Source: Bacillota bacterium (lineage in GTDB: Bacteria > Bacillota > Clostridia > Peptostreptococcales > Anaerovoracaceae). From it: a stretch of DNA of 34,167 nt. Location: contig JAFYNS010000055.1 in assembly GCA_017556505.1 (NCBI GenBank), positions 1 to 34,167 on the forward strand, in the 5' to 3' direction. Each line of letters opens with the position of its first letter. The stretch's first letter is position 1. Shown piece by piece: positions 1 through 34,167 of this stretch. The notes under the pieces are model-generated. The model made no database searches. It was not told where the DNA came from and saw nothing but the letters and a program-made list of their open reading frames with translations. A program made the position numbers and the translations under genes.

Positions 1-1862
1 ATGCGGAGCCGGGCAGCTGGGCCATTTACTGGTATCTCTGCGGCAGCGATCTGGAAACGGAATACGCCTGTGCCACCGGCGATCTGCTGGAACTTCTGGA
101 AGTCAATCTTCCTGATAATGTAAACATTGTCATTCAGACCGGTGGTGCGGAAGTCTGGCAGAATGATGCCATGGATGCATCCAAAACACAGCGCTGGCTC
201 TACGACAGTGACGGCCTGTTCCTGGTAGACGAACAGCCCCTGGCAAACATGGGGGAAGCCCAGACACTTTATGACTTTCTGGCCTTTGCAGAAGCCAACT
301 ACCCGGCCGAAAAAACTGCTGTGATATTCTGGAATCACGGCGGCGGTTCTGTAACCGGAGCATCTTTTGATGAAAACTATGAATTCGACTCTCTGGATCT
401 GCTGGAAATGTATGCTGCCTTCGATACACTGTGGCCTGCTGACAAAGAAAACCCTGTACTGGAACTGGTGGGATTCGACGCATGCCTCATGGCCACCATC
501 GACGTAGCAGCCACATTCCAGCCTTTTGCAAAATATCTGGCTGCATCAGAAGAAGTAGAACCGGGCAATGGCTGGCTCTACTCCCAGTGGGTAAAGGACC
601 TGGCAGAAAATCCATCCATGGATGGTGAAGAACTTGGTATTTCCATCTGTAATGCCTACTATAAAGGCTGTGAAAAAGTGCGTACCGCAGGGCAGGCAAC
701 CCTGTCTCTCACCGACCTGACCATGCTGGATGATTTGCTGCTTGCTTACGAAACCTTTGGCGAAGAAGCTTTTCTGGCTGCCTCCAAAGACCCTTCCTTC
801 TTCGCAGAGCTCGGCCGTGCTGCCTCGCTGAGCGAAAATTACGGCGGCAACACCCAGGATCAGGGCTATACCAACATGGTGGATCTGGGACATTTTGCAC
901 GGCAGACCGCATGGATGCTTCCTTCTGCCCAGGGTGTGCTGGACGCACTGCGCGGCTGCATCGCCTATCAAGTCACGGGTCCATACCGCAGAGAGGCTAC
1001 CGGTCTCAGCTGCTATTACAACTATAACGGCGATATCCATAATCTGAACGGCTATCTCAACGTAGGTACCGGACAGGCCTTCAAGCATCTGTACACCTAT
1101 GGTCTTACCGGCAAAATCTCTGAAGAAGGCCGTGAGTACCTGGAAGAACTGAATCTTACAGCCAGCTTTATGCCTGCAGTTCCGACTCTGGAAAATATGG
1201 AGTGGAACGGTGCCCCGGTAGAAATCAACGATGACGGCAATGCGGTGATGAATCTCGGAGATGATGCATATGCAGTGCTTGCCGGTGTGGGTTATACACT
1301 CTACTATGTTGATGAAGAATTTGACCAGATTCTGATTCTGGGTTCTGACAACGATATGACTGCCGACTGGGAATCCGGTGTATTTACGGACAATTTCCGC
1401 GGTGTCTGGGGTGCCATCGATGGCTGCATGGTCTACATGGAACTGGTATGTGACGGCGACGGCTACAACCTCTATTCCGTACCTGTACTTCTGAATGAGC
1501 AGCTTTACTACCTGCGCGTGGTCTACGACTTCAATACAGAAGAATGGACCATTCTGGGGGCAGCCAAAGCACTGGACGACACTGGCATGGCCAGCAAGGA
1601 ACTCCGCCTCCTGGAGGAAGGCGACAAAATCACAACCATCTGGAAGATGGCATCCTTCAGCGGTGAAGATGACTTCGAAATGTACCGAGTGGACGACCTG
1701 ACTGTGACCGCAGATACGGAATTCTGCGAAGTGGAACTTTTCGACGGACACTACGCGCTGACATTTGAAATGTGGGATTCTGCAGGAAACTTCGCTTATT
1801 CTGATCTGGTGGACATCGAGATAGAAGATGGTGAAATGTGGACCAGTGTCTATGAAGATTAA
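1..1862 (+). CDS. Clostripain-family (C11) cysteine protease, 5' partial
   Basis: An open frame enters from the left edge (first full codon at 3) and gives 619 residues to the TAA at 1860-1862. The internal ATG at 171 is not the true start, because conserved family sequence lies before it: a [10 protein letters not shown] block at window residues about 9-18, then a QTGG segment. The catalytic dyad of clan CD peptidases is visible as His112 in WNHGGG and Cys161 in GFDACLMA. The C11 family cleaves after Arg or Lys, usually outside the cell and after self-processing. The region after about residue 330 is acidic and beta-rich, probably an accessory domain. A signal peptide would lie outside the window. 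A bidirectional terminator follows at 1887-1918. Family assignment is firm; substrate and exact specificity are unknown. Confidence 0.93.
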
Positions 1863-1882
1863 ATAACAGCAAAATCTGCAGT

Positions 1883-1921
1883 AAAAAAGAACCAGTGCCG
1901 CAAAAGGCTCTGGTTCTTTTC
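1883..1921. terminator. Bidirectional Rho-independent terminator
   Basis: A 13-bp stem (1887-1899 with 1906-1918, one mismatch) around a GCAAAA loop has an A-run on its left and a T-run on its right. It can end both the protease gene from the left and the CDF-like gene from the right, whose stop codon is at 1922. Confidence 0.85.
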
Positions 1922-2560
1922 TTATGCGTTTAAAGTTTTGCTCTCCCGGATGGTCTTAATGCCGCAGTACACGAGATATACTGCAACTACAGCTGTTCCT
2001 GCCATATCCAGCCAGACAGCCGCTGCCGACGCAGGAAAGAGTGCCACTGCCGCAAGGGCGATGGTGACACAGCCGTCTACCAGAGATTTTGCACGGTAGA
2101 GACGGGCCTGTACAGCCAGAATCGGATTGGGATTCTGCCGGTTCAGTTTTGTGTACTTCCGCCAGAACAGAGTGTTTGCAATAACACCCAGCAGTGCAAT
2201 GGTCAGTCCCGGAATCACATTTCCCTTTTCTGTTTCTTCGGAAGTAAACGCCAGTACCAGCATCACAGTTCCGCTGAGGCACATGACGCCGCCCACAAAC
2301 AGGTTGGTCATGTGCTCCAGACGTGCCTTCAACTGCAGATCCTCATGGCCGTCACGGTTGGTGATGCAGTAGACCACATACGCACAGATAATGGCCAGCA
2401 GTTCCGCACTGCGTCGGAAAAAGTCAGCCATCTGGGTCGTGCTTCGACCTACCGTCAGTCCAAGACCGATAATCAGCGGCCCCGGTGCACTCATGAGCAC
2501 AGAAAGCAGCAGGGTTCGCTTTCCGGATTTACGGGTTTCCGTTGTTTTTTCCACGTCCAT
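1922..2560 (-). CDS. CDF-like membrane protein lacking the usual metal-site residues
   Basis: The 212-residue protein has several hydrophobic segments laid out like the transmembrane domain of cation diffusion facilitators: an early TM pair around residues 18-65, a middle pair around 88-130, and a last pair around 155-205 ending in the typical YCGIKTIRES-like exit. CDF transporters exchange Zn, Fe or Mn for protons through an (H/D)xxxD site in TM2 and HxxxD in TM5. Here the TM2 segment reads ADFFRRSAE and the TM5 segment RAKSLVDG, so the His and Asp ligands appear replaced by Arg/Glu and Lys. The C-terminal cytoplasmic domain (about 80-90 residues) is absent. It starts 2 bases after the DUF1847 stop and is the last gene of the mtaB operon. 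Membrane location is confident; transport function is doubtful. Confidence 0.7.
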   Translation of the reverse strand: MDVEKTTETRKSGKRTLLLSVLMSAPGPLIIGLGLTVGRSTTQMADFFRRSAELLAIICAYVVYCITNRDGHEDLQLKARLEHMTNLFVGGVMCLSGTVMLVLAFTSEETEKGNVIPGLTIALLGVIANTLFWRKYTKLNRQNPNPILAVQARLYRAKSLVDGCVTIALAAVALFPASAAAVWLDMAGTAVVAVYLVYCGIKTIRESKTLNA

Positions 2561-2562
2561 GG

Positions 2563-3225
2563 TTACTCCGGCTTTCTGCTCAGCTTCTTATAATAGCTTT
2601 TGGAAGTGTACAGCGGGCCGGCAGGATTGTGTCCGGTGACACGGTCCTTGGTAATCAGGGTGGTCGCAGGTGCAGCGGAATACTTGTAGAACAGGCTGTC
2701 GTGGCCTACACACAGGCCGACCACCACGTTCAGGTCAGTGCCTTCCGCTTCCAGCTTTTTAGCCTGGAGAATCGGATTGCACATCACTTCGCCCACATCA
2801 CAGTGTTCAGGAGATACTCCCATGTCAGTCTTCAGCTGAGATCCCGCCTTGCAGCCGATGCCAACCGGTTCGAAACCGCGGGCACGTAGAATATCTGCGA
2901 AGAGAGATGCTTCGTTCAGCAATCCTACACAGGTAGCAATACCGATTTTTTTCGCACCCAGTTTCTCAGCAAACCGCATGATTTCTTCCACACGCGGCCA
3001 TACGCAGTAGCCTTCGCTTTCCACTTCGGCTGCAGCAATCATGATTTCACGGTTGCGTCCTTCGTTATAAAGTTCCATGGCTTCCGCCAGAACTTCGCCC
3101 TGTACCTGCCCTTCCTGCAGTCCGGGAGTCGGACAAAATGCGGGATAATGAGTTTCCTCATTGAATTTCTTATCACCGCATACGCGGACTTTGCAGTCTA
3201 CGCAGCTGAATTTGTTATCATTCAT
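2563..3225 (-). CDS. DUF1847 family Cys-rich protein
   Basis: The 220-residue soluble protein has an N-terminal cysteine cluster (CVDCKVRVC at about residues 8-16, then a Cys near 31) and further conserved-looking Cys and His residues, including ATCVGLLNE, GIGCKAG, PEHCDVGEVMCNP and GLCVGHDSL. This matches my recollection of DUF1847, an uncharacterised family of anaerobes thought to bind metal. No catalytic activity is known to me. It sits 18 bases downstream of the HIT gene and 2 bases before the CDF-like gene, so it is co-transcribed with mtaB and HIT. The cysteine count suggests an Fe-S cluster or zinc site, which is inference. The family name is from memory of the motif pattern. Confidence 0.75.
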   Translation of the reverse strand: MNDNKFSCVDCKVRVCGDKKFNEETHYPAFCPTPGLQEGQVQGEVLAEAMELYNEGRNREIMIAAAEVESEGYCVWPRVEEIMRFAEKLGAKKIGIATCVGLLNEASLFADILRARGFEPVGIGCKAGSQLKTDMGVSPEHCDVGEVMCNPILQAKKLEAEGTDLNVVVGLCVGHDSLFYKYSAAPATTLITKDRVTGHNPAGPLYTSKSYYKKLSRKPE

Positions 3226-3243
3226 TCAGGTCGCCTCCCAAAA

Positions 3244-3585
3244 TCAGCCTGGTGGCCAGGTCAGCTTACGCTTGCCCAGAATATGGAAGTGCAGATGCTT
3301 CACAGTCTGGAATGCGTCTTCACCGTTATTGGATACTACGCGGTAGCCGTTTTCCAGACCCAGCGTTTCTGCGATTTCGTGAATCTTATACATCATGTAA
3401 CCCATCAGTTCCTGATCCTCTTCAGTCACTGCATCCAGACAGCAGATGTGCTTCTTCGGAATCAGCAGAACGTGAACGGGAGCCTGCGGTTCCATATCAT
3501 GGAAGCAGAAAATTTTGTCGTCTTCATAGACCACATTGGTTGGAATGTCATGATTTGCAAGCATGCAGAAAATACAGTCAGCCAT
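3244..3585 (-). CDS. HIT family protein (Hint-like nucleotide hydrolase)
   Basis: The 113-residue protein has the histidine triad HLHFH at residues 97-101 followed by ILG, the signature of Hint-branch HIT proteins. These hydrolyse purine nucleoside phosphoramidates and adenylated intermediates. Residues Cys4 and Cys7 with His46 fit the zinc-binding pattern seen in many bacterial members. Length is normal for the family. The start codon at 3583-3585 overlaps the end of mtaB by 8 bases, indicating translational coupling. mtaB next to a HIT gene is common in Bacillota and usually sits near prmA and rsmE. Function in the cell is probably nucleotide housekeeping. Confidence 0.93.
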   Translation of the reverse strand: MADCIFCMLANHDIPTNVVYEDDKIFCFHDMEPQAPVHVLLIPKKHICCLDAVTEEDQELMGYMMYKIHEIAETLGLENGYRVVSNNGEDAFQTVKHLHFHILGKRKLTWPPG

Positions 3586-4933
3586 TGATGATCTCTCCTT
3601 TCATTCCGTCTTTATATTCTTCTAAAAGTCTTACCTTTTGGAAACTGTTTAAGTGTTCTTCGCAGCCTTCTGCGTACACCTTGATGTAGTTTTCGGTGTA
3701 GCCGGTGAGCAGCAGGCCCTCTTCAGTCTCAGCCCATTCTTCGAAGAGAACGGTTCTTTCGCCGCCCCGAGCAAGTTCCCCCGCAAAGAATTCTTTCGCG
3801 GCTTTTTCACCTGCAGCAAGGAGCCGTGTGATTCGGTCGTTTTTCGTATTGCCGGAAAGGTGCCCCTTCATGGATGCAGCTGCAGTTCCCGGACGCTTGG
3901 AGTAGCGGAATCCGTGAACCTTGCAGAAACCTGCACGCTCGATCATATCGATGCTGTCCAGGAAGTCCTCTTCCGTTTCACCAGGGAATCCCGCAATAAT
4001 ATCAGTAGTAATGCCGTAACCCGGGTCATGTTCCTTCAGCACCTGAACGATATCCAGGTACTCATCCCGGTTGTATCTCCGGTTCATCAGCTTCAGCACA
4101 TTGGTGCTGCCGCTCTGAATGGAAAGGTGCAGGTGCGGACAGAGCTTTTCGTACTGCATAAGTCTCTTCACATATTCTGCATTGACTACAGTCGGCTCCA
4201 GAGAGCTTAAGCGGATACGGAACTGACCAGGCAGTGCATTAATCCGGCTGATAATGATTTCAATGCCGCTCATGCCGGCAGCTTTTTCTTCATCGGTCAG
4301 CGGCCATGTGAAACTTCCTTCTGTGCCATACAGTGCGGTGTTGATGCCGGTAAGGATCACTTCCTTAAAGCCGGACGCAATCAGTGCGCGGGCTTCTTCC
4401 ACCACTTCTTCCGGATTGCGGCTTCTTACATGTCCTCTCGCAAACGGAATCAGGCAGTAAGCACAGAATCGGTTGCATCCTTCCTGAATCTTAATATATG
4501 CTCGTGTACGGGATTCCATGGATGTGATGATGCCTTTATCCGTGTATTCGGTCAGTTCATCATAGGTTTTAATATGGAGCTGAGCTTCTCTCTTCTGGCG
4601 GAACTCTTCCACGTAAGCAAGCAGATTGTTTTTTTCACCGGTGCCTGCTACGATATCCACTTCTTCCATGGAGGTCAGTTCTTCCGGGCTGACCTGGGCA
4701 TAGCAGCCGGTTACCGCAACGATTGCATCCGGACTCTGTTTCTTCATGCGGCGGATGTACTGGCGGGACTTGCGGTCTGCCAGATTGGTTACGGTACAGG
4801 TATTAATAATATATACGTCTGCAATCTCTTCCTCTCCTACGATTTCATAGCCGGCGGAGCCGAACTGCTCTTTCATGGCTTCTGTTTCGTACTGGTTGAC
4901 CTTGCAGCCCAAAGTATGAAATGCTAATCTCAT
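3578..4933 (-). CDS. mtaB: tRNA (N6-threonylcarbamoyladenosine(37)-C2)-methylthiotransferase MtaB
   Basis: The 451-residue radical SAM enzyme adds a methylthio group to t6A37 of ANN-decoding tRNAs. The N-terminal MTTase domain carries its cluster cysteines at Cys10 (LGCKVNQ), Cys46 (NTCTVTN) and Cys77 (TGCYAQ). The radical SAM motif CNRFCAYC provides Cys153, Cys157 and Cys160. A TRAM-like C-terminal region (about residues 390-440) ends in LTGYTENYIKVY. The opening LGCKVNQYETE is typical of MtaB rather than MiaB or RimO. It is the first gene of a minus-strand operon with the HIT, DUF1847 and CDF-like genes. A TAGAAT -10 element lies near 4963-4968. Upstream is the direct repeat shared with the divergent deacetylase gene. 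Confidence 0.95.
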   Translation of the reverse strand: MRLAFHTLGCKVNQYETEAMKEQFGSAGYEIVGEEEIADVYIINTCTVTNLADRKSRQYIRRMKKQSPDAIVAVTGCYAQVSPEELTSMEEVDIVAGTGEKNNLLAYVEEFRQKREAQLHIKTYDELTEYTDKGIITSMESRTRAYIKIQEGCNRFCAYCLIPFARGHVRSRNPEEVVEEARALIASGFKEVILTGINTALYGTEGSFTWPLTDEEKAAGMSGIEIIISRINALPGQFRIRLSSLEPTVVNAEYVKRLMQYEKLCPHLHLSIQSGSTNVLKLMNRRYNRDEYLDIVQVLKEHDPGYGITTDIIAGFPGETEEDFLDSIDMIERAGFCKVHGFRYSKRPGTAAASMKGHLSGNTKNDRITRLLAAGEKAAKEFFAGELARGGERTVLFEEWAETEEGLLLTGYTENYIKVYAEGCEEHLNSFQKVRLLEEYKDGMKGEIING

Positions 4934-4972
4934 TGTCTTCTCCCAAAATTAATCTTCTCCCTATTCTACCAC

Positions 4973-5007
4973 AAAGCCGGACATAAAGGAAGAAAGCCGG
5001 ACATAAA
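4973..5007. repeat. Two 15-bp direct repeats in a divergent promoter
   Basis: The word AAAGCCGGACATAAA occurs exactly at 4973-4987 and 4993-5007, a 20-bp period or about two helical turns. It sits between mtaB (minus) and the deacetylase (plus) and overlaps where both promoters should be. Same-face tandem repeats suggest an operator for a cooperative DNA-binding protein, but could be a chance duplication. Confidence 0.5.
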
Positions 5008-5033
5008 ATATTTTGGAAAGAAAGGAGGAAGTC

Positions 5034-5909
5034 ATGAAGAAAAACAATCTGATAACAGTATTCTTTCTTCTTTTGCTTTTTCTTACGGGAGTTTACATAC
5101 AGACCCGGCTTCCTGCCGCAGTTTCTGCCTCCATGATGGCGGCTGTAAAAGACACGCGGTCCGAAGTTTCTCTTCCTGTGCTCATGTATCACGGCCTGAC
5201 CGACGATCCAGCCCGGACAGGAGAATATTTCATACTGACGGGGGATTTTGAGAAGGATCTGCAGTGGCTTTCTGACCATGGATACACCGGTGTTACCTTC
5301 CGGCAGCTTTCGGACTATGCGGAAAATGGTGCACAGCTTCCGGAAAAACCGGTTCTCATCACCTTCGATGACGGGTATTATAATAACTATGAAAAAGCCT
5401 TTCCCCTCCTGCAGAAATACCATATACCGGCGGTAATCAGCGTGATTGGCAGTGAGACAGAACTTGCCTCCGATCAGCTCTACAGACCCGGCGGCGGACC
5501 TTTAACCTGGCGGGAAATTTCAGAGATGTTTTCTTCCGGACTTGTGGAAATCGGAAACCATACCTGGAATCTCCACCGTAATGACGCAACAGGCAGGAAG
5601 GGAGCCGACCGTATTCCCGGAGAAGCCTTTGAAGACTACCGTACAGCCCTTCTGGAAGATCTGGGAACGGCACAGCAGCGAATTATGGAAGAGGTCGGTG
5701 CACCAGCTCTCGTCTTTGCCTGGCCTTACGGTGCCTGGCCGACCGACGGTTCTGCTGACCCCATTCTCAGGGAACTGGGATTCAAAGGCTCCCTGACCAG
5801 CTATCAGATTATGAACACCATCCGTTCCGGCAGTCCGGACAGCCTCTTCGGACTGAAGCGGTTTCTGCGGACACCGGATTTCGTACTTGCAGAGCATTTG
5901 CCGGAATAG
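5034..5909 (+). CDS. Membrane-anchored polysaccharide deacetylase (NodB fold, CE4)
   Basis: The 291-residue protein starts at the ATG 5034, five bases after a perfect AGGAGG (5023-5028); an upstream TTG at 5013 precedes the ribosome site and is rejected. Residues about 5-25 form a signal peptide or anchor. The catalytic domain begins at LPVLMYHG, has the metal and base motif TFDDGYYNN (Asp112, Asp113), then the second motif NHTWNLH (His176, His181), then WPYGAW. CE4 enzymes remove N- or O-acetyl groups from peptidoglycan or surface glycans. It lies opposite to its neighbours between mtaB and rsmE, which are normally adjacent. The YHG plus FDDGYYNNY architecture resembles PgaB-like or PdaC-like deacetylases; the exact substrate cannot be read from sequence. 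Confidence 0.92.
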   Translation: MKKNNLITVFFLLLLFLTGVYIQTRLPAAVSASMMAAVKDTRSEVSLPVLMYHGLTDDPARTGEYFILTGDFEKDLQWLSDHGYTGVTFRQLSDYAENGAQLPEKPVLITFDDGYYNNYEKAFPLLQKYHIPAVISVIGSETELASDQLYRPGGGPLTWREISEMFSSGLVEIGNHTWNLHRNDATGRKGADRIPGEAFEDYRTALLEDLGTAQQRIMEEVGAPALVFAWPYGAWPTDGSADPILRELGFKGSLTSYQIMNTIRSGSPDSLFGLKRFLRTPDFVLAEHLPE

Positions 5910-5911
5910 TC

Positions 5912-5939
5912 TTGCATTTTGTTTATAATCTGTTAAAAT
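5912..5939 (+). promoter_or_regulatory. Sigma-A type promoter for the 49-residue gene
   Basis: TTGCAT at 5912-5917 and TAAAAT at 5934-5939 are separated by 16 bases, 38 bases ahead of the ATG at 5978. It begins right after the deacetylase stop, so the small gene could be transcribed on its own. Confidence 0.45.
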
Positions 5940-5977
5940 GTGACTATATGGTTAAACTGCAAGGGGAGGATTATATT

Positions 5978-6127
5978 ATGAGTAAAAAGGAAAATTCCGT
6001 GGACGTAACCGTTCACGTAGATAAGATTGTAAGAAATGTGGCCATTGCCGGTGTACTGATTGTAGGCATTATCTACGGCTGCAACACTTACAGAAAAGTT
6101 CTCCAGTGGAGAGATGAAGAAGAGTAA
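5978..6127 (+). CDS. Small single-pass membrane protein, 49 aa
   Basis: An ATG at 5978 follows AAGGGGAGGA with good spacing. The protein begins MSKKENSVDVTVHVDK, has one hydrophobic segment (about residues 22-36, VAIAGVLIVGIIYG) and ends in a charged RDEEE tail. No family is recognised. A short promoter precedes it and a strong bidirectional terminator follows the stop within 10 bases, so it is cleanly delimited as a gene. It may be co-expressed with the deacetylase upstream. No function can be assigned. Confidence 0.75.
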   Translation: MSKKENSVDVTVHVDKIVRNVAIAGVLIVGIIYGCNTYRKVLQWRDEEE

Positions 6128-6134
6128 ACAGCAG

Positions 6135-6163
6135 AAAAGAGACTTCACGCCGAAGTCTCTTTT
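6135..6163. terminator. Bidirectional Rho-independent terminator
   Basis: A perfect 12-bp stem (6135-6146 with 6152-6163) around the loop ACGCC is flanked by A-rich and T-rich tracts. It ends the small plus-strand gene and, in the other direction, prmA-rsmE. Confidence 0.88.
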
Positions 6164-6174
6164 TTCATACGTAT

Positions 6175-6936
6175 TTACAGTTCCAGTTCGTACATGGTCA
6201 TGGCCAGAGCTGCAGGGCCTGCAGTTTCTGTACGAAGAATGGTCTTACCCAGAGATACACGCTGCGCACCGGCTTCATCCAGCATTTCCGCTTCCTTATC
6301 AGCGAAACCGCCTTCCGGTCCGATGATGATGCAGACATTTTTCGGCATGGTGCGTTCGCCCGCTTCCACAGCACGGATTACATCACGCAGACAGTCCTTA
6401 ATCGTTGTACCCTCTTCATTTTCATAAGGGAAGAGAATCAGATCATACTGAGAAAGTTCTGCCGCCATCTCCTTAAACTTCAGGGATGCTCCCACTTCCG
6501 GAATGATCCCGCGCTTGCACTGCTTCACAGCTTCATCGCTGATTTTCTGCCAGCGGTCCTGCTTTTTACCGAAGTTGCCCTTGTCTACTACCACGGTCCG
6601 TTCCATGAAGACAGGGACAATTTCATAAACGCCCAGTTCCACACACTTCTGAATAATGCCTTCCATCTTGCCGGCCTTCGGTACACCTTGATACAGGGTC
6701 ACATGGAGTTCCGGTTCCCGGGCAAACTTCTGCTTGTCCAAAATCAAAAGTTTAGCCTCATCTTCGTCCAGTGCCTCAATCTGTACATGGTACTCCCAGG
6801 CTGCGCCATCAGAAATATCCAGTTCATCGCCCACGCCCATGCGCAGAACTTTACGCATGTGCTTCAGGTCCCCGGAATCGTTCAGGTAAATATACTTATC
6901 CGTTACATCAGACGGATCTACGAAAAATCTGCTCAT
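6175..6936 (-). CDS. rsmE: 16S rRNA (uracil(1498)-N3)-methyltransferase RsmE
   Basis: The 253-residue SPOUT methyltransferase modifies U1498 of 16S rRNA. The start is placed at the ATG of MSRFFVD (6934-6936): RsmE proteins begin this way, and a longer frame would extend into prmA. A GAGGGG ribosome site lies upstream. The N-terminal PUA-like domain covers residues 1-70. The SPOUT trefoil knot is at the C-terminus, with IIGPEGGFADKEAE and LGKTILRTETAGPAAL binding SAM. It follows prmA by 20 bases, the usual Bacillota order, but here mtaB is separated from it by an opposed deacetylase cassette. Confidence 0.96.
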   Translation of the reverse strand: MSRFFVDPSDVTDKYIYLNDSGDLKHMRKVLRMGVGDELDISDGAAWEYHVQIEALDEDEAKLLILDKQKFAREPELHVTLYQGVPKAGKMEGIIQKCVELGVYEIVPVFMERTVVVDKGNFGKKQDRWQKISDEAVKQCKRGIIPEVGASLKFKEMAAELSQYDLILFPYENEEGTTIKDCLRDVIRAVEAGERTMPKNVCIIIGPEGGFADKEAEMLDEAGAQRVSLGKTILRTETAGPAALAMTMYELEL

Positions 6937-6956
6937 TGCCAGTTTCCCCTCAAAAT

Positions 6957-7931
6957 CTACGCTTCCTTCGGTGTTGCCACAATCGCACACCACATACCAT
7001 CTTCACGGATTTCCACGATGTCGAAACCGCAGTCACGAATCACTGCCGCCACCTGGTCACGCTTTTCTACCAGAATGCCGGAAGAAATGTACTTACCGCC
7101 CGGCAGGATATGTTTTGCCACATCAGCAGACAGCATCATCACCAGGTCTGCCATCAGGTTTGCCACCACGATTTCCGCCTTGAAGTCGATTCCCTTGGTC
7201 AGATCTCCATACTGTGCACGAGCCACATCGGTCACGCCGTTCAGTTCCAGGTTTTCCTGCGCGATTTCCACCGCTACAGGGTCAATTTCCACGCCCAGAA
7301 CCTCAGGGCTTCCCAGCAGTGCGCCCGCGATAGCCAGAATACCGGAACCGCAGCCTACATCCAGAACTTTGTCACCGTCGGCCATATAGTCTTCCATCAG
7401 CCGCAGACACAGGGAAGTGGTTTCGTGCGTACCGGTACCGAAAGCCATACCTGGGTCGATTTCGATAACCAGGTCCCCCTCTTCCTTTTCATAATCATAC
7501 CAGGTCGGCTTCACCACAATACGCTTGCCTACCTTCTTTGGCTTGAAGAATTCCTTCCAGTTGTCCTTCCATTCGCTGTCATCTTCCACGTAAACATCTA
7601 CAGTCAGAGGACCCAGGTCCACATCTTCACCGTATGCACCTGCTGCCGCGTCTGCCTTCAGTTCCTCGATGGCACCCTGCAGTGCAGCCAGCTTACGGCG
7701 TCCCTCTTCATCATCTTCCATGTAAACGGTTACCTTCGGTTCTGCATTCTGCATTTCGATCACGCTGTCATCAACGTAGTCCCATTCCCAGTCCTGGTCC
7801 TTATCCAGCAGATCAGCAATGTCCGCCGGGTCTTCCACCACGGTATCCATAATGTCCACGTTCATCAGTGCAGTCAGCACAGGTTCGATGCCCTCACGGT
7901 TTACATGAATATCAGCCTGAATATATTTCAT
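6957..7931 (-). CDS. prmA: Ribosomal protein L11 methyltransferase PrmA
   Basis: The 324-residue protein has the SAM-binding motif VLDVGCGSGILAIAG in its C-terminal half and the preceding DPGMAFGTGTHETT block that marks PrmA. The N-terminal half is the acidic L11-recognition domain. It trimethylates ribosomal protein L11. The ATG at 7929-7931 has AAGGAG nine bases upstream. It is the promoter-proximal gene of prmA-rsmE. In many Bacillota these genes follow dnaK-dnaJ; here the upstream neighbour is a divergent merR-family gene. Confidence 0.96.
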   Translation of the reverse strand: MKYIQADIHVNREGIEPVLTALMNVDIMDTVVEDPADIADLLDKDQDWEWDYVDDSVIEMQNAEPKVTVYMEDDEEGRRKLAALQGAIEELKADAAAGAYGEDVDLGPLTVDVYVEDDSEWKDNWKEFFKPKKVGKRIVVKPTWYDYEKEEGDLVIEIDPGMAFGTGTHETTSLCLRLMEDYMADGDKVLDVGCGSGILAIAGALLGSPEVLGVEIDPVAVEIAQENLELNGVTDVARAQYGDLTKGIDFKAEIVVANLMADLVMMLSADVAKHILPGGKYISSGILVEKRDQVAAVIRDCGFDIVEIREDGMWCAIVATPKEA

Positions 7932-7980
7932 CCTTTATCTCTCCTTATTATCGGTTTCTGCGCAAAATATTACGTCTATC

Positions 7981-8006
7981 ATTATACCGCAAATCTGTGG
8001 TAAAAT
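7981..8006. promoter_or_regulatory. Dyad over the merR-family gene promoter
   Basis: TACCGCAAATCTGTGGTA (7985-8002) pairs with its own reverse complement at 14 of 18 positions, and the symmetry extends outward as ATT...AAT (7981-8006). It ends in a TAAAAT -10-like element at 8001-8006, just before the AGGAGG of the regulator. A dyad here fits autoregulation by the MerR-family protein. No clear -35 was found. Confidence 0.45.
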
Positions 8007-8030
8007 AAAGTAGTCAGGAGGTGTTTGCTC

Positions 8031-8876
8031 ATGAAAAACAGCCGAAATTATTTCACTACAGGGGAATTTGCCCGCATCTGCGGGGTAAAAAAGCAGACCC
8101 TGTTCCATTATGACGACATCGGTATCTTTCGTCCGGCCGTCACAGGTGAAAACGGTTACCGTTATTATTCCTATACACAGATTGAAACCTTCTCCGTGCT
8201 TATGGCGCTTAAAGATCTGAATGTTCCTCTGAAGGAAATTAAAGAGCACATGGACAGCCGGTCCCCGCAGACCCTGATTCAGCTTCTGGAGGAACGGCGC
8301 AGCGAAATTGATGAAATGATCCGTAAGCTCCAGTGGTCTAAAAAATTCATCGACACCAAGATTCATCTGACCCGTGAAGGCCTCCAGGCACCTCTTGGAG
8401 AAATCATCTTTGAAGACATGGAGGATGAATATCACATCACTACCCGCTATAAAGGACCGGATGAAGACAAGGATATCATGAAGGCAGTCAGTGACCATCT
8501 CAATTTCCGTCAGGATCTGGAAATTCCAAGCTGCTATGCTATCGGAGCCATCATCCCTGTGGACAGTGTTACAGAAGAAAACTATCTCTACTCCCACTTC
8601 TATTCCGTGGTGGACCGCGAAGATCTGCTTCCGGAAGATTACAGGCATGCTAACCTGGATACCGGAGGCCGATATATCTGCATCTACGATGACCAGGGAT
8701 ATCAGAATATCCACGAAAACTGCGTAAAGCTGATGGATTTTGCGAAGGAAAAGGGACTGCATCTGACCTCAGATTTCTACGAAGAAGTCATTCTGGATGA
8801 CCTGTCCGTAAAAGACTATAACCACTATCTGGTGAAGCTGGCCATCCGAGTTGAAAAAAATAAAAAGGGTGTCTAA
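8031..8876 (+). CDS. MerR family transcriptional regulator with effector domain
   Basis: The 281-residue protein starts at the ATG 8031, nine bases after AGGAGG; the TTG at 8025 is only three bases from the ribosome site and is rejected. Residues about 8-75 form the MerR winged helix: YFTTGEFARICGVKKQTLFHYDDIGIFRP, then NGYRYYSYTQIETF. A coiled-coil dimerisation helix follows (about 80-115). The C-terminal 150 residues resemble a GyrI-like/BmrR-type small-molecule-binding domain. Such proteins bend promoters with 19-bp spacers and activate on ligand binding. It may act on its own promoter; the MerR-type promoter at 13152-13182 is a second possible target. No nearby gene fixes the ligand. Confidence 0.9.
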   Translation: MKNSRNYFTTGEFARICGVKKQTLFHYDDIGIFRPAVTGENGYRYYSYTQIETFSVLMALKDLNVPLKEIKEHMDSRSPQTLIQLLEERRSEIDEMIRKLQWSKKFIDTKIHLTREGLQAPLGEIIFEDMEDEYHITTRYKGPDEDKDIMKAVSDHLNFRQDLEIPSCYAIGAIIPVDSVTEENYLYSHFYSVVDREDLLPEDYRHANLDTGGRYICIYDDQGYQNIHENCVKLMDFAKEKGLHLTSDFYEEVILDDLSVKDYNHYLVKLAIRVEKNKKGV

Positions 8877-8891
8877 AAAAAACACCCTTTT
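8863..8891. terminator. Bidirectional terminator overlapping a stop codon
   Basis: The stem AAAAGGGTGT (8863-8872) pairs perfectly with ACACCCTTTT (8882-8891). The stop codon of the MerR gene (8874-8876) lies in the loop, so the coding end is part of the terminator. It also ends the minus-strand propeller-like gene at 8908. Confidence 0.85.
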
Positions 8892-8907
8892 CTTATCTTA
8901 CCGTCTG

Positions 8908-9876
8908 CTATCTTACGCTGTCGTATTCTTCCATGGAACTTGCTTTCCGTTCTCCGGTCTTCACATCCATCTTATAATACTTCAGATTCCAGTCTTCATC
9001 CATCTGTGCGAAGTAGAACTTTCCGTTTGCCAGCTTAGTCATTTCCTCTGTCCGTTCACGGAAAATTTCCTTCGGTTTGGTCTTTCCGCCCAGACTGGTT
9101 TCGAAAACGATTCTTTCATAGTAACCCAATTCCAGATAATACAGTTTGCCGCCGCTGACCATGGCACCCTGAATGGAGTTCCTGGAATATCCGGTCGGAT
9201 CCTTGGTTGTTTCCGGTTTTATCTTTCTCAGCAGTTTTTTCGTCTTGCAGTCATAAATTTTCAGACCATCAAAACCTGCGTTGTCGCTTCCGTAAATATA
9301 ACGGCTTCCGCCAGTTGCTTCCAGCACATTGAAGTCTCTGTTTACGCACAGATACTTCCCGGATTTCACATTCAGAGAATAGAGCTGATAGCATCCGGCT
9401 TCATTGCTGTACTTGTAGCTGTACAGATTCCCGTTATCCTTATAATAGGATACAATCCAGTTATTAGAATTCACCTTCTTAATCTTAACCGGCTTGTTCT
9501 TCCCGCTGTTTCCTACATAATAGAAGATGGTCGCTTCATTGGCATAGTCGTTGGACTTTACCGCATAATAGAGACGGGTTCCATTGGTTACAATATTATC
9601 ATCAATGAAATAGCCAGACGGTGCAGAAGCCAGCTTTTTTCCAGTTCCCGATTTCGTTTCTGACACATAAATCGCATTGAAATCTGACCAGTAATATCTG
9701 TCATAAATTTTGATTTTTTCCGGCTGACCATAATCACCATAAAGAAACGTTGCTGCCTTGTAACTCTTTGTGGTGGTGGATGCATCTGCCGGTGCAGGTA
9801 TGGCCAAAGCAGCCATCAGTACTGCAATGAGCACCAACAAAATCAATTTTTTTCCTGTTACTGCCTTTGTTTTCAT
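8908..9876 (-). CDS. Secreted propeller-like protein (DUF5050-like)
   Basis: The 322-residue protein has a signal peptide (MKTKAVTGKKLILLVLIAVL, with a cleavage region near ADAS at about 33) and then repeated blades rich in Tyr, Gly and Lys. Examples are FYYVGNSGKNKPVKIKKV, YYLELGYYERIVFE and FYFAQMDEDWNLKYYKMD. The spacing of these WYY/FY strands resembles the bacterial beta-propeller families grouped as DUF5050; no catalytic motif is seen. Its ATG overlaps the stop of the upstream Sel1-repeat gene (ATGA at 9873-9876), and AAAGGAG precedes it, so the two are translationally coupled. A role in surface binding or sensing is a guess. Confidence 0.7.
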   Translation of the reverse strand: MKTKAVTGKKLILLVLIAVLMAALAIPAPADASTTTKSYKAATFLYGDYGQPEKIKIYDRYYWSDFNAIYVSETKSGTGKKLASAPSGYFIDDNIVTNGTRLYYAVKSNDYANEATIFYYVGNSGKNKPVKIKKVNSNNWIVSYYKDNGNLYSYKYSNEAGCYQLYSLNVKSGKYLCVNRDFNVLEATGGSRYIYGSDNAGFDGLKIYDCKTKKLLRKIKPETTKDPTGYSRNSIQGAMVSGGKLYYLELGYYERIVFETSLGGKTKPKEIFRERTEEMTKLANGKFYFAQMDEDWNLKYYKMDVKTGERKASSMEEYDSVR

Positions 9877-11513
9877 CTTATATCTCCTTTCATTCCCTTT
9901 TCTTTATATCTGAGAAGTTCCTCATAAACTTCCTTCTCAAAACATACAAGATTCTGTTCTTCTGCTTTCAGCAGTCTTGCCGAAGCCATGTGTCTCCACA
10001 GCCGCTTCTCCTCCGCAGAATCAACATGTTCGCTTCGATACAGCGCATCTTCCGCAAAAAGCAGACTGGCTCTGGCACTTCCGTCAAAGGAACCTTTTTC
10101 CAGGCACTGCAGATATTTCTCATAATCCGGAGAAATTCCGTCTTCTCCATAAAAACGAACTGCCAGATGAAGGGATGCATTGGGATAATTCATCTTCATA
10201 CCGTGTTCCAGAAGCTGCCTTGCCTCTTCCGTATATCCCAGCCTTAAATCCAGCAGAGCAAGCTGCTCCATTGCAAATACATTCCCCATGTCTGCCGCCG
10301 CTCTCCACCGATCACGGGCATTCTCATCTGCTGGCAAACCTGCGGCTTTCAGCACATCTGCCAAATATGGCTGATACTGCGGATTATCCAGAAACTGTGC
10401 TGTTTTAATTGGCCCCCAGAAAGATCCCATCTGCTGTGCCTGATGGAAAAATTTAATAGCAGCCGTCAGTTCCGCAACCAGTTCCTTCCGTTGGTTTTCC
10501 GGGTTTTCACGGTTCAGAATTTCTTCTGCCCGAAGCAGTGCCAGATCCCCCAGTCCGCTGACCGCATGATGGAATTTATGCTCTGCAGCTTCCTGATAAT
10601 ACCGCTCCGCTTCCTTCATGCGTTCTTCTTTCGTCAAATTCCCGGTTTCCCCATGAAGAATCATATACCCATACGAATAGGCTGCAGGAGCATAAGGAGG
10701 ATCACTGGAAGCCGCCTGACGGAAATAGAACGCTGCCTGTTCCAGATTCCGTTCCACCATATATCTGCCGGAAGGACCGTTTCCTTCATTTTTTACGATA
10801 AATTCAGTTCCCACATAATAGAACCCGGCCAGATTGCTGGAAGCGATAACATTCCTGGACGCCATTCTCTCCAATGCCAGAAAATAATCAATGCTGGTAA
10901 ACTCGTAACAGTCGCAGGTAAGATAATAATTGTCCAGCTGCTGTTTCAGATTGATTTTTCCGAATATTGTCCCTTCTGCGGGAGTATCCGGATTATGTCT
11001 CTCACTCAAATGTGTCTGAATGATTTCATAAAAAATGACCCCCAGCAAAACATCGTCTGCGCGCTCTGTCTTCATCAGAATTTCTGATGCATAAGCAAGT
11101 TCTTCTTTCAGCCGCGGCAGCGGTTCCTCATATGTTTTACCGCAGCGAGTGCAGCAGTAACGAATTACTGCAGTCAGACGCCTGCATATTTCTGAACGGT
11201 TTGCTGCAAGGGCATAATGAATGCAGTGGTATTTTGGGATGCCCATGCCAGGATCATCATTAATATGTTTCCCCACATTGCTGGAGCTGTTATCCAGCCC
11301 CCTGTTCAGAAACATTTCCACTTCCTGTTTTTCCTGCATTCCTGAGTCTGCCAGCTGTTCCTGTTCCATATATACTACAAGATGTTCCGGAAAAACTTCC
11401 GGATTGGTCATTCCGAAAACTGCGTTATAAAAACAAACCTGATTATCGAAAAGTTTTCCTTTTCCTGACAGGATTTTCTGCAGTTTACGAAGAACCGTTT
11501 TTTGCTGAAACAT
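9873..11513 (-). CDS. Sel1/TPR-repeat protein with N-terminal Cys cluster
   Basis: The 546-residue protein lacks a signal peptide. The C-terminal two thirds contain helical Sel1-like repeats, such as AAFYFRQAASSDPPYAPAAY, AERYYQEAAEHKFHHAVSG and DRWRAAADMGNVFAMEQLAL. The N-terminal part holds a possible zinc site, YCCTRCGKTY, at about residues 119-128. Sel1 repeats mediate protein-protein contacts. Its end overlaps the start of the secreted propeller-like gene by 4 bases. GGGAG sits six bases ahead of the ATG. A TATAAT -10 lies about 35 bases upstream, with a perfect palindrome further out at 11590-11601. Specific function is unknown. Confidence 0.75.
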   Translation of the reverse strand: MFQQKTVLRKLQKILSGKGKLFDNQVCFYNAVFGMTNPEVFPEHLVVYMEQEQLADSGMQEKQEVEMFLNRGLDNSSSNVGKHINDDPGMGIPKYHCIHYALAANRSEICRRLTAVIRYCCTRCGKTYEEPLPRLKEELAYASEILMKTERADDVLLGVIFYEIIQTHLSERHNPDTPAEGTIFGKINLKQQLDNYYLTCDCYEFTSIDYFLALERMASRNVIASSNLAGFYYVGTEFIVKNEGNGPSGRYMVERNLEQAAFYFRQAASSDPPYAPAAYSYGYMILHGETGNLTKEERMKEAERYYQEAAEHKFHHAVSGLGDLALLRAEEILNRENPENQRKELVAELTAAIKFFHQAQQMGSFWGPIKTAQFLDNPQYQPYLADVLKAAGLPADENARDRWRAAADMGNVFAMEQLALLDLRLGYTEEARQLLEHGMKMNYPNASLHLAVRFYGEDGISPDYEKYLQCLEKGSFDGSARASLLFAEDALYRSEHVDSAEEKRLWRHMASARLLKAEEQNLVCFEKEVYEELLRYKEKGMKGDIR

Positions 11514-11589
11514 ATTCTACTCCCATCTTTTCTTATATGTTTTAATTATAATATATTGATTCTGCGATATACAGGGCGAACTATTAAAA

Positions 11590-11601
11590 TCACCATGGTG
11601 A
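11590..11601. repeat. Perfect 12-bp palindrome TCACCATGGTGA
   Basis: TCACCATGGTGA, flanked by AAAA and ATTTT, sits about 75-90 bases upstream of the Sel1-repeat gene start, near the -50 to -60 region of its probable promoter. It could be an operator half-site pair. It is short enough to arise by chance. Confidence 0.3.
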
Positions 11602-11621
11602 ATTTTCATCTTTTTACGAAG

Positions 11622-11656
11622 AAAAGTGCCGCTTCCCTTCAGATGGGAACCGGCAC
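11622..11656 (-). terminator. Rho-independent terminator after the symporter gene
   Basis: GTGCCGCTTCCC (11626-11637) pairs with GGGAACCGGCAC (11645-11656) with one internal mismatch. On the minus strand it is followed by TTTTCTTCG. It closes the GPH symporter transcript. Confidence 0.75.
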
Positions 11657-11684
11657 ATTTCAGCTTTCCTTTTTTATTTCAACT

Positions 11685-13121
11685 TCATTTACCTGCAGAA
11701 AAAATATCATTGAATTCCGTCATATCTACCGGCTCGCCTGCTTCTTTCTTCTGGCGTGCTTCCATGATACGGCCGAAGTTCTTCTTGTTAATCGGATATT
11801 TTGTCATCATGACCACAACCAGTACCATGAACAGTCCCGGAATGAAGGTGAACAGGTTGCTCACCCAGCTCAGTGCCACATCCGGCTGCATGGCTGCAGT
11901 GTTATCAAATTTTGCCATTTCCAGTGCAACTCCCAGTACCTGCAGACCGGCTGCAATGGACAGGGATTCGGACAATGCCTGCAGGGAAATGACTGCCCCG
12001 GAATGATTTTCACCGGAAACCAGCTCTTCCACTTCACATACATCGTACAGCATGGACGGCATCAGCTGCCAGTAGCAGGTATTGGCCACAGAATACACCA
12101 GACATACTGCGACGACTGCGCCCAGAGATTCCACACCGATAAACCGGCTGGCCATGAGAATCATGCCGGAGATACCGATACCGGACATGAACACGGTTTT
12201 CTTATCAAACTTACCTGCCAGCCGTGCAATAAACGGAACGAAGACCACTCCGCTGACTGTGATAATCAGCATCATGAGAGAAATTTCCTTCTCGCTCATA
12301 CCCAGATTATAGGTCATGTAGAACACACGGTCTGAGGAGAAAATGGTATTGGCAATCAGATACACGATGCTGGATCCGATAATGAAGCGGATTGGACGAA
12401 GTTTGAGAATCTCCAGATAGCCCCGGAAGATTTCTGCAAACATCTTCACATCAAGGAAAGGTTTCTTCGTCTCAGACTTTCGGAAATCAGGCTTTGCCAC
12501 ATCATCTTTCTTAATAGTCATACCGCAGATCAGCAGGGATGCTCCGGCACAGACACCGGCAAAAATTCCCACTGCCTGCCAGGACTGCTGAGCAGTACGG
12601 CCCAGATTCATGCAGTAATCTACAATGATAGTCGGCATTACCATACCCACGCACATGCCCACCTGATTAAACACGTAAGCATAGGAACGAAGTACTGTTC
12701 TTTCGTTATAATCCTCTGTCAGATCTGATCCCCAGGCCATGTACGGGATAAATTCGCTGGAGAAACAGGTCCAGAAAAGAATAATCATAGCGGTATAATA
12801 GATAAATTTCATTCCGTCGCTGGCATCAATGGCTGTAAACAGCAGGCTGGTTACGACTGCAACCGGGAAAGCTGCCGCCAGCAGGAAAGGCTTTCTTCTT
12901 CCAAAACGTGTAACCGCTCCGTCGGACTTGTAACCGACTACCGGGCCGCAGAGAGCCTCCCAGATAGAACCAATGGCGGAAATCGTACCTGCCATGGCCG
13001 GACTAACCCCTGCCACCGTAGTCAGAAACAGCAGCAGATACGTGCCGGACAGGGTATACAGGGTATTGTCACAGATGCCGCCGATACCATAGGATAACTT
13101 GGTTTTAAAGCTTAATTTCAT
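11685..13121 (-). CDS. GPH/MFS family sodium- or proton-coupled symporter
   Basis: The 478-residue protein has 12 predicted membrane helices. Its opening MKLSFKTKLSYGIGGICDN and the loop SIWEALCGPVVGYKSDGAVTRFGRRKPF match the glycoside-pentoside-hexuronide:cation symporter branch of the MFS, which normally imports sugars or glycosides. No sugar-catabolic gene is adjacent, so the substrate is unknown. It is monocistronic, ended by the hairpin at 11626-11656. Expression is probably controlled by a MerR-family activator through the promoter at 13152-13182. That is unusual for sugar uptake and raises the possibility of a drug or metabolite substrate. Confidence 0.88.
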   Translation of the reverse strand: MKLSFKTKLSYGIGGICDNTLYTLSGTYLLLFLTTVAGVSPAMAGTISAIGSIWEALCGPVVGYKSDGAVTRFGRRKPFLLAAAFPVAVVTSLLFTAIDASDGMKFIYYTAMIILFWTCFSSEFIPYMAWGSDLTEDYNERTVLRSYAYVFNQVGMCVGMVMPTIIVDYCMNLGRTAQQSWQAVGIFAGVCAGASLLICGMTIKKDDVAKPDFRKSETKKPFLDVKMFAEIFRGYLEILKLRPIRFIIGSSIVYLIANTIFSSDRVFYMTYNLGMSEKEISLMMLIITVSGVVFVPFIARLAGKFDKKTVFMSGIGISGMILMASRFIGVESLGAVVAVCLVYSVANTCYWQLMPSMLYDVCEVEELVSGENHSGAVISLQALSESLSIAAGLQVLGVALEMAKFDNTAAMQPDVALSWVSNLFTFIPGLFMVLVVVMMTKYPINKKNFGRIMEARQKKEAGEPVDMTEFNDIFSAGK

Positions 13122-13151
13122 CTCATCACACCTCTTACTTTCTATGCTTTC

Positions 13152-13182
13152 AGTCTAAAGTATACGGTAACCGTATAGTCAA
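13152..13182 (-). promoter_or_regulatory. MerR-type promoter/operator of the symporter gene
   Basis: On the minus strand, TTGACT (13177-13182) and TAGACT (13152-13157) are separated by exactly 19 bases. The spacer carries the 17-bp palindrome TATACGGTAACCGTATA (13161-13177). A 19-bp spacer with a central dyad is the hallmark of MerR-activated promoters. The -10 lies about 30 bases upstream of the symporter ATG. Confidence 0.85.
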
Positions 13183-13205
13183 GAGGTTTTTGGAAATTAT
13201 TTCAT

Positions 13206-13232
13206 AAAAAAGAACTGTCCGACTGGACAGCT
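13206..13232 (-). terminator. Terminator after the lipid kinase gene
   Basis: CTGTCC (13215-13220) pairs with GGACAG (13225-13230) around GACT, extended by GA/TC. On the minus strand it runs into TTTTTT. It ends the transcript arriving from the lipid kinase gene. Confidence 0.7.
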
Positions 13233-13253
13233 CCTAAAAACATGATAACGTTC

Positions 13254-14210
13254 CTATTTCAAACCATATTTTACTTCAAACCCGCTCAGGAACAGTTCCT
13301 CTGCATCAGCTGGTTTCTTTTCCGGCAGCACCATGTCAATGGCACCCTCCAGATTCTTTATAACAATCTCCTCAGCACCTTCCTGATATTCCCCGTCCAG
13401 CGTCCAGGAAACATCACTGCTGGCATGGATATGGAATTCCTTCGCATTGACAAAAGTAATCATGTTCGTATGGTAAAAATTCTGAATGCTGAGCATGTGC
13501 ACCAGTTCCGCCAGTTCCAGCGGGTCCTTCGGCGTCTTTATGAGAAGCAGCTCAAACATGCCGTCACTCAGGTCCACATACTCCCGCCGGATCGTCAAAA
13601 GACCTGCTACCGATGTGGAGTTACTGATTGCACCCAACAGATAATCCCCTTCATAGAGCTGACCATCCGCCTCGATGGCCATATGAATCGGCTTCAGGTT
13701 GGCAACCTCTTTCACCCCAGCCAGCACATAGGCCGCATGGCCCAGCGTGTTCTTGATGCTCTGCGGCGTGGCGTAGGATGCCCTGGTGAATGCTCCGAAG
13801 GAAGCAATATAAGAAAAGGTTCTGCCGTTAAAGGATCCAAGATCAATAGCACGCACCTTCCCTCTGACGATGTTCTTGGCATTGAGAATCACGTCCTTGG
13901 ACAGTTCCAGACTGTTGGCGAAATCATTGGTGCTTCCCGCCGGGATATACCCCAGCGGCACTCGGATGCCTCTTTCCACCAGGCCGGCAGCCACCTCATT
14001 AAAGGTTCCATCTCCGCCGATCGCCACCAGCAGGTCGAAGTCTTCCGCGTACTTCTTCGCATATTCCGTTCCGTCTCCCTGTCTGGTTGTCACCAGCACC
14101 GTCGGCATGTAACCGTTCCGCACGAAGAGTTCCGCAATCTCCGTCAGATACTTGTTCGCACGCATGGTCCCCGACCGCGGATTGATTATAATCAAAACTT
14201 TCTTATCCAT
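13254..14210 (-). CDS. Diacylglycerol/lipid kinase family protein (YegS/BmrU-like)
   Basis: The 318-residue protein begins MDKKVLIIINPRSGTMRANK and has the nucleotide-binding motif GGDGTFNE at residues 65-72. Both are hallmarks of the DAGK catalytic domain. The C-terminal beta domain (about 140-300) completes the two-domain fold, and the length is typical. Members phosphorylate diacylglycerol or related lipids at the inner membrane face, feeding phospholipid or lipoteichoic acid recycling. It follows the FeoA-FeoB-like gene by 39 bases with no terminator between them, so they are probably co-transcribed. The exact lipid substrate is uncertain. Confidence 0.92.
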   Translation of the reverse strand: MDKKVLIIINPRSGTMRANKYLTEIAELFVRNGYMPTVLVTTRQGDGTEYAKKYAEDFDLLVAIGGDGTFNEVAAGLVERGIRVPLGYIPAGSTNDFANSLELSKDVILNAKNIVRGKVRAIDLGSFNGRTFSYIASFGAFTRASYATPQSIKNTLGHAAYVLAGVKEVANLKPIHMAIEADGQLYEGDYLLGAISNSTSVAGLLTIRREYVDLSDGMFELLLIKTPKDPLELAELVHMLSIQNFYHTNMITFVNAKEFHIHASSDVSWTLDGEYQEGAEEIVIKNLEGAIDMVLPEKKPADAEELFLSGFEVKYGLK

Positions 14211-14248
14211 ATTTTTTCCCCTTTTTGTTCAGATCAAAATACCTTATC

Positions 14249-15751
14249 CTAATATATTACTCCTGTTTCCTGAATTTTGCAATAGACCGCTGTGGTTATC
14301 CCGCAAAATATCACTCCCAGAATCAGCGGTGCCGCTGCAGCTGCCAGGGTCCACTTCCAGCTTCCCGATTCTTTCCGGACGGTCAGCAGTGTCGTAGCAC
14401 ATGGCCAGTGCATCAGAGAAAAAAGCAGCACATTGAATGCAGTCAGAGAGGTCCACCCATTATCCAGCAGCAGTTGGCGGAAAAAACCCAGATCCGTTAC
14501 TTCCGTCAGCATCCCCTGCTTCATATAGATCATCATCATGGCCGGAAGGACAATTTCATTGGCAGGCATCCCAATCAGGAACGCCAGCAAAATGACACCA
14601 TCCATTCCAATCACGTGACCTGCAGGTTCCAGCAGCTGAGCTGCAGCCGTCAGCAGGCTCACATCTCCTGCTGGAATATTAGCCAGCAGGTAAATCACCA
14701 TCCCGGCCGGGGCTGCCACAACTACGGCCCTGCCCAGTACCAGAAGAGTACGCTCCAGAATCGATCGGAGAATCACTTTCCCAAACTGAGGCCTGCAGTA
14801 AGGAGGCAGTTCCAGCACGAAGGATGATTCTGCACCCTTGAGAACCGTGAGTGAGAGAATTTTGTTCAGCAGAAAGGCTGCCGCTACACCGATCAGAATT
14901 ACACCGGTAAGAAGCAGTGCTGGTACGCCGCCATGACCGTCTGTGCTGAAGAACATGGTGATAATGCAGATCAGAATCGGAAACCTTCCATTGCATGGAA
15001 TCAGAGAGTTGGTAATCATGGCCAGAAGCTGCTGCTGGCGGGATTCCATGATACGGCATTCCACTACTGCGCTGGCATTGCATCCGAATCCCATGCACAG
15101 GGTCAGGGCCTGTTTTCCACAGGCACCGCAGCACCGGAAACACCGGTCCATGTTGAAGGCAATCCGGGGGAGCAGCCCCCATTCTTCCAGCAGTGCAAAC
15201 AGAGGAAAGAAAATCGCCATGGGCGGAAGAATCACCGCAATCACCCAAGCCAGCACCCGATACATGCCGCAGGCCATCATTTCACAGAAAAATACCGGCA
15301 GTTCAAGGTCCGTCCTCATCAGATCATATAAGGGCTGTTCCAGAGAAAACAGCAGACTGCTCAGGACAGCAGACGGGTAATTGGCCCCCCGGATGGTAAT
15401 CCAGAAGATTCCCAGAAGAAGCAGAAGCATGACAGGAAAGGCTGTCACCGGATGGGTCAGAAGACGGTCCAGTCCAGTTCGTCTGCAGCAGGATTCTTTC
15501 TCATCTGCTCCGGCAGCAGCAGCCTCCATAACCGGCTGTACCAGAATGTCTGCACAATCCGTTCTTCGGAGTGCGATGACGGTACCGTCCACATCATATG
15601 CAGTAGGGTCATTCAGGGGGCTTCGATACAGGCACCGGATGTATGCCCCGGACCGGATTCCCATTCCCTCCAGTCTGCCTTCCCCGCCGATTACCTGCAG
15701 TATGACAGCCTCTTCATTTTCTCTTAATTTATGTAAAGGAATTGATTTCAT
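14249..15751 (-). CDS. FeoA-FeoB fusion lacking the GTPase domain
   Basis: The 500-residue protein starts with an SH3-like FeoA domain (residues about 1-75, including LEGMGIRSGAYI and VDGTVIALRRTDCADI). A short linker leads straight into the FeoB membrane core: LLTHPVTAFPVMLLLLLG, MAIFFPLFALLEEWGLLPRI, then the gate motif GFGCNASAVVECRIMESR and the second gate half with FLIGMPANEIVLP. Normal FeoB has an N-terminal G domain with GxPNxGKS and a helical GDI domain; neither is present here. FeoB imports Fe(II) across the membrane. The missing GTPase may be a separate protein or be dispensed with. A terminator upstream (15836-15877) separates it from the YihY gene, so it has its own promoter. Confidence 0.85.
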   Translation of the reverse strand: MKSIPLHKLRENEEAVILQVIGGEGRLEGMGIRSGAYIRCLYRSPLNDPTAYDVDGTVIALRRTDCADILVQPVMEAAAAGADEKESCCRRTGLDRLLTHPVTAFPVMLLLLLGIFWITIRGANYPSAVLSSLLFSLEQPLYDLMRTDLELPVFFCEMMACGMYRVLAWVIAVILPPMAIFFPLFALLEEWGLLPRIAFNMDRCFRCCGACGKQALTLCMGFGCNASAVVECRIMESRQQQLLAMITNSLIPCNGRFPILICIITMFFSTDGHGGVPALLLTGVILIGVAAAFLLNKILSLTVLKGAESSFVLELPPYCRPQFGKVILRSILERTLLVLGRAVVVAAPAGMVIYLLANIPAGDVSLLTAAAQLLEPAGHVIGMDGVILLAFLIGMPANEIVLPAMMMIYMKQGMLTEVTDLGFFRQLLLDNGWTSLTAFNVLLFSLMHWPCATTLLTVRKESGSWKWTLAAAAAPLILGVIFCGITTAVYCKIQETGVIY

Positions 15752-15835
15752 AATGTCCAGTCTCCTTTTCGGTTTTTCATGGTATTACTACAGATATGCT
15801 TCTGCCCCAGAAAAGGTTACCCGGCCAGTCAGGCG

Positions 15836-15877
15836 AAAAAAATAACATAATGCAGGCATTCCGCCCGATTATGCTAT
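15836..15877 (-). terminator. Terminator after the rph-rdgB-YihY operon
   Basis: A long stem (15842-15857 with 15863-15877, small internal loop) is followed on the minus strand by seven T residues (15836-15842). It separates the YihY gene from the FeoA-FeoB gene. Confidence 0.8.
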
Positions 15878-15900
15878 TCTTTCCGTTTTGGTTTTATATT

Positions 15901-16839
15901 TCATTTCCGTTTACGCCAGCTGCGGCGCACCTTCCGCACTGCTTTCCGAAGAAGTGGAGGCACCACGTCCGCATCTGCCAGCTCGTCCCTCTCCTGAAGA
16001 AGACGCGACTCCCACCAGACTTTGTTCAGAATCACACCCAGAAACTGGACCCAGGCCAGAAGATAGAACCAGAACATGAGAGCCACAAAGTTGGAGAAGG
16101 ATCCGTACAGCAGGTCATAATTTGCGGAAGCACTGCTGTAGGCACTGTAAAATCCGGTTACTGCCATCATCCCCACCGATGCGAAAATGCTGCCCGGCAC
16201 CACGGCTCCGAACGGAATCCGGTGGGTCGGAAGCACATAGTAGTTATAAGACACCATGAGAAAATACAGCACAGCGGCTGCCGGCCAGCGAATCAGCACC
16301 CATGTCATCTCAGCAATTTCCGTGCCTGCCACAATACCGAAGACCAGTTTCAGAATCACTTCCCCATAGACCAGAATCACCAGTGCAAAAGCAATGGTAA
16401 ACACCGTAATGACCACCGTCTTCAGAGAACGGATTCGGTCACGCAGATAACCCTGCCCGGTAGAACGGCCATCGGTCAGTGTATAATTCGTGATGCGCAT
16501 CATGGAAAACTGTGCTTTGGACGCCGCCCAGGCTGCTGTCAGTGCCAGGAACACACTGTTCACACCGGAGGGTGAATAATCCAGCATGGACAGTATCATG
16601 TCCGCGCCTTCCACCTTCAGCATACTCTCGATGTCCAGCCAGTCTTTGATGCTGCCCAGAGAAATCGAAAAGAGACCCAGCAGCTGTGACAGCAGAATAA
16701 ACAGAGGGATAATCGACAGCAGAAGATAAAAAGCCATTTCTGCAGCAGCTCCCTGGTAATAGGGATCCCTCAGTTTTCTGTAAATCAGTATGCAGATATT
16801 CCGCACCCTGGCCGGAGACATTTTCATAAATCGGTTCAA
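15901..16839 (-). CDS. YihY/BrkB family membrane protein
   Basis: The 312-residue protein has six predicted membrane helices with the family's patterns: AAEMAFYLLLSIIPLFILL near the N-terminus, then WAASKAQFSMMRITNYT and VPGSIFASVGM. The C-terminus is highly basic (RKVRRSWRKRK). The best start is a TTG at 16837-16839 with AGGA about five bases upstream; the in-frame ATG at 16825 lacks a close ribosome site. It starts 7 bases after rdgB ends. The family was once called ribonuclease BN by mistake. Its role is not settled. Confidence 0.88.
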   Translation of the reverse strand: MNRFMKMSPARVRNICILIYRKLRDPYYQGAAAEMAFYLLLSIIPLFILLSQLLGLFSISLGSIKDWLDIESMLKVEGADMILSMLDYSPSGVNSVFLALTAAWAASKAQFSMMRITNYTLTDGRSTGQGYLRDRIRSLKTVVITVFTIAFALVILVYGEVILKLVFGIVAGTEIAEMTWVLIRWPAAAVLYFLMVSYNYYVLPTHRIPFGAVVPGSIFASVGMMAVTGFYSAYSSASANYDLLYGSFSNFVALMFWFYLLAWVQFLGVILNKVWWESRLLQERDELADADVVPPLLRKAVRKVRRSWRKRK

Positions 16840-16846
16840 CCGCTTC

Positions 16847-17458
16847 CTATCCTTTCTGATAACCCATTTCCTTCAGCTGGCGTTCCAGTTCCTTCAGTGC
16901 GTGGGCACGGTGGCTGATCTGGTTCTTTTCCTCAGCGGTCAGCTGTGCAAAAGTACGGTCATATCCATTCGGTACAAACAGAGGGTCGTAGCCGAATCCG
17001 TTTTCGCCGGCAGGTTCCTCGATGATTCTGCCAGGACATTCCCCTCTTGCCACAATTACCTGACCGTCCGGAAATGCCAGTGTGATGACACTGACAAACC
17101 TGGCAGTCTTCTCAGCTGCCGGTACATCCTTCAGCAGGTACATGAGCTTTTCATTGTTCTTTGCATCATTTCCGTCTTCCCCCGCAAAACGCGCAGAGTA
17201 CACGCCCGGAGCACCGCCCAGCCAGTCTACCATGAGGCCGGAGTCATCCGCGATGGTCGGCTGTCCGCAAGCTTCCAGAATCCCCCTTGCCTTCTTCAGG
17301 GAGTTTTCTTCAAAGGTTTCGCCATCCTCTTCTATTTCCAGCTCGTCAGGTACGCCTGCCTTGTCACGGGCAATGACTTCCATACCGTACTTTTTCGTAA
17401 TGGCTTCAATTTCTTCAATCTTATGTTTATTCTTGGATGCTGCTACAATGTATGCCAT
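16847..17458 (-). CDS. rdgB: XTP/dITP diphosphatase (RdgB/HAM1 family)
   Basis: The 203-residue protein begins MAYIVAASKNKHKIEEI, the family's SxNxxK substrate motif, and has ADDSGLMVDWLGGAPGVYSARFAG and the FGYDPLF motif. It hydrolyses non-canonical purine triphosphates to monophosphates and cleans the nucleotide pool. The start is set at 17456-17458, nine bases after AGGAGG; the frame stays open further upstream, but that would overlap rph and has no conserved sequence. It follows rph by 13 bases, a pairing common in Bacillota. Confidence 0.96.
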   Translation of the reverse strand: MAYIVAASKNKHKIEEIEAITKKYGMEVIARDKAGVPDELEIEEDGETFEENSLKKARGILEACGQPTIADDSGLMVDWLGGAPGVYSARFAGEDGNDAKNNEKLMYLLKDVPAAEKTARFVSVITLAFPDGQVIVARGECPGRIIEEPAGENGFGYDPLFVPNGYDRTFAQLTAEEKNQISHRAHALKELERQLKEMGYQKG

Positions 17459-17471
17459 GTTCTGTTTCCTC

Positions 17472-18188
17472 CTAAATTTCTCCCGTGATTTCTTTCTGAA
17501 CTGCATGGAGGTCACGGCATCCCTTTTCTGCCAGTGCCAGCAGCTCATTCAGGTCTTCTCTCGTGAACGGACATTCTTCGCCGGTACCCTGAACTTCGAT
17601 GAATTCGCCCTTATCTGTCATTACCACGTTCATGTCCACCTTTGCATGGGAGTCTTCTGCATAGCACAGGTCCAGAATTCTTTCGTCTCCGTTTATACCT
17701 ACGCTGATGGCAGATACCATAGCGGTTACAGGCAGCTCACTGATCATGCCCTGTGCCTTCATCCACTTCATTGCTTCCACCATGGCTACAAAAGCGCCTG
17801 TAATGGAAGCCGTTCTGGTACCGCCGTCCGCCTGAATTACGTCGCAGTCAATCCAGATGGTCCGTTCACCCAGCTTTTCCATATCTACTACGGAACGGAG
17901 CGCACGGCCAATCAGTCTCTGAATTTCCACGGAGCGTCCATCCTGCTTTCCGCCCTTGTCACGCTTCTTACGTGTACCGGTGGAACCAGGCAGCATACCG
18001 TATTCTGCCGTAACCCAGCCCTGGCCGGTGCCCACCAGATGGCGCGCAGTGGAATTTTCTACAGTTGCTGTGCAGATTACCTTGGTATTTCCCATCTCAA
18101 TCAGCACAGATCCCTGCGGACTCATTAAATAGTTGTTTGTTATCTTAACCGGACGAATCTGGTTGTTTTCTCTTCCGTCAATTCTCAT
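17472..18188 (-). CDS. rph: Ribonuclease PH
   Basis: The 238-residue phosphorolytic 3'-5' exoribonuclease trims tRNA 3' ends. Its opening [16 protein letters not shown], the [21 protein letters not shown] segment, and [18 protein letters not shown] (catalytic and phosphate-binding region) are diagnostic, and the length is normal. A GTGAGG ribosome site precedes the ATG. A good sigma-A promoter is at 18231-18259. It heads the operon rph-rdgB-YihY. Confidence 0.97.
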
Positions 18189-18230
18189 ATCTTACCTCAC
18201 TTCAATGCATGGAAATATCTCGTATCTTAT

Positions 18231-18259
18231 AGTATACCAAAAAAAGCATATACTTTCCA
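18231..18259 (-). promoter_or_regulatory. Sigma-A promoter of rph operon
   Basis: On the minus strand, TGGAAA (18254-18259) and TATACT (18231-18236) are 17 bases apart. The start of rph at 18188 is about 43 bases downstream. Confidence 0.65.
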
Positions 18260-18316
18260 GTCTCCTTCTGCTAAAATACATTCATAAGATAAAGATTTCG
18301 CAAGGAGGAAACATCC

Positions 18317-19228
18317 ATGAAAACAGTCATTTTAGACGGATATACCATAAACCCCGGTGATCTTTCCTGGTCTTCCCTGGAAGCACTGAGCCAGGTAAAG
18401 GTCTGCGACCGGACACCTGCAGAACAGCTTGCAGAAACCATCGGAGATGCCGAAGCAATCTTCACCAGCAAAAATAAGATTACAGCAGAAATTATGGACG
18501 CCTGCCCTGACCTGAAATTTATCGGGGTACTGGCAACCGGATTTGACAATATCGATATCGAAGCCGCCAAAGCCCGCGGCATCGCAGTCTGCAATGTACC
18601 GTCTTACTCCACAGATACTGTGGCTCAGCATACTTTTGCCCTGATTCTTGAAATTACCAATCATGTGGGACTGCATAACGCAGCAGTTCAGAACGGGGAA
18701 TGGACCTCCAGTCCGGATTTCTGTCTCATAAAGAGTCCGATTCAGCAGCTTGCAGGAAAGTCCCTGGGCATCATCGGCTACGGAAACATCGGCCGTAAGG
18801 TGGCTGCCATCGCCGAAGCATTCGGCATGACTGTAAACATCTACAGCCGTGACCGGGAAGCTGTCATGAAGTCCGATATCGTAACCCTCCACTGCCCTGC
18901 CACTGCCGAAAACCGCGGTTTCATCAACGCGGACTTCATCAGCAAGATGAAGGATGGCGCTATCCTGATCAACACCGCCCGCGGTGCTCTCATTAATGAA
19001 GAGGATCTGGCTGCAGCTCTTGCTTCCGGCAAAATCTCCGCAGCCGGCCTGGACGTGGTCAACGGGGAACCGCCGAAGATGGACAATCCGCTGATTGGAC
19101 TGCCGAACTGTTTCATCACAGCCCACGTTGCATGGGCTTCCGGAGAAGCCAGAAACACCATTTGTGAAGTTTCTGCTGCAAACCTGAAGGGCTGGCTGGA
19201 AGGCGGCAAGTTGAACCGAATCGTATAA
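18317..19228 (+). CDS. D-2-hydroxyacid dehydrogenase (NAD-dependent)
   Basis: The 303-residue protein has the Rossmann motif GIIGYGNIG (residues 151-159) and the catalytic set Arg222 (TARGALI), Glu251 (NGEPP) and His270 (ITAHVAW). Overall it resembles glycerate/hydroxypyruvate-type dehydrogenases (HprA-like), which interconvert 2-ketoacids and D-2-hydroxyacids. The segment after the Rossmann motif (MTVNIYSRDREAVMKSDIV) is a little shorter than in many relatives. AAGGAGG lies eight bases ahead of the ATG. It is monocistronic, with a terminator after it. The precise substrate is not determined. Confidence 0.93.
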   Translation: MKTVILDGYTINPGDLSWSSLEALSQVKVCDRTPAEQLAETIGDAEAIFTSKNKITAEIMDACPDLKFIGVLATGFDNIDIEAAKARGIAVCNVPSYSTDTVAQHTFALILEITNHVGLHNAAVQNGEWTSSPDFCLIKSPIQQLAGKSLGIIGYGNIGRKVAAIAEAFGMTVNIYSRDREAVMKSDIVTLHCPATAENRGFINADFISKMKDGAILINTARGALINEEDLAAALASGKISAAGLDVVNGEPPKMDNPLIGLPNCFITAHVAWASGEARNTICEVSAANLKGWLEGGKLNRIV

Positions 19229-19250
19229 TTCTGCAATACAAAAAAAACCA

Positions 19251-19276
19251 AAAAGGCGGCTGAAAAACCGCCTTTT
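19251..19276. terminator. Bidirectional Rho-independent terminator
   Basis: AAAAGGCGG (19251-19259) pairs perfectly with CCGCCTTTT (19268-19276). It separates the converging dehydrogenase and DnaJ-domain genes. Confidence 0.85.
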
Positions 19277-19291
19277 ATATTATTCTGTTTT

Positions 19292-19954
19292 TTACAGACA
19301 GCACAGGCATGGCATAAAGTAGTACCCGCCGCCTCCGCAGCACAGATTGCAGAGCATGAAATAACCGCACATCTGCATACAGTGATTATTCATACCCATG
19401 GTCGGATTTCCGCCGTAGTGGGCACTTCTCTGCTGGTAGCGCTGACCGCCGCTCTGCAGCTGATTCAGCAGCATGGCATAATTATAGTTATTCGGCTCAA
19501 AGGCACAGGCAGTTTTTGCATGTTCCAGAGCAATTGCATTGTTTCCCAGCTTATAATTGGCGAAAGCACTGTAGTAATACCATGGTCCCTTACGGTCCTG
19601 TACCTGTTCCAGCACGTTCAGGCCTTCCCGGAAATAGCCGCTTTGAATGTAATTCAGCGCAGAACGCAGATACTGATCATCCTGAGTTTCCGCACGGCCT
19701 GCAGACTGTCCGCCATAGCTGTAACCGCCAAATCCCCAGAAATCCTCTGCAGACGGCTGCCCTTTGCCCTGACGCTGGTCCATAATCGTCTTATAGGCCT
19801 GCTGCACTTCCTTAAACTTTTCCTCCAGCGCATCCTTATTTGGATTGTTCACATTGGCATCGGGATGATACTTTCTGCTCAGCTGGCGGTACGCTTTTTT
19901 AATTTCATCTTCCGTAGCGTCATAGGAGACACCGAGTATTTCATAAGGATTCAT
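19292..19954 (-). CDS. DnaJ (J-domain) protein with Cys-rich tail
   Basis: The 220-residue protein starts with a complete J domain (residues 1-62), including MNPYEILGV and the HPD tripeptide at 30-32, needed to stimulate a DnaK ATPase. It lacks the Gly/Phe and zinc-finger regions of classical DnaJ. A TPR-like helical stretch (about 95-165) follows, including [20 protein letters not shown] and [21 protein letters not shown]. The C-terminus is rich in Cys and Gly ([19 protein letters not shown], then CLCCL). It begins 2 bases after the DUF5685-like gene and is clearly co-translated with it. It is probably a specialised co-chaperone for that partner. Confidence 0.9.
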
Positions 19955-19956
19955 AC

Positions 19957-20805
19957 TTATTTCTGTTCCTCTTTCTTCTGTTCTGCATTCGTTCTTTTAT
20001 TCTTAACCTGCTCATATCTCACCCATACACCTGAGTAGAGAATATTCCGCAGGATTTCCGCGCTTTCCACCAGAGGAAGCCGCTCAAAAGCGTCTGTACA
20101 TTCCCCCATCATCAGCATCATCAGCTGAAGCACCTGCTCATCGAAACCTTCCGTCCTGCACAGTTCACGGAACGGGTTATAGTCTCCCGTCTTCAAGTCT
20201 GTTTCGATGTCCTCGTAGGCGTCCATCAGATAAATAAATTTACCCAGATAGAACCCCACTTTGTACAGGTCCTCCTTCCAGAAATCATCCTGATAGGAGA
20301 AGATTTCTCCCATAATCTCGCCGAAGATTTTCGCCACTTTGTCAATTGGCGTATTCTTCGCACTTTCCACAATAGACAGCTGGTTCAGCTTCTTCTCCAC
20401 GAAAGCCGCCTTTTCCGGATACTGAGCACGGACACGCTTCATCTTCGGCTCCATGAGTTTTGCCAGGAACCACCGTGACAGCTTCTTCTCATCGTGCCAG
20501 TCATCCATACACTTATGGTAGCTGAGCAAAATCGTCATATCAGCACAGTAGTCGCCGGCTTTCGATGTACGCTGGCAGTGCTTCTTCACCGGATGCATCA
20601 TGCACCGGCAGCACTGCTGCTCTTCCTTCATGTCATACAGATCGCTCAGAAGCATAACCAGAAAGGTCATGTCATAGGTCAGCATGGACCGTCCCAGCAG
20701 GCCATACCGTTTCAGCGATTCGCAAAGCCCGCAGTAATAGCTTCTGTAAACTTCAAACTCTCTGATTTTCAGCTCTGGCTTATTTATCATAATATACCCG
20801 AACAT
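19957..20805 (-). CDS. DUF5685 family protein, partner of the DnaJ-domain protein
   Basis: The 282-residue protein starts at the ATG of [13 protein letters not shown] (20803-20805), ten bases after AAAGGAGG; an earlier ATG at 20829 lies before the ribosome site. Conserved-looking features are [12 protein letters not shown] near the N-terminus, a CCRCMMHP...HC cluster (about residues 65-80), [12 protein letters not shown], and [18 protein letters not shown] in the C-terminal half. It is largely alpha-helical. This pattern matches the uncharacterised family I recall as DUF5685. The acidic D-rich motif recalls metal-binding motifs of helical isoprenoid synthases, but that is only a resemblance. 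The cysteines suggest a metal site. Confidence 0.75.
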
Positions 20806-20925
20806 GGATGTCAAACCTCCTTTTTGCATTCTTTTAAAATGCTTCTTTTATTCTAATTGAAATCGGCAGATTATGTGTGTGTGTTCTGTGAAATATTGAA
20901 AAAAAGCCACTTTCACACGTAAAAC

Positions 20926-20954
20926 TGGACATACATGCTAAAATCGTGTATAAT
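20926..20954 (+). promoter_or_regulatory. Sigma-A promoter of the transglycosylase gene
   Basis: TGGACA (20926-20931) and a perfect TATAAT (20949-20954) are 17 bases apart. Transcription should begin near 20961, giving a leader of about 45 bases. Confidence 0.8.
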
Positions 20955-20960
20955 ATTCAG

Positions 20961-20977
20961 ACGTGTATTTTATACGT
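20961..20977. promoter_or_regulatory. Dyad at the transcription start of the transglycosylase gene
   Basis: ACGTGTA and TATACGT flank a TTT centre (20961-20977) with one mismatch. It lies at about +1 to +17 relative to the promoter above, a position where a bound repressor would block transcription. The regulator is unknown. Confidence 0.35.
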
Positions 20978-21005
20978 TTTGAACCAGAACAAAGGAGAAT
21001 ATCTT

Positions 21006-21809
21006 ATGTATAAGAAACTTATTGCTATGGCTCTGTCCCTGGCTATGGTTTTCAGTACTGCGGCGACTGCCTTCGCATCCGCTGATGCGGAAGCATCAGA
21101 AGCTTCCATGCTGCCTGCAGTTTCCCTGAATCCATATATGCCGAAGGGCACAGAGATCCCGGAAGAACCGGAAGCTCCTGCTTTAGAGCCGGAACAGCCG
21201 GCAGTACCGGAAGAGCCGGAAACAGAAGTTTTGCCGGAAGAGCCTGCTGATGAAGAATCCACGGAGCCGGAAGAACCTTCTGAAGAACCGGAAGATGACG
21301 ATGAAGAAGAAGCCGATGAGGAAGCAGACGCCGAAAAGAAAGCTGCAATCCGCTACAGAAACGGGCTGGCTTCCTATATGCGCAGCAAAAACAGCAAGCT
21401 GGGCAAGGTGTGGTCCCGCAATCTGGCACAGACATTCATTGACATCGGCGAAAAGCATGACATTGACCCAAAAGTGCTCATGGCAGTTGCGCAGAGGGAA
21501 AGTACATTCCGCTCCAAGGCAACCAGTCCTTATGGCTACAAGGGAATGATGCAGACCAGTGACTGGCTGGCCAGGAACTACGGTTACAAGCCAAGTGACC
21601 TTTATAAACCGGAAGTCAGCATCGACGTGGCTGCACGGTATCTGAAAAGTCTGAAAAAGACCTTCGGTACTTACACCATGGCGCTGTGCGGCTACATGTA
21701 TGGCGGATATGCCGTAAAAAAAGGCAACTATTCTAAAAAAGGTGCCTGGAAGGTTATGAATACTCGCAGTGAAATTCAGAACTACCTGGAAAAATACGAT
21801 TTTGTTTAA
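21006..21809 (+). CDS. Secreted lytic transglycosylase (SLT domain) with Pro/Glu-rich linker
   Basis: The 267-residue protein starts at the ATG 21006 after AAAGGAG. The signal peptide covers about residues 1-22 (MYKKLIAMALSLAMVFSTAA). A long acidic linker of repeated PEEPE-like units runs to about residue 110 and probably spans the cell wall. The C-terminal domain is an SLT/lysozyme-like fold: HDIDPKVLMAVAQRESTF carries the catalytic Glu165, followed by YGYKGMMQTSDW and SIDVAARYLKSL. It would cleave peptidoglycan glycan strands non-hydrolytically. It has its own promoter, a possible operator at the start site and its own terminator. Confidence 0.92.
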   Translation: MYKKLIAMALSLAMVFSTAATAFASADAEASEASMLPAVSLNPYMPKGTEIPEEPEAPALEPEQPAVPEEPETEVLPEEPADEESTEPEEPSEEPEDDDEEEADEEADAEKKAAIRYRNGLASYMRSKNSKLGKVWSRNLAQTFIDIGEKHDIDPKVLMAVAQRESTFRSKATSPYGYKGMMQTSDWLARNYGYKPSDLYKPEVSIDVAARYLKSLKKTFGTYTMALCGYMYGGYAVKKGNYSKKGAWKVMNTRSEIQNYLEKYDFV

Positions 21810-21812
21810 AAG

Positions 21813-21846
21813 AAAAAGACCTGTTCGACTGTGAACGGGTCTTTTT
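21813..21846. terminator. Bidirectional Rho-independent terminator
   Basis: AAAAAGACCTGTTC (21813-21826) pairs with GAACGGGTCTTTTT (21833-21846) with one wobble or mismatch. It ends the transglycosylase gene from the left and the small membrane gene from the right. Confidence 0.87.
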
Positions 21847-21852
21847 ATGTCA

Positions 21853-22281
21853 TTATACAGCTTCTTTCAGGTAATCTGTCAGTACCGGAAGTCCAACCTT
21901 CCATGCCAGAATGCAGGCCGCTGCCAGCACCAGAACGATAATGAGATTCCGCTTATTGAAGATTTTGCCCCACGGAATCTTATGCGCAATCCAGGCTCCG
22001 GCTCCGGCGCAGAATGCATAGAATGCCAGTTTCAGCCGGGTGAAAAATCCCATTTTCTGCTTTTTTTCCTCTTCGTCTGAGGATTCCTCCTCAATTACCG
22101 CCTCATCCGCTTCCTCAATGGTCATTACCACAGGCGCCGGGTTGAGAACATCCGGATCTGTCAGCTGTGCAGGTTCTGCCTTGGCAGGAAGAAGGGATGC
22201 TGCAGCAATCAGTGTCAGAGCAGCCACTGCTGCTGCCAGTTTGATAACTGCACCATTTTTAATTAAATTTCTTTTATCCAT
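21853..22281 (-). CDS. Hypothetical exported membrane protein, 142 aa
   Basis: The protein has an N-terminal hydrophobic segment (residues about 12-32) ending in LLPAKAE, likely a signal peptide. An acidic stretch (EEADEAVIEEESSDEEE) follows, then two hydrophobic segments (about 81-100 and 112-135). No family is recognised. It starts 41 bases after the Mrp gene stop without a terminator between, so it is probably in the same transcript. The acidic extracytoplasmic loop could bind cations, but this is only a guess. Confidence 0.72.
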   Translation of the reverse strand: MDKRNLIKNGAVIKLAAAVAALTLIAAASLLPAKAEPAQLTDPDVLNPAPVVMTIEEADEAVIEEESSDEEEKKQKMGFFTRLKLAFYAFCAGAGAWIAHKIPWGKIFNKRNLIIVLVLAAACILAWKVGLPVLTDYLKEAV

Positions 22282-22322
22282 CGTCTTCTCCTTTCCAAAG
22301 CTTTCCGTTTCAGCAGGGTCCG

Positions 22323-23162
22323 TTACTGACGGCTTCCGCAGCCTTCCACACCACAGCTGTCACAGCTTCCGCTGCATCCTTCCGGTGGTTCCGGCATTCC
22401 GTCATGTTTATTCGGATTATACGCTGCCAGGCACACATCCACCATGGTGTCCAGCCAGTTTCCTTCAAATAATTCAATCAGACCTCTGTCACAGGCGCCT
22501 GCAATCTTCGGATTGATTGGCAGCTGTGCCACCGCCGGGATTCCGTATCGGAATGCAACTTCTTCCACATGACTTTCTCCGAAAATCTTATGCTGCTTAC
22601 CACAGTCAGGACATTCGAAGTATGCCATGTTTTCTACCAGTCCAACGATAGGGACATTCATCATATTGGCCATCTTCACTGCCTTTTCCACAATCTGACT
22701 TACCAGTTCCTGCGGGGAAGTTACGATCACCAGGCCATCCAGCGGCAGGGACTGGAACACAGTCAGGGCCACATCGGCGGTTCCCGGAGGCATGTCCACA
22801 TACATTACGTCCACATCGCCCCAGAGTACATCGTTCCAGAACTGCTGAATCACACCGCCCAGCACCGGTCCTCTCCAGACAACCGGATCCGTCGGATCTT
22901 CCAGCAGATTGTTTACAGACATGGTTTTAATACCGGTTTTGGTCACAACGGGGAAGATACCGTCATCGCAGCCGTCTGCAGTCTGTTTCAGACCGAAGGC
23001 AGTAGGAATAGACGGACCGGTAATATCTGCATCTAAAATGGCAGTCTGATAACCCAGCCGCTGGGTTGCTACTGCCAGCATGGAAGTCACAGAAGACTTA
23101 CCTACACCACCCTTACCGGAAACCACACCAATCAGTTTTTTTACATCAGATTTACTGTTCAT
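22323..23162 (-). CDS. mrp: Mrp/NBP35 family P-loop ATPase (iron-sulfur carrier)
   Basis: The 279-residue protein has the deviant Walker A motif GKGGVGKSS at residues 16-24, ILDADITGPSIP, and WGDVDVMYVDMPPGTAD, all diagnostic of the Mrp/NBP35/ApbC family. A CPDC motif sits in the middle, and the C-terminus is Cys-rich (GCSGSCDSCGVEGCGS), suitable for holding an Fe-S cluster. Such proteins deliver Fe-S clusters to apoproteins. A TATAAT -10 is visible upstream on the minus strand near 23197-23202. The small membrane gene follows it. Confidence 0.93.
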   Translation of the reverse strand: MNSKSDVKKLIGVVSGKGGVGKSSVTSMLAVATQRLGYQTAILDADITGPSIPTAFGLKQTADGCDDGIFPVVTKTGIKTMSVNNLLEDPTDPVVWRGPVLGGVIQQFWNDVLWGDVDVMYVDMPPGTADVALTVFQSLPLDGLVIVTSPQELVSQIVEKAVKMANMMNVPIVGLVENMAYFECPDCGKQHKIFGESHVEEVAFRYGIPAVAQLPINPKIAGACDRGLIELFEGNWLDTMVDVCLAAYNPNKHDGMPEPPEGCSGSCDSCGVEGCGSRQ

Positions 23163-23225
23163 AGCTGAACTCTCCTTCTATTTTACATTGACACTTTATT
23201 ATATCACATTCTCACAAAAAACAAC

Positions 23226-23252
23226 AGAAAGTATCAAAAAATGATACTTTCT
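23226..23252 (-). terminator. Terminator of the sigma/serpin operon
   Basis: An exact 11-bp inverted repeat (23226-23236 with 23242-23252, arms AGAAAGTATCA) around AAAAA lies just beyond the second serpin's stop codon. On the minus strand it is followed by a T-rich tract (CTGTTGTTTTTT). Confidence 0.78.
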
Positions 23253-23275
23253 GCACGAATCCCTGATACTTTTGT

Positions 23276-24655
23276 TTACATTTCTGTTACCGTTCCCATG
23301 AACACCGGCACTCCGGTAGAATCGTCGATAATCATATAGAGGAACGGCCGGTCCAGATATACTTCCTTAACATCCAGCATTTCCACGGCTGCACAGTCAT
23401 TTGCCACGATTTCCGTCACTGCCGCTGCACGGGTGCCCTCCGTATCTACTTCAATGAAGGTTTTCTGAAAGACTTTGCTGATGTAAATATTGCCACGGGA
23501 GGATGTGGCCATGCCAGAAAGGTCTGCCTTTTCTGCATCAAAGAGATTCGTTACCCCCAGAACCTCCAGGGCCGGAATCAGATCCACACTGTACTCGCTG
23601 GTGAATACCGGAAGCTTTGTTTTCACAATAGTTTCCGTCTGACTGTCCAGAAGATTCCGCAGGCTGTCTCCGGTCATGCTTTCAATATATTCTGCCAAAG
23701 CTTCTGCCGTCAGCTCCCCGGTGTACTCCCCATAGATTTCTCCGCCGGTCATCGGCTGCCCCGGCTGGTCCGGATAGACACCGTCATACATGATGACACC
23801 CGCTTTCGGCACCAGTGCCACGAAACTGAATCCCCCTTCATACGGCTTCACGAAGCCTTTCACCATATTATCTTCCAGATAACGGGTTTCCTGTCCATAC
23901 ATGAAGTCTGTCTTACTGGTTCCCCCTCCTGCATTGAGGAATTCACCGTTCCCTACGTCTGTTGATTCATACGGGTTCAGCCACTTGGCATCGAAGCAGA
24001 TGGCGTTCAGCAGGCGAATCACTTCGTCCGGTTTGATTTCCTTCACCAGCTCTTCAATCATCCCGTCAGTCTTCTCGCTGCACCAGCGGTTGATATCTTT
24101 TACAGTTCCTTTATCGAATGCTGCCTTAAAGATATCGGCATTGAAATAGCCCTCCGCATCGGCAATAAACTGTTCGTTGACCGTCAGACGCTCCGCGTCG
24201 TCGCGGAACCAGACAGAGCTGGCCGAAGTAAATTTTGCAGGGCGGCCTTCCAGACTGGCCAGGAAAGAACCCAGATAGGCCGTGAAATAGTCGATATCAC
24301 TGCCGATGGCTTCTTCCAGCTGGTCCAGAGTTTCACCGTCAGCTCCCCGGGCTGTCATGGTCAGGGCCGTAATCAGGGACAGCGGTGAAATCATGGTATT
24401 ATCATCTGAGCGGAAACTCTCCCTGAAGATATTTACCGATACGTCAGTCAGTCCCATTTCCTCGCCTACAAAACAGAATCCCTCTCCCAGGTCGCTTGGC
24501 GGCAAATCAGCCACGGAAATCTGCACGGTTTCTCCGCTGCCCGGTCCGCCGGACTGTCCGGATGGTTTTTCCTGCCCTCCGCTCTCAGTCTTACAGGCTG
24601 TCAGTGCGCAGATCATACATAAAATCAAAAGACTCGAAATCCATTTTCTCCTCAT
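23276..24655 (-). CDS. Serpin lipoprotein, second in operon
   Basis: The 459-residue protein has a lipoprotein signal with lipobox LTAC (Cys21), so it should be tethered outside the membrane. The serpin fold is complete: NTMISPLSLITALTMTARGA, LLNAICFDAKW, then the hinge FIEVDTEGTRAAAV and the exit DRPFLYMIIDD. Serpins trap target proteases by inserting the cleaved reactive-centre loop. The small-residue hinge (GTRAAAV) indicates an inhibitory serpin. Counting from the hinge Gly as P15 puts Cys in NDCAA at about P1, though this may shift by one or two. It begins 10 bases after the first serpin, with AGGAGGG as ribosome site. Confidence 0.93.
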   Translation of the reverse strand: MRRKWISSLLILCMICALTACKTESGGQEKPSGQSGGPGSGETVQISVADLPPSDLGEGFCFVGEEMGLTDVSVNIFRESFRSDDNTMISPLSLITALTMTARGADGETLDQLEEAIGSDIDYFTAYLGSFLASLEGRPAKFTSASSVWFRDDAERLTVNEQFIADAEGYFNADIFKAAFDKGTVKDINRWCSEKTDGMIEELVKEIKPDEVIRLLNAICFDAKWLNPYESTDVGNGEFLNAGGGTSKTDFMYGQETRYLEDNMVKGFVKPYEGGFSFVALVPKAGVIMYDGVYPDQPGQPMTGGEIYGEYTGELTAEALAEYIESMTGDSLRNLLDSQTETIVKTKLPVFTSEYSVDLIPALEVLGVTNLFDAEKADLSGMATSSRGNIYISKVFQKTFIEVDTEGTRAAAVTEIVANDCAAVEMLDVKEVYLDRPFLYMIIDDSTGVPVFMGTVTEM

Positions 24656-24665
24656 AAATTCCCTC

Positions 24666-25913
24666 CTATTCTGCCGGATTCATAACCACACCCATGAAAA
24701 TCGGCAGCTGACTGGCATCATCCACGATAGCATATACAAATGGTCGGTTCAGATTCACCACATTCTCCGGCTCCATGGCACTTTCCCCGGGAACAACCAG
24801 TGATACGGCTGCCGCCCGTGTTCCCTGTTCATCTACCTCTATGAATGTTTTCTGGAAGGCCTGGGACACGTACAGGCTTTCCCCATCGATGAGAGCCATC
24901 GGTGTCAGGTCTGCTTTGTCAGGATCGAAAAGGTCAGTGACGCCGCGTTCCTCCATCATTTCAATCAGGTTCATAAATGTCTCTCCGCTGAACTTCGGCA
25001 GAGTGCAGAAGACCTGCTCATCCCGTTTTTCCATAAGCAGGTTTTCCAGCTTGCTTCCGTCAAAGCCTGCCAGATACTCGGCCATGGTCAGACCTTCCTC
25101 CGGCAGAAGAGCCACGAAGCTGTAGCCTTCTTTATATGGACGTACAAACCCTGTGGTGTTTTCATCCATCAGGTAACCAAATTCTTCAGAACGCATGTAG
25201 CTGACCTCCGCAGTATCTCCGTCCTCCAGATAAAACCTGTGGTCAAATATATCACTTTTTTCATAAGGTTCTGCCCACTTTGCATCAAAGCAGACAGCAT
25301 TCACAAGAAACATCATCTGAGCCGGACCAATCTGCGTCAGAATTTCGTCAATCATGTCATCAGTATGATCAGCACACCACTGATTGAGATCCTTTACGGT
25401 GCCGTCATCAAAGGCTGCTTTGAACACTTCCGCATCGTAATATCCCTTCACATTCTGCAGGAACCCATCCTGTATTTCCAGCCGCTTGGTGTCCCGGATC
25501 CAGATGGAATTCGCAATTTCCAGTATCGCGTCTTTTTCCGACGGCAGATTATTTTCCAGATATCGTATATACTGGCTCAGAGCATTGGTATTGTAACCAA
25601 AGAAATGCTCCAGCTGCTGACGGGTCTGACCGCCAGCACCTTCACTGACCATCCCCATCACCTCAATCAAAGACAGCGGTGACATGAGGAAATTTTTATT
25701 CTCTCCGCAGGCAGCCCAGGTATCTGCGAAAAGCTGCTCAGACAGGCTGTGAAGCTTCACAGCCTGAGGATCTTCACTGGTGCAGGTAATGACTTCCACC
25801 AAGTCCGTCAACGTTTCTGTTCCGGATGTGTACCCGGCACTGCAGCCAGTCATTGCAAACGCCGATGTCAGCACTGCCACCAGCAGCACACCCGTCAAAA
25901 TCTTCTTACTCAT
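24666..25913 (-). CDS. Serpin lipoprotein, first in operon
   Basis: The 415-residue protein has a lipobox MTGC (Cys24) after a clear signal peptide. Serpin landmarks are NFLMSPLSLIEVMGMVSEGA, LVNAVCFDAKW, hinge FIEVDEQGTRAAAV and exit NRPFVYAIVDD. The reactive loop VSLVVPGESAMEPEN differs entirely from that of its neighbour, with Ser or Glu near P1 by hinge counting, so the two should inhibit different proteases. Its ATG overlaps the end of the anti-sigma-like gene by 8 bases. Both serpins appear to derive from a duplication, since their frameworks are similar throughout. Confidence 0.94.
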   Translation of the reverse strand: MSKKILTGVLLVAVLTSAFAMTGCSAGYTSGTETLTDLVEVITCTSEDPQAVKLHSLSEQLFADTWAACGENKNFLMSPLSLIEVMGMVSEGAGGQTRQQLEHFFGYNTNALSQYIRYLENNLPSEKDAILEIANSIWIRDTKRLEIQDGFLQNVKGYYDAEVFKAAFDDGTVKDLNQWCADHTDDMIDEILTQIGPAQMMFLVNAVCFDAKWAEPYEKSDIFDHRFYLEDGDTAEVSYMRSEEFGYLMDENTTGFVRPYKEGYSFVALLPEEGLTMAEYLAGFDGSKLENLLMEKRDEQVFCTLPKFSGETFMNLIEMMEERGVTDLFDPDKADLTPMALIDGESLYVSQAFQKTFIEVDEQGTRAAAVSLVVPGESAMEPENVVNLNRPFVYAIVDDASQLPIFMGVVMNPAE

Positions 25914-26532
25914 ACCATCCCACCTCCCCGGTCAGATAGTAGATTTCTTTCTGCTGCGGTTCCCGCTCGATAGTGACGATACAGGTAACCTCATCCATTT
26001 TCAGTTCGGCTGCATCTTCTAATCTTCCGTCAATATGGAACACCTGGCCGTTTTCTGCCAGCCGGTCCACCCAGGCCTGAACTTTTTCTACATCATCAAG
26101 TCCGCCTCCATGGGTTGCAGATGCACTTTTCTCTTCATATAGTTCAATGGTGAAACGAGGCAGGCAGTAATACGCCAGTTCGCTGTCGTTTTCATCGGTC
26201 ACCAGATCATAGATCTCTTTCGGTGGAGCTGCCTGTCCCGGCACAGCACCTGGCGTCACTGTATCCCGGTCTTCTGTGCCCTCTTCACGAAGACAATCTT
26301 CCGCTGTTTCGTTTTCTGTAATGCTCTCCACAGCCGCCCCATCAAAGCTGCCTTCTGCCGCCGCGCCCATGAAATCCAGCACATCCATCTCTGCCAGACC
26401 AAGGGTCAGCACCAGACATGCTGCCGCTGCACTCAGGCCGGAAACCAGTCTCTTTTTATATTTCTTTCTCTTTGCCAGTTCTGCATCCCGCTTGGCATAG
26501 ACACTGGCCAGAAATTCTTCTCTATCTTTCAT
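25906..26532 (-). CDS. Single-pass membrane protein, probable anti-sigma factor
   Basis: The 208-residue protein starts at the ATG 26530-26532, eight bases after GGAGGG; an ATG 6 bases earlier is too close to the ribosome site. About 26 highly charged cytoplasmic residues (KDREEFLASVYAKRDAELAK and onward) precede one membrane helix (about residues 28-45). An extracytoplasmic domain of about 160 residues follows, with no recognised family. Position directly after an ECF sigma gene, with an 11-base overlap, is the standard place for its membrane anti-sigma factor. No zinc (ZAS) motif is seen, so this would be a non-ZAS type. The external domain could sense protease or envelope stress, which is inference. 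Confidence 0.75.
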   Translation of the reverse strand: MKDREEFLASVYAKRDAELAKRKKYKKRLVSGLSAAAACLVLTLGLAEMDVLDFMGAAAEGSFDGAAVESITENETAEDCLREEGTEDRDTVTPGAVPGQAAPPKEIYDLVTDENDSELAYYCLPRFTIELYEEKSASATHGGGLDDVEKVQAWVDRLAENGQVFHIDGRLEDAAELKMDEVTCIVTIEREPQQKEIYYLTGEVGWYE

Positions 26533-27073
26533 TCTCATAGCCCTCCCGCTCCAAAATCTTCCGCAGGGACTGTTTTCCCCTGTACACCAGGTTTTCCACC
26601 TGTTTTCGGTTCTTCTTCATGACACGTGCCGCCTCTTCATGAGACAGGTCCTCGAAGTAAACCAGATGGAGTGCCATCCTGTAATCCTCAGAAATCTCTC
26701 CCAGTGCTCCGTTCAGCAAATGTTTCTCCTCGCTGCCCAGCACCGCATCCTCCAGATTGGAAACCTCAGCCAGCCGCTCCGCCTCATCCAGGGGAACAAC
26801 CTGAAGGCGGGAAGTTTTGCGGAGAAAATCCACGGCCTTATTGCGTCCAATGGTGAAAATCCAGGTTTTCAGGGCACACTGAAAACGGAACCGCTTCGGA
26901 TGAAGCAGCACTTCCACAAACACATCCTCCGCCAGATCCTCAGCAGCATGCAGGTCACCCACATACCGGTACAGGAAAAATATGAGGCTCTCGCGGTATT
27001 CATCCACAATTTCCACGAAAGCGTTTTCGTCGCCAGCCAGAAAACGGCGGTAGCTACTTGCACCGTTATCCAT
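26522..27073 (-). CDS. ECF-type RNA polymerase sigma factor
   Basis: The 183-residue protein has the two-region structure of ECF sigma factors. Region 2 (about residues 10-85) includes FVEIVDEYRESLIFFLYRYVGD, LAEDVFVEVL and TWIFTIGRNKAVDFLR. Region 4 (about 120-175) includes LGEISEDYRMALHLVYFEDL and the helix-turn-helix SHEEAARVMKKNRKQVENLVYRGK. AAAGGAG precedes the ATG by six bases. It is the first gene of the sigma/anti-sigma/serpin operon. Auto-activation is likely, as for most ECF factors, but I did not find a convincing ECF promoter upstream. Confidence 0.94.
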   Translation of the reverse strand: MDNGASSYRRFLAGDENAFVEIVDEYRESLIFFLYRYVGDLHAAEDLAEDVFVEVLLHPKRFRFQCALKTWIFTIGRNKAVDFLRKTSRLQVVPLDEAERLAEVSNLEDAVLGSEEKHLLNGALGEISEDYRMALHLVYFEDLSHEEAARVMKKNRKQVENLVYRGKQSLRKILEREGYENER

Positions 27074-27160
27074 AGCAAACTCCTTTCATCCCTTTTGTAT
27101 CTATTCGTCGGTCCGGAGCCGCAAATCACTCACCTTAATTTTACAATAATTATAAAAAAA

Positions 27161-27189
27161 TTGCCAGAATCAGTCTGCTTTGATATAAT
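27161..27189 (+). promoter_or_regulatory. Sigma-A promoter of the acyltransferase gene
   Basis: TTGCCA (27161-27166) and TATAAT (27184-27189) are 17 bases apart, and the ATG follows at 27217. The divergent ECF sigma gene begins at 27073, so both promoters share this 140-base region. Confidence 0.8.
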
Positions 27190-27216
27190 AAAGAACAGCA
27201 ACAAGGAGGTACGCTT

Positions 27217-28416
27217 ATGGCTGAAAAGAAAAAAAACGTAAAACCCATCGGGAAACCAAACCCGTTCCTATACTACCCGCTGGCCTATGTGGCCGGGGCC
27301 ATCTTCAAGCTGGTGTGCCGTGTGAAGATTGACCGTTCAGCCCTGCAAAACATCCAGGGTCCGGCGTTCATCGTCTGCCCGCACATTTCCAACATCGACT
27401 TTATTCTGGTGGCTCTGGCGCTGCTGCCGCACCGTCCGAATTTTGTGACCAGTGAGCATTTCATGGCCCGTCCGCTGATCCGCTGGTTCCTGACGAAGAT
27501 GGCAGTCATTCCGAAAAAAATGTACTGTGCCGATATCCGGGCTATGCGGAGCATTCTTCAGGCGAAGGATCAGGGACATCTGATTGTAATCTTCCCGGAA
27601 GGACGCCTGTCCTGCTTCGGTCACTCTGTAAACCTGACCGACGGTACAGCAGAGCTGGTGAAAAAGCTTGGCATCAATGTATATACCGTTACCGGAAACG
27701 GTGCTTACCTGACCCTGCCGAAATGGGGCAAGGCTGGTCTTCGCCCTGGTCGGATCCAGGTTGAAAGCCTTAAGCTTCTGGATGCAGAAGCCATTCCTGA
27801 TATGAGCGTAGCTGAAATTCAGGAAGTCCTGGAACTGGCCATTCTCCATGACGAGGACAAGGTTGCCCGGGAAATGATGTCCGGTGTGAAATATAAGTGC
27901 AAAGCACCTGCAGAAGGGCTGGACGGAATCCTCTATAAATGCCCGGAATGCGGAGCCGAATTCCGCATGGAAACTTCCGGCAGCCTGATCCGCTGCAGTG
28001 CCTGCGGACTGGAAGCAAAACTGGATGAAAGCTATGTACTTCACGGCGGTCCATTTAAATCCATTAACGAGTGGTTCTTCTGGCAGATGGAACAGATTGA
28101 CCTGGATGTGCCTCTGGAAAGTGAAACGATCGTCATCGCGGTAGGTCCTGACGGCAACCGTGACTTCAATGCCGGTTCCGGCACCATCCGCATGGACCGT
28201 GAAATGATTCATTTTAAAGGAACTGTCTTTGGCGAGGCACTGGAATTCGAGGAAACAACCCGCAGCGTCAAGGCCTTCCCTGCTGCGGTAGGCAGCCACT
28301 TCGACCTCTATCACAACAAGATTATGTACAACTTCCGCCTTCAGCCGGATCCGAGAGCAAACATGAAATGGGTTGCCTTCCTGGATAGGTTGAATAATAA
28401 TGTGAGAGTGGAGTAG
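27217..28416 (+). CDS. PlsC-type acyltransferase fused to a zinc ribbon and C-terminal domain
   Basis: The 399-residue protein has the acyltransferase motifs: His56 and Asp61 of HISNID (HX4D) and FPEGR at 126-130. This makes it a 1-acylglycerol-3-phosphate acyltransferase-like enzyme at the inner membrane, probably making phosphatidic acid. Typical PlsC ends near residue 240. Here a zinc ribbon follows: CPEC (Cys242, Cys245) and CSAC (Cys260, Cys263). After it comes a beta-rich domain of about 130 residues, including IVIAVGPDGNRDFNAG and WVAFLDRLNN. AAGGAGG lies seven bases ahead of the start. The added domains might regulate the enzyme or bind a partner. Confidence 0.88.
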   Translation: MAEKKKNVKPIGKPNPFLYYPLAYVAGAIFKLVCRVKIDRSALQNIQGPAFIVCPHISNIDFILVALALLPHRPNFVTSEHFMARPLIRWFLTKMAVIPKKMYCADIRAMRSILQAKDQGHLIVIFPEGRLSCFGHSVNLTDGTAELVKKLGINVYTVTGNGAYLTLPKWGKAGLRPGRIQVESLKLLDAEAIPDMSVAEIQEVLELAILHDEDKVAREMMSGVKYKCKAPAEGLDGILYKCPECGAEFRMETSGSLIRCSACGLEAKLDESYVLHGGPFKSINEWFFWQMEQIDLDVPLESETIVIAVGPDGNRDFNAGSGTIRMDREMIHFKGTVFGEALEFEETTRSVKAFPAAVGSHFDLYHNKIMYNFRLQPDPRANMKWVAFLDRLNNNVRVE

Positions 28417-28437
28417 TTTTCGCCTGTAGCTGTGCTA

Positions 28438-28479
28438 ATTTCGCCAAATTGGCGAGTTATCCCCGAAATCTGGCGAAAT
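28438..28479. repeat. Nested TTTCGCC/GGCGAAA inverted repeats
   Basis: ATTTCGCCA (28438-28446) pairs with TGGCGAAAT (28471-28479). Inside, TCGCCAA and TTGGCGA form a perfect odd palindrome (28441-28455). The two foldings are mutually exclusive. Further TTTTCGCC (28417-28424) and GGCGAAAA (29407 onward) copies flank the orphan nuclease-like gene. No T-run follows, so these are not ordinary terminators. Confidence 0.5.
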
Positions 28480-28493
28480 CCAAAAGATGAATT

Positions 28494-28527
28494 ACAAAAA
28501 ATCCCTAAAAACCTACAAAAAATCCCT
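28494..28527. repeat. Two direct copies of ACAAAAAATCCCT
   Basis: The 13-mer occurs at 28494-28506 and 28515-28527, a 21-base period (two helical turns), in the AT-rich leader region of the orphan nuclease-like gene. It could bind a regulator or be a slippage remnant. Confidence 0.4.
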
Positions 28528-28566
28528 GAAATCTGTAAATTTTATACATTTTCATTTTACATTTAA

Positions 28567-28596
28567 ACCTCCTGTGCTAGAGTTTAGCCAGGAGGT
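28567..28596 (+). promoter_or_regulatory. Hairpin sequestering the Shine-Dalgarno of the nuclease-like gene
   Basis: ACCTCCTG (28567-28574) pairs perfectly with CAGGAGGT (28589-28596). Next to it GCTA (28576-28579) pairs with TAGC (28585-28588), leaving a five-base loop and one bulged T. The right arm contains the AGGAGG (28590-28595) nine bases before the ATG at 28605. The folded RNA would block ribosome entry, suggesting translational control by heat, a protein or a small RNA. If transcription instead starts inside this region (TTTACA at 28556 and TAGAGT at 28578 are 16 apart), the dyad could be a DNA operator. Confidence 0.65.
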
Positions 28597-28604
28597 ATTT
28601 TTAT

Positions 28605-29342
28605 ATGAGATTTAAAGATTACATTCTTCTGAAGCTGCGAGCCGAAAAAAAGATGCTCACTCGATACAGCGAAAAAGTGAAAGATATGGCCGGATATACA
28701 CTCTACACCAGAATGGACCGGAATAAAATCCGATACCGCTATAAAACGGATGCAATGTCAGAGCCGGTATACATCGGCTGGCGAAAGGATGGACACCTTC
28801 TTCGGCGGCTCTTGGATAAGGAAAATGCAGAGAAGATGATGAAGAACCTGGAATCAAACATTGCTCTGCTGGAAAACCTGCTTGTTTCCTATTACTTCAC
28901 GAACGAACTGCTCACACAGAACTCGAAATATGAGTTTCAAAAATCAGAAAACAAATTTAAGAAACATTTGCTTCAGCATGATACCGGTCTGGGTTTTCTG
29001 ACTCGTACAAAGTCAGAATCCATTGTGGCAGTACGGCTGTTTCACTTTGGATTTCGCTTCCAGTATGAACGAGGGCTTCGGATTCGCTGTACAGATGGGC
29101 GGTATAAAACAATTTATCCGGATTTCACAATTTTTCTCGAAAGTGGACGCATCATTTATATCGAACATGTGGGAAAGCTGGATGATGCAGGCTACAGGGA
29201 AAGTTTTTTCCAGAAGATTCTTGATTATCATGCAAATAATCTGCTTCTGGGCAGGGATGTATTTATTACAATGGATGGTCCGGATGGAAGTATCGATATT
29301 AACTCCATCGACCAGCTTTTGCAAATGCTTTCGCTCCTGTAA
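28605..29342 (+). CDS. PD-(D/E)XK nuclease-like orphan protein
   Basis: The 245-residue protein starts at ATG 28605. The N-terminal half is a charged helical region (long helix about residues 75-105). The C-terminal half contains TKSESIVAVRLFHFGFRFQYE, then YPDFTIF, then GRIIYIEHVGKLDD. This E-then-beta-PDFTI-then-EH arrangement is the pattern of a PD-(D/E)XK-type nuclease fold, with Asp of PDFTI and Glu of EHVG as candidate metal ligands and His in place of the usual Lys. No recognised specific family. Its codons and leader are more AT-rich than the neighbours. It is flanked by GGCGAAA palindromes and ended by a strong bidirectional terminator. It looks like an acquired accessory gene. Confidence 0.7.
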   Translation: MRFKDYILLKLRAEKKMLTRYSEKVKDMAGYTLYTRMDRNKIRYRYKTDAMSEPVYIGWRKDGHLLRRLLDKENAEKMMKNLESNIALLENLLVSYYFTNELLTQNSKYEFQKSENKFKKHLLQHDTGLGFLTRTKSESIVAVRLFHFGFRFQYERGLRIRCTDGRYKTIYPDFTIFLESGRIIYIEHVGKLDDAGYRESFFQKILDYHANNLLLGRDVFITMDGPDGSIDINSIDQLLQMLSLL

Positions 29343-29348
29343 AACTAA

Positions 29349-29394
29349 AAAAGTCGCCAAAATGAACGTATTTTTCGTTCATTAGGCGACTTTT
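29349..29394. terminator. Strong bidirectional terminator
   Basis: AAAAGTCGCC (29349-29358) pairs with GGCGACTTTT (29385-29394), and AATGAACG (29361-29368) with CGTTCATT (29376-29383), giving a long stem with a TATTTTT loop. T-runs follow on both strands. It ends the nuclease-like gene from the left and the 47-residue gene and spoVA region from the right. Confidence 0.88.
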
Positions 29395-29402
29395 CTATCT
29401 TA

Positions 29403-29431
29403 TTCAGGCGAAAACAGCGTTTTCTGCTGAA
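29403..29431. repeat. Second inverted repeat after the nuclease-like gene
   Basis: TTCAG and GAAAAC (29403-29407, 29410-29415) pair with GTTTTC and CTGAA (29419-29424, 29427-29431), leaving GC/TG as an internal loop. On the plus strand TCCGTTTTT follows, so it may be a back-up terminator. It carries another GGCGAAA. Confidence 0.5.
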
Positions 29432-29450
29432 TCCGTTTTTCATATGTAAA

Positions 29451-29594
29451 TTACTTCCTATGTCCCCGTTTTTCCTCTCTGTCAAGAAAGCTCCGGTACG
29501 TGTCAAACCCGTACCGGTCAGTTCCCCGATGGAGAATCAGAAATCCGACGGCAATATTCACTGCCGCCAGAAAATAAATCCAAACCCGTTCCAT
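29451..29594 (-). CDS. Small membrane protein next to spoVA, 47 aa
   Basis: An ATG at 29592-29594 opens a 47-codon frame ending at TAA 29451-29453. The peptide starts MERVWIYFLAAVNIAVGFLI, so one membrane helix covers residues about 4-21. A charged tail follows (HRGTDRYGFDTYRSFLDREE and a basic end). The ribosome site AAGGGAG sits eight bases upstream. A near-consensus promoter (29635-29663) precedes it, and the terminator at 29349-29394 follows. No homologous family is recognised. Short, but the combination of promoter, ribosome site and sensible membrane topology makes it credible. Confidence 0.65.
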   Translation of the reverse strand: MERVWIYFLAAVNIAVGFLILHRGTDRYGFDTYRSFLDREEKRGHRK

Positions 29595-29634
29595 AAATCA
29601 GACTCCCTTATTATTCATTCAGTTTTCTGGTAAA

Positions 29635-29663
29635 ATTGTACACCGCATTCCGCATAAAATCAA
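29635..29663 (-). promoter_or_regulatory. Sigma-A type promoter for the 47-residue gene
   Basis: On the minus strand, TTGATT (29658-29663) and TACAAT (29635-29640) are 17 bases apart. The expected start near 29628 gives a 34-base leader before the ATG at 29594. Confidence 0.65.
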
Positions 29664-29677
29664 CCAGTTTTTTCCAT

Positions 29678-30061
29678 TCAGTTCCCTTTCGGTGACTTTG
29701 GTGTAAAAATCAGTGATATCACATATCCAAATGCAATAGCCACCGCAATTCCCGCTGAGGTTGCCTTCAGAGGACCCATAATTGCCTCTAAAAAGCCCTT
29801 TTCAGCCCCTTCCATGGCACCTTTGGCAAGATTGTACCCAAACCCCGGAAGAGGCACTGTAGCCCCGTTTCCGGCCAGTTTTACCAGTGGTTCATAAAGA
29901 CCCACTGCCTGCAGAATTACGCCGGACACCACGAAAATCACGAGAATCCTCGGAGCGGTCAGTGTGGTTGCGTCCATAAGAATCTGTCCAATCAGGCAGA
30001 ACCCTCCGCCAATCACAAAGGCCCACACATAGTCCATCAGTCCGTTCAATATACCTTCCAT
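29678..30061 (-). CDS. spoVAE: Stage V sporulation protein AE
   Basis: The 127-residue membrane protein has three to four hydrophobic segments and the SpoVAE/SpoVAEb signatures: WAFVIGGGFCLIGQILMD, PRILVIFVVSGVILQAVGLYEPLVKLAGNGATVPLPGFG and GYVISLIFTPK. With SpoVAC and SpoVAD it forms the minimal channel complex that loads and releases calcium dipicolinate in spores. Its ATG follows the SpoVAD stop codon directly (TAAATG). Length and order match Clostridia. Confidence 0.95.
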   Translation of the reverse strand: MEGILNGLMDYVWAFVIGGGFCLIGQILMDATTLTAPRILVIFVVSGVILQAVGLYEPLVKLAGNGATVPLPGFGYNLAKGAMEGAEKGFLEAIMGPLKATSAGIAVAIAFGYVISLIFTPKSPKGN

Positions 30062-31099
30062 TTACTCCACCTCCAGTGAAATTGCATGTGCGATTCCCGG
30101 TATGCTTTCCCCCTGCAGCGGCGAAATGACAGACAGCATGGCTCCAGTTGACATAAGCAGTACTTTTTTCAGTTCTCCCTGCTCCATCCGCTGCAGCAGA
30201 TGCCCTGCAAAAACCGATGCCGAACACCCGCATCCGCTTCCGCCGCTGTGCACATCCTGATCTTTGGTATACAGCATGGTGCCGCAGTCATCATAGCGTT
30301 CCCGGACTTTTGCAGAAGGGAGCCCCGCATCCACAAGCAGATCCATGACAATTTCCCTGCCGATGAATCCCAGGTCGCCGCTGACCACCAGGTCGTAGTA
30401 ATCAATCCCACGCCCCGTATCCTGAAGATGATTCAGCAAAGTATCCACGGCTGCCGGTGCCATGGCCGCCCCCATCTGATTGGCATCTTTAATTCCCGCA
30501 TCGATAACCCGCCCGATGGTTGCGGCTTCTGCCCGTATCCGCGGTATTCCAGGTCCCGGAGGCTGTCCTGAAATCACCACTGCGCCTGCTGCTGTAGCCG
30601 TCCACTGGGCCGATGGAGGGCGCTGATTTCCGTGCTCCACCGGCAGACGGAACTGACGCTCTGCCGTACAGAAATGAGAGGATGCACCTGCCAGCACATT
30701 CTCTGCAAACCCTCCATCAATCAGAATAGAGCCCAGCACAAGAGACTCCGTCATCGTGGAACAGGCACCATAGAGCCCCAGGAAGGGAATATGCATGTCC
30801 CGGGCCATAAAGGAAGAGGACATGAGCTGATTCAGCAGATCTCCGCTGAGCATCACATCGATGTTTTCTTTTTCCAGGCCTGCACGCTGAACCGCCTTCA
30901 TCATGGCATCCTTCAGCATTTTGCTTTCTGCCTTCTCCCAGGATTTTTCCCCGTACATATCGTCCTGCAGCACTATATCAAAACAGCTTCCCAAAGGGCC
31001 GCTGCCTTCTTTTTTCCCAACCACAGTACCCCGCCCTCTGATCCAGGCTCCCGACGGGAAAAGCATACTCTGTGACCCGATTTTCTTTAATGCCATCAT
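30062..31099 (-). CDS. spoVAD: Stage V sporulation protein AD
   Basis: The 345-residue soluble protein has the thiolase-like fold typical of SpoVAD. Visible motifs are GSCFDIVLQDDMYGEKSWEKAES, GLYGACSTMTESLVLGSILI and DLGFIGREIVMDLL, with CGTMLYTKDQDVHSGGSGCGCSA near the C-terminus. SpoVAD binds dipicolinic acid during spore filling. The start is one of two adjacent ATGs (31097-31099 or 31094-31096), right after the SpoVAC stop. Middle gene of the spoVA cluster. Confidence 0.96.
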   Translation of the reverse strand: MMALKKIGSQSMLFPSGAWIRGRGTVVGKKEGSGPLGSCFDIVLQDDMYGEKSWEKAESKMLKDAMMKAVQRAGLEKENIDVMLSGDLLNQLMSSSFMARDMHIPFLGLYGACSTMTESLVLGSILIDGGFAENVLAGASSHFCTAERQFRLPVEHGNQRPPSAQWTATAAGAVVISGQPPGPGIPRIRAEAATIGRVIDAGIKDANQMGAAMAPAAVDTLLNHLQDTGRGIDYYDLVVSGDLGFIGREIVMDLLVDAGLPSAKVRERYDDCGTMLYTKDQDVHSGGSGCGCSASVFAGHLLQRMEQGELKKVLLMSTGAMLSVISPLQGESIPGIAHAISLEVE

Positions 31100-31585
31100 C
31101 TATACCCCCTGTATTCTTCCAATCATCCAGTAAATCAGACCTACCGCTACGGCTGCCGATATGCCGCAGACCAGAACCGGTCCTGCCACAGTAAAGAGCT
31201 TGGAACCTACACCCAGCACAGGCCCTTCTTTTTTGTATTCGATAGCCGGCGCCACCATGGAATTGGCAAACCCTGTAATAGGTACAATAACCCCTGCCCC
31301 TGCGAATTTTGCCAGGGAATCGAAGACTCCCAATCCGGTAAGAAGCTGGGCACTCACCACCAGGAGAATGGTCACGAAAGCCCCTGCATCTGTTTCACTC
31401 ATTCCTCCATCCTGCAGCCGCTTCTGCAGCCAGAATGCGGCAGTACAGATCAGGCCGCCCACCAGAAAGGCTTTGATTCCATTGCTTACATATGCAGGAC
31501 TGGGAGTAAACTGCTTCACATAGTCTCCGTAGGCCTTGCCGATATCCTTCCTCAGCTTTTTTTCCTTTTCATCACTGTCTTTCAT
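31100..31585 (-). CDS. spoVAC: Stage V sporulation protein AC
   Basis: The 161-residue membrane protein has a charged N-terminus with YGDYVKQFTPSPAYVSNGIKAFLVGGLICT, a family hallmark. VVSAQLLTGLGVFDSLAKFAGAGVIVPITGFANSMVAPAIEYKKEG and several helices follow. It forms a mechanosensitive-like channel needed for dipicolinate uptake into spores. It is the first gene of spoVAC-D-E and is preceded by a forespore-type promoter candidate at 31616-31645. Confidence 0.96.
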   Translation of the reverse strand: MKDSDEKEKKLRKDIGKAYGDYVKQFTPSPAYVSNGIKAFLVGGLICTAAFWLQKRLQDGGMSETDAGAFVTILLVVSAQLLTGLGVFDSLAKFAGAGVIVPITGFANSMVAPAIEYKKEGPVLGVGSKLFTVAGPVLVCGISAAVAVGLIYWMIGRIQGV

Positions 31586-31615
31586 CGTTATCCTCGCTTT
31601 CCATCACTCTGCAGC

Positions 31616-31645
31616 TTATTTTCCCCCTCTTCGCAAAATCTATGC
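31616..31645 (-). promoter_or_regulatory. Forespore-type (sigma-G/F-like) promoter of spoVA
   Basis: On the minus strand, GCATA (31641-31645) is followed after 18 bases by AAAATAA (31616-31622), with GGGGG immediately before it. This matches the sigma-G pattern GYATA-N18 and the overlapping sigma-F -10 GGNNANANTR. It lies about 30 bases upstream of spoVAC, as expected for a spoVA cluster. Confidence 0.6.
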
Positions 31646-31651
31646 ACCCGC

Positions 31652-31680
31652 TTGCTTTTCCCTCCTGAATCGTTTATTAT
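31652..31680 (+). promoter_or_regulatory. Sigma-A promoter of the transglutaminase-like gene
   Basis: TTGCTT (31652-31657) and TATTAT (31675-31680) are 17 bases apart. The -35 element lies only seven bases from the -35 of the divergent spoVA promoter. Confidence 0.6.
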
Positions 31681-31713
31681 GAAAGGTATAAGAAAAACGA
31701 AAGGACTTGGGTA

Positions 31714-33135
31714 TTGCTTATGAAAATGAATTATATTCTTGACCATGAAGATTTACAGTATCAGTGTGTCCCACTTCCGGAAGACATCCTGAAAATGAAG
31801 TGGAGCGGCCGCCTGGATCTGGCAAAGGCCATGATTGAAAATCGTCTGTCGCTTCCGGATCTGCCGAAGGCATATCGTGCCCGCCTGACCCTGGAACTGA
31901 AAAATATCGGGCACCTGAAACTGAACTATACAAAAACGAAAGACGAAGTTCTGGCCGAAATTCAGCAGCGTATTCCTGACTTCACCATGGATGAAGTGGA
32001 TCAGTGCATTCTGGAAGGAAGACTGGAATGGATTTTTATCGATGGACAGGAAATGTTCATGGGCAACACCGTCCACAATCTGTTCAGCCAGTATCCGGAC
32101 ATCTGGGGCAGAACGAAAGAAGGCGACACACGGACCTACAAGGTGCTGCATGAGCTGATGGACTGTCTTCCGCCTTCCGGCAGCGATATGAAGGCGCACA
32201 TTCATATCCGCCACGATCTCCAGCTGTCAGATGAAATGGTGGAAGAAGGCAAGATGCTTCATGTTTATCTTCCGGTACCGCTGCAGCGTCAGCAGATTAC
32301 CAATCTGAAGGTACACAGTATCAGTCCGAAGCCGCGCCGCATGCCGCAGGAAGGTGACATACAGCCTGCTGCCTACATTGAAACACCTGCCAAAAAAGGC
32401 CAGGTATTCTCCGTAGAATATGAGTTTGATAACGTAACCCGCTATGTTGACCTGAGCCAGGCAGACTTCGATGCTGTGGCAGAAGCTGCTGCTGCAGGTT
32501 ATCCGGAAGATACGCTTTCCTATCTGGAAGAACGCGGCCCACACATCGTCTTCACGCCATATCTGCGTTCCCTGGCTGCAGAGCTGATTGGTGAAGAAAC
32601 CAACCCTCTGAAGATTGCACGTATCTTCTATGATTACATTACCTGCAAACTGAAATATTCGTTTGTCCGTGACTATGCATCTCTGGACAGCATCGCAGAA
32701 CACATGGCGGTAAACCGTAAAGGAGACTGTGGTGTACAGGCGATCCTGTTCGTCACCCTTTGCCGTCTCGCCGGAATTCCTGCAAGGTGGCAGTCCGGAC
32801 TGGATGCAGAACCAAATGATATTGGTGAACATGACTGGGCTCAGTTCTACGTTCCGTCTATCGGCTGGGTTTACTGCGACCCATCTTTCGGAATGTCCTG
32901 TCATCTGCGTAACAAGGATGATCTCTGGAACTTCTACTTCGGTAATCTGGACCCATACCGCATTCCTCTCAACTGTGATATGCAGTATGACTTCGTTCCG
33001 CCGAAGAAGTTTATTCGTTTCGACCCGACCGATAACCAGTGCGGTGAAATTGAATATGATGACGGAGGAATTTACAGTGGTAAATCCAGAACATTCACTG
33101 ATCTTGGTATCCGCCTCATAAAGGAGGAAAAATAA
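31714..33135 (+). CDS. Transglutaminase-like domain protein
   Basis: The 473-residue protein is cytoplasmic by lack of a signal peptide. The transglutaminase-like catalytic triad is visible as Cys339 (GDCGVQAILF), His373 (EHDWAQFY) and Asp389 (YCDPSFG) when counting from the TTG at 31714. The start is uncertain: AAAGGA at 31700-31705 is eight bases from the TTG at 31714, but an ATG two codons later (31720) is also possible. The N-terminal 250 residues have no recognised domain. It overlaps maf by one base (TAATG). Such enzymes cleave or cross-link peptides; the substrate is unknown. Confidence 0.88.
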   Translation: MLMKMNYILDHEDLQYQCVPLPEDILKMKWSGRLDLAKAMIENRLSLPDLPKAYRARLTLELKNIGHLKLNYTKTKDEVLAEIQQRIPDFTMDEVDQCILEGRLEWIFIDGQEMFMGNTVHNLFSQYPDIWGRTKEGDTRTYKVLHELMDCLPPSGSDMKAHIHIRHDLQLSDEMVEEGKMLHVYLPVPLQRQQITNLKVHSISPKPRRMPQEGDIQPAAYIETPAKKGQVFSVEYEFDNVTRYVDLSQADFDAVAEAAAAGYPEDTLSYLEERGPHIVFTPYLRSLAAELIGEETNPLKIARIFYDYITCKLKYSFVRDYASLDSIAEHMAVNRKGDCGVQAILFVTLCRLAGIPARWQSGLDAEPNDIGEHDWAQFYVPSIGWVYCDPSFGMSCHLRNKDDLWNFYFGNLDPYRIPLNCDMQYDFVPPKKFIRFDPTDNQCGEIEYDDGGIYSGKSRTFTDLGIRLIKEEK

Positions 33136-33761
33136 TGGCCCGTCAGTACATCTTGGGCTCTGGTTCTCCCCGCCGCATTGAAATCATGAGGAAAAATGGA
33201 TATGATCCAGTTGTGATGCCCTCAGATATTGAAGAAAATCTGCCCCTCCACTGCGGCATGACGGAAACGGCCATGTTCCTGGCACTGAAGAAGGCTCATG
33301 ATGTAGAAAAACGGTATCTCGCATCTCTGCCTGCTGCCGGTTCCACCCCGCAAAACCCCCACGGCACACCTGACGGCCAGCCGCCTGTGATCATCGCTGC
33401 GGACACTATCGTCTTTTTTGACGGTGAAGTGATGGGTAAACCGGCAGACCGGGAAGATGCTTTTCGTATGCTGTCTGCCCTCCGCAATAATGCACATTAT
33501 GTGGTAACCGGTGTTGCACTGGTGGAAGCCGGTGCTCAGAATGCCCGCGTTTTTTGTGACATCACACGGGTATATTTCAAAGATTATACTGATGAAGAGC
33601 TGTTGGCATATCTGGATACGGATGAAGCATACGATAAGGCCGGCGGTTACGCCATCCAGGGGCATTTCGCCCGGTACGTGGACCACTTCGTTGGAGATTA
33701 TGACAATGTGGTTGGGTTCCCATGGTTATCCATTAAGAAAGAGCTGAAATATTTCGAATAA
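33135..33761 (+). CDS. maf: Maf-like nucleoside triphosphate pyrophosphatase
   Basis: The 208-residue protein has the Maf motifs: LGSGSPRRIEIM at the N-terminus, AADTIVFFDGEVMGKP, and DEAYDKAGGYAIQG. These proteins hydrolyse non-canonical or modified nucleoside triphosphates (dTTP/UTP and pseudouridine or m5 forms) and were first noted as septum inhibitors. A Pro/Gly-rich insert of about 20 residues (AAGSTPQNPHGTPDGQPP) precedes the second motif, making it slightly longer than usual. A ribosome site AAGGAGG lies within the end of the previous gene. Confidence 0.93.
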   Translation: MARQYILGSGSPRRIEIMRKNGYDPVVMPSDIEENLPLHCGMTETAMFLALKKAHDVEKRYLASLPAAGSTPQNPHGTPDGQPPVIIAADTIVFFDGEVMGKPADREDAFRMLSALRNNAHYVVTGVALVEAGAQNARVFCDITRVYFKDYTDEELLAYLDTDEAYDKAGGYAIQGHFARYVDHFVGDYDNVVGFPWLSIKKELKYFE

Positions 33762-33789
33762 AAATCTTTACATTACAAGGAGAAAAATA

Positions 33790-34167
33790 ATGAAAAAATT
33801 CATGACAGAATTTAAGGCATTCATCGCGAAAGGTGATGTAATGAGCATGGCTGTCGGTATTATTATCGGCGGTGCATTCACTGCAATCGTACAGTCCCTG
33901 GTAAATGATGTGATTACCCCACTGCTGGGTATCATCATGGGGGGCATCAACTTTACCGGCATCGTTGTTTCCGTTGGCGAAGCACAGCTGCTGGTGGGCA
34001 ACTTCATTCAGGCAATCATTTCCTTCCTGCTGACAGCACTGGTTCTCTTCTTCATCTTAAAGGCTTTCAATTCCTTCAAGAAAAAAGAAGAAGAAAAGCC
34101 GGCTGCACCTGCAGAACCACCTGCACCACCAGCTGATGTACAGTTATTAACTGAAATCAGAGATTTA
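33790..34167 (+). CDS. mscL: Large-conductance mechanosensitive channel MscL, 3' partial
   Basis: An open frame from the ATG at 33790 runs off the right edge after 126 codons. AAGGAG precedes it by seven bases. The protein begins MKKFMTEFKAFIAKGDVMSM, then AVGIIIGGAFTAIVQSLVNDVITPLLG, the diagnostic first helix of MscL. A second helix (AIISFLLTALVLFFILKAFN) follows, then a charged and Pro-rich segment before the final helix. MscL releases solutes during hypo-osmotic shock. It follows maf by 28 bases and may be in the same transcript. Confidence 0.95.
   Translation, partial: MKKFMTEFKAFIAKGDVMSMAVGIIIGGAFTAIVQSLVNDVITPLLGIIMGGINFTGIVVSVGEAQLLVGNFIQAIISFLLTALVLFFILKAFNSFKKKEEEKPAAPAEPPAPPADVQLLTEIRDL

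Follow-up and report, generated by a model that had tools for sequence, protein, structure and literature searches.

The function of bacterial serpins and the timing of their production are poorly known. The window analyzed here, a 34,167-nucleotide stretch of DNA from a clostridial gut bacterium of the Bacillota, raises this question by placing two serpin genes in one operon with an ECF sigma factor. Is the sigma factor dedicated to the serpins, and if so, what signal would set it free?

An ECF sigma factor, a single-TM protein, and two serpins form one operon

On the minus strand of the window, the sigma factor gene is followed by a gene encoding a single-transmembrane (TM) protein, here termed asf, and then by the genes encoding serpin 1 and serpin 2 (Table 1). 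The preliminary description held that these four genes overlap or nearly touch and are ended by one terminator, and our measurements agree. The sigma gene overlaps asf by 17 nt as called, or by 11 nt if asf begins at ATG 26532, which is more likely the true start because all orthologues begin at MK..EF; asf overlaps serpin 1 by 8 nt, 10 nt separate the two serpin genes, and a hairpin lies downstream. The flanking genes, which are outside the system, are both conserved neighbors in g1, g69, and g20. The two serpins are the only ones in the genome.

Table 1. Features of the sigma factor-serpin locus and its flanks in the window
Feature	Position	Strand	Remarks
ECF sigma	26522-27073	-	183 aa, regions 2 and 4 only
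asf, presumed anti-sigma factor	25906-26538	-	210 aa; likely start 26532
Serpin 1, lipoprotein	24666-25913	-	415 aa; PF00079 5.6e-80
Serpin 2, lipoprotein	23276-24655	-	459 aa; PF00079 1.8e-72, in two stretches
Hinge and reactive-center loop, serpin 1 (GTRAAAVSLVVPGESAMEPENVVN)	24752-24824	-	Inhibitory-type hinge
Hinge and reactive-center loop, serpin 2 (GTRAAAVTEIVANDCAAVEMLDVKEVY)	23356-23437	-	Inhibitory-type hinge
Predicted autoregulatory ECF promoter	27104-27133	-	GTGAGTGATTT-N12-CGACGAA, upstream of sigma gene
Intrinsic terminator after serpin 2	23224-23254	-	13-bp stem, then TGTTTTTTGT (T-run)
Flank, Mrp/NUBPL-type Fe-S carrier ATPase	22323-23162	-	PF10609 4.9e-86; outside system
Flank, acyltransferase with Zn ribbon	27217-28416	+	PF01553 5e-14; outside system

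The sigma factor looks dedicated to its own operon

With a length of about 180 aa and only regions 2 and 4, the sigma factor has the makeup of an ECF protein (PF04542 [Sigma70_r2], 2e-15; PF08281 [r4_2], 1.2e-9; TIGR02937, 5e-26), and it is 64-68% identical to its orthologues within the genus and 40-66% identical to those outside it. Ten genomes from three genera have a promoter of the form GTGAG-N18-CGAC ahead of the sigma gene, and its spacing is fixed upstream of the orthologous operons. At the motif level, these ten genomes thereby show the fixed-spacing -35/-10 promoter of an autoregulated ECF factor. The promoter in Table 1 is the sole zero-mismatch match in the window, and a control with the reversed pattern yielded one match across all ten genomes. 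Since this operon had the best or joint-best genome-wide match in 10 of 10 genomes, the sigma factor looks dedicated to its own operon. Together with the absence of any other serpin in the genome, this single conserved promoter supports the earlier suggestion that the serpins are the dedicated output of their own sigma pair.

Candidate second targets were also considered. A lone two-mismatch site in the window's own genome (G000:C68) was discounted, as it lies inside the rseP coding sequence. In another genome (G043), the promoter is also found 5' of a gene for a DUF3221-like lipoprotein, whose serpin-like match covered the signal peptide only.

Both serpins have the hallmarks of inhibitory family members

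The serpin domain is complete in both proteins, with PF00079 matches that reach the end of the profile, and each carries a lipobox (AMTG-C24 in serpin 1 and LTA-C21 in serpin 2). The closest solved structure to either, as judged by sequence match alone, is tengpin (PDB 2pef and 2vh4; 4e-80 for serpin 1 and 2e-80 for serpin 2), relative to which serpin 2 carries about 30 inserted residues near positions 288-320. The hinges GTRAAAVS and GTRAAAVT fit the pattern of Gly at P15, an uncharged P14, small residues at P12-P9, and Thr or Ser at P8; in serpin 1 the hinge reads EQGTRAAAVS, and the presumed P1 is flanked by small residues. All 31 sigma-linked serpins have an inhibitory-type hinge, albeit with a larger P9 residue in a few. 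From family and hinge, the serpins would be expected to trap proteases by suicide inhibition. Fast-evolving reactive loops, which would hint at an arms race, were not the rule: of 10 close pairs, most showed similar conservation in the loop and in the body.

The TM protein is likely an anti-sigma factor of unfamiliar type

asf begins with a cytoplasmic helix of ~30 residues bearing an MK.R.EF motif, followed by one TM helix (approximately residues 33-50), a linker of ~75 residues that is predicted to be disordered, and an alpha/beta ectodomain of ~75 residues. MK...EF...K and AAC motifs are conserved in 10 asf orthologues, and the cytoplasmic N terminus (MK..EF, K16) is the most conserved part of the protein. 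asf had no match in Pfam or NCBIfam. Its AlphaFold2 model is weak (mean pLDDT of 54), although the domain at residues 128-202 is modeled better than the remainder, and a Foldseek search with this model for the ectodomain fold returned nothing under an E value of 0.07.

Known anti-sigma families did not account for asf. The HxxxCxxC zinc-binding motif and a Pfam match are both missing, which excludes a ZAS (zf-HC2) identity, as the preliminary description had already noted. A zf-HC2 protein does occur in one relative locus (L056). RsgI was rejected given the lack of a Pfam or NCBIfam match and the ECF regions, rather than SigI type, of the partner sigma; RsiV was rejected for the same lack of matches and of an RsiV-type lysozyme-binding ectodomain. 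Nevertheless, asf is a likely anti-sigma factor, judging by its position, its topology, the conserved motif at its N terminus, and its conservation alongside the sigma factor. The prerequisites for regulated intramembrane proteolysis are present, namely, a single TM helix in asf and a canonical RseP-type site-2 protease (HELGH plus PDZ) in the same genome (G000:C68).

Sigma-serpin loci recur among relatives

The operon is conserved throughout its genus and again, between the same flanks, in g69, a second genus; it is also found in g40 and in the families f20 and f206. Versions with a single serpin are present in three lineages beyond the two genera. In the family, 25 of 99 serpins were part of a co-directional run that included an ECF sigma gene, versus 7 of 784 background genes, and the former is an undercount, as automatic gene calling missed asf in L040, whose two serpins are therefore scored as unlinked. 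This difference and the conservation of the locus rule out chance adjacency. Most serpins of the family have no sigma factor nearby.

The preliminary description called serpins rare in bacteria, but 123 of 291 genomes of the class have one. Serpin pairs that are always found without the sigma pair had been named as a contrary outcome; the pairs of g1 and g69 do accompany one, whereas other tandem serpins do not. Moreover, three g20 genomes have a promoter-like motif, the sigma factor, and asf at the same locus with no serpin and a different asf ectodomain, which means that something other than proteolysis could be the signal.

Presumed anti-sigma factors with serpin ectodomains in some relatives

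Five families (f1, f31, f73, f162, and f206) contain at least 14 loci at which the sigma gene is followed by a gene for a single chain comprising a short cytoplasmic N terminus, a TM helix, and a serpin. The serpin in these fusions would form the ectodomain of a presumed anti-sigma factor. Most of the fusion genes overlap their neighbor by ATGA, several have ECF-like promoters of their own, and one fusion locus (L047) has a sigma factor of the window type. On the tree, links between sigma and serpin arose independently: the fusion label changes eight times, with seven changes forced by starred branches. Serpins recur behind several unrelated ECF/anti-sigma types. The proposed protease sensing by the window's operon gains indirect support from these sigma-linked proteins with serpin ectodomains.

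A model for a self-limiting response to proteases

Taken together, these observations tip the balance slightly toward reading the four genes as a circuit that is dedicated to countering extracellular proteases and that limits itself. In the resting state, the short cytoplasmic helix of the single-TM protein would hold the ECF sigma factor. Attack at the surface would destabilize the single-TM protein, most likely through cleavage of its exposed, disordered linker by an outside protease, and a site-2 protease would then liberate sigma. The freed sigma factor would read one promoter, that of its own operon, as indicated at the motif and genome levels, raising the output of sigma itself, the anti-sigma factor, and the two lipid-anchored serpins. 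Once the serpins had trapped the proteases by suicide inhibition, fresh anti-sigma factor would survive and the circuit would turn off. In relatives whose serpin is fused to the anti-sigma factor, the same logic would hold, and the inhibitor would itself be the sensor.

A bolder version, which we advance tentatively and consider less probable than its converse, is that serpins act as bacterial transmembrane protease sensors. In the fusions, the suicide reaction (loop cleavage and S-to-R refolding) would serve as the signal that makes the chain release the ECF sigma factor at its cytoplasmic end. The split operon of the window would divide this task between two parts, the separate lipoprotein serpins and a small membrane protein.

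Sensing of serpin state, with the anti-sigma factor reading the serpins instead of acting as bait, is an unlikely alternative: an unreacted surface serpin would stabilize the asf ectodomain, a protease-complexed or cleaved serpin (S-to-R transition) would release it, and the fusions would unite sensor and inhibitor in one chain. The fusions, including L047 with its window-type sigma, and the independent links on the tree fit this idea, but the window's serpins are separate lipoproteins, asf has a small domain of its own, and contact between them is putative; no coupling residues were identified. Slightly less probable still is a general envelope-stress ECF system that responds to another signal (cell wall damage, peptides, or bile) and that serpins joined by chance as cargo. 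The g20 loci that lack serpins, the non-serpin second target in G043, and related sigma/asf modules with other cargo elsewhere in the class all agree with such a system, but random cargo leaves unexplained both the recurrence of serpins behind unrelated ECF/anti-sigma types and the serpin as ectodomain. That the TM protein is instead a membrane anchor or partner of the serpins, with sigma controlled otherwise, would suit its lack of a known anti-sigma domain and its cytoplasmic part of only about 30 residues but is improbable given that it always directly follows sigma, even where serpins are absent, that its conservation peaks in the cytoplasmic N terminus, and that the fusions retain the cytoplasmic segment and TM helix.

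Relation to known systems

Neither a sigma-serpin operon nor a serpin-fused anti-sigma factor is described in the literature searched, in keeping with the preliminary description's statement that this is not a described system. Our preferred reading, the dedicated protease-responsive circuit, points to a means of protease sensing and resistance that has so far not been described in bacteria. The dedicated sigma switch and the serpin ectodomains of anti-sigma factors give a testable account of bacterial serpin function, in which gut Bacillota would watch for proteolysis at the cell surface and respond by making inhibitors. They also offer a new signaling principle, in which an inhibitor's irreversible conformational change would be read across the membrane, and might provide a bacterial reporter of protease activity in the intestine.

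Among known serpins, the siropins of gut Eubacterium (PMC5127057) and the cellulosomal serpin PinA (PMC12484212) are likewise gut or secreted serpins of Bacillota, active on host or subtilisin-like proteases; no sigma-linked operon was found for them in the literature searched. Bifidobacterium breve has a protease-inducible serpin regulator (Alvarez-Martin 2012, as cited in PMC8012564). According to the available text of that source, the serpin gene is induced by protease and adjoins its regulator, but the regulator is an actinobacterial two-component system that is not fused to the serpin and involves no sigma/anti-sigma pair. SigI/RsgI of Clostridium thermocellum and Acetivibrio (PMC12484212 and PMC3413522) differs in that the window's sigma is not of the SigI type, no RsgI domain was found, and the RsgI ligand is a polysaccharide rather than a protease. 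It resembles the serpin fusions in that the ectodomain of the membrane anti-sigma factor is of the same kind as the controlled products (CBM/GH there, serpin here), and each sensor has one sigma. In the SigV/RsiV lysozyme receptor of Bacillus and C. difficile, as presented in the available text of PMC4183432 and PMC9044953, RsiV binds lysozyme through its own domain, which was not found in asf, and serpins play no part. As in the proposed circuit, however, a host enzyme attacks the surface, regulated intramembrane proteolysis frees an ECF sigma factor, and the output protects against the attacking enzyme.

Organization and conservation of the operon

The four minus-strand open reading frames of the preliminary description, namely, a sigma factor, a transmembrane (TM) protein (asf, the presumed anti-sigma factor), and two serpins, were recovered in that order and position. 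The sigma and asf genes overlap, asf overlaps serpin 1 by 8 nt, and 10 nt separate serpin 1 from serpin 2. Since MK..EF opens every asf orthologue, asf probably starts at 26532 rather than 26538. The 2.4-Mb genome encodes no other serpins, and tengpin is the nearest solved structure for each of the two. Elsewhere in the window lie spoVA-like genes (29678-31585; SpoVAD by Pfam, 30062-31099), which makes it probable that this bacterium forms spores.

Coordinates of the operon features and related loci
Feature	Position	Strand	Remarks
Predicted ECF promoter	27104-27133	-	zero mismatches; sole match in window
ECF sigma factor	26522-27073	-	Pfam Sigma70 regions 2 and 4
asf	25906-26538 as called	-	single TM; no known family
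Serpin 1	24666-25913	-	PF00079, 5.6e-80; lipobox in sequence
Serpin 2	23276-24655	-	PF00079, 1.8e-72; lipobox in sequence
Strong terminator	23254-23224	-	3' of serpin 2, then mrp
Second promoter copy and DUF3221-like lipoprotein (273 aa)	L101:1501-2412 (G043:C1)		
Family fusion loci	L047, L144, L146, L152, L154, L157, L162, L163		
Further fusion loci	L252, L254, L255, L260; L317, L318		

The serpin locus is present in all five genomes of the window's genus, in the order acyltransferase (divergent), sigma, asf, serpin, serpin, and mrp as far as contigs permit. Gene order is also retained in g69, another genus of the family (five genomes, of which one is truncated at a contig boundary), where most of the flanking genes agree too. 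Only a single serpin is present in a third genus (g40, L073), and loci from two further families within the class (L251; L348) combine the same type of sigma factor with a similar asf and a lone serpin gene. Serpin 1 of a sister species (G001) is interrupted by an in-frame TAA and is cut short by the contig end (L042:1-948); either the gene is broken or the assembly is in error. Contig C143 of this genome has a counterpart of matching content in MAG RGIG7179, which comes from the caecum of water buffalo, and the gut is thus the likely habitat of the genus.

Window serpin 1 falls outside the clade of first-position serpins and instead clusters with serpins that occupy the second position in related operons (support, 92), so this lineage may have exchanged its first serpin for another. 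Two loci (L077 and L092, from G105 and G180) join a different ECF/anti-sigma type to serpins sharing a clade with the first serpin of window-type operons; there the serpin lineage is the same and the regulator has been exchanged.

The sigma factor and its predicted promoter

The motif GTGAG[GT]G[AT]TTT-N12-CGAC[GT]AA lies 5' of the sigma gene in orthologous operons at fixed spacing. When up to two mismatches were allowed, the operon was the best or joint-best match in 10/10 whole genomes. There were only three other matches. Two had two mismatches, one of these falling within the rseP coding sequence. The third, in G043, lies 60 nt upstream of the gene for a DUF3221-like lipoprotein and is the one credible extra target. 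The reversed pattern, used as a control, matched once across all ten genomes. Given this distribution, the sigma factor seems to be dedicated almost entirely to its own operon, as judged from the motif rather than from transcription.

The membrane protein

Asf has a cytoplasmic segment of ~30 residues followed by a single TM helix, which a long linker connects to a small ectodomain. Conservation is highest at the cytoplasmic N terminus and where the TM helix begins. It was described earlier as a non-ZAS protein, consistent with its having no zinc motif. AlphaFold2 modeled it with low confidence (mean pLDDT, 54), giving an N-terminal helix (residues 6 to 31), disorder to ~125, and a small strand/helix domain (~128 to 202) for which we found no match in the PDB. 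Its position, topology, and conservation, together with serpin fusions elsewhere, point to asf being an anti-sigma factor.

Linkage of serpins to ECF sigma factors

Although serpins had been called rare in bacteria, they are not rare here: 75/298 sampled genomes from the family encode them, as do 82/346 from the order, 123/291 from the class, and 75/399 from the phylum. An ECF sigma gene lay within three co-directional genes of 25/99 family serpin genes, compared with 7/784 background genes. Outside the family, 6/99 serpins in one sample (biased toward the best-scoring serpins) and 8/94 in another were linked. Because orthologous operons are included, all of these counts lack independence, but ten families have sigma-linked serpins, and the associated sigma/anti-sigma pairs are of several unrelated types, including one with a zf-HC2 anti-sigma factor (L056).

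At least 14 loci have, immediately downstream of the sigma gene and usually overlapping it by ATGA, a gene for a single chain of a cytoplasmic N terminus (~25 to 95 residues), a TM helix, and a whole serpin; two more such fusions lie at contig ends. The L047 fusion follows a window-type sigma gene and has an N terminus resembling that of asf; the others adjoin sigma genes of other ECF types. By eye, ECF-like promoters were seen upstream in L154, L157, and L162 (TGTAAGAT...CGTGTATA) and in L144, L146, and L152 (TGTAACC...CGT, ~15-16 nt). A tree of 158 serpins requires 8 changes of the fusion label, of which well-supported branches force 7, and likewise 8 of the operon label; the link was thus gained or lost several times. 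The inhibitory-type hinge was kept in 31/31 linked serpins of the sample. Reactive loops mostly evolve no faster than the rest of the serpin, which favors stable targets over an arms race.

Some family serpins are instead fused to modules that look like surface anchors (SLH-like or cell-wall-binding repeats; L049, L059, L063, L081, L090, and L095, with three in tandem in L059), so serpins seem to be held at the surface in several ways.

Proposed mechanism and comparison with known systems

The most economical reading of this gene-level evidence is that the operon is a homeostat against surface proteolysis. Asf would bind the sigma factor until destabilized by proteolysis or by consumption of serpins; an RseP-type site-2 protease, which the genome encodes, would then free the sigma factor to drive its one operon, and the serpins would consume the protease, allowing asf to recover and shut off the response.

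The signal may be other than proteolysis in some cases, since three loci of another genus (g20; L125, L126, and L127 from G023, G221, and G151) read acyltransferase, sigma, asf, and mrp with no serpin. There, the promoter-like motif is kept, the sigma/asf pair stands alone, and the asf ectodomain differs. Sigma/asf modules with other cargo also occur elsewhere in the class; the sigma/anti-sigma chassis is therefore modular, and it has no described family. Window-type sigma genes accompany other TM proteins and other cargo, such as lipoproteins, in L364, L365, L366, and L367 of the class.

In the literature searched, which comprised non-subscription papers, we found none that links serpins to an ECF sigma/anti-sigma pair in this way. 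One report describes a protease-inducible serpin regulator in Bifidobacterium breve (PMC8012564). The window system belongs to neither SigI/RsgI nor SigV/RsiV, yet it would work like both: in SigI/RsgI, the anti-sigma ectodomain resembles the output (PMC12484212, PMC3413522), and in SigV/RsiV, the anti-sigma factor senses attack by a host enzyme (PMC4183432, PMC9044953).
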